Shown piece by piece: positions 1 to 64,000 of a DNA stretch of 64,000 bases. The position numbers and the translations under genes are program-made. Under the pieces are notes generated by a model, which made no database searches, had not been told where the DNA came from, and saw only the letters and a program-made list of their open reading frames with translations. This stretch comes from Pseudodesulfovibrio cashew (lineage in GTDB: Bacteria; Desulfobacterota; Desulfovibrionia; Desulfovibrionales; Desulfovibrionaceae), in the NCBI RefSeq assembly GCF_009762795.1, contig NZ_CP046400.1, forward strand, positions 2,705,501 to 2,769,500, in the 5' to 3' direction. Within the stretch, counting starts at the first letter, position 1; each line of letters starts with the position of its first letter.

Positions 1-449
1 ATGGGCTCGGCGTTGAAGGTGGCACCGCCGCCCGCGATGACCAGCGGATGGCTCTCGTTGCGTTCCGTCGACCGGAAGGGGATTCCCGCCAGATCGAGCA
101 TGTACAGGATGTTGGTGTAGCAGAGCTCGTGGGTCAGGCTGAAGGCCAGGGCGTCCAGTTCCGCCAGGGGCGTGTCTGACTCCAGCGTGGCCAGCGGGAC
201 CTCTCGTTCGCGCAGAATGGCGGCCGTCTCTTCGCAGGGAGTATATACGCGTTCGGCCTGGAAACGGGGCACGGCGTTGACCGCCTCGGCTAGGATCTTC
301 TGCCCGAGGTAGGACATGCCCACTTCGTACATGTCCGGGAAGGCGAGGCCGCACCGGACGTTGATGGTCGCGGGGTCCTTGAGCGTGACGCCCCATTCGC
401 TGCCGAGGTAGCGGGAGGGACGCGGGAGAATGGGCAGTAGTTCCTTCAT
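1..449 (-). CDS. TIGR03960-type radical SAM protein, N-terminal fragment
   Basis: Amino-terminal 149 residues of a gene that continues past the left edge. The translation begins MKELLPILPRPSRYLGSEWG and includes FPDMYEVGMSYLG near residue 40 and LAFSLTHELCYTNILYML near residue 107. These match the start of the large B12-binding-domain radical SAM family known as TIGR03960, whose reaction is unknown. The cysteine motif that binds the iron-sulfur cluster would lie outside the window. The ATG has only a weak ribosome site (AGG immediately upstream). The family is recognised by resemblance, and the function is not established. Confidence 0.7.
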   Translation of the reverse strand, partial: MKELLPILPRPSRYLGSEWGVTLKDPATINVRCGLAFPDMYEVGMSYLGQKILAEAVNAVPRFQAERVYTPCEETAAILREREVPLATLESDTPLAELDALAFSLTHELCYTNILYMLDLAGIPFRSTERNESHPLVIAGGGATFNAEP

Positions 450-487
450 CCTGATGAGCCTAAATAAGGTTGGAGGTGTGGTCCACG

Positions 488-524
488 AAAAATGCGGGGT
501 CGGTCCTTGATGGACCGGCCCCGC
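488..524 (-). terminator. Rho-independent terminator
   Basis: A 13-bp stem (494-506 with 512-524, one G-T pair) with a 5-base loop, followed on the minus strand by A then TTTTT. It lies 25 bases beyond the stop codon of the small glycine-rich protein gene and should end its transcript. Confidence 0.85.
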
Positions 525-548
525 AGGGATCAATCGTTGCTGGTTCGG

Positions 549-893
549 CTAGACGAGGTTCAGCCCGCCGCCTCCGCCGAGGCCGCCGCCTGCGCCGCCG
601 CTGAGGTCAAGGCCGCCAGAGGTCATGCTGATGTTGGTCACGGCCTCGATGTACTTGGTCTTCATCTCTTCGGGACAGGATTTGTATTCGAACAGGACGT
701 GATCCATGGAGATCTCGCCGTGCATTTCCTGGTCGAAGGGATAGCCGAAAGGCAGCAGGACCATCTGGGTGCCGGTCTGGGTGGGCAGGGCCTGGATGGT
801 GGCCGGGTCCTCGATCTTGTTGGCCTCGGCGTTGAATTTGCCGACGACCATGTCGCCGGAAACGAGCTTGACCAGTCTGATGTCGTATTCCAT
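549..893 (-). CDS. Conserved hypothetical protein, Sm-like start and Gly-rich tail
   Basis: A 114-residue protein I do not recognise by name. Residues 1-25 (IRLVKLVSGDMVVGKFN) have the look of the first strands of an Sm-like or small beta-barrel fold. Residues 27-90 hold short hydrophobic strands and a conserved-looking block around MVLLPFGYPFD. The last 25 residues are mostly glycine with small hydrophobics, a flexible tail. No signal peptide or membrane segment is seen. The start ATG is preceded by AAGGAG, a strong ribosome site, and the gene has its own terminator, so it is probably a single-gene transcript. The Sm-fold idea is only inference. Confidence 0.7.
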   Translation of the reverse strand: MEYDIRLVKLVSGDMVVGKFNAEANKIEDPATIQALPTQTGTQMVLLPFGYPFDQEMHGEISMDHVLFEYKSCPEEMKTKYIEAVTNISMTSGGLDLSGGAGGGLGGGGGLNLV

Positions 894-999
894 GGGATGA
901 TTCTCCTTAAAATTGGGGTCGGCACACTAAGTAGGTATGGAGGCGGTTTCTGTCAAGACAGAGGAGCTGTGCAGGCGGAAAAAGAAGGAGAAAGACGTT

Positions 1000-1033
1000 G
1001 GGACGGGACCGCCTGGGGTAGCAGTCCCGTCCC
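1000..1033 (-). terminator. Hairpin after symporter operon
   Basis: Perfect 10-bp stem (1000-1009 with 1024-1033) with a 14-base loop, 34 bases beyond the symporter stop codon. The minus-strand continuation is only pyrimidine-rich (AACGTCTTTCTCC), without a tight U-run, so it may be a weak terminator or an RNA 3'-end stabiliser. Confidence 0.5.
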
Positions 1034-1067
1034 GGTTGGAGAGGTGGGCTTTGAGCCGGTATGGGGC

Positions 1068-2642
1068 CTATGCCTTTTCAGGGCCGTGAAGGACGGCCAT
1101 GACTTCATCGGTATCCGGCGGCAGGGCGTCTTCGCCCTTGGCCGAGTATTCCAGCTTCGACGCCGCGTAGATGGCGAGGAAGGAGAGGATCATGACGAAT
1201 CCGCCGGGGTTCTTGTACTGCAGGAATTCAGGCAGCATGGACTTCCCGAGGATCATGAAGAAGGAGCCGATGATGCCCACGGCCAGCCCGGCGCAAGCGC
1301 CGTTCTTGGTCATCTTGGGCCACCAGACGCCCATGACCAGGACCGGGAAGAAGGTCGAGGCCGCGATGGCGAAGGCCAGGCCGACCAGGACCGCGATCTG
1401 CATGGATTCGGCCCAGAAACCCAGCGGGATGCCGAGCAGGCCCACCAGGACCGAGGAGGCGCGGGCGACCATGACGCGGGAGCGCTCGGGCATGTTCGGG
1501 TTGAAGACGTTGACCACCAGGTCGTGGCCGATGGCGCCGGAGCAGGCGATGATCAGGCCGGCCACGGTGGAGAGGATAGCCGCGAAGGCTCCGGCCACGA
1601 CGATGCCGAGCAGGATCTGTCCGCCGAAGTGGGAGCCGGCGACCGGGACGGCCAGGTTCTTGCCGTTGGCAGCCAGCCACTTCATCAGGTGCGGGGAGAC
1701 GCCGAGGGCCTCGCCCTGAAGATAGGTGTAACGGACCACGTGGCCGACGTAGGGGCTCAGGATGTAGAACATGCCGATGAGGAGCAGGACGTAGATGACG
1801 GTCTTGCGGGCGGCCTTGCCATCGGGCGCGGTGTAGAAGCGCACGAGGATGTGGGGCAGACCGGCGGTGCCAAACATGAGGGCCAGGAGCAGGGACAGGG
1901 TGTCCTTGAGGTTGGTCAGCCAGAAGGCCGGGCTGGTGTAGGCCGCGCCGTCGAACATCTTGCCGGTTTCCGGGTCAGGCCCCTTGAAGGTCGCAAGGAA
2001 GTTGACCACGTCGGTGTAGGTGTAGCCCTTGACCATGAAGGGAATGAAGGCGAGCAGGAACATTGCGCCGAACAGGATCCAGAACTGGACCAACTGGTTG
2101 ACAGTGGTCGCCTTCATGCCGCCCACAGTGACGTAGAAAGTGATGATGCAGGCGATAATCACGATGGAAGTGCCGTAGTCCAGATTCAGGAGCAGGCCCA
2201 TGACCTTGCCTGCGCCGAGCATCTGCGGGGCCATGTAGAAGAGCGAGATGAAGAGGACGCCGATGACGCCGAGGATGCGCGCTGTCTTGGAATGGAACCG
2301 CTCGGACACGAAGTCGGGCACGGTGTAGCGGCCGAACTTGCGCAGGGGGCTGGCCAGGAACAGGAGCAGGGCGATATATCCCACGAAGAAGCCCAGAGCA
2401 TAGATGATGCCGTCAAATCCGAACAGGAAGGCGACGCCTGCGACGCCCAGGAATGAGGCCGCAGACAGGTAGTCCGAGGAGATGGCGGAAGCGTTGATGA
2501 ACGAGTTGACCTTGCGTCCGGCCAGATAGTAGTCCGCCGACGTTTTCTGGCTGCGGAACATGAAGGTGGTCACGATGGTAAAGGCCAGCATGCATCCGAT
2601 GAGGATGAGGGCCATGACAGGTATTTGGTATCCGGCTTCCAT
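1068..2642 (-). CDS. SSS-family solute/cation symporter (ActP-like)
   Basis: A 524-residue sodium:solute symporter of the SSS family, with about 13 predicted membrane helices. It begins MEAGYQIPVMALILIGCML. Early motifs FMFRSQKTSADYYLAGRKV and SAISSDYLSAASFLG are typical of acetate/carboxylate symporters of the ActP type. The start follows the stop of the DUF4212 gene by one base and has GGGGAGGAG upstream, so the two are translated as a pair. In other bacteria such pairs carry acetate or other short organic acids, but the substrate cannot be read from sequence. A longer reading frame upstream overlaps the DUF4212 gene and is not used. Confidence 0.85.
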   Translation of the reverse strand: MEAGYQIPVMALILIGCMLAFTIVTTFMFRSQKTSADYYLAGRKVNSFINASAISSDYLSAASFLGVAGVAFLFGFDGIIYALGFFVGYIALLLFLASPLRKFGRYTVPDFVSERFHSKTARILGVIGVLFISLFYMAPQMLGAGKVMGLLLNLDYGTSIVIIACIITFYVTVGGMKATTVNQLVQFWILFGAMFLLAFIPFMVKGYTYTDVVNFLATFKGPDPETGKMFDGAAYTSPAFWLTNLKDTLSLLLALMFGTAGLPHILVRFYTAPDGKAARKTVIYVLLLIGMFYILSPYVGHVVRYTYLQGEALGVSPHLMKWLAANGKNLAVPVAGSHFGGQILLGIVVAGAFAAILSTVAGLIIACSGAIGHDLVVNVFNPNMPERSRVMVARASSVLVGLLGIPLGFWAESMQIAVLVGLAFAIAASTFFPVLVMGVWWPKMTKNGACAGLAVGIIGSFFMILGKSMLPEFLQYKNPGGFVMILSFLAIYAASKLEYSAKGEDALPPDTDEVMAVLHGPEKA

Positions 2643-2643
2643 G

Positions 2644-2910
2644 TTACTCCTCCCCGAAGGTGGCTTCGATTTCGTCTTCCATGGCGTTGGCCTTGCCCAC
2701 GTACCAGATGAACAGGCCCCAGGTGATGGGGTAGACCGCGATGGCCACGAGCCAGTAGTGCAGCGGGAAATCGAGGATAGACACCTGGGCCACCGCGTCT
2801 CCCAGCAGGTAGACGAGCAGGAAGATGGAGATGACGAACGCGAAGTATGGAATGCCCACACCGAGCGCTATGGCCAGTTGCCGTTTTCGGATCATGTCGA
2901 TTTGGTTCAT
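2644..2910 (-). CDS. DUF4212 small subunit of the symporter
   Basis: An 88-residue protein with two membrane helices (about residues 13-37 and 48-70) and an acidic tail. It belongs to the DUF4212 family, which is nearly always encoded directly before an SSS symporter and is thought to be its small subunit. Here the stop codon is one base from the symporter start. The gene is first in its operon and is transcribed divergently from the GlnD-like nucleotidyltransferase gene, so the 150-base gap between them carries both promoters. Confidence 0.85.
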   Translation of the reverse strand: MNQIDMIRKRQLAIALGVGIPYFAFVISIFLLVYLLGDAVAQVSILDFPLHYWLVAIAVYPITWGLFIWYVGKANAMEDEIEATFGEE

Positions 2911-3069
2911 GGTTTACCCCCTCTGTTTGGTTGGTGTGTTTGCCGTTGAAGCCCTTTTACAGTAGAGAAAATGAAGGGAGCATCGTATTTCAGGTAAACG
3001 GTCAAACTGATCCGGTCGGAGCGGAAGCGGTCGTTTTGCTCCCGGTTAGCGGGCGTTTTGTCCCGATCA

Positions 3070-4176
3070 ATGGTTCTCAATAAGCCCGAGGAGCCCACTT
3101 TGTGCGGTCAGGCGGCGGATAACCACCCGGCAGGGGTGACGGTAAACGGTTCATATGGCACGCCCAACGGACTGGACGGCGAACTGCTGGTCATGGCGCG
3201 CGAGGGGCGGCTGACCGGAATCCGGCGTACGCGTGCCGATCTGGTGGAGGACTGGCTGGACCGGGGCATGACCGCCGAGGAGACCTGCAAGCGGTTGTCG
3301 GCCTATAACCGGTCCGTGACTCTGGCCGTACTCGAGGCGCATGCCGAGAATCATCCGTGGCTGCGCGAGTGTGCATTTCTGGAATTCGGCTCCGGCGGTC
3401 GCGACGAGCAGGTTCTGGGCTCGGATCAGGACAACGGGCTGCTGCTGCGCGTCGATCCGGACCTTGAGGAGCTGGAGAGCGCGGCCCAGTCCGTGGTAAT
3501 GGCCCTGGACGGCGCGGGCATGCCCTTGTGCGGCGGCGGGGTGATGATTTCAAACCCCTTGTGGCGCGGCGATTTCGACCAGTGGCTGCACCGTCTGACC
3601 GGCTGGCTCTCCAACCCGGCGGAAAAGGGAGCCTGGCAGTCTGGCCTCATTCTTGATTTTCGGTCCGTGTTCGGACCGAAGCGGGATGTCCTGCTCTTGC
3701 GCCAGCGGTTGTGGGAATATGTGCGGACCAAGCCCCTCGCCCTGGCTCTGTTGGTGGACGAACTGACCAATTACCGGCTTCCCCTGACCTTCTATGGCGC
3801 GTTTGTCACCGAGAAGGACGGGCCGTGGCAGGGGTTCCTCGACATCAAGCATTCGGTTCTGGCCCATCTGACCAACAGCGCGCGCATCCTGGCCCTCAAG
3901 TATGACATCATGCCACCCAACACCTGCGACCGGCTCCGCGCCCTGGCTGAGGTGGGGCATGTCTCCTCCGGTCATGCAAAAGCCCTTCTTGATTCCTGGG
4001 ACTATCTCCAGCGCAAGCGGCTGACCATTGGTCTCGCCTGCGAGCGGGAATCCGTTTCGCCTCATAACTATGTCCGGCCGAGCGCCATGGACGCAGAAGA
4101 AAAGGCGCAGCTCAAGGCGGCTATCCACGCCGTGGAAAAGCTGGTTCACCTCGTTCAGGCCGGTTCCGGCCTCTGA
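3070..4176 (+). CDS. DUF294-type nucleotidyltransferase (GlnD-like)
   Basis: About 368 residues. It carries a nucleotidyltransferase signature FGSGGRDEQVLGSDQDNGLL about one third of the way in, with the GS and the DxD metal-binding pair intact, followed by the helical DUF294 C-terminal region. This is the catalytic type of the PII uridylyltransferase, but the cNMP-binding and CBS domains that often precede it are absent. Only about 110 residues lie before the catalytic motif. Genes of this type commonly sit beside DUF4212/SSS symporters, and here it is divergent from that pair, suggesting control of transport by nucleotidylation (inference). The start is uncertain: ATG 3070 is chosen, TTG 3058 is possible, and neither has a good ribosome site. 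Confidence 0.75.
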   Translation: MVLNKPEEPTLCGQAADNHPAGVTVNGSYGTPNGLDGELLVMAREGRLTGIRRTRADLVEDWLDRGMTAEETCKRLSAYNRSVTLAVLEAHAENHPWLRECAFLEFGSGGRDEQVLGSDQDNGLLLRVDPDLEELESAAQSVVMALDGAGMPLCGGGVMISNPLWRGDFDQWLHRLTGWLSNPAEKGAWQSGLILDFRSVFGPKRDVLLLRQRLWEYVRTKPLALALLVDELTNYRLPLTFYGAFVTEKDGPWQGFLDIKHSVLAHLTNSARILALKYDIMPPNTCDRLRALAEVGHVSSGHAKALLDSWDYLQRKRLTIGLACERESVSPHNYVRPSAMDAEEKAQLKAAIHAVEKLVHLVQAGSGL

Positions 4177-4253
4177 TCGGCTCCGATCTTGCAAAGCTTC
4201 AGGCGGCGACGGGGAATTGACATCCCCCCATCATATATAAAGGATATGACCGC

Positions 4254-5807
4254 GTGAACGTTCTCATTATCAACCTGACCCGTTTCGGCGACCTGATCCA
4301 GACCCAACCCGTGATCTCCGGCCTTGTGGAGCAGGGGCACCGTGTCGGTTTGGTCTGTCTGGAGAATTTTGCTTCTGCGGCCACGCTACTGGATGGGGTG
4401 GACGAGGTCTTTCCCTTTCCCGGGGCCGGGCTGCTCTCGCTGCTGGACAGTGACTGGCGGCTGGCCGTGGAGCGCGTATCGGCGTTTCGCGACAGGGTCT
4501 TTGAAAGAATGGAGCCGGGGCGGATAGTGAACCTGACTCCCTCGGTCTCCTCGCGCCTCCTGGCCCGCGCGCTGGCTCCGGACTCCGGCGACGTGGCCGG
4601 GTTCTCGGTGGATGAGTTCGGGTTCAACGCGGATTCCTCGGCCTGGGCCGCCTTTCTCCAGTTGGCCGGGAGCAATCGGGGCGCGAGTCCCTTCAATCTT
4701 TGCGATATTTTTCGCCGTACCGCCGGGCTCGGTGACGAGGGCAACTCCTTGGTATTGGCCCTGACCGATGATGCCGTCCTGTCTGAAGGGCAGCAGCGGC
4801 TTACTGATGGAACATCTGACAGCTCCAATGGGTATCTCGCTCTTCAGATGGGTGCGAGCGAAGAGAGGCGACGCTGGCCGGTTGAATATTTCGTGCGACT
4901 TGCCGAGCTCGTCTGGGAGCGTGACGGGCTGGTTCCGGTTCTTCTCGGCACCAAGGGGGAAGCGCATCTGGGCGAGCGGTTCCGGGAGCGTGCCGGATGT
5001 CCGAGCGTGGACCTCATGGGAGGGACCTCGCTGACGGAACTGGCCGGAGTACTCGGCAACTGCGCCGCCCTGGTCACCAACGACACCGGGACCATGCACC
5101 TGGCCGCCGGGCTGGGTGTGCCGCTCTGCGCCGTTTTTCTGGCCACCGCCCAGCCGTGGGACACCGGGCCATACCGGGCGGGCAATTTATGCCTGGAGCC
5201 TGATATGGACTGCCACCCCTGCCGGTTCGGCACGCGGTGTCCGAACGACAACAGTTGCCGTCGGGCCGTGGGGCCTGAAACTCTGTATGCTTCGCTGCGG
5301 GCCTTGCTGGACGGCGGCGATCCCGAGGGCTGCTCTGGTGCACGGGTTTGGCGAACGCGGACTGGAGACTATGGTTTCATGGATCTTATTTCCCTGTCCG
5401 GGCACGACGATGCGGACCGCACAGTGTGGAAAGGGCAGCAGCGGACCTATTTTCGGGCATTTCTGGACGGCGATATCGTGGCCGAGCCCTGCGGGCTCGG
5501 GCGCAAATTGTCTACGGGCATGGCGGAAGAATTATCCAAAACTTTGACGAACGCCCGGGACATGCTGTTCCTTCTTTCCCGCCAAGGCATGCTCCTGGCA
5601 AGCAACCCGAGATCCCAGGCCAAGGCCAAGTTTCTGGCTTCGTGGCAACGTCTTCAGGGTGTCTTTGATGCGAGTGAATATCTTGATATTCTTGGAAAAT
5701 TGTGGATGTTTGAATCACAGAAGAGCGGCGGAGATCTGGCTTCTCTGCTTTCGCTGGTGGACCGGTATCACGGTCTGGTCTCCTCCCTGGTCAGGGAATT
5801 CGAGTAG
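4254..5807 (+). CDS. Glycosyltransferase family 9 protein with C-terminal extension
   Basis: A 517-residue GT9 (ADP-heptose transferase-like) protein. The N-terminus NVLIINLTRFGDLIQTQPV is the standard GT9 start. The second half of the fold has VTNDTGTMHLAAGLGVPLCAVF (about residues 275-295), followed by a cysteine cluster CHPCRFGTRCPNDNSC. Residues from about 350 to 517 form an extra, mostly helical region not found in ordinary heptosyltransferases. GTG start with AAGGAT upstream. It heads a run of three same-strand genes whose partners are small helical proteins, so a role in modifying a protein such as flagellin rather than lipopolysaccharide is possible but unproven. Confidence 0.8.
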   Translation: MNVLIINLTRFGDLIQTQPVISGLVEQGHRVGLVCLENFASAATLLDGVDEVFPFPGAGLLSLLDSDWRLAVERVSAFRDRVFERMEPGRIVNLTPSVSSRLLARALAPDSGDVAGFSVDEFGFNADSSAWAAFLQLAGSNRGASPFNLCDIFRRTAGLGDEGNSLVLALTDDAVLSEGQQRLTDGTSDSSNGYLALQMGASEERRRWPVEYFVRLAELVWERDGLVPVLLGTKGEAHLGERFRERAGCPSVDLMGGTSLTELAGVLGNCAALVTNDTGTMHLAAGLGVPLCAVFLATAQPWDTGPYRAGNLCLEPDMDCHPCRFGTRCPNDNSCRRAVGPETLYASLRALLDGGDPEGCSGARVWRTRTGDYGFMDLISLSGHDDADRTVWKGQQRTYFRAFLDGDIVAEPCGLGRKLSTGMAEELSKTLTNARDMLFLLSRQGMLLASNPRSQAKAKFLASWQRLQGVFDASEYLDILGKLWMFESQKSGGDLASLLSLVDRYHGLVSSLVREFE

Positions 5808-5885
5808 TCGGCACGGATATTGAATGATCCGTGGCGAACCGGCATTTACGGAAAAATCAGCATCCCTTTCGAGGAGGAACCAATC

Positions 5886-6488
5886 ATGATCCTGATAGAC
5901 GGAAAGAAGTACGACATCGGCAGCCAGAATTTTGAGAATCTGGAGCAGGTCTTTGCCAAGGTGGTCGAGGACGGCCATCTGGAAGACCGCATTGTCACCG
6001 ATGTGCGCATCAACGAAGAGCCGTTCACCGAAATTTATCCCCACCAGTCCGAGGACATCGAGATGTCCGAGGTGGAATCCATCGAGATCATCACCATGGG
6101 CACCAGCGACATGGCTGTGGAGATCACCCTGGAGCTCTATAAGGTCGTGAACATCATGGCCGAAGGCGGAAAGCGTGTGGCCGAACTGTTCCGCCAGGCC
6201 GACGACGCCGAGGCCCTGGAGACCTACCAGGACCTGCTTGAGGTCATCCGCAACTTCCTGCGCATGATCGGCGTGCTCCGCGATGAATATTCCCTCAAGG
6301 ATCACAAGGACTACGAGCGTAGCGCCGAGGAACTCAATGACATGTTCACCGAGATGTCCACGGTGCTGGAGAACGAGGACTGGATTTTGTTGGCCGACCT
6401 TCTTGAATATGAATTCCTGCCGGCGGTGGAAAAGTGGAAGAAAGTCATCAAGCAGATTCGCGACGACATCCGCGAGTCCAAGAGGTAG
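5886..6488 (+). CDS. Conserved hypothetical protein, helical and acidic
   Basis: A 200-residue protein that I cannot assign. The start is fixed by GAGGAGGAAC ending five bases before ATG 5886. Residues 1-75 look like a small alpha/beta module (ILIDGKKYDIGSQNFENLEQV). Residues 80-200 are long amphipathic helices rich in Glu, with a basic end. No membrane segment or signal peptide. It lies 78 bases after the GT9 gene and two bases before the next gene, so all three are probably co-transcribed. A cytosolic partner or scaffold protein is the most that can be suggested. Confidence 0.7.
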   Translation: MILIDGKKYDIGSQNFENLEQVFAKVVEDGHLEDRIVTDVRINEEPFTEIYPHQSEDIEMSEVESIEIITMGTSDMAVEITLELYKVVNIMAEGGKRVAELFRQADDAEALETYQDLLEVIRNFLRMIGVLRDEYSLKDHKDYERSAEELNDMFTEMSTVLENEDWILLADLLEYEFLPAVEKWKKVIKQIRDDIRESKR

Positions 6489-6490
6489 AC

Positions 6491-6847
6491 ATGGCAAGCC
6501 GTCGCCGGTTGCTCGACGAGGCGCTTTCCATCGGTCGCAAGGAACTCGGTTGTCTGGCCGGTGGAGACGTCTTTGGAGCTGAGCGTTTTTCCCGGGACAG
6601 GGAGCGCATTCTTGATGAGGCCATTGCCGACCTGGACAGCGAACACCTCGATCAGCTTTCCGATGTGCTCGTTGAGGTGAAGTCACTGCAGGATCAGATC
6701 ACCGCTGAGGCGCGTCGACTGCATACGAGCCTCAAGCAGGATCTGGCGGGCATGCGAAAGCAGACAAAACGGTTCGCCGGTTACAGTTTCGGTTCGGGAA
6801 ACATGCCTCGTCTGGCCAAGGAAAGGTTTTTGAACAAGAAGGGGTGA
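6491..6847 (+). CDS. Small coiled-coil protein, possibly a flagellar-chaperone type
   Basis: A 118-residue, almost wholly helical protein with heptad-like spacing between residues 25 and 85 and a basic C-terminal tail (PRLAKERFLNKKG). Size and pattern recall FlgN/FliT-type export chaperones, but no diagnostic motif was seen and the assignment is inference. Start ATG 6491 is two bases past the previous stop, with AGAGG as ribosome site. It is last in the three-gene run and is followed by a clear terminator. Confidence 0.6.
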   Translation: MASRRRLLDEALSIGRKELGCLAGGDVFGAERFSRDRERILDEAIADLDSEHLDQLSDVLVEVKSLQDQITAEARRLHTSLKQDLAGMRKQTKRFAGYSFGSGNMPRLAKERFLNKKG

Positions 6848-6876
6848 GCCCCGCAGGATACGATTGGCAACAGGAG

Positions 6877-6904
6877 TCCCCGGTCATTGCGGCCGGGGAT
6901 TTTT
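6877..6904 (+). terminator. Rho-independent terminator
   Basis: Stem TCCCCGG (6877-6883) with CCGGGGA (6893-6899) around a 9-base loop, followed by TTTTT. It ends the GT9 three-gene transcript and sits just before the 3' end of the convergent PilZ gene. Confidence 0.85.
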
Positions 6905-6909
6905 CATTT

Positions 6910-7830
6910 TCAGAATCGGTCCCAACGCAGTGAGCCGGTCTCTCCGAGCAGTTTTCCGCTGCCGTTGAATTCGATTCCCAAGCGGGTGAAGCCGGGGCGC
7001 CCTTCGTGCATGGAGCGGATCTCTCCGGCATACCAATACGGTTTGAAGGTCTTCTCCCTGAAGCTGAACATGAACAGGTTGATGGTCACCTGGGAGCCGG
7101 GGGCGCAGTTTTCGGGGATGACTTCGTTACGGATGCTCAGGCCGAGTCCTCCGTGGGAGATGTTGAGCACGGCGTTGGCCGACTGGGCCGCATCTTCCGT
7201 GGCAAAGGAGTTCACCGCGACGTGCGGTGCGGCATCAGGGAAGGCGATGTCCGACGTATAGGCTTCTTCCACCCAGAGTTTGATACGGATGAACTGTTGA
7301 TCTGCCACGCGCTTGCGGGCGTGCTTGCGTCGGCTGATCTGCGCGTAGCCGGTGGGCACGGAGAGGATCAGGCGGTCCCGGTCCGGCCCGTCAGCCTTGA
7401 GCAGCTTGGCCGTGAAGGAGTTGACCGCGCCAAGGCTGGTCTTGACCGGGGCGAAGACGCAGGCGACAGTGTCGCCTTCCCTGGCCCGGATCTCCTCCAG
7501 GCGTTCGATGATTTCACACTTGATCTTGCTTGAGGCCACGGTGGTGACGACGCAACGGGCCGCCACGCGATTGCCTTTGGGGTCCGTGAGGACGTCCACG
7601 GACATGCCTTCCTGCTGCAGGGTGCGGGGCACGTTGACGCGTTTGGCCGGCCGTCCCTTCTTTCGGGGCAGGAGCAGCTTCAGGGCGAAAAGGAGCAGAA
7701 TCAGCGCCAGCGCGCCGAGGAGTGCTCCTCCGGCCAGCCGGACGGTGTCGGGCGGGATGGAGGGGGCGAGCCCCTGGACGAGTTCGGTTATCGCGTCCGT
7801 TGCGCTGCTGATGAGATCCTGCAAGTTCAT
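6910..7830 (-). CDS. Membrane-anchored PilZ-domain protein
   Basis: A 306-residue protein. One membrane helix lies at about residues 33-55, followed by a basic stretch (PRKKGRPAKRV). Residues 60-165 form a YcgR-N-like beta domain. A PilZ-like region follows, with RRKHARKRV near residue 168 (RxxxR c-di-GMP motif) and NISHGGLGLSI near residue 225 (the N/DxSxxG motif). It is therefore a likely inner-membrane c-di-GMP receptor. The start lies six bases after the mltC stop, so it is probably co-transcribed with mltC, suggesting a link between c-di-GMP and wall remodelling (inference). Confidence 0.8.
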   Translation of the reverse strand: MNLQDLISSATDAITELVQGLAPSIPPDTVRLAGGALLGALALILLLFALKLLLPRKKGRPAKRVNVPRTLQQEGMSVDVLTDPKGNRVAARCVVTTVASSKIKCEIIERLEEIRAREGDTVACVFAPVKTSLGAVNSFTAKLLKADGPDRDRLILSVPTGYAQISRRKHARKRVADQQFIRIKLWVEEAYTSDIAFPDAAPHVAVNSFATEDAAQSANAVLNISHGGLGLSIRNEVIPENCAPGSQVTINLFMFSFREKTFKPYWYAGEIRSMHEGRPGFTRLGIEFNGSGKLLGETGSLRWDRF

Positions 7831-7836
7831 GATATG

Positions 7837-9021
7837 TTAAAAATTAACGAAATGCTTTTTGGCGTCAAGGACCTTGAGCAGGTAGCGCCGCGTTTCATCG
7901 TGGGGCAGCCTGGTGCGCAGGGTGGAATAGACCTGGGCGGGGGGTAGCGAGTTGATGCGGTCCGCTGCTTCGTCCCTGTCCCTGCTAAAGGTTTTGAGCA
8001 CCCCACCTGCGCCGCCGTTGTATCCGGCGATGACGCAGTACTCGCGTGACACGGGATTGTTTATTGCTCCCAGGAAACGGGTGTCGAGCAGGTGCAGGTA
8101 TGCGCTGCCATAGAGGATGTTCGTGGATGGGACAAAGAGTTTGTCTCGCCGAGGCGTGCCGTCATGCCCATTGAGGAAGCGGTAGACGTCGCTTCCGGCC
8201 GTGGACGGCACCACCTGCATGAGCCCGACGGCCATGGCCTGGCTGACCGCGAACGGGTTGAAGTCGGATTCCACCTTCATGATGGCGAAGATGAGATTGG
8301 GGCTGATGTCGAAACGCTTTGCGTTGGCCAGGACGGTGTCTTGGTATTTCCTTGCCCGGATGTCCAGGTGGTCCCTGACCATATCGAAGGAGACGGCGCG
8401 GGCGGTCTTGCCGTCGACCTCGCGCGAGCTCAGCCGCGTGGCGATGAGATAGTCGGCGAACCGCTCGGCCCGCCATGCCCAACGGATATCCTTGCCCTCA
8501 TGATCCTTGACCTCGCCGAGCAGGAAGGGCGTCTCGCCGAGCTTGACCGTCTTGGCGGAGTAGAGGTCCACGGCCCGAGGATCGCCGGGGGTGAGCAATG
8601 TAGTGATAATGGCGTTTTTCAGGGTGGCGAGCGGTGCCTTGTCGTCCACGGTCTCAACGGTAATCCGGCCCGTGTCGAAGTCCACGCTGGCGCGGGAGAG
8701 GTAGTTGTCGGTGTATTTGACGTATTGCTTGGGCGCGGGCAGTTGGACGTCGTCCTCGCCCCAGACCGAAGCCACCGCCTCGATGAAGGCGTTGACCGTC
8801 TCTGTGAAGCGTTTGATGTCGCTCCCGAGGGCTGCCGGATTGGTCGCGTAGCCGATGGCCTTGTCGCGCGCCAGGGCCTCGGCTGCGGCCGCAGGGCTGC
8901 CCGTTGCCGCAGCTCTGGCGATGCGCACGGCATCATACCGCGAGCAGGACCCGAGGGCCAGGGCGAGGCAGAGCAGGAGGCATGTTCTCCAAGTGTGCAA
9001 CACTCCATTACTCCTTGACAT
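7837..9021 (-). CDS. mltC: Membrane-bound lytic murein transglycosylase MltC
   Basis: A 394-residue lipoprotein. The N-terminal signal ends in a lipobox LALGSC at about residues 22-27. The middle matches the MltC N-terminal domain (DUF3393). The C-terminal third is a goose-lysozyme-like SLT domain with the catalytic Glu in IFAIMKVESDFNPFAVS and downstream GLMQVVPSTAG, YGSAYLHLL and VIAGYNGGAGG. It cleaves the MurNAc-GlcNAc bond of peptidoglycan from the periplasmic face of the membrane or outer membrane. It is first of a two-gene unit with the PilZ gene. The shared upstream region carries TTGACA at 9015, relevant to the divergent HPt gene. Confidence 0.88.
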   Translation of the reverse strand: MSRSNGVLHTWRTCLLLCLALALGSCSRYDAVRIARAAATGSPAAAAEALARDKAIGYATNPAALGSDIKRFTETVNAFIEAVASVWGEDDVQLPAPKQYVKYTDNYLSRASVDFDTGRITVETVDDKAPLATLKNAIITTLLTPGDPRAVDLYSAKTVKLGETPFLLGEVKDHEGKDIRWAWRAERFADYLIATRLSSREVDGKTARAVSFDMVRDHLDIRARKYQDTVLANAKRFDISPNLIFAIMKVESDFNPFAVSQAMAVGLMQVVPSTAGSDVYRFLNGHDGTPRRDKLFVPSTNILYGSAYLHLLDTRFLGAINNPVSREYCVIAGYNGGAGGVLKTFSRDRDEAADRINSLPPAQVYSTLRTRLPHDETRRYLLKVLDAKKHFVNF

Positions 9022-9125
9022 TTGCTTGGGCGCTGGTGACTATATAGAAAGGTTAAGAGGGTTTCACGAGAAATTCAAGCTGGTGAAAATCCTGGCACAA
9101 TGGCGGTGCACAGCAGGAGGGTATT

Positions 9126-9437
9126 ATGGATGGTCGAAACCCTATTGTCGAAATGATCGACCCCGCCCTGGAACAATTGATGGAACGGTTTTTCGACAGT
9201 TCTCACAAGGACGTCGATCAGATGAGGATGTTTCTCGAGGCCGAGGATTATTCCGGGCTCGCAAGACTCGGCCATACGGCCAAGGGGACCGGTTACGGCT
9301 ACGGCTTTCGCGGCATGGGAGACATCGGATGCCATCTCGAGACGGCGGCTCGCAATGAGGATCGACAGGGATGTGCGGAGCATATTTCGCGCATGAAGCA
9401 TTACCTGGACAACGTCAAGGTTGAATTCCGCAAATAA
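9126..9437 (+). CDS. HPt-domain phosphotransfer protein
   Basis: A stand-alone 103-residue HPt domain. The phosphorylatable histidine lies in LARLGHTAKGTGYGYGF (about residue 49), the usual HxxKG pattern, and the rest is a helical bundle. AGGAGGG precedes the ATG. A TTGACA at 9015-9020 with a GACTAT or CTATAT box 17-19 bases later could be its promoter. No kinase or regulator is adjacent; the nearest hybrid kinase is at 41.8 kb. Stand-alone HPt proteins relay phosphate between hybrid kinases and response regulators. Confidence 0.85.
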   Translation: MDGRNPIVEMIDPALEQLMERFFDSSHKDVDQMRMFLEAEDYSGLARLGHTAKGTGYGYGFRGMGDIGCHLETAARNEDRQGCAEHISRMKHYLDNVKVEFRK

Positions 9438-9460
9438 CGGCACGGCGATGCCGGCAAGGA

Positions 9461-9496
9461 AACGGGTGGGCGACGCGATCGCCCACCCGTTTTTTG
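9461..9496 (+). terminator. Rho-independent terminator
   Basis: A perfect 13-bp stem (9461-9473 with 9479-9491) and a 5-base loop, continuing into TTTTTT on the plus strand. It ends the HPt transcript and separates it from the convergent ADH synthase gene. Confidence 0.88.
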
Positions 9497-9518
9497 CTGG
9501 TATTCGATTTCGGCCGGG

Positions 9519-10310
9519 TTACAGCAGCTCCATGGCCGCGTCCACGTCCCAGTCTTCATGCACGACCTTGTTGAGCGCCGCCACGATCTTGGCCGGGCTT
9601 TTGTGCTGGAAGATGTTCCGGCCCACGGACAGACCGGAGCCGCCCGCCTGGATGGAGTCGTAGACCATCTGCACCAGGTCGCGGTCGCTGTCGAGCTTGG
9701 GGCCGCCCGCGATGACCACGGGTACGCAGCAGCCGTCCACCACGCGGGAGAAGGTTTTGGGGTCGCCGGTGTAGTTGACCTTGACGATGTCAGCGCCCAG
9801 CTCCACGCCCACGCGCGCGCAGTGGGCCACGACTTCGGGGGCGTACTCGTCTTTGATCTTGGGGCCTCGGGCATACATCATGGCCAGGACGGGCATGCCC
9901 CACTCGTTGGCTTCGGAGCAGACCGCGCCGAGGTCCGCCAACATCTGCGTCTCGGTGGCGTCGCCGAGGTTGATGTGCAGGGAGACCGCGTCCGCGCCGA
10001 GCTTGAGCGCATCGGTCACGGTGCCGACGAGGGATTTGGCGTTGGGAGTGGGGGAAAGGGAAGTGGAGCCGGACAGATGGATGATCAGCCCGATGTCCTT
10101 GCCGCCGGCACGATGGGAGCAGCGGGGGATGCCCTTGTGCATGAGCGTGGCGTTGGCCCCGCCCTCAGCCACCTGGTTCACGGTGTCACGCAGGTCCACC
10201 AGCCCGTAGATGGGGCCGACGGTGACGCCGTGGTCGATGGGGACGACGATGGTGCGTCCGTTGTTGCGGTTCATGATCCGTTCCATTCTGATCGCTTTAC
10301 CCAAATGCAT
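9519..10310 (-). CDS. 2-amino-3,7-dideoxy-D-threo-hept-6-ulosonate (ADH) synthase, DhnA-type aldolase
   Basis: A 263-residue class I aldolase of the DhnA family. Key stretches are TIVVPIDHGVTVGPIYGL near residue 20, ADAVSLHINLGD near residue 105, and ADIVKVNYTGDP near residue 175, containing the presumed Schiff-base lysine. The family is best known from Methanocaldococcus AroA', which condenses an amino-acid semialdehyde with a sugar phosphate as first step of the DAHP-independent route to 3-dehydroquinate. Sulfate reducers of this type are known to use that route. No other aromatic gene is adjacent. Expression appears to be controlled by a Phe leader peptide and attenuator immediately upstream, which supports the aromatic assignment. 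Start ATG 10310 has CGAGGAGA upstream. Confidence 0.85.
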   Translation of the reverse strand: MHLGKAIRMERIMNRNNGRTIVVPIDHGVTVGPIYGLVDLRDTVNQVAEGGANATLMHKGIPRCSHRAGGKDIGLIIHLSGSTSLSPTPNAKSLVGTVTDALKLGADAVSLHINLGDATETQMLADLGAVCSEANEWGMPVLAMMYARGPKIKDEYAPEVVAHCARVGVELGADIVKVNYTGDPKTFSRVVDGCCVPVVIAGGPKLDSDRDLVQMVYDSIQAGGSGLSVGRNIFQHKSPAKIVAALNKVVHEDWDVDAAMELL

Positions 10311-10348
10311 GACTGTCTCCTCGTGTTGTTGCGGCCGGGGTGCGGCCC

Positions 10349-10384
10349 AAAAAGAAAGAGGCCGCGGACTTTGCCCGCGGCCTC
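10349..10384 (-). terminator. Attenuator terminator of the ADH synthase leader
   Basis: Ten-bp perfect GC-rich stem (10384-10375 with 10367-10358 on the minus strand) and a seven-base loop, followed by TTTCTTTTT. It lies between the Phe-rich leader peptide and the ADH synthase start, 48 bases before the ATG. Its 5' arm can instead pair with leader sequence 10419-10428 (GCGGTCTTGG against CCAAGAGGCCGC, with a two-base bulge), giving an antiterminator. Confidence 0.85.
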
Positions 10385-10408
10385 TTGGTTGTTCTCTGTA
10401 CTGTTTAA

Positions 10409-10489
10409 TTAATGCACACCAAGACCGCAGGCGTTCCTGTTAAAATAAAAGCTAAAAAAGAAAAAGAAACGGGCGGTAATGTTGTGCAT
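10409..10489 (-). CDS. Phe-rich leader peptide of the ADH synthase attenuator
   Basis: A 26-codon open frame reading MHNITARFFFFFSFYFNRNA with six more residues to TAA. Seven of codons 8-16 are Phe and one is Tyr, as in enterobacterial pheL. It stops 25 bases before the terminator hairpin, and its last codons (Cys-Gly-Leu-Gly) supply one arm of the antiterminator. A consensus -35 lies just upstream. The expected start of transcription is only a few bases from the ATG and no ribosome site is seen, so translation may be leaderless. When charged tRNA-Phe is scarce, a stalled ribosome should favour the antiterminator and raise synthase expression. Confidence 0.8.
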   Translation of the reverse strand: MHNITARFFFFFSFYFNRNACGLGVH

Positions 10490-10497
10490 GCGTATCA

Positions 10498-10525
10498 ATT
10501 AGCCGAATGGAACGTGTGGTGTCAA
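10498..10525 (-). promoter_or_regulatory. Sigma-70-type promoter for the attenuated transcript
   Basis: TTGACA at 10525-10520 (perfect -35), a 16-base spacer, and GCTAAT at 10503-10498 as the best -10; TAATTG two bases on is an alternative. It lies in the 70-base gap after ridA and points into the leader peptide. Confidence 0.6.
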
Positions 10526-10559
10526 GTGGCGATTGCGTAACGGCTTGAATTTCGATTCG

Positions 10560-10940
10560 TTATTTTGCCAAGGCGATGCACTTGAGTTCCACCAGACCGC
10601 CAAGGGGGAGCCCGCCGACCTCAATTGCGGCCCGAGCCGGTTTGTGATCCCCGAAGAATTCGGCATAGATGGCGTTCAGTTCCGCGAAGCGGCCCATGTC
10701 GGTGACAAAGACGTCTACGGACAGGACCTTGTCCAGGCTTGAGCCGCCTTCCTCCAGGATGGCCTTGAGGTTGGACAGGGCCTGCCGGGCCTGGGCCTCG
10801 AAGCCATTGGCCAGTTTCTCTTCGCCGGGAATGATGCCCAGCTGGCCGGACACATACAGGGAGCCGCCCGATTGGGTGGCTTGGGAATAGGGACCCACGG
10901 CGGCCGGTGCGTTGTCGGTGTGGATGAAGGAGATGGTCAT
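10560..10940 (-). CDS. ridA: RidA family reactive intermediate deaminase
   Basis: A 126-residue RidA/YjgF protein. It begins MTISFIHTDNAPAAVGPYSQ, with the family's AVGPYSQA motif, then LYVSGQLGIIPG and a C-terminal block ARAAIEVGGLPLGGLVELKC that carries the conserved arginine and glycines for imine/enamine binding. It hydrolyses 2-aminoacrylate-type intermediates in the cytosol. Start ATG 10940 has GGAGG at the right spacing; a longer frame upstream is out of family range. It follows the nucleoside-recognition gene by 19 bases and is probably co-transcribed with it. No terminator is seen after it before the Phe attenuator, so some readthrough into that leader is possible. Confidence 0.88.
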   Translation of the reverse strand: MTISFIHTDNAPAAVGPYSQATQSGGSLYVSGQLGIIPGEEKLANGFEAQARQALSNLKAILEEGGSSLDKVLSVDVFVTDMGRFAELNAIYAEFFGDHKPARAAIEVGGLPLGGLVELKCIALAK

Positions 10941-10959
10941 GATGCCTCCTTGTTCCGGG

Positions 10960-11928
10960 CTATGCGTCGGCCCAGAGGTAACGGTTGCGTACGGGGGCCG
11001 GAAGTCGGCGCACAATTTGGACTATGCCGGCCATGGCCAGGATGGAAAAGCCCAGCCGCGCCCAGAGGATGCCGGAAATGTGGCCGCCCATGAGCGTGAT
11101 GAGCAGGGTATCTTCGATGAGCGAATGGCACAGGCCCATGAGGGTCAGGGAATAGAAGATGTCCTCTTTGCCCACGTTGCCGGACTTGGCTTCGCTGATG
11201 ATCAGGCCGCCGCCGTAGGAGAGCCCCATGGTCAGGCCGATGACCGTGATGGCCGAAGCCTTGGGGCCGATACCGATCACATTGAGCACGGGCCGCAGTA
11301 TCCGGTTGAGCAGGTCGATGACCCGGATTGCGTGCAGCAGGCGCATGACCATGAGCAGGGAGAGGATGATGCAGAAGATCGAAATCAGGTTTTTGGCCTG
11401 GCCCAGAGCCCAGGCCGCCAGCGACGGATCGGCCGCTCCCAGTTGGTCCGCCTGGAACAGCAGAGTGGCCTGCCCCTGCAGGGTGCCTGTGGACGAATAG
11501 ATGAGGTGCAGCGCCCAGGCGAAGACGAACGCACCCGTTAGACGGGCAAGGGCCTGGAAAAGGAAGCGTACCCCGGAGCGCTTGGCGATGGCGCACTCCA
11601 CGGGCAGGCCGTGGGCCACAAGCATGAGTACACCGAGCACGGTGGCTTGTGCCGAAGTCAGCGGATTGTCGCCGATGAGGGAAGCCAGGACGATGAGCCC
11701 GGTATAGATGTTGTTGATGATGGCCGTGGCCCAGACCAGGCCCATCTCGGCGGGTAAGCCGACCAGGCTCATGATCGGCTCCAGCGGCCAGGCAAGGTAC
11801 TGGATAACGTCCATCTCCTGGAGCGCCTTGACCGCGATCAGGATGGGAACCATGACCTTGAAGAGTTCCATGGATGCGGTGAAGGCATCCTTGAAGAGCG
11901 TTTTGGCAAAATGAATAATGGTGTTCAT
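10960..11928 (-). CDS. Nucleoside-recognition (Gate) domain membrane protein
   Basis: A 322-residue membrane protein with about eight helices and two repeats of the Gate/nucleoside-recognition type. The helix start MGLVWATAIINNIYTGLIVL and the later LTMGLSYGGGLIISEAK occupy similar places in each half. Relatives include spore-maturation SpmA/B-like and ferrous-iron-cluster-associated proteins, whose substrate is unknown. It lies just downstream of feoB but beyond a good terminator, so it needs its own promoter. ATG 11928 gives the usual family length, though the ribosome site is weak. Confidence 0.75.
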   Translation of the reverse strand: MNTIIHFAKTLFKDAFTASMELFKVMVPILIAVKALQEMDVIQYLAWPLEPIMSLVGLPAEMGLVWATAIINNIYTGLIVLASLIGDNPLTSAQATVLGVLMLVAHGLPVECAIAKRSGVRFLFQALARLTGAFVFAWALHLIYSSTGTLQGQATLLFQADQLGAADPSLAAWALGQAKNLISIFCIILSLLMVMRLLHAIRVIDLLNRILRPVLNVIGIGPKASAITVIGLTMGLSYGGGLIISEAKSGNVGKEDIFYSLTLMGLCHSLIEDTLLITLMGGHISGILWARLGFSILAMAGIVQIVRRLPAPVRNRYLWADA

Positions 11929-12000
11929 ACGTTGGCCGTCCGGGAGGGACGATAGGGTATCAATGGGAAAAAGGGAAGCGGTCCCGACCGTAAAGCATAC

Positions 12001-12027
12001 AAAAAAGGGGAGCCCCGAAGGACTCCC
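12001..12027 (-). terminator. Rho-independent terminator after feoB
   Basis: Stem GGGGAG/CTCCCC (12027-12022 with 12012-12007) around a 9-base loop that can extend the pairing, followed by TTTTTT on the minus strand, 26 bases after the feoB stop. Confidence 0.85.
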
Positions 12028-12053
12028 CGATGAATGTTTGGGTATCTTTGCCG

Positions 12054-14189
12054 TTACAGGAATGCTCCTGCCACGTGGTAGCTGAGGATTGCCATGGCAA
12101 AGGCGAGGGTGGTTGAGCCAACCACGCTGAAGGCGGCCCAGGACCAGCTCGATTCGCGGGCCATGGTCACCACGGTGACGAAGCACGGGGCGTAGAGCAT
12201 GGTGAAGACGATCAGGGCGATGGCCGAGGCCACGGTGAACTGCGGGTCCTTCACCAACCGTTCGGACAGGGGCTGGGCCTCTTCCACGTCGAGCTCGCCC
12301 AGGGAGTAGGCTGTGGCCAGGGTGGAGACGATGACCTCCTTGGCCGCGAAGCCGCCGGTCAGGGCGATGTTCACCCGCCAGTTGAATCCGGCCAGTTCGG
12401 AAACGGGCTCCAGAGCGGTGCCGATGCGTCCGGCGATGGTGTTGCGCACGGCCTCTTCGGCTTCGCTGTTGTCGATCTCGGTGGTCTGCTCTTCTGTCTG
12501 GGCAGCGGCACGCAGCTGCGCGTAATGGTCCAGCCGTTCCTGGGGCAGCTGCGGGAAGGTCATCATGGCCCAGATGAGGATGGAGATGCCGAGGATGACG
12601 GTGCCCGCCTTCTTGGCGTACTCCCAGGTGCGTTCCCAGGTATGGATGAGCACGCCGCGCAGGGTGGGCATGCGGTAGGGCGGCAACTCCATGACGAACG
12701 GGGTGGACTCGCCCCTGATTACGGTGGAGCGCAGGATGCGGGCCACGATCAGGGCCATGGCCCAGGCGGTCAGGGTGATGCCGAGCATGACCGTGGCAGA
12801 GTTCTCCGGAAAGAAAGCGGCGGTGAGCATGAGGAAAACCGGGACCTTGGCGCCGCAGGTCATGTAGGGAGTGACGAATAAGGTGGCGAGCTTTTCCTTT
12901 GGCGAGCGCAGGGTGCGGGTGGCCATGACGCCGGGTACGGCGCAGCCGCCCGCGATGCCGCCGGAGACGATGAATGGCAGCACCGAAGTGCCGTGCAGGC
13001 CGAATATCTTGAAGATGCGGTCGAGCATGTAGGCCATGCGCGCGATGTAGCCCGAGTCCTCCAGGGCCGAGATCATCAGAAACATGAACATGATCAGCGG
13101 GACGAAGCCGAGTACGCCGCCCACGCCATCGATGATGCCGGAGACCACCAGCGAGCGCAGGTGTCCTTCGGGAAGGATGTTGGTGGCTGTGTCCCCAAGC
13201 CAGCCGAAAAACATTTCGAGCCAGCCCATGGGAATTTCGCCCACGGAGAAGGTCACTTTATATATGAGATAGATGATGCCGAGCATGATCAACGGCCCGA
13301 GCACGGTATGGGTGAGAACCTTGTCCATCTGGTCCGAGCGGGAGATTCGGTCCTCGTCGAGCACGGGATAGGAGACCACGTCCTTGATCATGCCTGCGAT
13401 GAAGCCGTAGCGGTGATCTGCGATGAGGGCGTCGGGCTGGGCGTTGAGGGTCTTTTGCGTGTGTGCGCCCACTTCCTTGGCCATGGCCTCGAGTTTGTCC
13501 GAGAGGGCTGTATTGGCCAGACGTCCCTTGATGACCACGTCTTCGTCCCGTTCCAGGTACTTGATGCCGGTCCATCGGGCAGGAACCCTGTCCGTGAGAA
13601 AGTTTTCCTCGGTGATCATCCGGGTCATTTCGTCAAGCACGGGGTCGAGATCCGGGCCGTAGGAGATGTTCAGGGGCGACCAGGCGCCTTTTTTCTCCTC
13701 GGCCAGAGCCAGGGCGGCATCGAGCAGCTCCCTGGTGCCGGACTCGTTGCGGGCAACGGTCTCCACCACTGCGCAGCCGGTCAGCTTGGACAGGCGCGCG
13801 CTGTCGATGGCCTTTCCGCTCTTGCGGACCTCGTCCATCATGTTCAGCCCAAGGACCAGGGGTACGCCCAGCTCCATGATCTGCACGGCCAGGTAAAGGT
13901 TACGCTCCAGGGCGTCGGCGTTCATGACGTCGATGACGACCTCGGGGCGTTCGTCCACCAGAAAGTTCCGGGCCACCAGTTCTTCCTGGGTATAGGCGGT
14001 GAGCGAGTAAGTGCCGGGGAGGTCCACCAGTTCAAGGGAGTGGCCCCTTGCCTCGATGTGCCCGACCTTTTTCTCCACGGTGACACCGGGCCAGTTGGCC
14101 ACGTGCTGTCGTGCGCCTGTCAGGGCGTTGAACATGGTCGTCTTGCCGCAGTTGGGATTGCCTGCGATACCGAGAGTGTAGCTGGCCAT
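12054..14189 (-). CDS. feoB: Ferrous iron transporter FeoB
   Basis: 711 residues. The N-terminal G domain has G1 GIAGNPNCGKTT (about residues 8-19), G3 DLPGTYSLTAY and G4 NMMDEV (about residue 120). A linker domain follows, then from about residue 290 a polytopic membrane region with Gate repeats (GVLGFVPLIMFMFLMISALEDSGY, VSGGIAGGCAVPGVMATRTL, YMTCGAKVPVFLMLTAAFF). It takes up Fe(II) across the inner membrane. The start lies three bases after feoA, and a terminator follows, so feoA-feoB form one unit. Iron control by Fur is suggested by the palindrome upstream of feoA. Confidence 0.95.
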   Translation of the reverse strand: MASYTLGIAGNPNCGKTTMFNALTGARQHVANWPGVTVEKKVGHIEARGHSLELVDLPGTYSLTAYTQEELVARNFLVDERPEVVIDVMNADALERNLYLAVQIMELGVPLVLGLNMMDEVRKSGKAIDSARLSKLTGCAVVETVARNESGTRELLDAALALAEEKKGAWSPLNISYGPDLDPVLDEMTRMITEENFLTDRVPARWTGIKYLERDEDVVIKGRLANTALSDKLEAMAKEVGAHTQKTLNAQPDALIADHRYGFIAGMIKDVVSYPVLDEDRISRSDQMDKVLTHTVLGPLIMLGIIYLIYKVTFSVGEIPMGWLEMFFGWLGDTATNILPEGHLRSLVVSGIIDGVGGVLGFVPLIMFMFLMISALEDSGYIARMAYMLDRIFKIFGLHGTSVLPFIVSGGIAGGCAVPGVMATRTLRSPKEKLATLFVTPYMTCGAKVPVFLMLTAAFFPENSATVMLGITLTAWAMALIVARILRSTVIRGESTPFVMELPPYRMPTLRGVLIHTWERTWEYAKKAGTVILGISILIWAMMTFPQLPQERLDHYAQLRAAAQTEEQTTEIDNSEAEEAVRNTIAGRIGTALEPVSELAGFNWRVNIALTGGFAAKEVIVSTLATAYSLGELDVEEAQPLSERLVKDPQFTVASAIALIVFTMLYAPCFVTVVTMARESSWSWAAFSVVGSTTLAFAMAILSYHVAGAFL

Positions 14190-14192
14190 GCG

Positions 14193-14435
14193 CTAGTCCT
14201 CCAGAGGGGTGACGGTGATATGGTCGGCTTCGCTGTTGCGCAGCGTGAGAGTGAAGTCCTTGAGGCGGAGCGCCACCGGGTCCTTGAGAGGCGCCTTGCC
14301 TATGACCTTGCATTCCGTTCCGGGAATGAGGCCCAGATCACGGATGCGGCGTCCCAGTTCTCCTTCGGCGGATACGGTCAGGATTTTGAGTTTCTGGTTC
14401 ACTTTAGCCTTGCGCAGGCAGATGGAATTTCCCAT
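14193..14435 (-). CDS. feoA: FeoA family protein
   Basis: An 80-residue SH3-like FeoA protein. It shows LRKAKVNQKLKILTVSAEGELGRRIRDLGLIPGTE, the typical beta-barrel start with the conserved R(R)xLGLxPG turn, and ends in HITVTPLED. It binds or regulates FeoB at the inner face of the membrane. ATG 14435 has GAGGAAG upstream. The stop codon is three bases from the feoB start. Confidence 0.92.
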   Translation of the reverse strand: MGNSICLRKAKVNQKLKILTVSAEGELGRRIRDLGLIPGTECKVIGKAPLKDPVALRLKDFTLTLRNSEADHITVTPLED

Positions 14436-14457
14436 GGGTGTCTTCCTCGTTCAGTTG

Positions 14458-14476
14458 GTTGATAATTGTTATCAAC
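14458..14476. promoter_or_regulatory. Fur-like operator palindrome upstream of feoA
   Basis: GTTGATAATTGTTATCAAC: perfect 8-bp arms around a 3-base centre, closely resembling a Fur box (GATAAT/ATTATC core). It lies 23-41 bases before the feoA start, where it would overlap or follow the promoter. The assignment to Fur rests on similarity and on the iron-uptake context. Confidence 0.65.
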
Positions 14477-14492
14477 GTTGTGGCAAAAAAAA

Positions 14493-14672
14493 TCAGCGGA
14501 GCTCTCCGCAGCCGGTACAACAGTTGTTGTCATGTGCGGAGGAGCAGGATGAATCCTTACCGCAACCGCTACATCCGCAACCGGACTTTGCCGTGAACTG
14601 CCTGTATAGGCGACGTGCGACGAAGAAGACGGCGGCCAATATAATGGCGCCTACAAGAATGGTGTCATACAT
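14493..14672 (-). CDS. FeoB-associated Cys-rich membrane protein
   Basis: A 59-residue protein with one N-terminal membrane helix (YDTILVGAIILAAVFFVARRL) and a short cytosolic tail that is very rich in cysteine (CGCSGCGK, CSSAHDNNCCTGCG). This is the pattern of the small FeoB-associated Cys-rich proteins encoded beside feo genes, and the tail probably binds iron or an iron-sulfur cluster. ATG 14672 has GAGGG upstream. It is first in the feo region, 57 bases before feoA, with the Fur-like palindrome in that gap. Confidence 0.85.
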   Translation of the reverse strand: MYDTILVGAIILAAVFFVARRLYRQFTAKSGCGCSGCGKDSSCSSAHDNNCCTGCGELR

Positions 14673-14717
14673 GATATTTCCCTCAAAGTTTCGCGGACGC
14701 TTTCGTCCGCCACAAAC

Positions 14718-14746
14718 TAAATAGTGATGTTGAAAATCAATGTCAA
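14718..14746 (-). promoter_or_regulatory. Sigma-70-type promoter for the feo region
   Basis: TTGACA (14746-14741), a 17-base spacer and TATTTA (14723-14718). The predicted start lies about 40 bases before the Cys-rich gene. The spacer contains a short TTGA/TCAA symmetry that might also be bound by a regulator. Confidence 0.6.
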
Positions 14747-14890
14747 GTAAAATGGTGAAGTCTGTTTGAAAGGGAAAATGTGGCGGGAATCCATGACATG
14801 CTAGGGGGTATCTCGGCAAGTGTATTGGAGAAAATCATGGGTTCATGTTCAAGCCGCTTGTTTTTGTAACCTGTTTATGCTCAGATACAA

Positions 14891-15589
14891 ATGGCTGCTT
14901 CGGAGGATCCTGACAAGGTGAACACGAAAATATTACTGGTTGCCGAGGAGGGCGAGGCCCGCTCGGCCTATACCGGCGTCCTGAGCAAACTGGGCGTCGA
15001 ATACGATTGTATTGCCTCACCGGACGAGATGACCGACACGCTCATCAACGGGGTCTATAATGGCCTGCTGGTGGATGTGCCGACCATGATTCGTTGCGAG
15101 TGCGAGGACAAGAACCGGATCACGCGCATCATGGAGCGGTTTCCCGTTCTGCGTCTAATGTACAACTCCCGGTTTGGCGGGATTCGCGGTCTGGCCCACG
15201 GCGGGACCATGCGGGACAACAGGAGCCTGAGCGAATTCATTCAGGACGAATGCATACCGTTTACCCCGCGCTCCATTCGAGTGGCGGAGCGGCATGACCT
15301 GGTCTTCAATGTCCTGTTGCTCAAGGACATCGACATGGAAGAGATGCAGGCCGAGCGCACCGTGACCATCAACGTCTCGGAGCACGGCTGCTTCGTGTAT
15401 TCCGTGGACCAGTGGGAAGCCGCCAGCCCGGCCTGGCTGGTGGTCAACGAGTTCGAGGACAAGACGCCCATCGAGCTCAAGGTTCGCTGGTGCAGCCATT
15501 GGGGCAAGGCCATGCGTCTGCCCGGTATCGGCGCGAGTTTCGAATCGATGACGACGCACCAGTACGTGCAATTGCACTCCTACCTCTAG
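14891..15589 (+). CDS. Receiver-like plus PilZ-domain protein
   Basis: 232 residues. The first half (KILLVAEEGEARSAYTGVL, then YNGLLVDVPTM) follows the receiver-domain fold, but the usual acidic pair and phosphorylatable Asp are not in standard context, so it looks degenerate. The second half is PilZ-like: ERTVTINVSEHGCFVYSVDQW supplies the N/DxSxxG-type motif, but I did not find a clean RxxxR. Two starts are possible. ATG 14891 lacks a ribosome site, while GTG 14918 has GGAGG about 11 bases upstream and would start the receiver fold exactly. It probably binds c-di-GMP or a partner protein. The small membrane protein gene follows 20 bases later. Confidence 0.7.
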   Translation: MAASEDPDKVNTKILLVAEEGEARSAYTGVLSKLGVEYDCIASPDEMTDTLINGVYNGLLVDVPTMIRCECEDKNRITRIMERFPVLRLMYNSRFGGIRGLAHGGTMRDNRSLSEFIQDECIPFTPRSIRVAERHDLVFNVLLLKDIDMEEMQAERTVTINVSEHGCFVYSVDQWEAASPAWLVVNEFEDKTPIELKVRWCSHWGKAMRLPGIGASFESMTTHQYVQLHSYL

Positions 15590-15609
15590 CCCCTTCAAGG
15601 GATGTGACG

Positions 15610-15810
15610 ATGAACGACGATTCCAGGGAATTCATGGCGTGGATCGACGCCTTGGCCAAAGGCATCATCGCGGGATGCGCCATCGGCTATCTTTTCAGTT
15701 TCACGGACATGATGCCCGCTGGCAAGGCTGTGGCCCTGGGCGGGCTGGCCGGTTGCCTTGCGTCCATTACCTTCAAGAACCGTCGGGACGACCGTCGAAA
15801 AGACGATTAG
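15610..15810 (+). CDS. Small two-helix membrane protein
   Basis: A 66-residue protein with two hydrophobic segments (about residues 14-32 and 36-54) and a very charged tail KNRRDDRRKDD. I do not recognise the family. The gene starts 20 bases after the receiver/PilZ gene, so co-transcription is likely. It ends 63 bases before the 3' end of the convergent asparagine synthase gene. Confidence 0.6.
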   Translation: MNDDSREFMAWIDALAKGIIAGCAIGYLFSFTDMMPAGKAVALGGLAGCLASITFKNRRDDRRKDD

Positions 15811-15873
15811 GCCGGATCTCTTTGAGGTCGGGCCCTGCTGTCCTGGAGCCTTCCCTCGACGGTGAAACGCGGC

Positions 15874-17754
15874 CTAGACTTCGCCCGCCTGGTGCGCGGC
15901 GGCCCACAGGGCGAGGTTGAGCAGGTTCCAGACCAGGTTTTTGTGATTCTTCCTTCCGGTGATGTGTTCCTCAACCACGCTGTCCAGCGCCGCCGTGTCG
16001 AAATATTTTCCGAAAAACGGAGCCGCCTGGCTCATGGCTTCGCGGGTAAATTCCGCCGCCGATCCTCTGATCCATCGCGTCACGGGCATGGAAAAGCCCT
16101 GCTTGGGACGATAGAGGACATCCTTCGGGATGAATTTCTCCGCCAGTTTCTTCAGCAGATATTTGGTCTCGCCGTTTTTTATCTTCAGTTCGACCGGAAG
16201 TCCGGCCATGTATTCGATGAGCACATGGTCGAGCAAAGGGGACCGCACCTCCAGCCCGTAGGCCATGGAGGCGATGTCCATCTTGACCAGCAGCGTATCC
16301 GGCAGGCAGTTGACGTTGTCCATCCAGAGCATCCTTTCCACCGGATTGTCGGCGTGACCGTAGGAGTCTCGTGAGAGGTCGTACATCCAGTCAAAGGCCA
16401 GGTTGTCCAGCCTTGTCGCGGTTTCGTTGGCGTAGATGCGCTTCTTGTGGGCGTCCATGGCGCGCTCGGTGCGGAGCAAATGTTTGAGCTCCGGTCGAAG
16501 CAGGCGGAAGGCGGCCTTGCGCCGCAGCTCTGCCCAGGGGGCGTTGTCCGCGAACAAGGCATGGACTTTGTCTCTGGACAGCGGCTTGCCCTTGAGCAGA
16601 CGGTTCAGGCGGCAGGCCGTCCCTGCGTGGGTATAGGACGAGTAGCCCAGGGCGAGTTCGTCTCCGCCGTCACCGCCCAGGGCCACGGTCACGTGGCGGC
16701 GGGTGGCTCGGCTCAGGAGCATCGAGGCCAGGGAGGCGTCGTCCGAAAAGGGTTCGCCGTACTGGCGGACCACCGAGGGCAGCATTTCCTCGAAACCGGC
16801 TGGCTTGAGCACCTCCACGTGATGCTCCACCCCGAGATGGCGGGCGACCTTGGCAGCGTGCTCGGTCTCGTCGTATTTTTTTTCTTCGAAGCCGACGGTG
16901 AAGGTTTGCACCGGTTCTGCGCTCATTTTCGCCATGAGCGCCACCACCAGGCTGGAGTCCACGCCGCCCGACAATAATGCTCCCAGCGGCACGTCGCTGA
17001 CGAGCCTGAGCCGTGTGGCTTCCTCCAAGTGTGCCTGGATGGTCTCCAGCGCCTCTTCTTCACCGCATTCGATCTTTTGCCTGAAGTCGAGGGCCCAGTA
17101 GCGTTTGATACTCAACCCGTCACGTGTGACCACGCCGTAGTGAGCGGGAGGCAGCTTGCGTATGGCGGTATAGATGGACCAGGGGGCGGGGACGCTGCCT
17201 GTGCTCAGAAAGAGGTCCATGGCTTCGACGTCGATGTCTCGGGACACGGCGGGGTGGGCGGATAACGCACGTATTTCCGAGGCGAAGGCGAAGCCGGACG
17301 GAGTGTCGGCGTAAAAGAGCGGCTTCTTGCCCATACGGTCCCGCCCGATGACCAGCTTGCGCTCGCGGTTATCCCAGATTGCGAAGGCGAACATGCCCCG
17401 CAACATGGGCAGGCAGGCCTCCCCGTATTCGGCATAGAGATGGAGCAGGACTTCGCTGTCACCCGTGGACTTGAATTCGTATCCTTTGGTCCGCAACTCT
17501 TCGCGCAGGACTTGAAAATTGTAGATCTCGCCGTTGACCACGATGGCGTTGCCCGTAACCGGGTCGATGATGGGCTGGTGCCCGTTTTCCGAGAGATCGA
17601 GGATGGAGAGTCTGGCGTGGCCCAGTTCAATGCCATCCCTGGACCAGGTCTGCTGGTGGTCCGGTCCACGATGGGTGAGGCGCGCAAGCACCGGAGCCAG
17701 TGTCTCCGGCCGGGTGGTCCCGCCAGGCTGGAAGAAACCGGCTATGCCGCACAT
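15874..17754 (-). CDS. asnB: Asparagine synthase (glutamine-hydrolysing)
   Basis: 626 residues, the usual AsnB length. Cys2 of MCGIAGFF is the glutaminase nucleophile. The class II amidotransferase domain covers about residues 1-210, with the motif MRGMFAFAIWD. The synthetase domain follows with the ATP PP-loop LLSGGVDSSLVVALM near residue 262. It makes asparagine from aspartate, ATP and glutamine. AsnB homologues inside O-antigen clusters (for example Pseudomonas WbpS) amidate sugar carboxylates. Its position at the edge of a large glycan island makes that role an open alternative. Confidence 0.85.
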   Translation of the reverse strand: MCGIAGFFQPGGTTRPETLAPVLARLTHRGPDHQQTWSRDGIELGHARLSILDLSENGHQPIIDPVTGNAIVVNGEIYNFQVLREELRTKGYEFKSTGDSEVLLHLYAEYGEACLPMLRGMFAFAIWDNRERKLVIGRDRMGKKPLFYADTPSGFAFASEIRALSAHPAVSRDIDVEAMDLFLSTGSVPAPWSIYTAIRKLPPAHYGVVTRDGLSIKRYWALDFRQKIECGEEEALETIQAHLEEATRLRLVSDVPLGALLSGGVDSSLVVALMAKMSAEPVQTFTVGFEEKKYDETEHAAKVARHLGVEHHVEVLKPAGFEEMLPSVVRQYGEPFSDDASLASMLLSRATRRHVTVALGGDGGDELALGYSSYTHAGTACRLNRLLKGKPLSRDKVHALFADNAPWAELRRKAAFRLLRPELKHLLRTERAMDAHKKRIYANETATRLDNLAFDWMYDLSRDSYGHADNPVERMLWMDNVNCLPDTLLVKMDIASMAYGLEVRSPLLDHVLIEYMAGLPVELKIKNGETKYLLKKLAEKFIPKDVLYRPKQGFSMPVTRWIRGSAAEFTREAMSQAAPFFGKYFDTAALDSVVEEHITGRKNHKNLVWNLLNLALWAAAHQAGEV

Positions 17755-18020
17755 GAAGGGGTATCCTGGAGGTGGCCGCCGATCGATGTCGGCAGGGTTG
17801 TGGTCAGGGCGTCAACGGTTCGCCATTGCGATTTAATCATGAAAATCAACTAGCAAAATTGGGTATGCCCGGTCAATGAATACAGGCAGGGGGCAGTAGT
17901 GGGAAATGCCTGAAAATGAAACAGCTTGACCCTGGGGGGCTCACGCCTTATGCCTCCAGTGTCCTCGCCGGTTACTCTGCGCGGGACGTTTCGGACGTAA
18001 TCGAGATTTTAAGGAAGAGA

Positions 18021-19058
18021 ATGATCGAGCTGGCAACGTATACCCCCAAACGCATCCTGGCCTGCCAACTGCGCCAGATAGGCGATGTGGTCCTGTTCAC
18101 CCCCTGCCTTCGCCTGTTGCGCAAGAGGTATCCGGACGCGGCCATCCACGTGTTGACCGAAAAGAAGTGCGTCCCCATTCTGGAAAATAATCCTAACGTG
18201 GACCATATCTGGCCCATCGACAGGAAGGCGCTCAAGAATCCGTTAAAGGCACTGGCCTATTATGCCAAGGTCGGCAGGGCCGGGTACGACCTGATCGTCG
18301 ATTTCCAGCAACTGCCGCGCACCAAGTGGGTGGTACGACTCTCCAACGCTCCGGTGCGGCTGACCTTCACGCCGCCGTGGTATAATCGGTTCGGTTACAC
18401 CCACTGGACGACCATGGACAGGGCCTATGCCGCTATTGCCAAGGCAAGCGTGCTCAAGCCCCTTGGCGTCGAGTGGGACGGGTTGCCTCCCGAAATGTTC
18501 ATGACTGAAGTGGAAATGGCGTGGGCAGATGCGTACCTTGCCGGAATCGGCTTTGGGGATGCTCCGTTCTTGGCCGTGGACCCGAGCCACCGGCGCGAGA
18601 CCCGACGCTGGCCCGCGTCCTATTTTGCCCGGCTCGTGAATCTGATCCGGGAACGCCATCCCGCCATGCGCGCCCTCATACTCTGGGGCCCTGGCGAGCG
18701 GGAGCTGGCCGAACGCGTGGCAGGCGAGATCGGCGAAGCCGCCGTAGTTCCCGACGAACTCCAGTCTCTGAGGGAAATGGCCGCCGTACAGAAGCGGGCG
18801 GCACTGCACATCGGCAACTGTTCCGCTCCCAGGCACATGGCCATCGCGGTGGGCACGCCGTCTCTGGTCATGCACGGCGCCACCGGCCCGGGTGCCTGGT
18901 GCTTCCCCTCCAGGGAGCACATCAGCCTGAACAAGAAATTGCCATGTCAGCCCTGCAACTCCAACGATTGCGAACATCGCAACTGCCTGAAGCAGCTCCT
19001 CCCGGAAGAGTGTCTGCCGTCGGCACTTGAGTTGCTTGATTTGAGCGTTGGAAGCTAA
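18021..19058 (+). CDS. Glycosyltransferase family 9 (heptosyltransferase-like)
   Basis: 345 residues from the chosen start. Residues 10-40 (RILACQLRQIGDVVLFTPCLRLLRKRYP) are the classic GT9 start. Later DPSHRRETRRWPASYFARLV and LHIGNCSAPRHMAIAVGTPSLVMHG form the nucleotide-sugar half, and a cysteine group CQPCNSNDCEHRNC is near the end. It likely adds a heptose or similar sugar to lipopolysaccharide core in the cytosol. ATG 18021 has AAGGAAG upstream; an in-frame ATG at 17916 has none, and a weak TTGACC/TATGCC box at 17926-17954 would lie inside that longer frame. It is the first gene of the glycan island on this strand. Confidence 0.82.
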   Translation: MIELATYTPKRILACQLRQIGDVVLFTPCLRLLRKRYPDAAIHVLTEKKCVPILENNPNVDHIWPIDRKALKNPLKALAYYAKVGRAGYDLIVDFQQLPRTKWVVRLSNAPVRLTFTPPWYNRFGYTHWTTMDRAYAAIAKASVLKPLGVEWDGLPPEMFMTEVEMAWADAYLAGIGFGDAPFLAVDPSHRRETRRWPASYFARLVNLIRERHPAMRALILWGPGERELAERVAGEIGEAAVVPDELQSLREMAAVQKRAALHIGNCSAPRHMAIAVGTPSLVMHGATGPGAWCFPSREHISLNKKLPCQPCNSNDCEHRNCLKQLLPEECLPSALELLDLSVGS

Positions 19059-19077
19059 AACGATCGAGGTGGATGAA

Positions 19078-19755
19078 ATGCGGTTTGCACAGTCTGTAGA
19101 TGATATTAAGGAGCTTGTGGTCCGGCAGCTGGAGAATATGTGGTGTGTTGATCGTAAAAAGAACAGTACACAATTATTCCAGGCTGTTGATGTGACGATT
19201 AAACGATGTGAAAGATGCTTCAGGGATTGTGTAAGCAAGCACCTTGTTGAAGATGGCGAGCCTATTTTTAATACGGAGTATTCTAACCTTTATTGCATTT
19301 TCTTGTATTATTTGTCGAACTCGCTTTATGAAGAGTTTGAAAATGCCTCTTTGGCAGCAAGAGTCTATCAGCTAAACAAAGCTCTTCATGGCGTTGACAT
19401 GTTCTATGAAGTGAAATTGCCTGACGTGTTCCATCTGAGCCATCCTCTCGGTTCTGTTTTAGGACGGGCTACCTATTCAGACTATTTCTTTTTTATCCAG
19501 AATGTCACTGTCGGCGGAAATCGTGGTAGGTATCCCGTTTTTGGAAAGAATGTCACGCTCTGGAGTGGAGTGACGGTCATAGGGGATACTCATATAGGGA
19601 AAAATTGTATCATCTCTTCAAGGTCCTTTTTGAAGGATGAAGTAATTCCGGATAATTCTCTGGTTTTTGGGCGTTCGCCAAATATTGTTATCAAGACAAA
19701 AGAGGAAAGCTATTTTTTGAATAAAAATCACTTCAATACAAAAAGCTTGCATTGA
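19078..19755 (+). CDS. Serine acetyltransferase-like hexapeptide protein
   Basis: 225 residues. A helical N-terminal half of about 120 residues is followed by left-handed beta-helix repeats (NVTVGGNRGRYPVFGKNVTLWSGVTVIG, then IGKNCIISS) that resemble the C-terminal part of CysE. The usual DHATG stretch is replaced by ATYSDYFFF, so the acetyl acceptor may not be serine. ATG 19078 has GAGGTGG upstream; a TTG ten codons earlier would overlap the GT9 gene. The gene is clearly AT-richer than the GT9 gene before it. An O-acetyltransferase for glycan or nucleotide-sugar is the best guess. Confidence 0.7.
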   Translation: MRFAQSVDDIKELVVRQLENMWCVDRKKNSTQLFQAVDVTIKRCERCFRDCVSKHLVEDGEPIFNTEYSNLYCIFLYYLSNSLYEEFENASLAARVYQLNKALHGVDMFYEVKLPDVFHLSHPLGSVLGRATYSDYFFFIQNVTVGGNRGRYPVFGKNVTLWSGVTVIGDTHIGKNCIISSRSFLKDEVIPDNSLVFGRSPNIVIKTKEESYFLNKNHFNTKSLH

Positions 19756-19764
19756 AGTGATTTT
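19724..19764. terminator. Bidirectional terminator between convergent genes
   Basis: A perfect 14-bp stem (19724-19737 with 19751-19764) and a 13-base loop, overlapping the last codons of the acetyltransferase gene. The stem ends in TTTT on both strands; on the minus strand it continues as TTTTTATTC. It can serve the plus-strand gene and the convergent glycan gene ending at 19874. Confidence 0.75.
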
Positions 19765-19873
19765 GTTAATGCTGTGATGCCTAGTGGTTTATAACCATTA
19801 TGCAAAGCGTATTGCGTCGAAAAGAGTCTGCTTTTCCTTCAAATGCGTTTATTGGCCTTGCGGACAGGTGTTG

Positions 19874-21214
19874 CTATTGGGAATAGCGAATTTGGAAGCA
19901 TTCCAAGTAGGTTTGTTTAACATCCAGTTGGGCAAAACGCGGATCATAGAATGAAAAGTCAGCAAGGAGTTGTTTTAGCTCTTGTTGTGTAAGCGGTTTC
20001 CAGAGTGCTGCGTCCTTTACCTTTTTAGGTTTGCCGGCAACGCTTCGCAGCCATTTCTTGAAACGGCGGTTCAGGCTGCGCGCACTCTGATCCATGCGTG
20101 TTTTCAGCATGAATGGGATGTCGATTTTTTTTCTTACCTGGGCGAGCTTGCGCAATTCGGCAACGGTTGAAACCGCCGCCAGAGGGCCGTCAGTCGATGT
20201 GATGTAATGTTTGGCCATCTCTGTCCACTGCGGTCTGAGCTTGGTGAAGTCCTCATCCCTGTTTCCGGCGACACATTCGCAGACTTCTTCGAGGTCAAAG
20301 GCATTGTAGGACACTGCGTCGGGAAGTTCCCGGTCGATTCCTTTCATTGAGTACGGCTTATATGACACACAGGGGACTTCAAGGAAAAAGGCTTCGACCG
20401 CCGTAGTGCATCCATGCTGGATAACCATTTCACTAGCAAGAATCCACGGGTGCACGCTTCCTTCTCGGACAACTTTGAGATTGTCAGAGGAATCGGCCAG
20501 TTTTTCCCAAGATAACGAGCTTTCCGAAGGATGCGGCCGGATTATGAAAGTCTTATCCGGAAATCGTCGCCCCAGTGCTTCCACCATCTCCAGAAATTTA
20601 GGGTAGATTTTTTCATCCAGTTCAAAGGCTTTTCTGGCAACTTCAACATTGCCTTGCAAGCCTGCCTCGATGATCCTTTTAATGGCGTCAGGCCCTTCAA
20701 TGTTGTTGATCGAAGGGAAGCGGGTGTTGATTAGAATAAAGTCGCCATGTTTCTTTTTCAGGGCATCAACCCTAGGCTGAAAAATGGCCCGCAGCTCACT
20801 TCTCAGGAGGTCCATCCGAACATTCCCTACCGGAACCGATTTGTGGTTGAATTGTGGGAATACGGAGCTCACCAGCTCTCTTTGATAATTCCCCCATGTA
20901 AGGTGTAAATCGACAATGTCGACCGCTTTAGTCGTCACTGCCGTAGTATATCTTTCCGGTATCGGGGTTAATGCCTCTTCGTCGTTTACAGCTATCCGAT
21001 GTCCGAGACGGCTGAGGGCCGTATGCAGCTTTGGGTAATCCGTGTGCAGGCTTTTGTCATAGAAAATGCCGGGTGTTCCAAGTTTGGCGACTCGGCGGAT
21101 CATGTCTTCGTGCCCGAACGTAACCTTGAATCCTTCCAGCGCCGCAAGGCCGGCAAGAAAGGCTTTGGCTTGTAACTCTCGCGCGGTAATTTCAACAACA
21201 ATATAAAGATTCAT
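19874..21214 (-). CDS. Surface carbohydrate biosynthesis protein (glycerophosphotransferase-like fold)
   Basis: 446 residues. The start MNLYIVVEITARELQAKAFL and the block MVIQHGCTTAVEAFFLEVPCVSY (about residues 270-293) are typical of proteins annotated only as surface carbohydrate biosynthesis protein. FIIRPHPSE sits before it, as in CDP-glycerol or Kdo-type transferases with a GT-B fold. The reaction is unknown. ATG 21214 is preferred over an in-frame ATG at 21229 because the family begins at this motif. The gene starts 22 bases after the radical SAM gene, so they share a transcript. Confidence 0.7.
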   Translation of the reverse strand: MNLYIVVEITARELQAKAFLAGLAALEGFKVTFGHEDMIRRVAKLGTPGIFYDKSLHTDYPKLHTALSRLGHRIAVNDEEALTPIPERYTTAVTTKAVDIVDLHLTWGNYQRELVSSVFPQFNHKSVPVGNVRMDLLRSELRAIFQPRVDALKKKHGDFILINTRFPSINNIEGPDAIKRIIEAGLQGNVEVARKAFELDEKIYPKFLEMVEALGRRFPDKTFIIRPHPSESSLSWEKLADSSDNLKVVREGSVHPWILASEMVIQHGCTTAVEAFFLEVPCVSYKPYSMKGIDRELPDAVSYNAFDLEEVCECVAGNRDEDFTKLRPQWTEMAKHYITSTDGPLAAVSTVAELRKLAQVRKKIDIPFMLKTRMDQSARSLNRRFKKWLRSVAGKPKKVKDAALWKPLTQQELKQLLADFSFYDPRFAQLDVKQTYLECFQIRYSQ

Positions 21215-21236
21215 AGTGATCGGTTGCAATGGGGCT

Positions 21237-22697
21237 TTATTGATAGCTGCTTTTGGGACGAATCCCTTTTAAGGCTGTTTTGCAGGCGTAATTCAGATAT
21301 CGGAGTTTCGTGCCGAGTTTGGCTTCTTTCAAATCGTATCTGAGAACTGTGGCGATCCTTGGAGTGTATTTAACCAATTCAAACAGAGAGTTGTGTGGCA
21401 ACCGGCAGAGAAACTTGATGAGAGTCTTGCTTGGTACTTTGAGATATAATGGGGCGAGACATGTGAGATTCTGGATCTCTTTTATGTCTGGTGTGGAAAT
21501 GTTTGGTTTGGCAATAGAGTAATTTTTGCCTTCGATGCCTTCGAGGCATCCTTCCTTTCGTGCCAAATCCGTCAGGGCCAGGGAAGGGAGTGGGGCAAAC
21601 ATGCTGATGGTAAGAAAATCCCCATCGACAGCCCTGTACATATCCAGGCTTTCAATAGCGTTGTCCAAGGTCTCCTTGGGGAAACCCATGATGAAGTTGC
21701 AGCCGACCCTGAGGCCGTGCTTTTTTAGGATTTTCATTCCATTCAGTATAGCCTTGTTGGAAAGGTTCTTGTTTAGAACGGTATTTCTGAGATATTCGTT
21801 CCCGGATTCAATTCCAACCGTCACTTTGCTGCACCCAGATGATTTCAGCAGACTGGCAATTTCGTCGTCAACACAATCAAGTCTTGTTGTGATGATATAG
21901 GGAAGACCCACGCGCTTGCTGTAGGTTTCAATAAAATCTTGAAAAAAGGCTTTGGAGATTGTGAATGTACTGTAAGTGAAATAGATCATGTTTGCTGTTG
22001 GATCAATTTTGACCAAAAGCTCACATATCTGTGTCAAGTATTCAGCAGAGTAGTACTTCGGAAGTTCTACATTTTTCCCAGCATAATTCGCTTTGTATAC
22101 ATGGTTGAAGCAGAAGGAACAGTTGTTGGGGCATCCTCTGGCGAAGGCTACCCGATGACCATATCGAAATGCCCCGGGGTATTGCGTAAACGCACTAACG
22201 TCCGGAAGAGGTAATTGTGAGAAGTCAACGTATTCCGTTGGCTTGTTCACTATTAACTTGTCATTTTGATATACAGCTATTCCGTCTAGGTCTGAAATAT
22301 CTTTTCCCGTTTCTATCGCATTTAGGACATTGGGCAGAACAATCTCTGCATCACCAATGACAAAGCAGTCAATATGGCTATTCTGCGCCAACGACTCTGG
22401 GTACATAGCTGGCTGTACACCTGCCATAAATATGAAAGTGTTTGTAAATCTGCTTTTGACTTCACGTAGCATTGCCATAAGGTGAAAGAAATTATAATCC
22501 TTGTACAGGTCATAAACATCCGAATAGACACCTATGGCCAGTGGTGTGTTTTTATCCAACTCGTCATACAGATTATTATGCTCATGTTTAGCACTTAGCA
22601 GGGTCGGATTGTAACCTTTATCACGGAGAGTTGCTATGGTAATACCCAACTCCATTATGAAAGTGTTGTCTTTTTGGACAAAAACAATGTTTTTCAT
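21237..22697 (-). CDS. B12-binding-type radical SAM protein
   Basis: 486 residues. An N-terminal Rossmann-like region (residues 1-165) of the cobalamin-binding type lacks an obvious DxHxxG base-off motif. It is followed by the radical SAM barrel with FARGCPNNCSFCFNH (about residues 188-202), where the CxxxCxxC ligands the 4Fe-4S cluster. TVGIESGNE and NFIMGFPKETLDNA are the usual later strands. It is likely to modify a sugar or lipid carrier by methyl or C-C chemistry; the substrate is unknown. AT-rich. It is first in a two-gene unit, divergent from the methyltransferase. Confidence 0.8.
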   Translation of the reverse strand: MKNIVFVQKDNTFIMELGITIATLRDKGYNPTLLSAKHEHNNLYDELDKNTPLAIGVYSDVYDLYKDYNFFHLMAMLREVKSRFTNTFIFMAGVQPAMYPESLAQNSHIDCFVIGDAEIVLPNVLNAIETGKDISDLDGIAVYQNDKLIVNKPTEYVDFSQLPLPDVSAFTQYPGAFRYGHRVAFARGCPNNCSFCFNHVYKANYAGKNVELPKYYSAEYLTQICELLVKIDPTANMIYFTYSTFTISKAFFQDFIETYSKRVGLPYIITTRLDCVDDEIASLLKSSGCSKVTVGIESGNEYLRNTVLNKNLSNKAILNGMKILKKHGLRVGCNFIMGFPKETLDNAIESLDMYRAVDGDFLTISMFAPLPSLALTDLARKEGCLEGIEGKNYSIAKPNISTPDIKEIQNLTCLAPLYLKVPSKTLIKFLCRLPHNSLFELVKYTPRIATVLRYDLKEAKLGTKLRYLNYACKTALKGIRPKSSYQ

Positions 22698-23059
22698 TTA
22701 TGCAAACCTGTTAAGATGTGTGAATTCGGCGTGTGGTCACTTGGATATTGAGTGTGAGACAATGGGGGGCCAAGTGCGTCGTTCTTACGTAATTTCAGAT
22801 GGCCGGAGCCACATCTCCTTACATCCAAGCGTTTGTTCCGTCAAACCTGTGAATAGGGACATTTCAGTAAACAGGACGGGGATCTCAGCGGACTATTGTG
22901 TTGACTAAAGAAACGATTATAGCGCATTGTCTCCCTTCCGTATGGATATCCCCATTTTGAAAAGCGATACTGCCAAAATTAACACGTGAGTGTCGAATTT
23001 TTCCCATGTCTTTCAGGGGAAATTCTTTGGCGTGCAAGAAAGAAAATCAGGAGAAGATA
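22698..23059. other. Divergent intergenic region
   Basis: 362 bases without a credible gene, between the radical SAM gene and the methyltransferase. It must hold both promoters, but no pair of boxes with good spacing stood out. A TTGACT at about 22900 has a TATAGC only 11 bases later. Short frames here have no ribosome site. Confidence 0.5.
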
Positions 23060-23926
23060 ATGACTCCATTTGCCGATTCCATGTTCAATGAAATTACTCG
23101 ATGCCCTTGGTGTAATTCCGAGTCGAGAGAAGACTGGGGGGAACCCCAAGACGGCATTCAGGCGGTTGAATGCTCCAAGTGCGGCTTAATTTACATGGGT
23201 AAGATGCTGAATGCTGAAGGGTTGGCAAAGTTCTATTCCGATCATCTTAGTCAGGTTCACTTGGCGGATGAGAACAAGCGCCAACAGCGTGAGTTGATGT
23301 ATCAATTGGAATTCAAGTATATTCATGGGTTCACCGGGCCTTGCTCCGTCCTTGATGTGGGGTGTAGTGGGGGGTATTTTTTAGACGTCTTCAAGGAACA
23401 GGGGTATGAAACTCTGGGAGTGGAAATAGGGACGGAAGGCGCAGCTGAGTGTGGGAAGAAACATTCAGTTTATCAAGGCGATTTCGCCTTTATGGATTTT
23501 GACAGAAAGTTTGATCTAATTGTCTTTCGTGGGGTCATAGAACATATCCCACTTCCTAAAACATACCTTGAAAAAGCTCTCAGCTTATTGAATGATGGCG
23601 GGTACATCTATATCACCAGCACGCCAAACGCCCAAAGTGTTCCTTGTAGAGTGTTTAAGGACAAATGGAGGCTGCATAATCCTTTGCCTCATTTGATGCA
23701 TTTTTCCGTGCGGCATTTTGATGAATATTTTGCAAGCCATGGCTTTTGTAAGCGCGGCGAGCATTTCTTGTATGAGGAAACGCCGTATGCCAATATTGAA
23801 GAAGATATTTTGCTCGTTGCAAAAGCCATTGAAGCGGTCCGAGAAGGCAAGAAAATAGATTTTGCTTCACCTCCTTTCTACGGTGTGATGATGAGTGTTG
23901 TATACCAAAAAGAAGGTGAGCAATAA
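23060..23926 (+). CDS. SAM-dependent methyltransferase with N-terminal zinc ribbon
   Basis: 288 residues. Residues 10-45 form a zinc ribbon (CPWCNSES with CSKCGL), followed by a class I methyltransferase with motif I VLDVGCSGGYFLD near residue 97 and FDLIVFRGVIEHI near residue 145. This architecture is common in glycan clusters, where it methylates sugars or carries out related steps. ATG 23060 has CAGGAG upstream, and the longer frame has none. The stop is 22 bases before the sulfotransferase start. AT-rich like its neighbours. Confidence 0.8.
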   Translation: MTPFADSMFNEITRCPWCNSESREDWGEPQDGIQAVECSKCGLIYMGKMLNAEGLAKFYSDHLSQVHLADENKRQQRELMYQLEFKYIHGFTGPCSVLDVGCSGGYFLDVFKEQGYETLGVEIGTEGAAECGKKHSVYQGDFAFMDFDRKFDLIVFRGVIEHIPLPKTYLEKALSLLNDGGYIYITSTPNAQSVPCRVFKDKWRLHNPLPHLMHFSVRHFDEYFASHGFCKRGEHFLYEETPYANIEEDILLVAKAIEAVREGKKIDFASPPFYGVMMSVVYQKEGEQ

Positions 23927-23948
23927 ATCCGCAAGTAAGTCGATATCA

Positions 23949-25145
23949 ATGCGCAATATAATGATAACCGGCATGTTCCGCTCGGGGAGCACCCTGCTTT
24001 CCAAGCTGATGAACTTTCACTCGGAAGTCGTTGTCGCCAACGATTCCTTCCTTCATTTCTTCCGCCGGTTTCGCGACAGGGCCTACAGTTCGCATGCCAC
24101 GCATGACTGGACGCCGGGCGGTCCGTTCAAGGACAATTTCTTGAATCCCAATGTGGCGGCGCGGTTGGCAATCGCAGGGAGTGATCTGTCGGAGCGCCTT
24201 TCGCCTGAAGACCTCGACGCACTCAATAACAGGGTGGACGACACCACGGCAAAATTTCACCCTGGCCTGCTGGAGGATATCGCCAGGATCTGGGCGGATA
24301 CGTTCGCCGGATTCTTCGAAGAGCTGATGGTTCTGGTGGCTAGGAGCTACCCGAAGCAGGGATGCGCCGACCCGGTGGTCGGGTTCAAGATGTCCTGGCT
24401 TGAGGAGTTCATCCCTGCCATGCTCAGGGCCTTTCCTGATTTCAAGGTGCTGTTGCTCTACAGGGATGTCCGGGCCGTTGCCGCCTCGCAGAACGCGAAG
24501 GAAGAAAAGCGTCCTTATCTTTTCTATGCCCGCAACTGGCGCAAGTCCGTTGCCAGTCTGATCGCTTTCACCAATCCCGCTTCCGGTCTGGCAGACCGCG
24601 TTCTTCCCGTTTGTTATGAATCGTTGGTCGACGAGCCGGAAAAACAGGCCCGCCGTATTTGTGATTTTCTCGGGCTGGAATACGATCCTGCAATGATTGA
24701 TGTCTCCTCCAACGTGGACCAGACCACTGGAACGAATTGGGAGTCCAATTCGTCCTATGGACAGCAGCAGGGCATTTTCACCTCCTCCGTGGACCGATGG
24801 AAGCAGACGTTGACGCCGGATCAGATCGACTTTCTCGAATATCTGTGCGGCCCTGAATTGCACTATCTCGGATACGAACTGGTAGGGAGGCACCGTACGG
24901 CTTCGGATTTCCCTCTCCCCGACATGGAGCCGAATGAAGCCGAACTGGTTTCCTGGCTCCGGGGCGAACCCGAGTCGGCGCACCTTACGGATGCCTCCAA
25001 ATGGAAGCAGGTGTTGGAGAACGAGGAAATGCGGCGGGCCGTATTGGCCGGCAGCGAGTCTCTGGACGGAGACGGCGTGGTGCAGTTTTTCCTCTACCCG
25101 GAAGCGCTTGCCGTCTTGAGCGAGGCCTACGCCGATCTGTCCTGA
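23949..25145 (+). CDS. Sulfotransferase family protein
   Basis: 398 residues. The N-terminal MITGMFRSGSTLLSKLMNFH is the 5'-phosphosulfate loop that binds PAPS, and VLLLYRDVRAVAASQNAKEE is the 3'-phosphate-binding region near residue 175. Later CYESLVDEPEKQARRICDFLGL is typical of the family. It should transfer sulfate to a sugar hydroxyl, or in some relatives to tyrosine. Upstream in-frame starts at 23895 overlap the methyltransferase. ATG 23949 lacks a good ribosome site, so translation may be coupled. GC rises again from here, unlike the methyltransferase. Confidence 0.75.
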   Translation: MRNIMITGMFRSGSTLLSKLMNFHSEVVVANDSFLHFFRRFRDRAYSSHATHDWTPGGPFKDNFLNPNVAARLAIAGSDLSERLSPEDLDALNNRVDDTTAKFHPGLLEDIARIWADTFAGFFEELMVLVARSYPKQGCADPVVGFKMSWLEEFIPAMLRAFPDFKVLLLYRDVRAVAASQNAKEEKRPYLFYARNWRKSVASLIAFTNPASGLADRVLPVCYESLVDEPEKQARRICDFLGLEYDPAMIDVSSNVDQTTGTNWESNSSYGQQQGIFTSSVDRWKQTLTPDQIDFLEYLCGPELHYLGYELVGRHRTASDFPLPDMEPNEAELVSWLRGEPESAHLTDASKWKQVLENEEMRRAVLAGSESLDGDGVVQFFLYPEALAVLSEAYADLS

Positions 25146-25151
25146 TTTCTC

Positions 25152-25868
25152 CTAACTTCGAGTGCTCAGGAGAATCTCTTTTCCCGCCGTGTCGTGGTTG
25201 AAGAGCAGATCAATGACACTTAAGTGAGAGATGAAAGGCAGTCCCTTGCCCTTGTTGAACTGCGCATATTCCGGATGGGTGTAGTCCTGGGTCCGGAATT
25301 CTATGCCGTGAGGACCGAAGTCCGCCTCGCCCGTGTAGGTCGCCGTGGCATTGTTGGCAAGGTAGAAATCCGCACCGATAGCCCCGCAGATGTTGATCAG
25401 CTTCTGTTCTTTCTTTCCGGGAACATCCAGGTCCGAACTCAGGACGAGCTTTGTCCCGATTCCCATTTCTTCACAGAGCCAGCTGATGAGGGCAATATTC
25501 AGGTTCCCGACGGTCATGTTCCGGAACTCGTCCAGCTTTTCACTGATCCTGTCGAACCACGGCGTGAAATACGGCGTGCCCTGGTAGGTATGGCGGATGC
25601 TGTTCAAGTGATTCTGCACCCAGTCGGAGTGCTCTGAGATGCGGACGTCCTTGATGGCCTTCATCTGGTCTTCTTTCACCGCCGGAACAGTAAGCCACTT
25701 GGTATCTTCGGTCGTCGGGCCGCTACGAATGCGGTTTCGGTTCTTCCATTCGCGTTTAATGAACTGGACATCGTCGAGAAAGACAAAGACATCCACGCGG
25801 TCTATCATTTCGAAATAGCCTACCCAAGGCAGGTAATGGGGCTGGCAGATTGCGCAACTCAGGCTCAT
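25152..25868 (-). CDS. WbqC-family protein
   Basis: 238 residues. CAICQPHYLPWVGYFEMIDRV at the start is the WbqC hallmark, with FLDDVQFIKREWKNRNRI and a C-terminal SHLSVIDLLFNHD stretch. WbqC proteins occur in O-antigen and glycolipid clusters next to aminotransferases, and some are thought to make amide or acyl links to amino sugars. The reaction is not settled. The gene begins one base after the stop of the cytidylyltransferase gene, as last gene of the long minus-strand operon. Its 3' end faces the sulfotransferase gene at six bases. Confidence 0.8.
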   Translation of the reverse strand: MSLSCAICQPHYLPWVGYFEMIDRVDVFVFLDDVQFIKREWKNRNRIRSGPTTEDTKWLTVPAVKEDQMKAIKDVRISEHSDWVQNHLNSIRHTYQGTPYFTPWFDRISEKLDEFRNMTVGNLNIALISWLCEEMGIGTKLVLSSDLDVPGKKEQKLINICGAIGADFYLANNATATYTGEADFGPHGIEFRTQDYTHPEYAQFNKGKGLPFISHLSVIDLLFNHDTAGKEILLSTRS

Positions 25869-25869
25869 A

Positions 25870-27279
25870 TTAAATCAGGTCTCCGTTGAGGATGGCCCCT
25901 CTCAGGCGTTGCATGGCCGGGCTCTGCCAGGCCTCCTGGATGGTGCGGGATGTGATGTTGCCCAGGACTTTGTCGCTGGCAGGTGTCTTGATGTCCCCGT
26001 TTTCGGCGAGTTCCAGAATGGTGAACACGGCCTCCTCCGGCGTGAGCGTATTGGGAAAACGGGTCACTTTGCACTCCCTGGCCACATCAAGACTCAGTTC
26101 CCGGTCCAGCCGTTCGCGGCATGGAGCGGGCAGGGTCTCCGGAACCGTGAGCACGGGCGGAAAGAGGGCAGCGTTGTTTGTCTTGAATCCGGGGCGGCTG
26201 GTTGAAGAGACCTTCTCCGCCGCTGGGAGGAAGCGGACACGTTGTCCCACACTGGGCGGGAACCCCGCTGCCGCACGGACGGCCATGCGAACCAGGGCTG
26301 CTTCCAGCAGGAAGGGGCCGAAGGGCGCGTTGGGACCATCGTATTGAAAACAGGCATACGGTTCGTCCAGGTCCCGATGGGTGTAGAGTAGTCTTCCTGC
26401 CACGTCCGGATCGGGGTAGAGCGCGCCGCGCGGGGTGTCCGGCGTTCGGACAGGTTCCTGGTCGGAAATGAGGAGGTCTGCATCCAGGGTGTCGTCAAGG
26501 ACAGTGAAGCCCATACGTTTAAGGACTTCTGTCATGGCTTCCCTGACATCCGTTTCACGAATGTCGAGAGCAATGCGGCAGGCCCGCACCCAGTCGGCCA
26601 GGGCCTGATGCTGGATGGCGACAGGCTTTGCCGCAATCCCCTTTTGGGCAAGGCAAAGCCGTCTGTAGTCCAGGTCGTAGTCCAGGGTGAGGAATAGCTC
26701 GGACAGGCAGAGCGGCTCTGGGGCGAGCTGGTATCGGATGCGGAATGACCCCGTATTGTCGAAACAGAAATTTTCCACGTGTTCGCGGTGCGTTTTTTCG
26801 GTCGCTTCGGTGGTAATTCGGTCCATGGTTCTCATGGTCATGACCACCGCGCCGTATCCGAAGGGATAGGTTCCGAACTCGAACGGCGTGACGATGTCGG
26901 CGTCGTTGTCACATAACTCTCGGACCGCGTCGTCGATGACCGGCGGCATGAGCAGGGGATTGTCCGAGCAGACTCTGACGATGACGTCGGGCCTTTCTGG
27001 CAGGGCGTTTATGGCGTCGGCCATACGGGAGACCACGTCATTTTCGCTGCCCCGCACCACCGACAGGCCTTCCTCAGCAGCTATTTCGGCCAGGATGTCG
27101 TCCAGCGGATTTGTCGTGGTGGCAAAGACGAATTGGTCCACAAGGGCGCATTTTCGGATGCGGTCAAAGACCGAGCGGATGATGTCGGTCTCCCCGAAGG
27201 GCAGGATCATCTTGTCCTTGAGACGGCTGGACCCCATGCGGGCGACGATGACAGCCGCAACTTTTTCCCCATGATGCAT
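25870..27279 (-). CDS. SpsF-like cytidylyltransferase with cysteine-less SPASM-like tail
   Basis: 469 residues, twice the size of a plain SpsF. Residues 1-235 are a nucleotidyltransferase with VAAVIVARMGSSRLKDKMI, the sugar-nucleotide signature, and VRVCSDNPLLMPPVIDDA. Residues 240-410 are unassigned. The last 55 residues read like the end of a SPASM domain (ENGDIKTPASDKVLGNITSR, then IQEAWQSPAMQRLRGAI), but with no iron-sulfur cysteines. It probably activates a nonulosonate-like sugar with CMP. Its start overlaps the stop of the PseG-like gene by one base. See the finding on its relation to the radical SAM gene at 30380. Confidence 0.75.
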   Translation of the reverse strand: MHHGEKVAAVIVARMGSSRLKDKMILPFGETDIIRSVFDRIRKCALVDQFVFATTTNPLDDILAEIAAEEGLSVVRGSENDVVSRMADAINALPERPDVIVRVCSDNPLLMPPVIDDAVRELCDNDADIVTPFEFGTYPFGYGAVVMTMRTMDRITTEATEKTHREHVENFCFDNTGSFRIRYQLAPEPLCLSELFLTLDYDLDYRRLCLAQKGIAAKPVAIQHQALADWVRACRIALDIRETDVREAMTEVLKRMGFTVLDDTLDADLLISDQEPVRTPDTPRGALYPDPDVAGRLLYTHRDLDEPYACFQYDGPNAPFGPFLLEAALVRMAVRAAAGFPPSVGQRVRFLPAAEKVSSTSRPGFKTNNAALFPPVLTVPETLPAPCRERLDRELSLDVARECKVTRFPNTLTPEEAVFTILELAENGDIKTPASDKVLGNITSRTIQEAWQSPAMQRLRGAILNGDLI

Positions 27280-28295
27280 TATACTGTTTCCTCGCCGAAA
27301 AGGAGATCCAGGACGCGGTCAGAGCCTTTCCCGTCAACGGCCTTGAGGGCCGCTTCCACAGTTTGTTGGCGACTTCCCATGGGCAGGAGCTGCGTTATCA
27401 GCGATGCGAGTTCATCCGGCGTGGTGAATCCCATGTATCCGGCGGAGGCCATGCCCGCCTTGGCATGAAATTCTTCTGCGAGGGGAATCTGGTGCCATTG
27501 GGTGGCGATCATGATCGCCGGGGTCCTGGTTATGGCGGACTCCAGTTTGAGATAGCCAGCGCTGACGATGGCCAGGTCGGAGTTGAAGAGCATCTCGTCC
27601 ATGTTGTCCACCCGTCCGAGAATTTTTGCCTCGGGCAGGATGGCCTGGAGGTCCTCGCCTAATCTGGTGGCTGCGGGGCCGAGGATGAAGGTCGGAGTGA
27701 CCTGCGGAAACCGGGCCAGGGCGTGCGCTGCCTTGAGATAGGCCACATCATAGCGACCGCCGCCGAAGGCGACCAAGGCGGTGCGCACCTCACTGTTGAG
27801 GGCGCGTTCCTTTCCGATGTAGCGGCGGTAGGCCGGAGCGAACATGAAATAGTCGTATCCGGTTTCGAACCGAGTCGCTGGCGAGCTGATCGAAATATTG
27901 CCGAAGCTAGGCAGGTCCTGGCCGCAGATTACCAGGTCGCACTCGTAGGTGTGGTCCAGCAGGTCGTCGAACACCACGACCTTGTCGGCGAATCGCTTCA
28001 ACAGGCGCTGGCGCAGGTGATGGCATTCCAGCATTTCCATTATCACCAGGTCGAAGCGGCCAAGGGCTTCGAGGGCTGCGCCTTCGTCCTCCAGGGAGAC
28101 TTCGTCAGGCAGGCCCGTGACAGGGTAGCCCCGGCTCTCAATGAACGCGGGCACCTCTTTCGGGCCTTCCACCAGGAAGTGTATGTCCGTTTCACCCCGC
28201 TCCTTGCAGAGATCGGCGAAGGCAGCCAGCCTGAAGACGTTGCCCCATCCCTGGGTCGGGCCGCCGCGGGTGCGGAAAAGAATCCTGTTTGCCAT
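27279..28295 (-). CDS. PseG-like protein (UDP-sugar hydrolase or glycosyltransferase fold)
   Basis: 338 residues with the GT-B type fold of PseG/MurG. The start RILFRTRGGPTQGWGNVFRLAAFADLC corresponds to the PseG GxGHxxR motif, but the His proposed as catalytic in Campylobacter PseG is Asn here. The second half has VAFGGGRYDVAYLKAAHALARF and the acceptor-domain end LAIVSAGYLKLESAITRTPAIMI. The position between NeuB-like and SpsF-like genes fits pseudaminate-type synthesis, but the residue change leaves activity uncertain. Stop and start overlap the downstream gene. Confidence 0.72.
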   Translation of the reverse strand: MANRILFRTRGGPTQGWGNVFRLAAFADLCKERGETDIHFLVEGPKEVPAFIESRGYPVTGLPDEVSLEDEGAALEALGRFDLVIMEMLECHHLRQRLLKRFADKVVVFDDLLDHTYECDLVICGQDLPSFGNISISSPATRFETGYDYFMFAPAYRRYIGKERALNSEVRTALVAFGGGRYDVAYLKAAHALARFPQVTPTFILGPAATRLGEDLQAILPEAKILGRVDNMDEMLFNSDLAIVSAGYLKLESAITRTPAIMIATQWHQIPLAEEFHAKAGMASAGYMGFTTPDELASLITQLLPMGSRQQTVEAALKAVDGKGSDRVLDLLFGEETV

Positions 28296-29156
28296 CTAGT
28301 CCGTGTGCCTTCTGAAGTCGTACATGTACTCCTCGGCCTCGCATTTGACCACTTCCTGTCCCATGACCCGTTCCGCCTGGCGCACCTTGAACACCATTTC
28401 CTTGAGTTCGTTGGGCGTGAGGGAGAAGAAGTTGTCGGACTCGCGCAGCTTCTGGTTCACGGTGAAGTGCTTTTCGATCATGTTCGCGCCTGCGGCAACG
28501 GCCAGGGGAGGGACGTAGGTGCCGTGGGTGTGGTCCGAATGACCGACGGGCCAGTCGTAGCGTTCCCTGAGGGCATGTATGGTCCAGAGGTTGGTGTCCT
28601 TGCGCTGGGCCGGATAGGATGAAGTCGTGTGCAGGATGACCGGTTCGGCACCGTGCTCGGTGATGATCTTGATCGCCTCGTCCACTTCCTCGTTGGTGGC
28701 CATGCCACGGGTGAAGACCACGGGCTTGCCCTTGGACGCCACATGTCTGAGCAGGACCTTGTTGACCAGTTCGAAGGCCGCGATCTTGTAGCCCACGGAG
28801 CCGAGGGACTCAGCGAAGTCCGCGCTGTCCGGATCAAAGGCCGAGGTGAAGACCGTCGCGCCTAGGGACTTGGCGTATTCCCAGAGCTCCGCTTCCTGGT
28901 CCCGGGTGAACTCCCATTCCTTGAGCCATTTGATGAACATCTTGCCCTTGGGGTTCTTGATCGGGTCGTATCGCTTTTCCGCGATGTAAGTCTGGAACTT
29001 CAGCAGATCCGCGCCGCTTTCAACGGCGGCGGCTATCATTTCCTTCATGCGGCCGAAGTCGCCAAGGTGGTTGACGCCGAGTTCGGCGACGATGGTCACC
29101 GGGTGGCCGTCACCTACGGTGAAGTTGCCTAGTTGGACGGATTTTCTCGGTTTCAT
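28296..29156 (-). CDS. N-acetylneuraminate synthase family protein (NeuB/PseI/SpsE-like)
   Basis: 286 residues. It is a TIM-barrel sugar-PEP condensing enzyme: TIVAELGVNHLGDFGRMKEM near residue 20, DLLKFQTYIAEKR, PVGHSDHTHGTYV near residue 205 and MIEKHFTVNQKLRESDN near residue 238 are NeuB motifs. The C-terminal antifreeze-like SAF domain of sialate synthases (about 60 residues) is missing. It should condense phosphoenolpyruvate with a six-carbon amino sugar to a nonulosonate. It directly precedes the PseG-like gene by one base. Confidence 0.82.
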   Translation of the reverse strand: MKPRKSVQLGNFTVGDGHPVTIVAELGVNHLGDFGRMKEMIAAAVESGADLLKFQTYIAEKRYDPIKNPKGKMFIKWLKEWEFTRDQEAELWEYAKSLGATVFTSAFDPDSADFAESLGSVGYKIAAFELVNKVLLRHVASKGKPVVFTRGMATNEEVDEAIKIITEHGAEPVILHTTSSYPAQRKDTNLWTIHALRERYDWPVGHSDHTHGTYVPPLAVAAGANMIEKHFTVNQKLRESDNFFSLTPNELKEMVFKVRQAERVMGQEVVKCEAEEYMYDFRRHTD

Positions 29157-29351
29157 GATGGTCCCTCGCTTTTTCAGGACTGAGCGTTGTGGTTTCCAAT
29201 CCTACCTGACTCACATCGTTTGTGGCACGGTGCTGACTAGCAATAGTCTGAAACGTAAACAGGCGCAGTACGTTCCGCTTTTTGGGCATATCCAGCGGAG
29301 TAGAACTGGCCCTGTTTTTAGTAGGCTCTGTATGGTAGCCCGTTTTGAAGG

Positions 29352-29394
29352 CGGAGTCTGCACCAGGCTTTGCGTTCGCCTGGTGCGGACTCCG
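29352..29394. repeat. Large inverted repeat downstream of epimerase gene
   Basis: A 17-bp stem (29352-29368 with 29378-29394, one G-T pair) and 9-base loop, 12 bases past the epimerase stop. There is no U-run on the minus strand (CCTTCAAAAC), so it is not a textbook terminator. It may stabilise the mRNA 3' end or cause Rho-assisted ending between two parts of the minus-strand cluster. The rest of the 249-base gap (29157-29405) holds no credible gene and probably the promoter of the NeuB-like gene. Confidence 0.6.
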
Positions 29395-29405
29395 TTGCTG
29401 TCGTT

Positions 29406-30359
29406 CTATTTTTCAGCAGCCTTTGCTTTCATGTAGGCGAAGGTCTTTTCCAGGCCGTCTTCCAGAGTCGTGGTCGGCACCCAGCCGGTGAACTTCTCGA
29501 GCTTGGAAACGTCGGGAACGCGGCGGTCGATATCCTCGTAGGATTTGCCGTAGTATTCGGCGTGCGTCATGTATTCCAGATCGATGGGCTTGTCGCTGAC
29601 CTTCTGGACGGCCTTTGCGAATTCGAGGATGGAGGTTTCCACCGGGTTGCCCACATTGAAGATCTCGTTGAAGCACTTCTCGTCGTGGATGAGCCTGTCA
29701 AAGGCATCCACCACGTCGTCGATGTAGGTGAAGGAACGGGTCTGTGAGCCGTCACCGTGCACGATCAGGTTTTTGCCCTGGAGCGCGTTCTCGAGGTAGT
29801 TGGCGACCACGCGGCCTCTAAGTCGGGGGCCATAGACGTTGAAGAGGCGGACGATGACGGAGTCCAGTTCCTTGGCGTGAGCACAGGCCATCAGGTAGTG
29901 CTCCAGAATGGCCTTGGAAGAGGAGTAGCACCAGCGGTTGGTGGAAGTGGGGCCGAGGACGCGGTTATCCGTTTCCTTGAAGGGCACGTTGGGGTTGTTG
30001 CCGTATATCTCCGAAGTGGAGGTCAGGAAGAAGAGCTTGCCGGTCAGGCGGCACATCTCGATCAGCTTGATGCCGACGAAGGCGGTGATGTCGATGACCT
30101 TGCGCGGAGTTTTGACGTATTGATCGGGCTCGGCAATGCCGGCAATGTGGCAGACGTAGTCGGCCATGTCCACGCAACGTTTCAGAATATCATCGTTTTT
30201 TACGGTATCCTGAACAAAGGTGAAATTGTCGTAATCCAGCAGGTGCGGGGCATGGGGGCCGAGGTCGAGGCCGATAACCTTGGCGCCTTTCTTAAGAAGC
30301 AATTCACTGAAATGAGAACCGACGAAGCCCATGGCTCCGGTAACAAAGTACGTTTTCAT
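29406..30359 (-). CDS. NAD-dependent sugar epimerase/dehydratase
   Basis: 317 residues, extended short-chain dehydrogenase. FVTGAMGFVGSHFSELLLKKG is the Rossmann GxxGxxG motif. The catalytic triad is LTSTSEIYG and WCYSSSKAILEHY (YxxxK near residue 145). It acts on a nucleotide-linked sugar, for example 4,6-dehydration or 4-epimerisation; the exact reaction cannot be told. ATG 30359 starts directly at the motif, and an in-frame ATG at 30419 is inside the upstream gene. It lies 20 bases after the radical SAM gene. Confidence 0.82.
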   Translation of the reverse strand: MKTYFVTGAMGFVGSHFSELLLKKGAKVIGLDLGPHAPHLLDYDNFTFVQDTVKNDDILKRCVDMADYVCHIAGIAEPDQYVKTPRKVIDITAFVGIKLIEMCRLTGKLFFLTSTSEIYGNNPNVPFKETDNRVLGPTSTNRWCYSSSKAILEHYLMACAHAKELDSVIVRLFNVYGPRLRGRVVANYLENALQGKNLIVHGDGSQTRSFTYIDDVVDAFDRLIHDEKCFNEIFNVGNPVETSILEFAKAVQKVSDKPIDLEYMTHAEYYGKSYEDIDRRVPDVSKLEKFTGWVPTTTLEDGLEKTFAYMKAKAAEK

Positions 30360-30379
30360 AATGTTATTCCGTTGAGGTG

Positions 30380-31915
30380 TTATAATGTATTGACGACTTT
30401 CTCGTAACCCAGTTCCCACGGGCTTCCGGCCCAGTCGGCGCAGTCGCCGCAGGCGGTTACGGTCTTGAAAGCCAAGTTGAGATGCTCCATACGCGCCCGG
30501 TGATAATACTCTGAGTGCCAGGCGTCAAATATCGAAGTTTCACCCAGGGAGCGGTAGGAGGTCTTGTTCTCCCAGTCGATGGGACAGGCTTTGAGCACGC
30601 CGTCGTAATTGATGACGATCCGCCTGAAAAAGTGAGGGCAGGGCCAGCGGCGTTGGATCTCGGCGTCAGCCCGGGGGGTATCCACCAGATTGACGTTGGA
30701 GATGAGTTCCCTGACCAGCACTTTGTTGACCTTGGGCTCCCAATATTCCCTGAAGGCGTCCACTTCGTGCAGGTTGCCTTCCTGCTTGACGTAGCTGACC
30801 ATGACCTTCATTTCCGGACGTTGTTCACGGGCCAGTTCTATGAACCGGTTCACATTTTCATAGGTCTTCTTGAAGGAAAGGCCAACGCGGATGTTTTTGT
30901 ATGTCTCCTCGGTGGCTGCGTCGAGGGAAAAGTCGACCATGAAGATGCCGCTGTCAATGACTTTCTGGGCCATTTCTTCGGTCATCAATGAGCCGTTTGT
31001 CGTCAGACCGACCGGGCCGACGTTCTTGGCTCCGCAGTAATTCAGCATTTCAATGATGTCCGGGTGCAGGAGCGGCTCACCGTCGGCGGTAATGCGTACG
31101 AAGTTCAGAGGCTTGTCCGTGCATTCGTTCACGACCTGCTTGAAGTATTCCAGGGGGAGGTGGCGTTTGGCGCCCCTTTTTTCCGGGAATACCGTGGAGT
31201 GCGGACAATGCACGCATTTTGCGTTGCAGACGTTGGTCACGTCGAACATTACGTATGTGGGGAAGTCGGCGCACTCCTTGGATTCAAAGCCGAAACCGGC
31301 GGGCATGAGCCGTTCGTCCACAAAGGCGCTCTCTGTCGATGCCTCATATTTGGGCGGTGCCACTTTCGTGGCTCTGGCCTTGAAGCTTTCGAGAGATGGT
31401 GACGTCGGCATTTCCTCGAAGAAGGGGTGACCAGCCTGGTAGCGACTTTCTGCAAGAGACGTCTCGAAGTCCGTCAGGGGACGCGCATCATATCGGCATA
31501 TGAATTTCAAGGGGTTTGCAAGGATATGTGCAACGAGTTCTTCCGGTCCCTGTGTCCAAGAGCGGATTTCGTCGTTCTGCAGGGATAAAGCGCGGCAACC
31601 CATGCCGACGGGCAGGCGGCAGTGTTCGAACTGGGTGAAGTAGTCCCAGCCGGTTCCAGCCTGCTCCAGACCATCGGTAACGATTGCGGGGTCGAAATAC
31701 CATTGATTGGGGTTAATGAAGATGATGGTCGAGACGTCATTGCTCTTCGCGAACATCTGGACATCATTCCAGTTTGAGCAGACAGGGAGTCCTGTGGCGC
31801 CTGGGATTTCTCCCCAAGTGGCAACCGGACCGATTTGCTGAGCAGCTTGAACCCAAGCTGTGGAAGGAATAGCCGTATTGGGAGTGTCAACGGTTGGAAC
31901 TATGAGTATCATCAT
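30380..31915 (-). CDS. Radical SAM/SPASM protein with N-terminal cytidylyltransferase-like domain
   Basis: 511 residues. The radical SAM motif VTNVCNAKCVHCPHS has its ligands at Cys230, Cys234 and Cys237. The SPASM region near the end retains cysteines (KACPIDWEN and TACGDCADW). Residues 1-150 appear to be a worn-down SpsF-like domain: FINPNQWYFDPAIVTDGLEQ and LPVGMGCRALS line up with the later half of the transferase at 25870, while the ARMGSSRLxxK signature is lost. It may alter a sugar by radical chemistry while holding a nucleotide-sugar (inference). The start MMILIV is chosen where homology begins. Confidence 0.78.
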   Translation of the reverse strand: MMILIVPTVDTPNTAIPSTAWVQAAQQIGPVATWGEIPGATGLPVCSNWNDVQMFAKSNDVSTIIFINPNQWYFDPAIVTDGLEQAGTGWDYFTQFEHCRLPVGMGCRALSLQNDEIRSWTQGPEELVAHILANPLKFICRYDARPLTDFETSLAESRYQAGHPFFEEMPTSPSLESFKARATKVAPPKYEASTESAFVDERLMPAGFGFESKECADFPTYVMFDVTNVCNAKCVHCPHSTVFPEKRGAKRHLPLEYFKQVVNECTDKPLNFVRITADGEPLLHPDIIEMLNYCGAKNVGPVGLTTNGSLMTEEMAQKVIDSGIFMVDFSLDAATEETYKNIRVGLSFKKTYENVNRFIELAREQRPEMKVMVSYVKQEGNLHEVDAFREYWEPKVNKVLVRELISNVNLVDTPRADAEIQRRWPCPHFFRRIVINYDGVLKACPIDWENKTSYRSLGETSIFDAWHSEYYHRARMEHLNLAFKTVTACGDCADWAGSPWELGYEKVVNTL

Positions 31916-31981
31916 TGTCGTATCTTTTTGTTGATGTTGTATGAGCCCGTCGGCTAGCACGGAGACGTGAGGCTGGCAAGC

Positions 31982-32959
31982 TTAGTCTTGCAGGCCATGC
32001 CGCCTGGCGCGAAAGACGAGAAGGTAAATGCTCCACGTGATGCCTGTGGTGATGACATAGGCGGACAACAGCAGGCAGCGAATGCCGAGAGTCAGGGCAG
32101 CGGCTACCTGCGGCGTAAGGCCGTTGTTTACCATGATTCCCATCCAGGTCCAATCGAGTGCTCCCAAACCTCCGGGCATCTGGCTCAATATCCCGGCAAG
32201 TTCGGCACTGGGAGCTCCCCAAAATGCAATGAGGCTCATGTTGGTGAACCCGTAAGCCATGATGATGGCGGTGTAAAAGAGGGCGCTTGTTGTGAATTTG
32301 GCGGTACTGAGCAGAAACAGTTTTCTTGCAAGAGCAGGATTGAGAATGCCGGTCCGTTGAAGTCCAATACATTTTTCGCGAAGAGGCCCCGGCACCAGCT
32401 TGAGTTTGCCCATGAGTGAGGCGATCCAGATTACAATGCCCAGGAACAGTGGCATGAGCAGAATGATTGCAATAACTCCAAGCAGGAAGCAGAGCACAGA
32501 GGTCATCCATTGCATCTTGAAGAAGAAATGAAGGAGTCCCGAGAATACGAGCAGACCCAGAGCAATCAGGTCGAACCCCTGATCCCATAGAAAGAGCCCT
32601 GTGGTCTTGGCGATAGGCATGACTTCCCTTCGTTTCATGGCAAAGGCACGGGTTGCCGCATTGGCAAGGGTCATCGGAAGAGCTTGCCCCATGAACACTG
32701 CAAGGCAGACATATCTGAAATAGTATAACAGTCCTAATCGCTTTGTGCTCTGGGCCTCTGTGACGAGCTGCCATTTGAGGGCTGATAAAAGGAAGACACA
32801 GGACAGGAGGGCGAGACAGAGAAGGACCAGTGCAGGATTAAGAGACTGGATGGTGTTTCTGAAGTCACTCCAAGTGAGTCCGGCGTGGTGAAAGATCAGC
32901 CCAAAAAGGAACGTCCCTATCAGGAAGAGAGGAAGGGCGATGAGCCAGCGCCGGGTCAT
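31982..32959 (-). CDS. Lysylphosphatidylglycerol-synthase-type flippase (UPF0104)
   Basis: 325 residues with about eight membrane helices, of the MprF N-terminal/UPF0104 type. The signatures are LPMTLANAATRAFAMKRR near residue 95 and LSQMPGGLGALDWTW near residue 265. Members transport lipid-linked compounds or phospholipids across the inner membrane. In this glycan operon it may flip a lipid-linked glycan, since no Wzx was seen. It overlaps the upstream GT4 gene stop by four bases. Confidence 0.78.
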   Translation of the reverse strand: MTRRWLIALPLFLIGTFLFGLIFHHAGLTWSDFRNTIQSLNPALVLLCLALLSCVFLLSALKWQLVTEAQSTKRLGLLYYFRYVCLAVFMGQALPMTLANAATRAFAMKRREVMPIAKTTGLFLWDQGFDLIALGLLVFSGLLHFFFKMQWMTSVLCFLLGVIAIILLMPLFLGIVIWIASLMGKLKLVPGPLREKCIGLQRTGILNPALARKLFLLSTAKFTTSALFYTAIIMAYGFTNMSLIAFWGAPSAELAGILSQMPGGLGALDWTWMGIMVNNGLTPQVAAALTLGIRCLLLSAYVITTGITWSIYLLVFRARRHGLQD

Positions 32960-34182
32960 TGTGCTTCTTTGCCCGCCAATGACGAATACAAAGCGAGATG
33001 TCGGTCGGTTACAAGGTCCCAGTTGAATGTCTTTTGGGCCAAATCCTGTGAGTTTTTCCCTATGGTTTCTGCCAACTCGGGATTATCGAACAGCTTGACC
33101 AGGGCTTTTGCTATATGCTGCTCCGGGTCTTTGTGCGGAATGATGACGATGTTTTCCCAGTCCTTCAGGACTCCTTTGCCGTAGGCATTGATATCCAGCA
33201 TTCCCATTACCGGTTTCCCCATAAACATCGCTTCGATGTTGGCGTTCGCCAAGGAGTTTCTTCCCTCGGGATCAAGATCAAACCACATGGAGTGGAGATC
33301 GCAGAGTTTCAGGAAGGCAGGGATCAGGTGGTGCGGTTGCTTCCCCGTGAAAATGACCTCTTTTTCGAGGCCAAGTTCCGCAACGAGGTCGAGCGTGGGT
33401 TGGTAGTTCCTTGCGCCGATGATGATCAAACGTGACTCCGGGTGGGTTCTGAGCACTTTGGCAAAGCCGCGAATCAGGGAAAGCCGATTGCGCAAATGAT
33501 GCAGGTGACCGACGGAGAGGATGACTTTTTTCCCATGGAGTTGGTATTTGTCTCGGAGGGCATCCACATCTGCAGCGGAGGGTTGTTGAGGGAGGTCTAT
33601 GGCGAGCGGAATGAGTGTGCCGTCTTCGCGTCCAAACCGTGAAGCGAGGTACCTGGTGCAAGAGTTGTCCAGATCAACCACGGCATCTGCTTTGGATACC
33701 ATGCAGTATCTGAGAAAAGTGGCGTCGATTGCTCCCAGCACGCCATTGTAGAAGGGGTTCGGATGACGGATGATGGAGTGGATCGTCAGAGCCAATGGAA
33801 GTTTCAGCCGGTTGGCAAGATAGGCGCCATTGAGGGCCATGTCGAACATGTGGTTGTGAACATGGATGAGTTGGCAGTTGTTTTCCCTCAGCTTCTTGCG
33901 CATGAAGGATATGTTTTTGGGAAACATGGTCATGCTGATCCATGGGAAATTGACAGCAATGGGGAGCTTTGGGAATTTGAAGCACGGGAGTCTGTAGACG
34001 TCAATCCCGTCCATGTTTTCGTGTTCGGGAGCGTCCTTGCTGACATGTGCTGTAAAAACGGTGACAGCTACGCCCCGCTCAACAAGTTTATTCGCTAATG
34101 TGCTGGAATGAATGGACGAACCTGTTGCCAAGGGAGGGAACAGGTTCGTCATCATTGCCACTGAGTGGATGGATTGAGTCAT
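32956..34182 (-). CDS. Glycosyltransferase family 4
   Basis: 408 residues, GT-B fold. SVAMMTNLFPPLATGSSIHSS is the N-terminal glycine-containing loop, HVHNHMFDMALNG follows, and the C-terminal donor site is GRNSLANANIEAMFMGKPVMG near residue 320 (the E-x7-E type motif). It adds a sugar from a nucleotide donor to a lipid-linked or LPS acceptor in the cytosol. It is embedded in the minus-strand glycan operon with its stop overlapping the flippase-like gene start. Confidence 0.85.
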   Translation of the reverse strand: MTQSIHSVAMMTNLFPPLATGSSIHSSTLANKLVERGVAVTVFTAHVSKDAPEHENMDGIDVYRLPCFKFPKLPIAVNFPWISMTMFPKNISFMRKKLRENNCQLIHVHNHMFDMALNGAYLANRLKLPLALTIHSIIRHPNPFYNGVLGAIDATFLRYCMVSKADAVVDLDNSCTRYLASRFGREDGTLIPLAIDLPQQPSAADVDALRDKYQLHGKKVILSVGHLHHLRNRLSLIRGFAKVLRTHPESRLIIIGARNYQPTLDLVAELGLEKEVIFTGKQPHHLIPAFLKLCDLHSMWFDLDPEGRNSLANANIEAMFMGKPVMGMLDINAYGKGVLKDWENIVIIPHKDPEQHIAKALVKLFDNPELAETIGKNSQDLAQKTFNWDLVTDRHLALYSSLAGKEAQ

Positions 34183-34202
34183 TGTCGTCTGATAAACAGT
34201 TA

Positions 34203-35333
34203 TTATTTAAGCTCGTTGTTTATTTCTATCACGCTCTTGATGACATATTCTATTTGGTCGTCTGTCATTCGTGCGTACATGGGGATGGTCAAGGTGCGGT
34301 CACCGATTCTTTCGGCAACAGGGAGCATGCCTGGCTGACAGCCGTATTTTTGCTTGTAGAAATCAAGAAGATGGATCGCCCTGAAGTTGACGGCCACCCC
34401 GATTTCTCGTTCCTGCAGCATGGACAGCATATCGTCCCGCTTGCCGAGTGGAGCCCATACGGTGAAGAGGTGTCTGGCGTGTTTCGTATTATCGAGCACA
34501 GCGGGGAATTCCACTCCCGCTTCTGAAAAGGCGCTTTCATATCTGCTGCAGATGTGTTCCTTTCGTTGGAGGCGGTCCTCGATGATTTTCAATTGATGGA
34601 TGAGCAATGCAGCCTGAATATCGAACATATTCGCCTTCCATCCCAGAACCGGCATGTCCCAATGCTGGTATTTGGCCGTGTAGCGATCAGCAGCAGACTT
34701 GCTCATGCCATGCAGACGGAGAGCGGTCATTTTATCTGCGAGGTCAGAGTCGTTGGTGACAATGGCGCCACCCTCGCCACAGGTAATGTTCTTCGTGGCG
34801 TAGAAGCTGAAACACGCAGCAGTGGAAAGCTCGCCGGGTTTATACCCATCCCGCTGTCCTTCGACGCAGTGGGCACAATCTTCGATGACGTCGAGCCCGT
34901 GGCGATTTGCTATGGCGGCGATGGCCTTCATGTCGGCCATTTGTCCGTACAGGTGCACGGGGATGATCGCCTTCGTGTTTTCGGTGATAGCTACTTCCAC
35001 CAAGGCCGCATCCATGTTGCCGGTCAGTGGTTCTGAATCGACAAAGACCGGGGTGGCGCCGCAGTGCTCCACGGCGTTGGCCGTAGCGATAAAAGTCATT
35101 GCCGGAACAATTACTTCATCTCCCGGACCGATTCCGAGTGCCTGAAGAGCGAGGAAAAGGGAGATGGTGCAGCTCGTCGTGCCCAGACAATGCTCGGCGC
35201 CGAGGTATGCTGCGAAATCAGCCTCGAATTGGCGGGTTTTTGGCCCTGTTGTCAGAAATACGGACTGAAGAGTCTCTGTTATGGCTTCTATTTCTTCCTG
35301 GCCGATATTATGGCGATAAAATTCGACTTTCAT
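34203..35333 (-). CDS. DegT/DnrJ/EryC1 sugar aminotransferase
   Basis: 376 residues, PLP-dependent. TTGPKTRQFEADFAAYLG and LGTTSCTISLFLALQALG are family starts. VIEDCAHCVEG holds the cofactor Asp, and FSFYATKNITCGEGGAIVT carries the Schiff-base lysine near residue 185. It transfers an amino group from glutamate to a keto nucleotide-sugar. With the adjacent SDR gene, whose stop overlaps its start, it probably makes an amino-deoxy sugar that is acetylated by the GNAT upstream. Confidence 0.88.
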   Translation of the reverse strand: MKVEFYRHNIGQEEIEAITETLQSVFLTTGPKTRQFEADFAAYLGAEHCLGTTSCTISLFLALQALGIGPGDEVIVPAMTFIATANAVEHCGATPVFVDSEPLTGNMDAALVEVAITENTKAIIPVHLYGQMADMKAIAAIANRHGLDVIEDCAHCVEGQRDGYKPGELSTAACFSFYATKNITCGEGGAIVTNDSDLADKMTALRLHGMSKSAADRYTAKYQHWDMPVLGWKANMFDIQAALLIHQLKIIEDRLQRKEHICSRYESAFSEAGVEFPAVLDNTKHARHLFTVWAPLGKRDDMLSMLQEREIGVAVNFRAIHLLDFYKQKYGCQPGMLPVAERIGDRTLTIPMYARMTDDQIEYVIKSVIEINNELK

Positions 35334-36364
35334 TATTTTAATAGCCTCCCATCGAGTTTGACTTCGGAAATGACCCGATCAGCTTCAATAAGATACTTGT
35401 ACCATTTGACGGTTACTGATTTGTCGTCAAAACGAACCTTGTTCATCTTCAGGGCTTCATAGATTTCCTGAGCCCCGTCAACCGGCGCGTATTGCGGTTC
35501 AAAGCCCAACACCTTGTTTATCTTGCTAAACTGGACATTGTAATCTCGTCGGTCCGGGTCGCTCAAGACATGGTTGACAGCAACAGGGAACGGCAGGACT
35601 TCCCGGATGATGTAGGCAAGGGTCGATATCTGATAATTGTGTTCATTCCCGCCAACATTGAAGATCTCCCCGTTGACAGTACCCGTGTCAGTCTCAAGAA
35701 CCGTCATGAAAGCGCGAGCGACGTCCCTGACATGGACGAACGGCCGCCATTGTTCGCCACCGCCCGTTATCTGGACTTCATTGTTTGCGAACGCATGGTA
35801 GGTCATGATGTTGACCGCCAGGTCGAATCTCATTCTCTTGGAGAGGCCGTACACCGTGGCGAGGCGAAGAGCAGAGACGCAGAAGTCGTCATCGGAAAGA
35901 GCGAATGCCGCATTTTCCGCTTTTATGTTGCACTCGGCATACGTGGTCAACGGCTTGGGCGACGTCTCTTCCGTGCTGGCGATGCCCGTTCCCGCACCAT
36001 AGACACTGCAGGAGCTGGCCAGGACATAGCGCCGGACCCCCGCCTCTTTGGCTTTCTGTGCGATTCTGCTACGGCCCTCGAAGTTAATGGAGGTGGTCAA
36101 CTGCCCATCGAGATCTCCGGACGGGTCGTTGGATAGAGCCGCTAGATCACATACGGCATCGACGCCTTTGAATAATTCTTTTTCACAAGACCTTACATCA
36201 CCTTTGACAAGGGTGAAGTTGGGATGATCGAGGGTTTCACCCAGCAGTGCTTGACCGAAAAAATATCGGTCCAACCCGATAACCTTGTGACCGTTTTCCA
36301 GAAGAAGGTCTGTAAGGGTCGTGCCGATATATCCGCCTGCGCCGGTGATTAAAATCGTACTCAT
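35333..36364 (-). CDS. NAD-dependent sugar epimerase/dehydratase, catalytic Lys apparently replaced
   Basis: 343 residues. ILITGAGGYIGTTLTDLLLENG is the NAD motif, and YVLASSCSVYGAG carries the Ser. The active-site Tyr is in TTYAECNIKAENAAF, where the expected YxxxK Lys is Asn (a Lys lies two residues later). This may be a family feature or a change of function. Later RWRPFVHVRDVA-type sequence (QWRPFVHVRDVARAFM) is typical. ATG 36364 has AGGTG upstream; a GTG two codons earlier is less likely. It forms a unit with the aminotransferase. Confidence 0.8.
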   Translation of the reverse strand: MSTILITGAGGYIGTTLTDLLLENGHKVIGLDRYFFGQALLGETLDHPNFTLVKGDVRSCEKELFKGVDAVCDLAALSNDPSGDLDGQLTTSINFEGRSRIAQKAKEAGVRRYVLASSCSVYGAGTGIASTEETSPKPLTTYAECNIKAENAAFALSDDDFCVSALRLATVYGLSKRMRFDLAVNIMTYHAFANNEVQITGGGEQWRPFVHVRDVARAFMTVLETDTGTVNGEIFNVGGNEHNYQISTLAYIIREVLPFPVAVNHVLSDPDRRDYNVQFSKINKVLGFEPQYAPVDGAQEIYEALKMNKVRFDDKSVTVKWYKYLIEADRVISEVKLDGRLLK

Positions 36365-36423
36365 AGTCACCTACTGTTTGATATAGTTGCTATTCGATGC
36401 TTCCAGTTGCTGGAATATTTCCG

Positions 36424-37110
36424 TTAGATATTCCTGTGGAACACCATGTCCAAGCTGGAAATGGTGTACCCTAGCTTGCTGTACATTCGTGTGGCCGGTA
36501 CGTTCTCCATTTGGGTAATGACGGAGAACAGATTGCAATCGCTGTACTTTTGTTCAGCTGCAAGAATGAGTTTCCTGGCAATCCCTTGCCTTTTGAAAGG
36601 AGTATCCACGGCAACGAGGTCAATGTCGAAGACTCCATCTTCGACAATGAGCAGCAGGAAGCCGGCAATCGTGCCCTGGCTTTCCCAGACCAGCATGTCG
36701 GTTCCCCTGTTGCCACTGAAATAATTGGTAGCCCATGATGCGTTGAGTTCGTCCGCATAAGGCCGGAGCTTTTCGTCCAGATGGAAACGGTCATAGCTGT
36801 ATGATTTTAACGCTATATCCCAAATCCTGTTCTTGTCTTCAGCAACGGCACTTCTGATGTTCGCGTAAGTCTCGCCCTGGGTCGCCTGCTCTTTTTGAAG
36901 CGTGACCTGTGTATTAATGAATTGAAATCCGTTGGCCAGCAGGGCATTGGCGCCCTCAATGTCGGATGATGCAATTTTCCCGAACACAAAACGAGCGTTC
37001 GGTGGTACCGGAGAGAGAGTCCTCTCGTCGTACCGGATTTCAGGATCAAGTCTATAGGCTTGGCAGTGAATGTGGGCTGTAAGCCAGGGATCTTCGAGGT
37101 ATGCGTTCAT
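36424..37110 (-). CDS. GNAT N-acetyltransferase, WecD-like
   Basis: 228 residues. The N-terminal domain has ARFVFGKIASSDIEGANALL followed by GFQFINTQVTLQKE, which strongly recalls WecD (dTDP-4-amino-4,6-dideoxygalactose acetyltransferase). The C-terminal GNAT fold has IDLVAVDTPFKRQGIARKLI, with the acetyl-CoA loop near residue 175. It probably acetylates the amino sugar made by the aminotransferase and SDR next to it. ATG 37110 comes eight bases after the stop of the membrane glycosyltransferase gene; the longer frame overlaps that gene. Confidence 0.78.
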   Translation of the reverse strand: MNAYLEDPWLTAHIHCQAYRLDPEIRYDERTLSPVPPNARFVFGKIASSDIEGANALLANGFQFINTQVTLQKEQATQGETYANIRSAVAEDKNRIWDIALKSYSYDRFHLDEKLRPYADELNASWATNYFSGNRGTDMLVWESQGTIAGFLLLIVEDGVFDIDLVAVDTPFKRQGIARKLILAAEQKYSDCNLFSVITQMENVPATRMYSKLGYTISSLDMVFHRNI

Positions 37111-37117
37111 CGAGACT

Positions 37118-38608
37118 TTAACTATCCTTGCCGGTTGGCAGTAATTTTTGAGCGTAGGAGTTTTTTCTGTCAAAATGAATTGTTGCGCCAGGAGGACTTG
37201 TGCTGTCGCCTCCAGGGGGAACATAAAGGCATTTGAGCTTGTCGATTCTGATCAATTCTCCGTCTAGGTAGGATGCAATCTGTGTTTTGTCATGCAAAAA
37301 AAGCCAGACAAGACGATTCTTCTCTCGTTTCATAGCCATCTTGATGTGATCTTCCCTGATGCCTTTAGGTTTGATCTCGACATTGAACAGAGTGTAGAAT
37401 AACCCTTCAATATAATTGGGGTTCCATGGCTTCCATTCCAGAATGATCGGAGTTTTAGATGCGAGCAGTGGAGCAACGACTTGTTCGTTTTTTGTCACTT
37501 GAACTATGGCATTGGTGCTTTGGATCTTTTTGGCTGAGAATCCTGCGAATGCGATAAACAGAATGATGAAAAGAGAGGTTGCCAGTCTAGGGAAGCGGAA
37601 CCGCAATTCGAAAAGAGAATTGCAGAGGAGCATGAGGCCGAAGGGGGCAGCTGTCATCCAGTAGCGTGATGAGGGCCACGTGGCTGGCTTAATCGGGTTT
37701 ACCCCAGCAACCATGTAGACCAGTAGAAATACATATCCAAGGTAGAGAATGGAAATCGCCTTCCAACGCTGATCTTGAGTTTTCAGAGTCGCAATTGCGG
37801 AAATGATAGTCAGGATGAGTACCGGAATCAGGCCTCGCAGTTTTTTGAATTCAATAAAACGCAGCAGGTAGTCTGTTATTGAAAGGCTTTCGTGCCTAGC
37901 GATGGCTGTTTGTGTGACTACCCCTATCCGCCCCATCACGTTTCCCGTGTCCCACCAGAAGAAGGCCCATTCCAAAAGGCAAAGAACCCCAACGGAAACA
38001 GCAAACAGGATGAGTGGTTTGACTTTGCGGGATGGAAGAAAAATTAACAGCGCCAATCCCGGAAAGACGTATACAGCGGTGAGTCGGGCACTCCATATGA
38101 GATAAAAGGCACAGGCTGCCATGAGGATGTAGCCGGTGTTTTTCCTTTCATGCCATGCAAGGATTGCCCATATGGCTATTGCCAGAAAGGTAAACTGGAA
38201 AATGCTGGGCCAGAGTTGACTTCCCGACTGCGTCAACTGTGGAAAGAGAATAGTCGTGATGGCGACGATTATGCCAAATCGTTCGTTCTTGAGTTGGGCT
38301 CCGATGAGATACATGAACACGGAGCCCACGGAAGCCGACAAAATCGGCAGAACGTAATACAGGGCTGGCTTGTTGCCGAATAATTCCAGAAGTCCCCATA
38401 GGGGCATCGTGATTATTAACCTGGCTGTGTGATGGGACCATTGAAGGTTTTCAATGCCGTATTGGAGTGAGCTGGCAAAGTCCCATCGCATGCAATTGTC
38501 ACCGCCGATGTCGACGTACTCTGCGGTTATTATCCTAACTGCCACGCTGAGTATAAAGAGCAGCAGTATTGTCCGATTTTTGTGGGGAATCAGGGCCGTC
38601 TTGGGCAT
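37118..38608 (-). CDS. ArnT/GT39-like membrane glycosyltransferase
   Basis: 496 residues with about eleven membrane helices and a soluble tail of about 110 residues. An early loop with MRWDFASSLQYGIENLQWSHH follows the first helix and holds an Asp of the type used by GT-C enzymes (ArnT, PMT). Such enzymes add a sugar from a lipid-phosphate donor on the periplasmic side. Homology is weak and a polymerase or ligase role cannot be excluded. It is first in the operon that continues with the WecD-like acetyltransferase. Moderately AT-rich. Confidence 0.65.
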   Translation of the reverse strand: MPKTALIPHKNRTILLLFILSVAVRIITAEYVDIGGDNCMRWDFASSLQYGIENLQWSHHTARLIITMPLWGLLELFGNKPALYYVLPILSASVGSVFMYLIGAQLKNERFGIIVAITTILFPQLTQSGSQLWPSIFQFTFLAIAIWAILAWHERKNTGYILMAACAFYLIWSARLTAVYVFPGLALLIFLPSRKVKPLILFAVSVGVLCLLEWAFFWWDTGNVMGRIGVVTQTAIARHESLSITDYLLRFIEFKKLRGLIPVLILTIISAIATLKTQDQRWKAISILYLGYVFLLVYMVAGVNPIKPATWPSSRYWMTAAPFGLMLLCNSLFELRFRFPRLATSLFIILFIAFAGFSAKKIQSTNAIVQVTKNEQVVAPLLASKTPIILEWKPWNPNYIEGLFYTLFNVEIKPKGIREDHIKMAMKREKNRLVWLFLHDKTQIASYLDGELIRIDKLKCLYVPPGGDSTSPPGATIHFDRKNSYAQKLLPTGKDS

Positions 38609-38719
38609 GGAGAATTCCTAATAGAGACACTGTTTGTTCGTCAAGTCGGGAGAACGTGGCTCCGGGGTCTTTGTTCGCGACGAGCAGCATACTGAGTTAA
38701 GTTGAACAATGAAAGTGCC

Positions 38720-38760
38720 AAAAAATAAAAAAGCGCGCCACGGAGAATCCCGTGGCGCGC
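38720..38760 (-). terminator. Rho-independent terminator of the amino-acid ABC operon
   Basis: Perfect 11-bp stem (38733-38743 with 38750-38760) and six-base loop, followed on the minus strand by TTTTTTATTTTTTGG. It lies 17 bases after the ATP-binding gene stop. Confidence 0.92.
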
Positions 38761-38776
38761 TCCGATAAGTCTTTAA

Positions 38777-39508
38777 TTACAAGATCTGGCTCAGGAAGAG
38801 CTTGGTGCGGTCGTTCTGCGGGTCGGTGAAGAAGTGCTCAGGGGTGCCCACTTCGACGATCTTGCCTTCATCCATGAACACGACCTGGTCGGCCACTTCG
38901 CGGGCGAAGCCCATTTCGTGGGTCACGACCACCATGGTCATGCCTTCCTTGGCAAGGGTTTTCATGACGTCCAGGACTTCGCCGACCATCTCCGGGTCCA
39001 GGGCCGAGGTCGGCTCGTCGAAGAGCATGACCTTGGGGTCCATGGCCAGGGCGCGGGCAATCGCCACGCGCTGCTGCTGGCCGCCGGATAGTTGGCCCGG
39101 GTAGTTGTCCGCTTTGGCGTGGATGCCGACCTTGTTTAATAGGGTCATGGCCTTTTCCGAGGATTCCTTCTTGCCGCGCTTGCGCACCGAGATCTGGCCC
39201 ACGGTGACGTTCTCCAGCACGGTGAGGTGCGGGAACAGATTGAAGGACTGGAAGACCATACCCACTTCCATGCGGACCTTGTTGATGTCGGTCTTGGGGT
39301 CGAGGATGTCCACCCCGTCGATCATGATGTGGCCGGAGTTGGCGTGTTCCAGACGGTTCAGGCAGCGCAGGAAGGTAGACTTGCCCGAGCCCGAGGGGCC
39401 GATGACCACGACCACCTCACCGGGATCAACGTGGTAGGACACGTCATGCAGGGCCTGGACCTCATGGGGCACGAAGAATGTTTTGTATACGTTCTTAACA
39501 TCGATCAT
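38777..39508 (-). CDS. Polar amino-acid ABC transporter ATP-binding protein
   Basis: 243 residues, GlnQ/HisP type. Walker A is GPSGSGKST (about residues 36-44), Q-loop [12 protein letters not shown], signature [15 protein letters not shown], Walker [14 protein letters not shown], and H-loop [12 protein letters not shown]. It energises import of a polar amino acid together with the permease and binding protein upstream. ATG 39508 has GGAGG and lies one base from the permease stop; an in-frame start 13 codons earlier overlaps the permease. Confidence 0.93.
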
Positions 39509-39509
39509 C

Positions 39510-40520
39510 TTAGGCCTCCGCAGTCCGCTTTTCGAGGTATTGGACAAACATGGACAGGGCGAAGGTGAGCACCAGGTACATGATGCCGCACAGGAACCAG
39601 AGTTCGTAGGGCATGAGGCTGGTGGTCACGGCCTCGCGCGTGGCCTTGGTCAACTCCCGAATGGCGATGACGCCGAGCAGAGAGGAGTCCTTGATCAGCG
39701 AGATGAACTGTCCGGCCAGGGGTGGCAGAATGCGTTTGAAAGCCTGGGGCAGGATGATTTTGGCCATGGCCTTGGTCTTGGTCATGCCCAGGGAACGCGC
39801 CGCCTCCATTTGCCCTTTGTGGATGGACTGGATGCCGGCGCGGACGATTTCGGCCACGTAGGCTCCGGCGAAAATGGCCAGAGAGGCTACGCCGAACCAG
39901 AGTTCCGGTATCTGGAACAATCCCATCTTGAGCAGCAGGTTGTTGATGATCGTCCCCAGCACGAAGTACCAGATCATGATCTGGACCAGGAGCGGGGTGC
40001 CGCGGATGAGTTCGATGTAGGTGATGGCGGACCATTTAAGACACGGATTGGTGGATATCCTTGCCAGGCCTGTGAAAAGGCCGAGCAGAACACCCAGCAC
40101 GATGGACACCATACTGACTTCTACGGTTACGATGAGACCCTCAAGGAGCAGCCCCATCCGGCCTTCGTCATAACCGCCCAGCGGGTCGCCCATATAAACG
40201 AAGTCGCCTTCGGTGACCGTAAGGTCGGAGCCGGGGACGGTGTAGTATTCCGAGTCGGTGTCGCTCTTGACGATAACGACGGAGTCTTCACCTTTCTTGG
40301 TGATGGAGGAGATCTCGCCCTCGATCTCCGATCTCACCTCGACGTGTTCCGTATAATAGAAATAACGCGGGAGCCGGTTCCATCGCCAGATGTAGTCAGT
40401 CTGAGTTGTGGCCCAGTAGAATCCGAGACAGCTCCCGACCAGCAGGACGACGTAAACCGCCTTCCAAAAAGTATTTTTGTCGAACCCGCCAGCGGACTCG
40501 ACTTTTTCCTTGTTGGTCAT
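39510..40520 (-). CDS. Polar amino-acid ABC transporter permease with extra periplasmic domain
   Basis: 336 residues, longer than the usual 220-250. After the first helix (about residues 20-40) comes an extra polar stretch of about 80 residues with small-barrel character ([37 protein letters not shown]). The normal HisM/GlnP permease core then starts near residue 128. The EAA loop [20 protein letters not shown] is near residue 245. The extra domain faces the periplasm by position. It sits between the binding-protein and ATPase genes. Confidence 0.88.
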
Positions 40521-40545
40521 GCAAATGCTCTGTTGTGTTGATGCG

Positions 40546-40583
40546 AAAAAAAGGGCCGGGGACCGCCTTTCGGCAGCCCCCGG
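40546..40583 (-). terminator. Intra-operon terminator between binding protein and permease
   Basis: On the minus strand CCGGGG (40583-40578) pairs with CCCCGG (40561-40556), and an inner GCC/GGC closes a four-base loop. CCC and TTTTTTT follow. It lies between the binding-protein stop and the permease start and should let only part of the transcripts continue, giving excess binding protein. Confidence 0.75.
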
Positions 40584-40598
40584 TTGGGAATAGCTATG

Positions 40599-41423
40599 CT
40601 ACTGGATGTCCTTGTACCACTGATCGGAACCGAACCACTTGTTGTAGATGCGGTCGTAGCGGCCGTCGTTCTTCATCTGGCGCAGGAAGTTGTTGAGCCA
40701 GTTCAGGAAGTCCGGGTCACCCTTGTTGATGGCCCAGCCCAGGGGCTCGTAGGTGAAGGGCTTGTTCAGGAACTTCATGCCGGCGGCCTTGCCGTGCTGA
40801 GCATAGAAGATGGAGGTCATGGGCAGGTCGTAGACGGTGGCGTCGGACTTGCCGTTCATGGTTTCCAGCATGGCCTGGTCTTCCATCTCGAAGGACTTGT
40901 AGGTGGCCTTGGGGAAGAGGCGCTTGGCGGCCTGTTCGCCGGTGGTGCCCAGCTTGGAGGTGATGGTGTACTTGGGATCGTTCAGGTCCTTCCAGGAGGT
41001 GATCTTGTCAGCGGACTGCTTGGAGATCAGCGCGGTCTGGCCGACGATGATGTAGGGATCGGCGAAGTTGACCTTCAGGTTGCGCTCCTGGTTGACGGTC
41101 ATGCCGGAGGCGATCAGGTCGTACTTGTTGGAAAGGAGGCCGGGGATGATGCCGTCCCAGGCGGTGTTGACGAGTTCCAGCTTCACGCCCATGGCCTTGG
41201 CCATTTCCTTGACCATGTCGACATCGAAGCCGACGACGTTGCCTTTCTTGTCGGTCATCTCGAACGGCATGTAACCGGCTTCGAGGCCAACGCGGAGCGT
41301 GCCGGACTGGACGATTTTTTCGAGGGTGGAAGCTTTTGCGAGTTCGATGTCTGCCGCGTTGGCGGACACGGCTGCGCACAGAAGCAGGGACAGCATGGCC
41401 AGAATGGTAATGATACGTTTCAT
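40599..41423 (-). CDS. Polar amino-acid ABC transporter substrate-binding protein
   Basis: 274 residues. A signal peptide (MKRIITILAMLSLLLCAAVS, cut near ANAAD) is followed by a SBP_bac_3 fold: GTLRVGLEAGYMPFEMTDKKG, FDVDMVKEMAKAMGVKLELV, and the arginine-containing SGMTVNQERNLKVNFADPY. It binds a polar amino acid in the periplasm. ATG 41423 has GGAGGAAAGG upstream. It is first in the operon, and the partial terminator after it suggests a higher copy number than the permease. Confidence 0.92.
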   Translation of the reverse strand: MKRIITILAMLSLLLCAAVSANAADIELAKASTLEKIVQSGTLRVGLEAGYMPFEMTDKKGNVVGFDVDMVKEMAKAMGVKLELVNTAWDGIIPGLLSNKYDLIASGMTVNQERNLKVNFADPYIIVGQTALISKQSADKITSWKDLNDPKYTITSKLGTTGEQAAKRLFPKATYKSFEMEDQAMLETMNGKSDATVYDLPMTSIFYAQHGKAAGMKFLNKPFTYEPLGWAINKGDPDFLNWLNNFLRQMKNDGRYDRIYNKWFGSDQWYKDIQ

Positions 41424-41858
41424 CCTTTCCTCCAAATGGAACGTGGTTGTGTTGATATGCCTCCGTTCGACGGCTTCGGTCCGGGTAAACCGTGGACGCC
41501 GAATCGTGGATTCCAGACTCCGTTGCGCGGAATAGCGGATAACCGAATACCGCGCGACATTTTTCCATAGCCTGATGCCGGGGAAAAGACAAGGAGGGGG
41601 CCGCCTTTCTCTGGCTTTGACAAAAAGGTTAAGGATGTCTGTAATTCTGTTTTTTTGTTATTTTTTCGTATAAAATTCTCAAACGATTGTTTCAGTATTG
41701 TGCGTTTTGATCAAAATTCTACGACATTCGATATGTCGCGTAAAAAAGGAAAAATGAATCAATTTGAAATGTAATGCACTTACTCTCCTCTTCAAGGTGT
41801 GGTAGGGATTGGACAAGCTTTTACGAGTGAAGTTTTCTTATGTGAAACAGGGGTTGCC
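41424..41858. other. Divergent intergenic region, AT-rich
   Basis: 435 bases between the binding-protein gene and the hybrid kinase. The part 41640-41800 is strongly AT-rich (runs of T and A), as expected for promoters and regulator binding. No well-spaced consensus promoter, riboswitch or gene was recognised. Confidence 0.5.
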
Positions 41859-43427
41859 ATGCATTCGGAACGAATTCTTGTGGTGGAAGACGATCCTCTC
41901 GCCCGTCTGGACATCCAGACGGCGCTGGAAAGGGCCGGATACGAGGTTGCCGGCATGGCTGCTTCCGGCTGCGAGGCCATAGAGATGGCGGACTCGCTGC
42001 GTCCGGACCTGGTGCTCATGGACATTCGTCTTGAAGGGGATATGGACGGGGTCGAGGCCGCACAGGAAATCTCCCGCCACCAGGATCTTCCCGTCATTTT
42101 TCTCACTGTCTACGCCGACGAGGAGACCCTGCGCTGGGCCAAAGCCTCGGGCCCTTTCGGCTATCTGCTTAAGCCCGTGGATCACAAGGAACTCAAGTCC
42201 GCCATCGAGGTGGGGTTGTATAAGCACCAGATGGAACGGGAACTCAAGCGCGCCAAGGAGGCCGCCGAAGCTGCCAGCCGGGCCAAGACGTCTTTCCTGG
42301 GGACCATCAGTCATGAACTGCGGACTCCCATGAATGGCGTGCTGGGCATGGCGGAACTGTTGCTTTTATCCGACCTGGGGCCTCCCTACAGGGAAAACGT
42401 ACAGCTCATCAGGGAATCGGCCATGTCCCTGCTGTCGGTGCTGAACAAGATCATCGATTATTCCAAGCTCGAAACCTCCGCACTCAAGCTCCGGGAACTC
42501 GATTTCCGCTTGGAGGATCTGGCGACCGGCCTTATTTCCCAGTACGAGAAAACCGCTGAGGCCAAGGGGGTGGAGTTGGGATACACCATATCGCCGGACA
42601 TCCCCGGATGGGTCTGCGGCGATTCAGGCAAAATTCGGCAGGTCCTTGGCAACCTGCTCAATAATGCGGTGAAATTCACTGAAAAGGGTAGGGTGGACGT
42701 GGAAATTCATCCTGCATCCCTTGGGGCTCTGCCTGTGGGATCGATGGGAGAATTCGCCGTTGAGGTTCGGGTTCTAGACACTGGCATCGGGATTCCTGAG
42801 GAAAAGTTGGAGGCCATGTTCGATTCCTTCACCCTGGCAGAGGACCATCTGAGCCACACCAGCGGCGCGTTGGGACTGGGGCTGGCCATCGTCCAGCGGT
42901 TGCTCACGCTGCTGGGGGGGAACGTGTCGTGCGAGAGCGAGACCGGGCGCGGGAGCACCTTCTCCTTCGTCATTCCCCTGAAGGCCAGTCGTTACGAACC
43001 GCAGGGCAAGGCCGGGACCTGTCCTGTCAAGGAGCGCAAGCTCGACGGCGTGCGCGTCCTGGTAGCAGAGGACGATCTTATCAACCAGCGTTACATTATG
43101 CGGCTGCTGGAGAAGATGGGGGCGTCCGTCACCCTGGCCGAGGATGGCGCGCAGGCCGTGGATGCGCTCCGCCAGGACGAATTCCACGCCGTGCTGATGG
43201 ATGTGGAGATGCCGGTGCTCAACGGCATAGAGGCCACGCGCCTCATTCGCGATCCGCAGTCAGGTTGCCGCAATCCCGACATTCCCATCATTGCGCTCAC
43301 GGCACACGCCATGTGGGCCGACGAGCAGCGCTGCCTGAACGCGGGCATGGACGATTACGTGCCCAAGCCGGTGGAAATAGATACCGTCGCCAGCATGATC
43401 CTTTCCATCCTCGGGCGGAATCCGTGA
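41859..43427 (+). CDS. Hybrid histidine kinase: receiver, HisKA, HATPase, receiver
   Basis: 522 residues, cytosolic, no membrane segment. The N-terminal receiver has ILVVEDDPLARLD, Asp55 in LVLMDIRL, and KPVD. A coiled linker follows, then the kinase with His152 in GTISHELRTPMNGVLG. The HATPase N box is GNLLNNAVKFTEKG and the G boxes include DTGIGIPEE and GLGLAIVQRLL. The C-terminal receiver (VLVAEDDLINQRYI, VLMDVEMPVLNGIEA) ends at the stop. It likely feeds an HPt protein such as the one at 9126. ATG 41859 is chosen because the receiver starts there; the ribosome site is weak. Confidence 0.9.
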   Translation: MHSERILVVEDDPLARLDIQTALERAGYEVAGMAASGCEAIEMADSLRPDLVLMDIRLEGDMDGVEAAQEISRHQDLPVIFLTVYADEETLRWAKASGPFGYLLKPVDHKELKSAIEVGLYKHQMERELKRAKEAAEAASRAKTSFLGTISHELRTPMNGVLGMAELLLLSDLGPPYRENVQLIRESAMSLLSVLNKIIDYSKLETSALKLRELDFRLEDLATGLISQYEKTAEAKGVELGYTISPDIPGWVCGDSGKIRQVLGNLLNNAVKFTEKGRVDVEIHPASLGALPVGSMGEFAVEVRVLDTGIGIPEEKLEAMFDSFTLAEDHLSHTSGALGLGLAIVQRLLTLLGGNVSCESETGRGSTFSFVIPLKASRYEPQGKAGTCPVKERKLDGVRVLVAEDDLINQRYIMRLLEKMGASVTLAEDGAQAVDALRQDEFHAVLMDVEMPVLNGIEATRLIRDPQSGCRNPDIPIIALTAHAMWADEQRCLNAGMDDYVPKPVEIDTVASMILSILGRNP

Positions 43428-43490
43428 TTTGTGTCATTGACGTGGCATCGTTCGGGGAATACTGATCAAAGCACGGAGTCGATACGTTAC

Positions 43491-44597
43491 ATGAGCGATA
43501 TAAACGGTCCCCCCTCGCTGCTGCCCGGAGGCATCTACAAGGTCTTTTTCGTAGTCCTTCTGATGTTCTCCCTTTATCTCGGTTTCTCCCTCATCGAGCC
43601 CTTTGTTCATACCCTGATCTTTTCCACCGTGCTGGCCGTGCTCTTCGCACCGGTGTACAACTGGGCGCTGGGGGTGGCCAATGGACACCGGGCTGCAGCC
43701 TCGGCCATGACCGTGGCCATCATCGTCTTTTGCCTGCTGCTGCCCATGACCTTTCTGATCATCGCGCTCATCAGCCAGGGGGTGGAGTCCCTGGCGGCCC
43801 TCAATACTTGGGTCCTGCATGCCAATCCGGACCCGGTCGGCAATCTGCACGTGCTCGACAAGTACTTGGAGTGGCTGCATAAGGAGCTCCCATTTCTACG
43901 CCTGAATGAGCTCGATATTCAAGGCAGCATCATCCAGTATTCAAAGGAATTCGCCCAGGCCATGCTCGCGGCCGGGTCCTCCCTGGTGCGCAATGCCGCC
44001 AAGCTGGTCCTCCACTTCCTGCTCATGGTCTTCATCCTCTTTTATTTCCTGCGCGACGGCAGCAAGATGGTGGAGTATCTCAAGCATCTGTCGCCGTTGC
44101 GTCCGAGGCAGGAGGATTACATCATCGATTCGCTCAAGCGGGTGGCGCGAGGTGTCCTCATGGGCTGCCTGCTGGTGGCCGTGCTGCAAGGTATCGCCGG
44201 CGGCATCGGGTTGGGCGTGGCGGGCATCCCCGCCTTCTTCTGGGGGGCGATGATGGCGCTGGCCTCGCTTATTCCCGTGGTTGGCACCGGCCTGGTCTGG
44301 GTTCCGGCCGTGGCCTATCTCTTCCTCATGGGGGACTGGAAGACGGCCTTGTTTCTGGCCCTGTGGTGCGGTATCTTCGTGGTGGGCATAGACACCGTGC
44401 TGCGGCCCATATTCATGAAGGAGGCCTCGCGGGTTTCGACCTTCTACATCTTTCTCGCCATCCTGGGCGGTGTGTATTCCTTCGGTATGCTCGGCATTTT
44501 TTACGGGCCGTTGATTCTCAGCTTCGTCATGGTCATGCTGCATATATATATGGAAGAATATGCCGACGATTTGAATAACAAGGAGGAAACCGGATAA
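43491..44597 (+). CDS. AI-2E family transporter (PerM/YdiK type)
   Basis: 368 residues with seven or eight membrane helices. The central soluble loop and the pattern LRPRQEDYIIDSLKRVARGVLMGCLLVAVLQGIAGGIGLGVAGIP followed by LIPVVGTGLVWVPAVAYLF are typical. Members export varied small solutes, and the autoinducer name does not define the substrate. ATG 43491 lies 63 bases after the kinase gene. Its stop overlaps the mltA start (TAATG), so the two are translationally coupled. Confidence 0.85.
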   Translation: MSDINGPPSLLPGGIYKVFFVVLLMFSLYLGFSLIEPFVHTLIFSTVLAVLFAPVYNWALGVANGHRAAASAMTVAIIVFCLLLPMTFLIIALISQGVESLAALNTWVLHANPDPVGNLHVLDKYLEWLHKELPFLRLNELDIQGSIIQYSKEFAQAMLAAGSSLVRNAAKLVLHFLLMVFILFYFLRDGSKMVEYLKHLSPLRPRQEDYIIDSLKRVARGVLMGCLLVAVLQGIAGGIGLGVAGIPAFFWGAMMALASLIPVVGTGLVWVPAVAYLFLMGDWKTALFLALWCGIFVVGIDTVLRPIFMKEASRVSTFYIFLAILGGVYSFGMLGIFYGPLILSFVMVMLHIYMEEYADDLNNKEETG

Positions 44598-45847
44598 TGC
44601 CGCTACGGCCGTCTTTGTCGATAGTTGTCCTGTTGATCGCTTTTTCCTGTCTTTTTGGCTGTTCGGGAGGCATGACCGTTTCGCCGCCGGTGGACCCGAC
44701 GCCTGCTCCGGCCCCTGCCAAAGCCGTCCCTTCCTATGTTCCCATATCCGAGGAAAAGGCCGAGATTCTCTCTGAGGACCTTTCGTTTGGTTCTCAGGGC
44801 CTTGAGTCATGGGAGGCCATGAAGCCCGGCCTTGAGGACAGTCTTGGATATATCCTTGACCGCCCCGAGAATGCTGTCTGCGTTCGTCGTCCCGGACTGA
44901 CCCTCACCTGGGGGCAGCTCGGAGACAGCGTGGCGGAACTGCTGGCGTTGCTGCCTCGGCTCGAAGGCGAGCCGGAGCTGGTCGGCGAACGGTTCCAGTG
45001 GCTCAAGGTGGCGCCGGGGACTCTCCTGACTGGGTACTACGAGCCGTGGCTGGAGGCTTCCCTGACGCGTCAGGGGCCGTTCCAGTATCCGCTCTATGGC
45101 GTGCCCGACGACCTGCGGGTCATCGACCTGGGCGCGTTTCACCGCCGATGGAAGGGGCAGTCGCTCGTCTATAGGATGGGTGAGAAGGGCATCAAGCCGT
45201 ATCATGACCGGGAAGCCATAGACGGGGAGGGCGCCCTGGATGGCGAAGGCAGCGAGATCGCCTGGGCCAAGGACCCGGTGGACGTGTTTTTTCTCCAGAT
45301 TCAAGGGTCCGGACGTCTGGTCCTGCCGGATGGAAGGGTCAAGCACATCCTGTATGGCGGGCGAAATGGCCGCCGGTATGTCTCGCTGGGCAAGGTATTG
45401 ATCAAGAAGGGGTATGTGCCCCGTGACGAGATGTCCATGCAGCGCATCAGGCAGTTCCTCGATGCCAACCCGGAAAAGGCCAGGGAACTGATGTTCCGCA
45501 ATCCGAGCTACGTTTTCTTCAGGCTGTCGGATAAGGGGCCGTACGGGGCCATGGGCTCCATCCTTACTCCCCGGTTGAGCGTGGCCGTCGACAGGAACAT
45601 GATTCCGCTGGGTGGTGTCTGCGTACTCAAGACCGCTCTTCAGGATTCCGGGAGAGGGGACGCCGAGGACTTTCTTTCCCTGGTGCTTGCCCAGGACACG
45701 GGCGGGGCCATCCAGGGGACGCGAATGGACCTGTTTTGCGGCTCCGGAGAAAAGGCGGAGTTGCTGGCCGGGCACCTGCAGGAGGATTCCGAGGTCTTTC
45801 TGCTGGTCAGCCGCCGGGTCATGGAACCCGCGCTAAACAAAGGATAA
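44597..45847 (+). CDS. mltA: Membrane-bound lytic murein transglycosylase A
   Basis: 416 residues. A lipoprotein signal with lipobox CLFGCSGG (Cys near residue 22) and a Pro-rich linker come first. The MltA barrel follows (VAPGTLLTGYYEPWLEASLT, VDVFFLQIQGSGRLVLPDGR), and a 3D domain with the catalytic Asp in LAQDTGGAIQGTRMDLFCG is near residue 375. It cleaves glycan strands of peptidoglycan at the outer membrane. It overlaps the permease stop by one base. A second lytic transglycosylase gene in the window is mltC. Confidence 0.92.
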   Translation: MPLRPSLSIVVLLIAFSCLFGCSGGMTVSPPVDPTPAPAPAKAVPSYVPISEEKAEILSEDLSFGSQGLESWEAMKPGLEDSLGYILDRPENAVCVRRPGLTLTWGQLGDSVAELLALLPRLEGEPELVGERFQWLKVAPGTLLTGYYEPWLEASLTRQGPFQYPLYGVPDDLRVIDLGAFHRRWKGQSLVYRMGEKGIKPYHDREAIDGEGALDGEGSEIAWAKDPVDVFFLQIQGSGRLVLPDGRVKHILYGGRNGRRYVSLGKVLIKKGYVPRDEMSMQRIRQFLDANPEKARELMFRNPSYVFFRLSDKGPYGAMGSILTPRLSVAVDRNMIPLGGVCVLKTALQDSGRGDAEDFLSLVLAQDTGGAIQGTRMDLFCGSGEKAELLAGHLQEDSEVFLLVSRRVMEPALNKG

Positions 45848-45899
45848 GCCGTTCCGTTGCCGACAATTGTTCGGCCATATCGAAATCAAGAGGACAGCA

Positions 45900-46301
45900 A
45901 TGCAATATGTCGCGCTCTTCCATAAGGAAAAGAAAGGGTATGGAGTGACCTTTCCGGATTTCCCGGAATGCACTACTTTTGGCGAGGACCTGGATGAGGC
46001 CGTTGATCAGGCGCATGAAGCCCTGGCCCTATACCTCGAGTATTTTTTGGAAAATGGCGGGACATTACCCGACCCCACCCCCAAGAAATCCCTGTTGGCG
46101 CTTCCGGAGAACAACGAGAGTAAGGCCATCAACATAGCCGTGCAGGGTGACGGGTCGGACTTCGAAGAGTTCGAAGTGACCATGCACGCCCATCTGCTTT
46201 CGCGAATTGAGAAGTACTGTACCCTCTATGGTGTGTCTCCGGCGGATTTTTTTGCCGTGGCCTCGCGTGAGGCTATCCGGAACGACGTCTTTTCCGAGTA
46301 G
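45900..46301 (+). CDS. HicB-family antitoxin-like protein
   Basis: 133 residues. YVALFHKEKKGYGVTFPDFPECTTFGEDLDEAVDQAHEAL is the partial RNase-H-like fold of HicB. The C-terminal part (HAHLLSRIEKYCTLYGVSPADFFAVASREAI) is a ribbon-helix-helix or helix-turn-helix DNA-binding end. No HicA-type toxin gene (about 60 residues with a GSH motif) is found on either side, so it is an orphan. ATG 45900 follows AAGAGGACAGC. Confidence 0.8.
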   Translation: MQYVALFHKEKKGYGVTFPDFPECTTFGEDLDEAVDQAHEALALYLEYFLENGGTLPDPTPKKSLLALPENNESKAINIAVQGDGSDFEEFEVTMHAHLLSRIEKYCTLYGVSPADFFAVASREAIRNDVFSE

Positions 46302-46748
46302 AATCCACTTTTTTGTATCTTTCTTCTGCGCGCCGGCGGCTTTTTAAGTCGCCGGGCAAATCGTTACGCTCAAATCCTTTTTTTTCTCTTTCTTTCTGGG
46401 AAAATAGCTCAAATTACAAATTTGTAAACAAATAGAGTGCCTACAGGGTTGCGGCCATCGGGGTTTTAGTCTACGTTCATCTGCCGGGCTACACAGTACA
46501 TATGCGGCTGTTCTGGCGGGAATGTTTCCCTGCTGATTGCAAAAATGTGAATAATGTGTGGAGGGAGCCTCGTCTTCAAGGCGATCATTCGTCAAAACGA
46601 ATGAGAATGCGAGGGATTTCCTGCCCGGGAAGGAACGCGCGCCAGGGATATCCGCTGTGACATCGAAGGTTGTTCGACGTTTTTCGCAACAATGTCGCAA
46701 AAGGTTCCGGCCGCCGATTAACTTCTAACTGTGGAGTGACTTGAAACA
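46302..46748 (+). promoter_or_regulatory. Long leader/regulatory region of the glutamate synthase operon
   Basis: 447 bases without a credible gene. Visible structures: a GC-rich hairpin 46333-46355 with T-rich loop (possible end of the hicB transcript), the palindrome at 46414-46427, and a hairpin CATTCG/CGAATG at 46586-46603. Ribosome site GGAG is near 46733. A sigma-54-like TGGC-N9-TTC near 46515 lacks the invariant GC. No known riboswitch could be matched. Confidence 0.5.
46414..46427. promoter_or_regulatory. Perfect 14-bp palindrome, putative operator
   Basis: TTACAAATTTGTAA, a perfect dyad in an AT-rich patch 320 bases upstream of the glutamate synthase operon. Its size and symmetry fit a dimeric regulator site; the regulator is unknown. 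Confidence 0.5.
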
Positions 46749-47885
46749 ATGTGTCGTTTATTTGCGCTCACAAGCCGCGACCCGGTTTCACCCATGCTCG
46801 CCATCGACGCCCTCAATGTAATGAAGGAAGGGCATGACGGATCGGGTGTCGGGTTGTACCTCAGCGGTCTTGGCGGCCCCTTTGAAGACCTGAAAGAGTA
46901 TCCTGTCCTCTCGGGCATTTTCACCGACGCCGGTCTACGGCGTCTTTCCGAATACATGACGGAGAAGGGCTTCAGTTCCAAGTATTCCGTCATGTTCAAG
47001 CCGGACACCGAACCGCCGGTGGGCACTCCCAAGCGTGGCACCTACGCGTCCATTGCCTATGAATTGCCTCCCGAATGGAAGGACCTGGACAAGGACGACC
47101 TCGGTGAGCGGCTGGTGAAGACTCGCCTGGAACTCCGGGCCGAGGGTGAGCAGACCGGCGACATCATGGTTTTTTCCTTCTGGCCTGATACCATCATGAT
47201 TAAGGAAGTGGGCGACCCCATGGCCATCGGAGAGTACCTCCAGTTGGGACGCGAAGAGATTCATGCCCGCCACATTCTGGCCCAGGGCAGGCAGAACACC
47301 AACTACGCCATTAATCTCTACGCCTGCCACCCCTTCTTCATCGAGGGTATCGGCACCATGACCAACGGCGAGAACACCGCCTTCATACCTATCAAGGAAT
47401 ACCTCCAGTCCCGTGGTGTCACCGGATACCAGGGCTACCAGTCGGATTCCGAGGTGTTCACCCACATCGCTCACTTCACCACCAAGAAGCTGGGGCTCGA
47501 CATCTCCGCCTACAAGCACGTCATCACCCCTATGAATGACGATGAGATGAAGGACCACCAGGACCGGGAATTCCTCTCCAGCCTGAAGAAGGCCTGCCGC
47601 AAGCTGATCATCGACGGCCCCAACTGCGTGATCGGTTGCCTGGAGAACGGAACCATGTTCATGGCTCAGGACCGCAAGAAGCTGCGCCCAGGCGTGGTCG
47701 GCGGCAATCCCGAGCTCGGCATGTACGCATTCTCCTCGGAGATATGCGGACTGAATGCTGCCATTCCCGATCGTGACAAAAGTCAAGATTTCCAACCTAT
47801 GCATCTCGATACGGCCATCGTAGGACCCGATTGCCGGGAGGTTGTCAAATGCTCTCAGAAAGACCCATTACTCCTTCAACGCTAA
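46749..47885 (+). CDS. Glutamate synthase, glutamine amidotransferase subunit (GltB N-terminal type)
   Basis: 378 residues. It is a class II amidotransferase with Cys2 (MCRLFALTSRDPVSP) as nucleophile, and covers only the N-terminal domain of a normal large GltB. Motifs ARHILAQGRQNTNYAINLYACHP and TMTNGENTAFI form the glutamine site. It releases ammonia for the FMN-domain subunit encoded next, whose start lies inside its last codons (37-base overlap). Such split, archaeal-type glutamate synthases are usual in Desulfovibrio. Confidence 0.88.
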   Translation: MCRLFALTSRDPVSPMLAIDALNVMKEGHDGSGVGLYLSGLGGPFEDLKEYPVLSGIFTDAGLRRLSEYMTEKGFSSKYSVMFKPDTEPPVGTPKRGTYASIAYELPPEWKDLDKDDLGERLVKTRLELRAEGEQTGDIMVFSFWPDTIMIKEVGDPMAIGEYLQLGREEIHARHILAQGRQNTNYAINLYACHPFFIEGIGTMTNGENTAFIPIKEYLQSRGVTGYQGYQSDSEVFTHIAHFTTKKLGLDISAYKHVITPMNDDEMKDHQDREFLSSLKKACRKLIIDGPNCVIGCLENGTMFMAQDRKKLRPGVVGGNPELGMYAFSSEICGLNAAIPDRDKSQDFQPMHLDTAIVGPDCREVVKCSQKDPLLLQR

Positions 47886-49483
47886 GCCGCAAGGACTTGC
47901 CCTGGCAGGTCAAGTGGGACATCCAGACCTGCACCAAGTGCGGGCGGTGCACCTCTGTCTGTCCGGTCAACGCCATCGAGCTCGGCGTCTTCCGCAAGCG
48001 GGAGATAAAGACGTCCATGGGCTTGAACGCCAAGCCTGTGAACGAGTTCTCCACCTTCTACGGCATCCGTCAGCGCACGGACCCGGCCTACGCCTGTATC
48101 GGCTGCGCCATGTGCAACATGGTCTGTCCCAACAACGCCATCGAGCCGGTTCGCCAGGAACATTCGACCACGCTCCAGTTCCAGAACAACCGCGGTGGCC
48201 AGTCCCGGACCCGTGGCGGACGCCGGAACAGCGGCGAATCCCTGCTGGATCAGCTCAAGTTCATCCGCATCTCCATGCTCACCGACCCGGCCCTGGACGC
48301 CGGGCGTCATGAGTTCGATGTGCGGACGTTGCTCGGGCGCGTGCTTTCGCCCGAGAACGAAATCAAGTGTTTCAACGAGAACGGCTGGAAGCCGCCGGTC
48401 CGCGAGATTTATCCGCTGGTCATCGGCTCCATGTCTTTTGGCGCGCTTTCCCCGAACATGTGGGAAGGTCTCCAGATGGGCGTGGCGTATCTCAACGAGG
48501 AATTGAACATGCCGGTGCGCATGTGCACGGGTGAGGGCGGTTGCCCCCCGCGCCTGTTGCGTTCCCGCTTCCTCAAGTACGTCATCCTCCAGATCGCGTC
48601 CGGGTACTTTGGCTGGGATGAAATCATTCACGCCATTCCCGAGATGAAGGTCGACCCCTGCGCCATCGAGATCAAGTACGGCCAGGGCGCCAAGCCCGGC
48701 GACGGCGGCTTGCTCATGTGGTACAAGGTGAACAAGCTCATCGCAGCCATCCGCGGCGTGCCCCAGGGCGTTTCCCTGCCCAGCCCGCCCACCCACCAGA
48801 CCAAGTACTCCATCGAGGAGGCCGTGGCCAAGATGATCCAGTCCATGTCCATGGCCTGGGGATTCCGTGTGCCTGTCTACCCGAAGATCTCCGCTTCCTC
48901 GACCTCTCTGGCGGTGCTCAACAACCTCGTGCGCAATCCGTACGCCGCAGGCCTGGCCATCGACGGCGAGGATGGCGGCACGGGCGCGGCGTACAATGTG
49001 TCCATGAACCACATGGGCCATCCCATCGCCTCCAACCTGCGTGACTGCTACAAGGCGCTGTGCGTCTCCGGCGCGCAGAACGAGATCCCGCTCATCGCGG
49101 GCGGCGGCATCGGCAAGAACGGCAACCTGGCCGCCAACGCCGCTGCGCTGATCATGCTCGGCGCCTCCATGGTCCAGGTCGGCAAGTACGTGATGCAGGC
49201 CGGCGCCGGTTGCCTCGGCAGCGAAAAGGATCGCTGCAACGTGTGCAACATCGGTGTCTGTCCCAAGGGCATCACCTCCCAGGACCCGAGAATCTACCGT
49301 CGCCTCGACCCGGAAAAGGTCGCCGAGCGCGTGGTCGATTTCTACCTGAGCTTCGACACGGAACTGCGCAAGGTCATTGCGCCGTTGGGCCGCTCCACTT
49401 CGCTGCCCATCGGCATGTCCGACGCCCTGGGCGTCAGCGACAAGCACGTGGCTGACCGTCTTGACATCAAGTACGTGATATAA
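47849..49483 (+). CDS. Glutamate synthase, FMN/ferredoxin-domain subunit
   Basis: 544 residues. Residues 20-95 carry two 4Fe-4S ferredoxin motifs (CTKCGRCTSVCPVNAIE and CIGCAMCNMVCPNNAIE). The rest is the FMN-binding TIM barrel of glutamate synthase: GSMSFGALSPNMWEGLQ, IEIKYGQGAKPGDGG, IDGEDGGTGAAYNVSMNHMG, GGGIGKNGNLAANAAALIML. A cysteine group CNVCNIGVCPKG near residue 470 is the third cluster of the family. It makes two glutamates from 2-oxoglutarate and glutamine-derived ammonia. ATG 47849 lies within the previous gene. Confidence 0.9.
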   Translation: MLSERPITPSTLSRKDLPWQVKWDIQTCTKCGRCTSVCPVNAIELGVFRKREIKTSMGLNAKPVNEFSTFYGIRQRTDPAYACIGCAMCNMVCPNNAIEPVRQEHSTTLQFQNNRGGQSRTRGGRRNSGESLLDQLKFIRISMLTDPALDAGRHEFDVRTLLGRVLSPENEIKCFNENGWKPPVREIYPLVIGSMSFGALSPNMWEGLQMGVAYLNEELNMPVRMCTGEGGCPPRLLRSRFLKYVILQIASGYFGWDEIIHAIPEMKVDPCAIEIKYGQGAKPGDGGLLMWYKVNKLIAAIRGVPQGVSLPSPPTHQTKYSIEEAVAKMIQSMSMAWGFRVPVYPKISASSTSLAVLNNLVRNPYAAGLAIDGEDGGTGAAYNVSMNHMGHPIASNLRDCYKALCVSGAQNEIPLIAGGGIGKNGNLAANAAALIMLGASMVQVGKYVMQAGAGCLGSEKDRCNVCNIGVCPKGITSQDPRIYRRLDPEKVAERVVDFYLSFDTELRKVIAPLGRSTSLPIGMSDALGVSDKHVADRLDIKYVI

Positions 49484-49513
49484 CTCGAAGCTTCTGGAGT
49501 ATCGGAGTAGAAA

Positions 49514-51844
49514 ATGGCTAAGAAAATACATCGAATAGACGGTCACGAGGACGGCGTTCGCATCGAGTCGCGCATCCTCGAAGAGCGTATCCAGGCCGCC
49601 GTCCGCAGTGGCGCGCGTAAGCTCGAGATCGACGCCATGGGCCAACACGGCATCGGCGGCAGGCTCTGGATTTCCAAGGAAGAACCCATCTCGGTTACCA
49701 TTACCGGTTCGCCGGGCCAGCGTGTGGGTTCCAAGGGGTTCCCCGGCACCACCATCGAAGTTATGGGCCCGGTGTCCGACGACGTCGGCTGGCTCAATGC
49801 CGGTTCCGAGATAGTGGTCCACGGCAACGCCAGCAACGGTGCCTGCAACGCCATGGCTCAGGGCAAGGTCTTCATCGCGGGCAACATCGGCTCGCGCGGT
49901 ATGACCATGACCAAGACCAACCCGCGTTTCGAAGCGCCCGAGCTTTGGATTTTGGGCTCGGTGGGTGATTATTTTGCCGAGTTCATGGCTGGCGGCACCG
50001 CCGTGGTTTGCGGCCATGAGGCCCAGAATCCGAGTAACGTGCTCGGCTACCGCCCCTGCGTAGGCATGGTCGGCGGCCGTATCTTCGTGCGCGGTCCCAT
50101 CGACGGCTTCTCCCAGACCGATGCGGTCATGGAGCCCATCGACGACGCCACGTGGGAATGGCTGACTGCCAATTTGGCGGAATACCTTAAAAAAATCAAA
50201 CGTATCCGGTTGCTCAAGCGGCTCACCAAGCGTGAGGAATGGCAGCTTATCCGGGCTAAGACTCCTTTTGAGAAAAAGGGCAAAACCCGTCGCGCCATGG
50301 GCGATTTCCGGACCAATGTCTGGGACGCCGAGCTGGGCAAGGGCGGCATGATCGGCGATTTGACCGATCTGGACCGTTCCCCCATTCCGCTTGTCGTGCA
50401 CGGCGATCTGCGCCGCAGTGTTCCCGTATGGGAAAACCGCAAGTACATGGCTCCGTGCCAGGCCTCCTGCCCCACGGGCATTCCCGTGCAGCAGCGATGG
50501 CAACTGGTACGTGACGGCCTGATGGATGAGGCCATGGACCTCGCCCTGGCCTACACGCCTTTCCCGGCCACTGTATGCGGCTATCTTTGCCCCAACCTGT
50601 GTATGGAGGGCTGCACCCGGCCCACCCGTCAGGGCATGGCTCCGGTGGATATCACCAAGCTGGGCAGGGAAGGCTATAAATCCAAGGCTCCCAAGCTGCC
50701 GGAATTGTCCGGCAAGCGTGTTGCCGTCATCGGCGGCGGCCCCGCCGGGCTCTCCGTGGCCTGGCAGATCCGCATGAAGGGACACGAGGCCGTGGTCTAC
50801 GATACGGCCGAGACCCTGGGCGGCAAAATCACCTCCTCCATTCCCAACACCCGCGTGCCCAAGGACGTGGTCGAGGCCGAGGTGAAGCGCGCTGCCGAGG
50901 TGCTGCCGCACATTCACCTGCAGCAGGAGCTCAAGACCGAGGAATTCGAGGCGCTCAAGGACGAATACGATTACATCGTGCTCGCCTGTGGTGCCCAGAA
51001 GCCTCGCGTCATCCCGGTGCCCGGCCATGAGCGCATCTATCCGGCCCTGACGTTCCTCAAGGACGCCAAGAAGGGCAAGGCCAAGATCGGCAAGAAGGTT
51101 GTCATCATCGGTGCAGGTAACGTGGGCTGCGACGTGGCCACCGTAGCCGCTAGCGTCGGTGCCGAGGACATCACTCTCATTGACATCCAGGAACCCGCTT
51201 CCTTCGGCAAGGAACGAAAGGAAGCCGAGGCCGTGGGCGCCAAGTTCAAGTGGCCCTGCTTCACCAAGGAAGTTACGGACAAGGGCGTCGAGCTCCAGTC
51301 CGGCGAACTGCTGGAAGCGGATACGGTTATCATGTCCATCGGCGACGCCCCGGACGTGGACTTCCTGCCTTCCAACATCGCCCTGGATCGTGGTCATGTG
51401 GTTGTCAACGACGACTACCAGACCACCGATTCCCGGATCTTCGCCATCGGCGACATTGTTCGTCCCGGCCTGTTGACCCATGCCATCGGCCATGGCCGTC
51501 GCGCCGCTGAAGTCATCGACGATCTGTTCAACAACAGGCGTCCCCTGTCCGACACTCGCGACATGATCGACTACGCACGCATGACCCTCGAATACTTCGA
51601 CCCGCGCGTCATCGAATTCAGTGACGCCAACCAGTGCGGTTCCGAGTGTTCTTCCTGCGGTTCCTGCCGTGACTGCTACATCTGCGACACGGTATGTCCG
51701 CAAGCGGCCATCATTCGCAAAGAACTGCCCGATGGCGGCTTCGAGCGTGTGGTGGATGCGGACAAGTGCATTGCCTGCGGCTTCTGCGCCAATTCCTGCC
51801 CTTGTGGCATTTGGGATATGAAGACTCCCGCGCCGCTGGAATAG
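49514..51844 (+). CDS. Glutamate synthase fusion: GXGXG domain, GltD-type oxidoreductase, ferredoxin
   Basis: 776 residues with three parts. Residues 1-240 are the GltB C-terminal GXGXG beta-helix (GSPGQRVGSKGFPGTTIEVMG, GKVFIAGNIGSRGM). Residues 290-690 are the GltD oxidoreductase, with N-terminal cluster cysteines (APCQASCPTGIPVQQ, CGYLCPNLCMEGC), an FAD site VAVIGGGPAGLSVAWQ, an NAD(P) site VVIIGAGNVGCDVATVAA and an end motif RIFAIGDIVRPGLL. Residues 710-776 hold Cys-rich sequence and two ferredoxin-like clusters (CYICDTVCPQAAI, CIACGFCANSCPCGI). It supplies electrons for glutamate synthesis. It is followed by a strong terminator. Confidence 0.9.
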   Translation: MAKKIHRIDGHEDGVRIESRILEERIQAAVRSGARKLEIDAMGQHGIGGRLWISKEEPISVTITGSPGQRVGSKGFPGTTIEVMGPVSDDVGWLNAGSEIVVHGNASNGACNAMAQGKVFIAGNIGSRGMTMTKTNPRFEAPELWILGSVGDYFAEFMAGGTAVVCGHEAQNPSNVLGYRPCVGMVGGRIFVRGPIDGFSQTDAVMEPIDDATWEWLTANLAEYLKKIKRIRLLKRLTKREEWQLIRAKTPFEKKGKTRRAMGDFRTNVWDAELGKGGMIGDLTDLDRSPIPLVVHGDLRRSVPVWENRKYMAPCQASCPTGIPVQQRWQLVRDGLMDEAMDLALAYTPFPATVCGYLCPNLCMEGCTRPTRQGMAPVDITKLGREGYKSKAPKLPELSGKRVAVIGGGPAGLSVAWQIRMKGHEAVVYDTAETLGGKITSSIPNTRVPKDVVEAEVKRAAEVLPHIHLQQELKTEEFEALKDEYDYIVLACGAQKPRVIPVPGHERIYPALTFLKDAKKGKAKIGKKVVIIGAGNVGCDVATVAASVGAEDITLIDIQEPASFGKERKEAEAVGAKFKWPCFTKEVTDKGVELQSGELLEADTVIMSIGDAPDVDFLPSNIALDRGHVVVNDDYQTTDSRIFAIGDIVRPGLLTHAIGHGRRAAEVIDDLFNNRRPLSDTRDMIDYARMTLEYFDPRVIEFSDANQCGSECSSCGSCRDCYICDTVCPQAAIIRKELPDGGFERVVDADKCIACGFCANSCPCGIWDMKTPAPLE

Positions 51845-51868
51845 GTTCGGCATCTAGACGAAAAAACA

Positions 51869-51901
51869 GGGCGGCGAGGTGTTCCTCGTCGCCCTTTTTT
51901 T
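51869..51901 (+). terminator. Rho-independent terminator of the glutamate synthase operon
   Basis: Stem of 11 bp (51869-51879 with 51884-51894, one G-T pair) with a four-base loop, followed by seven T residues. It begins 25 bases after the stop codon. Confidence 0.92.
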
Positions 51902-51923
51902 GCGGATTGATAGCGGACTCGGC

Positions 51924-52487
51924 TTACAGGTGGCCCTTGTAGCGGTATTGCTTCTGACCATGCTCTGTGATGCGGTCGTATTCCTGCTGCTCCTTTTGGA
52001 GTTGGCGGTTGATATAGCTGGCTCTTGCCTTGATGGTCTGCCATGCGGTTTCGCAATTTAGGTCAGTGAGAGAGAGCAGGGTGCGGTCAAGCTCTTTGGC
52101 CCATTTCCTGGAGATGGCACCATGGATTTCTTCGTGGATGGTGTAATGCTTGATGATGTCTCGCCACCACAGGCGCGTGTTGGTCGATTGGTGTTGGGCC
52201 AGGCGGGGATACTTGTAGGTCAGGTTGAGAAAAACGGTTACCTTGTCCACCCCGCAACGTCCGCCTTGCTGCTTCAGCCGGATCTGGTACTTCAGATCTG
52301 TTTGGGTGAAGGCCGGGACAAAGGAGCCGGCTTGCTTGTAGGGGGCGCGTCGCTGCAGGTTCCTGAGAATCTCGGTTCTGGTAACGCCGGCGATGGAGTA
52401 GTAGTCCTTGATTTCTTCCTCGACCACCTCGGCAAAGGCCGGCGTGGCAAACAGGATGAGCAAGAGTAAAATGGAAATACGCTTCAT
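51924..52487 (-). CDS. DUF922-family putative secreted Zn-protease
   Basis: 187 residues with a signal peptide (RISILLLLILFATPAFA). YYSIAGVTRTEILRNL at the N-terminus of the mature chain and HYTIHEEIHGAISRKWAKELD near residue 118, with an HExxH-like metal site (H-E-E-I-H), place it in DUF922. Relatives are predicted periplasmic zinc proteases. One Cys pair could form a disulfide. It lies convergent to the glutamate synthase operon; the HD-domain gene is upstream on the same strand with a 57-base gap. Confidence 0.8.
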   Translation of the reverse strand: MKRISILLLLILFATPAFAEVVEEEIKDYYSIAGVTRTEILRNLQRRAPYKQAGSFVPAFTQTDLKYQIRLKQQGGRCGVDKVTVFLNLTYKYPRLAQHQSTNTRLWWRDIIKHYTIHEEIHGAISRKWAKELDRTLLSLTDLNCETAWQTIKARASYINRQLQKEQQEYDRITEHGQKQYRYKGHL

Positions 52488-52544
52488 GCATGAAGCATAG
52501 CCGGAGTTGTCGCGTCAGGCAAGAAAAGGCGTAGGGGGAGGCTG

Positions 52545-53189
52545 TCAGGGAGCCGGAACAGATGGCGGCACGACGCCGAAGGCGTGCGTTGTGTCGTCCG
52601 GGACGGGCTCCAGGCCCTGGTTGCGCAGCGCCAGTTCTTCACGTGCGATATGTCGCGCCGACTCACAGTAAAAGAAATCCGGCTTGCAGATGAGGTCGGC
52701 CAGGGCCGTGATGCGGGTCTGCGGCGGGATGGCGTAGCGGGCCACATCAGCCTCGAAGCCGGTGGCCGAAAACCGCCAAAGCTTGTCCGCGTCTCGGGTC
52801 AAGCCGTCGTTTTGCGAAAGGAATCCGGGTCTGGTGTCGTGCCCGGATATGATTTCGACGATCTCTTCAGTGAGCCTTGCGGGATAACCTTGGGCAGACA
52901 GGATGGTCGCCGCGATCTCAGCTCCAGCCTCCTCGTGACGGAGCCGGACGGCCCGTTTGTTTTCGGCTGTGGCGGTGGACGCAAAGATGGACATGCGTTC
53001 CTCCCTGCTCAGGCTGCTCCACCCTGTATCGTGCAGGATGATGGCCGGGATGACCACATCTGCGTCACCTTGTTCCAGTTCGAGCAACCGGATCGCGTAG
53101 GCGAGCGTTACTTCTGCGTGCCCTTCGTCGTCCCTCTTCGCCTGGAAGGGCAGGGCGGCGACCCAGATGCGTTGGTGAATGGATTTCAT
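52545..53189 (-). CDS. HD-domain phosphohydrolase
   Basis: 214 residues. GHAEVTLAYAIRLLELEQGD and VIPAIILHDTGWSSL give the HD metal site (His23 and the HD pair near 53-54), with RHEEAGAEIAATIL and IISGHDTRPG supplying further His ligands. These enzymes cleave nucleotide or similar phosphates. The C-terminal 40 residues are Pro-rich. No dedicated neighbours point to the substrate. Confidence 0.82.
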   Translation of the reverse strand: MKSIHQRIWVAALPFQAKRDDEGHAEVTLAYAIRLLELEQGDADVVIPAIILHDTGWSSLSREERMSIFASTATAENKRAVRLRHEEAGAEIAATILSAQGYPARLTEEIVEIISGHDTRPGFLSQNDGLTRDADKLWRFSATGFEADVARYAIPPQTRITALADLICKPDFFYCESARHIAREELALRNQGLEPVPDDTTHAFGVVPPSVPAP

Positions 53190-53360
53190 GCTCAGGCGGT
53201 TGTGTCCGGTTGTGCTGTGATAGCGAGGTTTCCTGTTGAGAGGGACAAGGACGGATTAGGCGCGCTTGCCTCAAAATGTCAATGGTCCACTTTCCGCTTC
53301 ATGACTTTGTTGCCATCCGGAACCAGCACCGGCTTACTCTCCGAAAGAGTATGATTTTTC

Positions 53361-53389
53361 TTGACGAGTCACATCGGCAGGCCTACCAT
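53361..53389 (+). promoter_or_regulatory. Sigma-70-type promoter for the DUF190 gene
   Basis: TTGACG at 53361-53366, a 17-base spacer and TACCAT at 53384-53389, about 35 bases before the DUF190 start. Confidence 0.45.
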
Positions 53390-53429
53390 TTGTTGAACAA
53401 GCAACAATATAATGTAACAGGTTGATATT

Positions 53430-53756
53430 ATGGAAGGATTTCTATTAACGTTCTATACTCAACAGAATCGTATGCATGGTGATCTTCAGGTCGCCAACTG
53501 GATTCTTGAAGAGGCGCGGCAACTGGGTATTCGAGGCGCGACATTGGCTACGGCCAGGGAGGGCTTCGGCCATGACGGCCGTTTTCATTCGGAGAATTAT
53601 TTCGATTTGGAGGATCGCCCCCAACAGGTAGTCATGGCTGTCACCGAAGACGAATGCAATCATCTTCTCGGCAGATTGGAAGAAAACGGGCCGCGAGTCT
53701 TCTATACCAAGTCCAGAATCGAATTCGGATTCACAGGGGAGCCTGGCGCAAGCTGA
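53430..53756 (+). CDS. DUF190 (PII-like) protein
   Basis: 108 residues with the ferredoxin-like fold of DUF190, a PII-related family: LTFYTQQNRMHGDLQVANWILEEARQLGIRGATLATAREGFG and VVMAVTEDECNHLLGRLEENG. Members often sit beside ion-transport genes (for example CrcB) and are thought to sense small molecules. The next gene, 94 bases on, encodes a DUF554 membrane protein, and the pair may form such a sensor-transporter unit (inference). Confidence 0.82.
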   Translation: MEGFLLTFYTQQNRMHGDLQVANWILEEARQLGIRGATLATAREGFGHDGRFHSENYFDLEDRPQQVVMAVTEDECNHLLGRLEENGPRVFYTKSRIEFGFTGEPGAS

Positions 53757-53850
53757 TTCCCTTTGCCTTTTATCACTTCATGCCGGATCTTCCGGTTGAT
53801 TTTTTGCCTTATCTCACCTCACGCCTATGCGGCGTTTCAAGGAAGCAATT

Positions 53851-54564
53851 ATGATTGGACCGATAGTCAATGCGACGGCGTTGCTCGCAGGCAGCGTTGT
53901 CGGGGCCTTGCTTGGCCCGAAACTGAATAACAACCTGCGTACCTCCCTACCCCTGGTTTTCGGCTGTACCTCCATGGGCATCGGGATGGTCATGATCATC
54001 AAGGTCAAATTCCTCGCTCCGGTGGTACTGGCCATTGTAGTGGGAACCGTGCTGGGCGAACTCATCCGCTTCGAGGCGGGCATCCAGAAGTTGGCAGGAA
54101 AGGCTCGTACCCTGATTGAAAAGCTCACCACTCCGGCTGAGGGGATTTCCCAGGAGGAGTTCCTGGACAAGTTCGTGGCACTGCTGGTGCTCTTCAGCAT
54201 GAGCGGTATGGGCATTTATGGTTCCATGACCGAAGGTATGACCGGCGATCCGACCCTGCTAATCGTCAAAGCCATCCTTGATTTCTTCACTGCGCCGATT
54301 TTCGCCTCCACCATGGGCTTCACCGTCGGCATCCTGGTTATCCCACAGATAATAGTGCAGGGGCTTCTTTACCTGAGCGCTTCTCTGATCATTCCCCTGA
54401 TCTCACCGGATATGCTCGCCGACTTCTCCTGCTGCGGCGGCATTATTCTTCTGGCTACGGGATTCCGTATCTGCGGCATCAAGCAGTTCCCCATAGCCAA
54501 TATGCTGCCTGCGTTGCTGCTGGTCATGCCTTTGTCCCAAGCCTGGGCTCATTTTCTGGGTTAG
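53851..54564 (+). CDS. DUF554 membrane protein
   Basis: 237 residues with about six membrane helices. IGPIVNATALLAGSVVGALLG at the start and CTSMGIGMVMIIKV are hallmarks of the DUF554 family (YdfK/YqgA-like). The helix SMSGMGIYGSMTEGMTGDPTLLI is near residue 120. The transported compound is unknown. ATG 53851 has AAGGAAG upstream. Its last four bases overlap the 3' end of the convergent permease gene. Confidence 0.82.
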   Translation: MIGPIVNATALLAGSVVGALLGPKLNNNLRTSLPLVFGCTSMGIGMVMIIKVKFLAPVVLAIVVGTVLGELIRFEAGIQKLAGKARTLIEKLTTPAEGISQEEFLDKFVALLVLFSMSGMGIYGSMTEGMTGDPTLLIVKAILDFFTAPIFASTMGFTVGILVIPQIIVQGLLYLSASLIIPLISPDMLADFSCCGGIILLATGFRICGIKQFPIANMLPALLLVMPLSQAWAHFLG

Positions 54565-55136
54565 GTATGACGGGCGGACCTCCCTGGGCTTCCATGGGGA
54601 GATTGTTCCCCATGGCCGCCAAAGGGGCATAACAACGCCACGCATATTGCTGTGAGGAAGGCTCCTGCCAGGTTCATGAACAGGAATATACCTGTCATCT
54701 TCCAGCCGAAATAGCCGACCAGCACCGGAACGAGAACCGGTTTGATCGATCTTGCGCACATGAAGTTGGCAACGTTGAAGGATGAGGCCCCCTTGTCCTT
54801 GAGGCTCTTGAACAGGGGATACCAGGCATAGATCGGGCCCATGGAAAGGATGCCTGCCACTGTGGACAGAAGTACGCCCTTTGGACCGGATTCCCTGCCG
54901 AGCAGCCGCGAGGCCAGGGACGGGGACAGGTAGCGGTTGAGCAGTATCATCATGGGTAGGGCCACGCAGAAGGGCAGCCACAGTTGGGTGAATATCCGGC
55001 CGCAGGCGCGCAGGGCGTCGGCGGTCATGTCCGGATCAACGAGAAAGGCCACGCCGTAAAGCGCGGCGCAGGCCAGGGGGAAAAACCATGGTTTGAGCAC
55101 CCGGAGCGGTTTGGAGGAGCGGGTGGACTGACTCAC
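54561..55136 (-). CDS. Permease-family (DUF318/ArsP-like) membrane protein
   Basis: 191 residues with four or five helices. ILSMGPIYAWYPLFKSLKDKGAS and NFMCARSIKPVLVPVLVGYFGWK recall the permease (DUF318) family of ArsP-like exporters, but only about half of a usual permease is present. The other half seems to be encoded by the upstream NifX/permease fusion, whose stop overlaps this start (GTGA), so the two may form one transporter. GTG 55136 has GAGAGGGG upstream; ATG 55154 is an alternative. Confidence 0.7.
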   Translation of the reverse strand: MSQSTRSSKPLRVLKPWFFPLACAALYGVAFLVDPDMTADALRACGRIFTQLWLPFCVALPMMILLNRYLSPSLASRLLGRESGPKGVLLSTVAGILSMGPIYAWYPLFKSLKDKGASSFNVANFMCARSIKPVLVPVLVGYFGWKMTGIFLFMNLAGAFLTAICVALLCPFGGHGEQSPHGSPGRSARHT

Positions 55137-55906
55137 AGCACCCCTCTCATCCATGAGCCCATGGCAAAAGACAGCAGGACGGCCATGATGAATCCGATCA
55201 GGTTGCGCACCACTGCGAATCGCATGCCGAGGCTCTCGGCCTCCATCGGCAGTTGAACCAGGCCTACGGTAACCCAGGCCATCATCAGGGCCAGGGGGCC
55301 GGTCAGATTCACGCCCGCCTTGAGCAGACTCTCGCCGATGACGTAACTGTTGACCGGATTGCCAACCAGTATACTGCCCAGAACTCCACCCCAAAGGGCA
55401 TCCAGGAAGGGCTTGTCAGGAAACAGGGAAAGCATCCCCTCTTGGCTGACGAATCCTTTAAGCAGCCCAAGTAGCAAAATGATGCCGATAAGACGCGGCA
55501 GCAGGGCGTGAAACTGGCGCAGCCCCTTTTTCGCGGCCTCTGGCCATCGGTTCGGCGGCTCCTGAGATTCCGGTTTGTTTTGCTCCTGTGATGGATCGGC
55601 CTCCAGGTATTCTCTTACGGCCTGTTCCACATTGCCGGTAACGCCCGTGACCACCTCAATGCCCAGTTTCTCCAGGCCGGCGGCAATATGCGGGGCCACA
55701 TGGCCCGCCAGCATCACCTTGGCGCCGGCTTCCACCGCAAGCGACATCACTGCGATCCCGGCTCCGGGTCCTTTCTCGGAAGGGGGCGTCAATACTTCGA
55801 AAGACATGTCTTCCGATTCCACAACTACCAGGTGGACGGCAGCGCCGAGCGTGTTGCTCACATTTCCGTTGAGATAGGGCTTGTTACTTGGGAGGGCGAT
55901 TTTCAC
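55133..55906 (-). CDS. NifX/NifB-domain and permease fusion protein
   Basis: 257 residues. Residues 1-100 (KIALPSNKPYLNGNVSNTLG, HVAPHIAAGLEKLGIEVVTGVTGNVEQAVREYL) are a dinitrogenase iron-molybdenum cofactor-binding domain of the NifX/MTH1175 type. After a charged linker (PSQEQNKPESQEPPNRW) come about four helices of permease type, with GVLGSILVGNPVNSYVIGESL near residue 180. It may link metal or cluster binding to transport. The gene follows the sensor kinase by 64 bases. Confidence 0.78.
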   Translation of the reverse strand: MKIALPSNKPYLNGNVSNTLGAAVHLVVVESEDMSFEVLTPPSEKGPGAGIAVMSLAVEAGAKVMLAGHVAPHIAAGLEKLGIEVVTGVTGNVEQAVREYLEADPSQEQNKPESQEPPNRWPEAAKKGLRQFHALLPRLIGIILLLGLLKGFVSQEGMLSLFPDKPFLDALWGGVLGSILVGNPVNSYVIGESLLKAGVNLTGPLALMMAWVTVGLVQLPMEAESLGMRFAVVRNLIGFIMAVLLSFAMGSWMRGVL

Positions 55907-55970
55907 GAAATCCTCCTGCCTGCCTTACCCGTGAGCGTGTCGAGCCGCTTGTTGCGTTTCAGCATTCGAC

Positions 55971-58667
55971 TCAGGCAGCATCTTCACGCTGAATGGGCAA
56001 CCCGATGATGAACCGTGTCCATTGGCCTTCTTCCGACCGGACTTCCATGCTGCCCTTGTGCAGGTCCGTTACGATGAAATAGGACACCGAGAGGCCCAGG
56101 CCGGTTCCTCGCCCCACCGGTTTGGTGGTGAAAAACGGTTCCATGACCCGTCTTCGGACATGCTCCGGCATGCCCGGGCCGTTGTCTTCGATTTCGATTA
56201 GGACCAGGTCGTTGTCCGTCCGTGCCCGCAGGATGAAGGTCGGACTATCATCGCCGTATTCTTTTTCGGCCATGGCTTCGGCCCCGTTTTTCAACAGGTT
56301 GAGAAAAACCTGGGTGATTTCGTTGCCATCGCATGTCACATCAGGCAGGTCGCTTTCGTATTCACGCACGACCTGGATTCGCCGAAAATCGAACTGCCGC
56401 TGCATGTCGTAGACATTTGTTGCCAGCTTCAGGGCCTCGTCAAGCAGTTCTGCGGCATTGTGGCTACCGGTGCCGGTGGATTCGTTCTTGCGGCTGAAGT
56501 CCAGCATGTTGCTTACGATTCGGGCAGCGCGCTCGCCGGACTCTGAAATTCCGTCGAGCATGGTCGGAACATCCCTTCTCCGTAAATAGTCACAGACCGC
56601 TTCGAGCGAAACGCCGCAATCCTCTGCCACTCTTCGATTTTTGTTTCCTTCGGCCGAAATGCGTTTCTTTATGTTGTGAGCATACCCGATGACTGCGGCA
56701 AGAGGGTTGTTGATTTCGTGCGCCATGCCTGCAGCCAGCCCTCCCACTGACATCATCTTTTCGGACTGGACCATCATTCGTTCCATCTGGACGCTTCGGG
56801 ACACGTTGTCGATACGGATAACGGCTTCCTTGGAGATGTCCGAACTCAGCGGGAAGACCGTGATATTTTCATATCGGGTCTCCCCGTTTTCATGACGGGG
56901 AACCTTGGACGTCTGCCACGGCACATGCTCCACAATGCTGTCTTTGATCGTACTCATATAAGGTGCAAGCCAAGGAAGTATTTCAACAACGTTTTTACCC
57001 ATGGCCTGCATCGTTGCTATGTTGGTGCTCTTTTCGGCTGTGCGGTTCATGAGGGTTATGCGTCCTTCCAGGTCAACGCCCACGAGCAGGGACGGCATGG
57101 AGTCGATGATGTTGGCCAGGTACTTGCGTATGCGCAGCAGCTCCTCCTCGGCCAGTTTTCGCTCGGTTATGTCGATGAGTGACCCCTCGACGATGACGGT
57201 CCCGTCCTGCGTCGTGGCTTGCCGGAAATTGACGCTGGCCCACAACTTCCACCCCTTTTTGTGTTTCATCTGCACATGGTGGCCGGTAATTCGTTTGCCC
57301 TGAAGGATCATCCCCATGATCTCATCGCGTTCCGAGGAATTGGCGTAAAGATCATCCTTGATGTCTGTGACCGCAGTTTCAAAGTCTTCCGGAGAGTCGT
57401 AGCCGAACATCTTTGCCAGCGACTTGTTGGCGGACAATATCTTTCCATCGAGGGAAGACTGGAAAATACCTTCGGCCGCATTGTCGAAAATGGATCGGTA
57501 CTTGCGTTCGGAGTAGGTCAGCTCCCGCCTTGTGCGCCGCAATTTGAGCACCGTGCTGGAGAGAATAACAACAAGCAGGAAGAGTACGGTAATCAGAGCA
57601 ATGCCCGTCCAGATCAGCGCGAAATATTCCCTGTAGAAGGAGTAGGGTTCATTGATGACCACACTGTCAGGCGGCAGCTCCTCCATGGAAACGCCAAACT
57701 TATTCATGCCAAGCCAGTTGAATATGAAGGCATTGCCACCGATTTTGACCACCGGGATATCGCTGGCCTTTTCGCCGGCAAGAATGCGTCTGCCAAGTCT
57801 GCTCATCTGACGTCCATGATGGTAGCCGCTGATGAGCTTACCGCCGATGGCGTTGTCCCGCAGGTTGAAACGGACCAGGCAATAGACGGGGACCGGTGAG
57901 TCCTTGGTCAGCTGCGATCCCAGCTTTTCGTAGGTGAGATATTCACCATTACGATCCTCATAATACACGCCCAGCAGCACCACGGAGCCGGGCTGCATGG
58001 ACAGGACTTTCTCTCTCAATGCCCTGATGGACAGGTTCTCATTGTGTGTGAACTTGACTTTGTCCTCGTACGGTTTCTGGGCTTTCAGGATGCTGTCATG
58101 CCAGGCCCGTCCGGTCTTGAGGTAGTCGTTGACCACATAGATTTCTTTTGTGTCCGGGAATTGCCGGAGTATGGTCTCCACGGTTTCGCCGAAAGAGATG
58201 ATTTCGGCCACGCCGGTGAAGTCCGTTATGTCCGTGATGGAGTCGTCGGTGAAATTGTTTACTCCGCCAAAGACCACCGGAGCGCCCTTGAACAGTTCGT
58301 CTCTGTGCTTCAAGAGGAAATCAAAGGCGTTGTTGTCCGTTGCCAGGATCAGGTCGAGGTCAACGTTCCGGTACTTCTCCTTGTAGATGCGTATCAGCCG
58401 GTCGTAAAATTCCTGGCCCCGGTTGCGCTTCGTATCCATGTATTCCGTGTGGACTATTACTTCGTCATTGGGTGGGAGGAGCAGTTCATCGCGTATGCCC
58501 TTCTCGAGGTTGTCAACCCAGGACATACCGGAGTGATAGGAGTGCAGGATCAAAACGTGACGGGAGCCGTATCCCTGCACTTCTGCCGGCAGAAGCAGAA
58601 ACATCAGGACTATGATGGCGGCGTATATGCGGTGCGGAATGTGGAGAGATAGGGGCATGGCTACCAT
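55971..58667 (-). CDS. Sensor histidine kinase with ABC substrate-binding-like sensor and two PAS domains
   Basis: 898 residues. A signal/anchor helix (about 14-30) is followed by a periplasmic ABC_sub_bind-type domain (VLILHSYHSGMSWVDNLEKG, LDLILATDNNAFDFLLKH, to about 330). A second helix lies near 352-374, then PAS domains near 390-510 and 520-640. The kinase core has the His in GMAHEINNPLAAVIGYAHN. The ATPase N box is FLNLLKNGAEAM, with DNGPGMP and GRGTGLGLSVSY. No response regulator is adjacent. It precedes the two permease genes on the same strand. A ligand-type sensor for the transported compound is possible. Confidence 0.85.
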   Translation of the reverse strand: MVAMPLSLHIPHRIYAAIIVLMFLLLPAEVQGYGSRHVLILHSYHSGMSWVDNLEKGIRDELLLPPNDEVIVHTEYMDTKRNRGQEFYDRLIRIYKEKYRNVDLDLILATDNNAFDFLLKHRDELFKGAPVVFGGVNNFTDDSITDITDFTGVAEIISFGETVETILRQFPDTKEIYVVNDYLKTGRAWHDSILKAQKPYEDKVKFTHNENLSIRALREKVLSMQPGSVVLLGVYYEDRNGEYLTYEKLGSQLTKDSPVPVYCLVRFNLRDNAIGGKLISGYHHGRQMSRLGRRILAGEKASDIPVVKIGGNAFIFNWLGMNKFGVSMEELPPDSVVINEPYSFYREYFALIWTGIALITVLFLLVVILSSTVLKLRRTRRELTYSERKYRSIFDNAAEGIFQSSLDGKILSANKSLAKMFGYDSPEDFETAVTDIKDDLYANSSERDEIMGMILQGKRITGHHVQMKHKKGWKLWASVNFRQATTQDGTVIVEGSLIDITERKLAEEELLRIRKYLANIIDSMPSLLVGVDLEGRITLMNRTAEKSTNIATMQAMGKNVVEILPWLAPYMSTIKDSIVEHVPWQTSKVPRHENGETRYENITVFPLSSDISKEAVIRIDNVSRSVQMERMMVQSEKMMSVGGLAAGMAHEINNPLAAVIGYAHNIKKRISAEGNKNRRVAEDCGVSLEAVCDYLRRRDVPTMLDGISESGERAARIVSNMLDFSRKNESTGTGSHNAAELLDEALKLATNVYDMQRQFDFRRIQVVREYESDLPDVTCDGNEITQVFLNLLKNGAEAMAEKEYGDDSPTFILRARTDNDLVLIEIEDNGPGMPEHVRRRVMEPFFTTKPVGRGTGLGLSVSYFIVTDLHKGSMEVRSEEGQWTRFIIGLPIQREDAA

Positions 58668-59086
58668 ATGAATGCGTGAAAAACTGTCATGATTACTCTA
58701 TTCAATTTAAGAAGCAGATTGCTCCATAAAAATCTATTATTTCATGTAACCCCGAAAAAGGAAAAAACACAACCGTGCATCGGATGTCGCCCTACAGCAG
58801 TGTGGTTGCGAGCAACGCGGTTGCAAGTGTGTTGTTCTCAGTTGAGGACTTCCAATAGAAGAGGTTGCGCCACTGCTTTTCTGTCAGTCGCACCAACTCC
58901 GATCTCGGCATTCGTTGGCACCAGGCGGGCTGTAATCAGGTTGGGGAATCGCTTCTTTGAGAAGCTATTGTGTTGCCGGTGCGAATCAGGAGAAAGCAAC
59001 GAGGTGAATCTGGCGTATTGGAAAAGCAAAAGCCCCTGGATTGCAGGGGCTTTCTAAACGACTTCTGCTGAAGTCGGATTAATTTC
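58668..59086. other. Intergenic region left of the integrated element
   Basis: 419 bases between the sensor kinase start and the tRNA fragment. A frame of 122 codons on the plus strand has no ribosome site and shows no family likeness, so it is not called. The region probably carries the kinase promoter and, at 59021-59053, a terminator. Confidence 0.5.
59021..59053 (-). terminator. Terminator of the interrupted tRNA-Leu gene
   Basis: Perfect 10-bp stem AAAGCCCCTG/CAGGGGCTTT (59029-59038 with 59044-59053), five-base loop. On the minus strand it continues as TGCTTTTCC. It sits 33 bases beyond the 3' CCA of the tRNA fragment. Confidence 0.7.
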
Positions 59087-59141
59087 TGGTACCTGGGACG
59101 AGACTTGAACTCGTACGCCCCGAAGAGCAAGGGATTTTAAG
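59087..59141 (-). other. tRNA-Leu(UAA) 3' fragment, attachment site of the integrated element
   Basis: Read on the minus strand, 55 bases correspond to a tRNA-Leu from the anticodon loop CTTAAAA (anticodon TAA) through a long variable arm (GCTC-TTCG-GGGC), T arm ACGAG-TTCAAGT-CTCGT and acceptor end CCCAGGTACCA. The 5' half is missing: sequence to the right is unrelated. This is the remnant expected when an element integrates into a tRNA 3' end. The rebuilt whole tRNA should lie at the far right end, outside the window. Confidence 0.8.
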
Positions 59142-59288
59142 CTACGCGCGATGGGCTTTAATAAGGCATAATAACTGACAATAATGGTTCGCGACCAGTG
59201 CTTTAGACGATATACTCTTTTTATCCGGCTTTGAGTGGCCTTGCGTAGCAACGGGCCTGAGAACAGGCCGGGAAAGGAGTAGTCGAAT

Positions 59289-60431
59289 ATGCCAACGAAA
59301 CTTACTCAGGGTATCGTTAACAAGGCTAGAGGTACATACCCAGCTGGCAAGCAACTTTATGACAGTGAGGTTAGTGGCCTCAGGTTGGTTATTGGAAAGA
59401 AGTCAGCTTCATTTAAGCTGGTCACAGACCAATGGGTCAATGGGCGCAAGGTAAGGGCCATCTCCGTCACCCTTGGCCGCTCAGATGAGCTTAGTCTCAA
59501 AGAAGCTCGTCATCGAGCTATCGAAAATAAGCTTGCCGTCAGAAGAGGGGAGAATCCAAACCTCAAGCCTGTAGCTCGAATGACTCTCAAAGATTCTTGG
59601 GAGGACTATCGACAATCGCGAGGAAAGGAACTCAGTCCAGAAACTCTCACTTGGTATGAGAGGAAGCTCCTCGGGCCGTTAAAGGCTTTAATGAATCGAC
59701 CTCTCTCAGAAATTGGGCGTTCTGAGGTCAGAACTTTACACCAGAAGATGACCGAGACAACGGGGCCTTATGGGGCGAATGGAGCAATGAGGGTTCTCAA
59801 GCTTCTCTACAACCACGCTTCCGCAGTCGAAGACCTGCCGCCGAACCCTGTATCCAGAGCTGTCAGGATGAATAAGGAAAAGGCTCGAGATTGGGCTCTT
59901 TCACATGATGAAATTAGAGACCTGTGGGAGCGCATCGAAAATAATGATGATCGAATTCGAGCTGAGTGTTGGGCGCTGATGCTCTCGACGGGGCTACGAT
60001 CCATGAGTGCCCGTTCTGCGAGGTGGGAGCATCTTTCCGAAGAAGGTGTTCTTCATGTGCCCACACCAAAAGGTGGAGCTGATAGAGCCTATGACCTTCC
60101 AATACCTAAAGGAATGTATGAGAGGTTGATGAGTCTGAAATCCCTCTGCGCTCCATTGGCTTCCCCTTTTATTTTCCCTTCGCCGAATTCAAAGCACGGC
60201 TTTGTAAATATCCGCCGCGAAGAGTCTATGCCTTACTCTCCGCACCAAGCTCGGCATACTTTCAGGAATTTGGCAGTTGAGGCTGGGGTCGATTTTACCA
60301 CTACCGCATTGGTTATGAACCACAAGGTCCCTCATGTGTCTTTCAGCTACATTTCTCGCAGCCATCTTATGGGTGAATTACTGCATGCGGTTGAAGCTGT
60401 GTGGGAAAAAATAAATGATATCAGCTCATAA
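59289..60431 (+). CDS. Tyrosine recombinase / integrase
   Basis: 380 residues. A DUF4102-like N-terminal arm-binding region (YDSEVSGLRLVIGKKSASFKL) is followed by a core-binding helical domain (about 100-185) and the catalytic domain with Arg237 (STGLRSMSAR), His319-x-x-Arg322 (PHQARHTFRN), His345 (VMNHK) and Tyr354 (FSYISR). All catalytic residues are present. ATG 59289 has GGAAAGGAG upstream. It starts 148 bases from the tRNA fragment it presumably recognises, as usual for tRNA-targeting integrases. Confidence 0.92.
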   Translation: MPTKLTQGIVNKARGTYPAGKQLYDSEVSGLRLVIGKKSASFKLVTDQWVNGRKVRAISVTLGRSDELSLKEARHRAIENKLAVRRGENPNLKPVARMTLKDSWEDYRQSRGKELSPETLTWYERKLLGPLKALMNRPLSEIGRSEVRTLHQKMTETTGPYGANGAMRVLKLLYNHASAVEDLPPNPVSRAVRMNKEKARDWALSHDEIRDLWERIENNDDRIRAECWALMLSTGLRSMSARSARWEHLSEEGVLHVPTPKGGADRAYDLPIPKGMYERLMSLKSLCAPLASPFIFPSPNSKHGFVNIRREESMPYSPHQARHTFRNLAVEAGVDFTTTALVMNHKVPHVSFSYISRSHLMGELLHAVEAVWEKINDISS

Positions 60432-60573
60432 TCGAGGGGCAAAAAACTAGCAAAACGTTTATATTTTTTAGGTTGACAGTTTGTTACCGTTGATTTCTCA
60501 CATTGGGCATTAGTAGCTTTTCGAGTAGTTTTTTGTCCTTAAAAGTGACTCGTAAAAAGAGAGGAGAAAAAAA

Positions 60574-60753
60574 ATGAGATTTGTTTTTGTTCCCGGATGC
60601 CGACGCTATGCGCGGTCTCGAAAGAGAGTCCTTGCTGGTTCTCTAGTGATGGAGGACCCAATTAAACTATGCCCGTCATCTTACGGGATGGCGGGTGTAT
60701 CAACAAAGGAGTTTTGTTATGGATTTGAACGAGTTATTCCGCCCTGTTCTTGA
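60574..60753 (+). CDS. Small basic ORF, 59 residues
   Basis: MRFVFVPGCRRYARSRKRVL is the start of a 59-residue basic protein with four cysteines. It has a strong ribosome site (GAGGAG) seven bases before the ATG and overlaps the next gene by 35 bases in another frame. No family is recognised. It could be a real small regulator, or a leader frame that couples translation of the excisionase-like gene. Confidence 0.4.
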   Translation: MRFVFVPGCRRYARSRKRVLAGSLVMEDPIKLCPSSYGMAGVSTKEFCYGFERVIPPCS

Positions 60754-60997
60754 CGCCATCGGAATCATTGATGGTCGTCTTGCCTGCCTTGAGGAAAGAT
60801 TAGGTTCCTCACCCAGTCATTCTGGCTATTTAACTACACACGAAGCTGCTGAATTTCTCAGCCTTTCACCGCAGACTCTCGAATTATGGAGACACAATTC
60901 GGAAGGTCCTCGCTACGTCAAGTTAGGGAGAGCTGTTCGGTACGCTGTGGCTGATTTGATCGAATACATGGAACGTAATCAGATCATGGAGGGGTAG
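60719..60997 (+). CDS. Excisionase-like helix-turn-helix protein
   Basis: 92 residues. The C-terminal half (YLTTHEAAEFLSLSPQTLELWRHNSEGPRYVKLGRAVRYAVADLIEYMERN) is the winged HTH_17/AlpA-Xis fold. The N-terminal 40 residues are a helix. It may act as recombination directionality factor and repressor for the integrase. ATG 60719 has AAAGGAG upstream. Two bases separate its stop from the next gene. Confidence 0.82.
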   Translation: MDLNELFRPVLDAIGIIDGRLACLEERLGSSPSHSGYLTTHEAAEFLSLSPQTLELWRHNSEGPRYVKLGRAVRYAVADLIEYMERNQIMEG

Positions 60998-60999
60998 AT

Positions 61000-61254
61000 A
61001 TGTACTTGTTTTTGCCCTCATCTGCTTGTTTGACTGATCGCACCTATAGAGAGTTTTGTGTGTTTTGTCGGATGGTAACTAATACGCGCACGGTACTTCG
61101 CGGGTACAATGATATTCGGGTTGGAGAACCTCCTCGTGAGGTTGCTAAGTTCAATCTTCCTGTATGTCCGGAATGCTATTCGAATTTGAAGCCGGGAAGA
61201 TTGAGTCACAAGCATAAGCGGCTCCTTTTTAATTATCTCGAAGAGAATGAATAA
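61000..61254 (+). CDS. Small zinc-ribbon protein
   Basis: 84 residues with two CxxC pairs (FCVFCR near residue 20 and VCPECY near residue 57), consistent with one zinc site, and a basic C-terminal helix. The family is not recognised. It is flanked at 2 and 11 bases by the excisionase-like and primase genes, so it is part of the same transcript and may help in replication or regulation of the element. Confidence 0.65.
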   Translation: MYLFLPSSACLTDRTYREFCVFCRMVTNTRTVLRGYNDIRVGEPPREVAKFNLPVCPECYSNLKPGRLSHKHKRLLFNYLEENE

Positions 61255-61265
61255 GGGGAGTAAAA

Positions 61266-63641
61266 ATGACCGATATCGATTGTATTTCTCCTGATTTTGG
61301 CTCTATCCCTGAGGAACTGAAGAATGCTGACGCGTGGATTGTTTGGAAGGCAAAGCTCAATGGCGAAAAGCTTGGGAAGATTCCTTACTCTCCGCTCACC
61401 GGAAGGCGAGTAGATGCAACTGTCCCTGCCTCAGGTTGTTCGTTTGTAGAAGCGAGCAAGGCATATCGCAATGGTAAGTATGCTGGCTTGGGAATCGTTA
61501 TGGGCGTGGTTCAGAATCTTGTTGGTATTGATCTCGATAACTGCGTGTCTGCCAATGGGGTAATCGAACCTTGGGCTCAGGAGATTGTAGACTCGCTTGC
61601 CACGTATACTGAAATCAGTCCCAGCGGAAAGGGGCTTCGGCTTTTCGGTTACGGAAAGCTCCCTCTTGGTCCTAGGCGGAAGGGAACCATTGAAATGTAT
61701 GACGAGAAGCGGTTTCTGACAGTGACTGGTGATGTGTATGTCGATCAGATTTTAGGAGAACCATTTTTAATTCGTAAGTTTCAGGATGCTCTTGATTCTC
61801 TGTATAATGATGTCTTTGGTTCAGAGACGATGGATGAGAGCGATTGGCAGTTTGATCTTGATGATTTGAGGGGGCTCTCAAGACTTCCTGATGCAGATGT
61901 TGTCCGATTTGCTCGTGAAGCCAAGAACGGTGGGACTTTTTCTAGGTTGTATGATGAAGGAAATACCGAATCGTATGGCTCAAGGTCAGAAGCTGATCTT
62001 GCTCTTTGTAATATGCTCGCCTTTTATTCGGGGCGAGATCCAGATCAGATGGAACGCCTCTTTAACTCTTCACAATTGTGTCGGTCAAAATGGGTAAATA
62101 GGCCAGACTATCGCGAACGTACCATCTCTATGGCTATCCGTTCGTGTTTGTCAGTCTTTGGTCCTCAGGTATCTCCTGAGGATGAATTTGAGGATTTACC
62201 CCCAGTAATTGGAGTCAATGATAGTTCCTATGAACTTCCGAACGAACCAGAATTCCCTCTCGATGCTTTGCCCAAGGTAATTTCTGCTTATATCAAGGAT
62301 ACCTCTACTCGTGCGGGGTGTCCCCCCGAAATGATTGCCGTCCCTGTTTTGGTTACTCTTGCGGGGTGTATTGGTAGAAAGCCTCGAATTGTCCCAAAGA
62401 GATTCGATTTGGATTGGGATGAGGGTGCTTGTCTGTGGGGAATGGTCGTAGCCCATAAGGGGAGTAGGAAGTCCTCAACACAGAGGAAGGCCCTCGAGCC
62501 TTTGTCTGCGATAAATAATCGGTGTCGTAATCGATACAAGCATGAGATGGCTGATTGGAAGCGTGCAGAGGAGGTTCTCAAGACTTCTGCCAAGCATGGA
62601 AAGATGAGTTTGGGTGACGATGAAGAAACCTATTTTGATATTGAAGGGGATCTTTCTGAACCTGTAAGGATTCAGCCTATTGTCGAAGATGTAACCATTG
62701 AGGCCGTAGCTGAACTTATGCAGCACAACGATCGTTTGACCCTTGGAGCCGATGAGCTCTCAGGATTTTTGAGAAATATGGGGAGATATAACAGGGGCAA
62801 TGACCGCCATTTTTGGCTTAAGGCGCATACTGGTGGACATTTTTCCAGCAATAGGAAGGGGGGAGGAAATGTTTATGTCGAAGAAGCTTATGTAAATATT
62901 ATCGGAGGAATCCAGCCCGCAGTCTTGAAAGATCTTTTTTTGGGTAAGAATGGGGTTGATGATGGGTTATTTGAGCGGTTTGGTTTGTTGGCCTATCCCG
63001 ACAAGCCAATTTTGAAGGGAGATGACAATCACCGAGATGAGATTATTCGAAGTCACTATGCGTCAATTTGCAACAAGCTCTTTGAAACGGATTGGGAAAG
63101 TGAGTTGGGACGTAGCAATTCATTTTCGGAGGAGCAGCGTTGTAATCCTGTACGCTTCGAATTGGATGCCCAAGATCTTTTTGATCGATGGTTAGATGAG
63201 TATACTGAAAGAATCGCTCGGCTTGGGGATAGCCCCGTTATAGGTTTTATCAGTAAGTCTAGTGGCTTGGTTTGTAGGCTTGCTCTGGTATTGAATCTTA
63301 CTGCTTGGGCTTCAGGGGAAGTTTCACGCCCTAGAAAGGTGTCGATTGCAGTCCTTCGTGGGGCAATTCGATTAGTCGATGAGTACTTTTTTTATATGTG
63401 GCATCGTGCCGTACTGGGACCGCAGGTTGATTGGGTTGCAGGACTTTATCATCGTCTTAAGACGAAAGGTATCGATCGTTTTACTCGTAGAGAGCTTGTT
63501 CGGCTGGGCTGGGGGGAACTCAAGGGAGAGGCCATTGATAGGTTTATTGAGGTACTTCTCGTGAAGCGCATGGCAAACAAGGAAGAAAGGAACAGCGGAT
63601 CAAAGGGAGGACGTCCTACTGTCGTATATCATTTGATTTAG
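61266..63641 (+). CDS. Primase-polymerase with DUF3987 helicase-like domain
   Basis: 791 residues. Residues 15-150 match the primase-polymerase of the NrS-1 type: IVWKAKLNGEKLGKIPYSPLTG, GLGIVMG, and VGIDLDNC with metal-binding Asp89 and Asp91. TEISPSGKGLRLFGYG follows. From about residue 335 a DUF3987 domain begins, with Walker-A-like VVAHKGSRKSSTQRKAL near residue 400 and Walker-B-like LGADELSGFLRNM. The end is a winged-helix-like stretch. It is the likely replication initiator of the element. Ribosome site AGGGGAG. AT-rich codon use. Confidence 0.82.
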   Translation: MTDIDCISPDFGSIPEELKNADAWIVWKAKLNGEKLGKIPYSPLTGRRVDATVPASGCSFVEASKAYRNGKYAGLGIVMGVVQNLVGIDLDNCVSANGVIEPWAQEIVDSLATYTEISPSGKGLRLFGYGKLPLGPRRKGTIEMYDEKRFLTVTGDVYVDQILGEPFLIRKFQDALDSLYNDVFGSETMDESDWQFDLDDLRGLSRLPDADVVRFAREAKNGGTFSRLYDEGNTESYGSRSEADLALCNMLAFYSGRDPDQMERLFNSSQLCRSKWVNRPDYRERTISMAIRSCLSVFGPQVSPEDEFEDLPPVIGVNDSSYELPNEPEFPLDALPKVISAYIKDTSTRAGCPPEMIAVPVLVTLAGCIGRKPRIVPKRFDLDWDEGACLWGMVVAHKGSRKSSTQRKALEPLSAINNRCRNRYKHEMADWKRAEEVLKTSAKHGKMSLGDDEETYFDIEGDLSEPVRIQPIVEDVTIEAVAELMQHNDRLTLGADELSGFLRNMGRYNRGNDRHFWLKAHTGGHFSSNRKGGGNVYVEEAYVNIIGGIQPAVLKDLFLGKNGVDDGLFERFGLLAYPDKPILKGDDNHRDEIIRSHYASICNKLFETDWESELGRSNSFSEEQRCNPVRFELDAQDLFDRWLDEYTERIARLGDSPVIGFISKSSGLVCRLALVLNLTAWASGEVSRPRKVSIAVLRGAIRLVDEYFFYMWHRAVLGPQVDWVAGLYHRLKTKGIDRFTRRELVRLGWGELKGEAIDRFIEVLLVKRMANKEERNSGSKGGRPTVVYHLI

Positions 63642-63656
63642 AATACCAGAATTGGT

Positions 63657-63824
63657 TTTGTCAGTTTTGTCAGTTCGTTTGTTGTGAGTTCGCGTCATGT
63701 TTTAGAAATGACACAAATTAAAAAAGCTGTTTTATTGATATTTAATACATTGAATTAATAGCTTAATTTTAATGAAATGTGTTGTTGTTCATTCGTGAAA
63801 AGTTAGCTGTCAAAACTGACAAAA
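63657..63824. repeat. Widely spaced inverted repeat downstream of the primase gene
   Basis: TTTTGTCAGTTTTGTCAG (63657-63674) is matched in reverse complement by 63807-63824 with one mismatch. Each copy also contains two tandem TTTTGTCAG-like units. The 132 bases between are AT-rich with no gene. It could be an initiator binding region, integrase arm sites or an operator. Confidence 0.6.
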
Positions 63825-63924
63825 TACAGATGGGGATCTGAAGAAGGGCAGACCGCTTACGATCGCAAAACAACGCGATATGCATTGAACTGGAGTGGCT
63901 ACAATAGCAAACCAGGAGATGCAC

Positions 63925-64000
63925 ATGCGATATGTATTAGATACTTCGTTTTGCGAAGGATTGGAGAATGGGAAGGCTGAAATCACGAGTCTTCTGATAG
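63925..64000 (+). CDS. Partial gene at the right edge, unknown
   Basis: The first 25 codons of a gene running off the window, reading MRYVLDTSFCEGLENGKAEI and five more residues. AGGAG lies six bases before ATG 63925; an in-frame ATG two codons earlier is less well placed. YVLDTS recalls PIN-domain starts, but this is far too short to judge. Confidence 0.5.
   Translation, partial: MRYVLDTSFCEGLENGKAEITSLLI

Follow-up and report, generated by a model that had tools for sequence, protein, structure and literature searches.

The window, by which we mean the whole stretch of 64,000 nucleotides analyzed here from Pseudodesulfovibrio cashew, encodes on its minus strand a predicted 2-amino-3,7-dideoxy-D-threo-hept-6-ulosonate (ADH) synthase preceded by a compact set of putative regulatory elements (Table 1). 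Read in the direction of transcription, these are a TTGACA promoter box, a weak -10 element, a short open reading frame rich in phenylalanine codons, a terminator, a ribosome site, and the start of the gene at 10310. An earlier reading of this DNA, made from the letters alone (the sequence-only reading), had described a 26-codon leader with seven Phe codons and one Tyr codon in codons 8-16, and this is what the sequence holds: the AUG begins at 10489, the stop codon ends at 10409, codons 8-12, 14, and 16 are Phe, and codon 15 is Tyr. The TTGACA box it named is also present, and the box is kept at a near-fixed distance in relatives. It had further proposed a 10-bp terminator with a U-rich tail; both terminator and tail lie between leader and gene, but the stem is 12-14 bp long. 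The gene assignment was likewise correct, as the protein (paralogue A) passed the equivalog model TIGR01949 with 396 bits against a cut-off of 299.45. It aligns with MJ0400 (2qjg) over residues 2-261, and the two have in common the DH, Y, and K residues, which we take to be catalytic; enzyme activity is a prediction from these matches. Directly upstream on the same strand is a RidA-type gene (TIGR00004, window 10560-11015), and a RidA-like reading frame is also found upstream of many ADH synthase orthologues.

Table 1. Elements of the putative attenuator and its target gene, in window positions.
Feature	Position	Strand	Basis
-35 box TTGACA	10520..10525	(-)	sequence
Probable -10 element GCTAAT, weak; 16-nt spacer	10498..10503	(-)	sequence
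Leader peptide ORF, 26 codons, MHNITARFFFFFSFYFNRNACGLGVH, probably leaderless	10409..10489	(-)	sequence; Phe run conserved in orthologues
Region 1: protector 5' arm, codons 1-9	10465..10489	(-)	fold; pairing across relatives
Region 2: protector 3' arm and antiterminator 5' arm (GCCTGCGG, 10432-10425; CTTGG, 10423-10419)	10412..10438	(-)	fold; comparison
Region 3 (CCAAG, 10388-10384; CCGCGGGC, 10380-10373): partner of region 2 (antiterminator) or region 4 (terminator)	10373..10388	(-)	fold; comparison
Intrinsic terminator: stem 10386-10375 / 10367-10356 (region 4), U-rich tail TCTTTTT 10355-10349	10349..10386	(-)	sequence; comparison
Ribosome site GAGGAG of the ADH synthase gene	10322-10317	(-)	sequence
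ADH synthase (2-amino-3,7-dideoxy-D-threo-hept-6-ulosonate synthase), paralogue A	9519..10310	(-)	TIGR01949

Folding of the leader RNA gave three competing structures, with energies of -24.2 kcal/mol for the pairing of regions 1 and 2 (1:2), -26.0 kcal/mol for 2:3 (region 1 masked, region 4 absent), and -29.0 kcal/mol for 3:4. The sequence-only reading had seen that 10428-10419 could pair with 10388-10377 and thereby break the terminator stem; this pairing exists, and folding and comparison extend it to GCCTGCGG with CCGCGGGC. The 1:2 protector stem, which joins the start of the leader to its end, was absent from that reading and was found by folding. We propose that these elements form a ribosome-mediated transcription attenuator specific for phenylalanine that controls paralogue A, and we give this reading a probability of about 0.9. 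When Phe-tRNA is charged, the ribosome would pass the Phe codons, reach the stop codon, and cover region 2, and the 3:4 terminator would end transcription. When charged Phe-tRNA is short, the ribosome would stall at the Phe codons, of which 8-14 fit best, and mask region 1; region 2 would then pair with region 3, and the polymerase would read into the gene. A leader that is not translated would form the 1:2 protector, which would free 3:4 and stop transcription. With the earlier reading, we infer that the gene is under end-product control through the charging of Phe-tRNA.

The Phe-rich leader is conserved together with the gene. Among the 36 genomes of the genus, the type-A gene was matched in 33 (the others, G008, G014, and G020, are 81-87% complete), and a Phe-run leader precedes it at all 33 loci. 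The weakest of these leaders, in G011, has four Phe codons, and that of G015 is without the ACGL stretch; Pseudodesulfovibrio pelocollis (L159) also has a Phe leader. A scan that required a terminator after an aromatic leader recovered 31 of the 33 upstream regions, as opposed to 0 of 165 dinucleotide shuffles. The same scan missed 2 of 33 type-A, 3 of 34 type-B, 2 of 22 other-family, and 3 of 30 symporter regions (these classes are described below). Differences between type-A leaders at codon positions 1, 2, and 3 number 498, 591, and 754, which is a modest third-position bias, and the conserved reading frame leads us to predict that the leader is translated. The sequence-only reading had suggested looking for the Phe frame in close relatives, and there it is indeed conserved.

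In 59 of the 60 genomes analyzed, P. cashew included, an ADH synthase was found at the model cut-off, and P. cashew itself encodes three (A, B, and C). Paralogue A is solitary, apart from the other genes of the pathway: a search within 1.5 kb detected no dehydroquinate synthase II at any of 30 type-A loci (L005-L034), nor at the named loci L155-L160 and L164, all of which have Phe leaders. The downstream sequences of L161 and L162 were too short for this count, and dehydroquinate synthase II is present near L163 and L165. Paralogue B (L002, L124; contig C1 from about 291450) has aro, phe, and trp genes downstream of it in the same orientation. Eight proteins of this cluster were profiled, B included and the frames between trpG and trpA excluded. 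Dehydroquinate synthase II, chorismate mutase/prephenate dehydratase, aroA, and trpG- and trpA-type genes scored above their cut-offs, and prephenate dehydrogenase-like and trpE-like genes were best matches below them. We infer that the cluster is one operon. In a study of Desulfovibrio hydrothermalis, ten clustered genes, most of them for aromatic amino acid metabolism, changed jointly with pressure (PMC4162548), which fits one operon and does not address attenuation. Paralogue B has a leader of its own, MKFNTSLPAYFTNFYFGYWYSRARGQGRGTL, also with a terminator. Paralogue C (L003, C1:1313159-1313941) shows no aromatic leader with terminator, and the scan found one at 0 of 17 loci of this class; a further locus fetched as C (L097, in G015) is type B by its leader and the tree, and is counted with B in the codon, peptide, and 2:3 pairing counts.

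The leaders on these other copies read more than phenylalanine. A mixed Phe/Tyr/Trp leader is present at 34 of 34 type-B loci, and at the re-sorted L097 as well, and in other Desulfovibrionales families it precedes all 22 main copies and none of the five second copies. Every one of the 57 mixed leaders has at least one Trp codon and at least three Tyr or Trp codons, whereas 32 of the 33 type-A leaders are without Trp, and Tyr or Trp codons number at most two in every one of the 33. The mean content per leader is 6.8 Phe, 0.6 Tyr, and 0.03 Trp codons in type A, as opposed to 3.7, 3.4, and 1.6 in type B and 5.0, 3.2, and 1.1 in the other families. The leader ahead of the operon copy of the enzyme is a Phe/Tyr/Trp form of the same leader family. 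A Phe leader on A together with a three-amino-acid leader on the operon copy suggests that entry into the pathway is split between an isozyme that reports phenylalanine and one that reports all three amino acids. One could instead suppose that the leaders sense slowed translation in general and not the charging of particular tRNAs, since many adjacent aromatic codons could slow the ribosome in several kinds of starvation. We consider this unlikely because codon content splits by target, with Trp in 57 of 57 mixed leaders and in 1 of 33 type-A leaders, and because the symporter leaders of the genus, described below, are mainly Phe.

The distribution of the two forms also bears on the origin of attenuation at this gene. 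The sequence-only reading had seen control by Phe-tRNA charging as having been placed on a non-homologous first enzyme. The attenuation stands, but it is no lone transfer of pheL-type control to this enzyme; Phe/Tyr/Trp leaders are widespread on the ADH synthases of the order and also occur elsewhere in the phylum. In a quick tree of 50 ADH synthases, which has long branches and open forks and leader labels set by hand, the 17 Phe-labelled rows form one group (SH-aLRT 88) among mixed-leader rows. In the tree it sits on the same side as the main copies from other families, and B and C are in another group. The grouping of Phe leaders among mixed ones suggests a specificity switch, and the Phe-only form looks derived from Phe/Tyr/Trp leaders. 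The count of changes depends on L163, which was labelled mixed and whose leader as read has one Tyr codon and no Trp codon; its T run exceeds that of L344 by one base. Separating Phe from the rest takes one change if L163 is mixed or omitted, and two if it is scored as Phe. A single switch to Phe is therefore likely but not certain. Phe-run leaders also occur on the ADH synthases of two Desulfovibrionales MAGs (L162 and L164) at 77% identity or less to that of the window, and the switch may for this reason predate the genus.

The sequence-only reading had also suggested looking for compensatory changes in the stems of relatives. For the 3:4 terminator, 97.7% of cells are paired across the 33 type-A sequences and four pairs have changed on both sides, a number reached by 4 of 500 shuffles. 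For the 2:3 antiterminator, 92.6% of cells are paired, as opposed to at most 51.5% in versions slid out of register; five pairs have changed on both sides, which 2 of 500 shuffles equalled and slid versions approached with up to four. Terminator and antiterminator thus both bear the suggestion out. The 1:2 protector is conserved as a pairing (80.8% of cells against at most 50.6% when slid), but its covariation is not above controls, as its three pairs changed on both sides were reached by 144 of 500 shuffles and by every slid version. Across 56 distinct mixed-leader sequences, the 2:3 pairing holds in 97.3% of cells (at most 52.9% when slid). Here 29 sequences have C-G and 26 have U-A at one pair (columns 124 and 211), with no mismatch among these 55 and one gap, and the covariation of the mixed set rests on this pair, mostly between the genus and other families. 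A version slid by +2 gave 23 cells changed on both sides against 26 unslid, though at 52.9% pairing. Within the type-B rows of the genus, the same pair is C-G in 30 and U-A in 4, with one gap. Column 211, which lies in region 3, has no partner in the terminator in 54 of 55 mixed sequences and yet matches region 2; the base therefore follows region 2 and not region 4, and its covariation with region 2, also within the genus, suggests that it is kept for the antiterminator.

These comparisons speak to a second alternative, that the short frame encodes a small Phe-rich peptide with a function of its own, the hairpin being an ordinary terminator and the gene being expressed by readthrough or from another promoter. 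Such a product would be hydrophobic, and a leader peptide can act in trans, as in the case of peTrpL of Sinorhizobium meliloti described in PMC7298713. However, neither the length nor the sequence of the peptides is constant beyond the aromatic run and the part that gives rise to region 2, and one region-3 base follows region 2 even though it is unpaired in the terminator, which makes this alternative improbable. The conserved promoter box, Phe-coding leader, antiterminator, and terminator, together with an intact enzyme gene, instead confirm on comparative grounds that the attenuator proposed in the sequence-only reading is real.

It had been suggested as well that the leader may be translated without a ribosome site, and comparison supports this. 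When aromatic content was the sole basis for choosing leaders, TTGAC was present 36-44 nt upstream of the AUG in all 32 type-A leaders so chosen; the remaining one, that of G011, is under the aromatic-content threshold. The distance is 36-40 nt in 34 of 34 type-B leaders and 35-40 nt in 21 of 22 other-family leaders, again with TTGAC not required. Of 118 leaders from four classes, 114 have TTGAC 35-40 nt upstream of the AUG, and TTGACA is perfect in 85 of 90, with the qualification that both sets required TTGAC 30-45 nt before the AUG and their distances are thus partly chosen. The best -10 elements over the 118 leaders mostly match three or four of six bases, and their distances to the AUG are largely set by the spacers allowed; a scan with a consensus promoter found nothing in window positions 9500-11500, the -10 element there being weak. 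Shine-Dalgarno (SD)-like 4-mers precede the leader AUG in 10 of 118 cases, as opposed to 107 of 118 for the structural gene, and they occur in 304 of 4500 shuffled upstream sequences. Given the usual promoter geometry, transcription would start at the leader AUG or no more than a few bases from it. The fixed spacing of TTGAC and the chance level of SD-like motifs together suggest that the leader peptide frame is probably leaderless.

A second Phe leader of the P. cashew genome, MHINQNRFRFFFFFSFRFFRSACGLGVCA, is also followed by a terminator (L004 / L123, C1:3052264-3054201, minus strand). Downstream of it are genes for a symporter small accessory protein (NF045580) and an SSF symporter (PF00474). 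Of the 30 loci of this symporter, 28 have a Phe leader, and the genus leaders in this position have mainly Phe codons; at one of the two misses, in G020, the protein match starts from residue 51, and G020 has the leader on another contig. Among six further symporter upstream regions, G057 has a Phe leader and G045 a Phe/Tyr leader, G009 and one of the two in G031 have a model match with a Phe-coding stretch and no frame past the filter, and no leader was found in G040 or the other region in G031. It is a natural guess that this symporter is a candidate phenylalanine transporter, and the second Phe leader probably controls it.

A ligand-binding riboswitch or a T-box could also act as the sensor, with the frame being incidental, and would have the same layout of a terminator and alternative folds. 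Rfam includes an enterobacterial Phe leader family, and a search of window positions 9000-12000 with Rfam, including the T-box model and the leader families, gave no match at E values up to 1; on nine loci, nothing reached its gathering score. The best Rfam match on a leader was BjrC68 on a type-B terminator, at 30.2 bits against a gathering score of 39, which we regard as a generic resemblance to terminators. In view of the missing Rfam match and the conserved Phe run, we rejected the riboswitch and T-box readings as very improbable. That a T-rich stretch merely happens to read as Phe was also rejected, with a probability that is practically negligible: the run is of low complexity, and most of the eight matches to five Phe codons in the P. 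cashew genome (two of them overlapping) are not leaders, only the window leader and the symporter leader being attenuator-like, but the run is present in all 33 orthologues and the scan found none in the shuffles.

The Phe-specific attenuator that we favor is of a known kind. The enterobacterial pheL-pheA attenuator consists of a Phe-rich leader, alternative helices, and an intrinsic terminator, and senses Phe-tRNA. The window leader has the same parts and the same predicted sensing, but it lies upstream of a class I aldolase gene, that of ADH synthase, and not of pheA; it is probably leaderless, has no Rfam match, and has relatives that read Phe, Tyr, and Trp. Attenuation of pheA occurs in gammaproteobacteria according to PMC5343134. 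At S. meliloti trpL, the RNA 5' end is at the AUG of a 14-codon, Trp-specific leader frame, as described in PMC7298713. The leaders studied here resemble it in the position of the 5' end, which in our case is predicted from promoter spacing, and in acting by attenuation in an aromatic pathway, but they read Phe or Phe/Tyr/Trp instead of Trp. A further parallel is provided by AroF, AroG, and AroH of E. coli, which according to PMC5343134 are parallel DAHP synthases with feedback inhibition by different end products. The ADH synthases would likewise be parallel first enzymes tuned to different end products, but here the difference seen is in leader codons. An Rfam regulon survey that includes Desulfovibrionales as a row of its table was able to use attenuator models for His, Leu, Thr, and Trp only, and its authors suggested that such motifs may stem from gammaproteobacteria (PMC3766115). 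The regulation considered there is of the same kind as that proposed here. Among open PubMed Central papers, our searches turned up none that points to such leaders in Desulfovibrionales. What appears new is the target, sister leaders that read three amino acids, a leader peptide frame that is probably leaderless, and the likely switch in specificity. The DAHP-independent aromatic pathway gains a predicted control mechanism, and a candidate phenylalanine symporter can be named. The comparison also leads to the prediction that a leader reading several amino acids can become more specific through codon changes before one of two gene copies. The leaderless arrangement, if real, also makes one ask how a ribosome loading right at the 5' end would stay synchronized with the polymerase.

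Leaders of this kind are also found on ADH synthases of the phylum outside the genus. An aromatic leader with terminator was detected in 25 of 40 upstream regions, as opposed to 0 of 200 shuffles; the 40 regions were fetched from the 63 matches listed, and 56 of 198 genomes had a match. By family, the scan found a leader in 6 of 7 regions from the same family and in 19 of 33 beyond it, with 15 of the 40 being without one. For 22 of the 25 leaders, TTGA is present 30-48 nt upstream in five and an SD-like 4-mer in 11 (one had no upstream sequence left); the leaderless arrangement is not general elsewhere in the phylum. The 2:3 complementarity of these 22 exceeds that of 95% of shuffles in 16, with region 3 picked by pattern and possibly wrong in some. 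Amino acid attenuators would thus be in regular use well outside the gammaproteobacteria, the group where they have classically been studied. We see roughly even odds that the isozyme logic of the first aromatic step in Desulfovibrionales lies in leader codons. A leaderless Phe+Tyr+Trp leader, which opens when any of the three is short, would sit on the operon copy, and a switch to Phe alone would have re-tuned the other copy. Together with the symporter, this would make up a small, repressor-free Phe regulon, with the leader family being old on this enzyme in the phylum.

Among the named loci L166-L234 (without L231), a leader is present at 8 of 68, and examples with a leader include Desulfonema magnum and Desulfoluna species. 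A search of the 60 genomes with our model R1 also gave matches away from the known targets, and 13 among those listed were read. Of these 13, 11 (E values of 2e-7 and weaker) have a terminator without an aromatic leader, and two have a Phe leader, namely the symporter leader of G020 and L332. The latter, in a relative (G015:C1 near 1024711), is another short Phe-run leader with a terminator, MQKTIATSFFFFTDLPRRARG.
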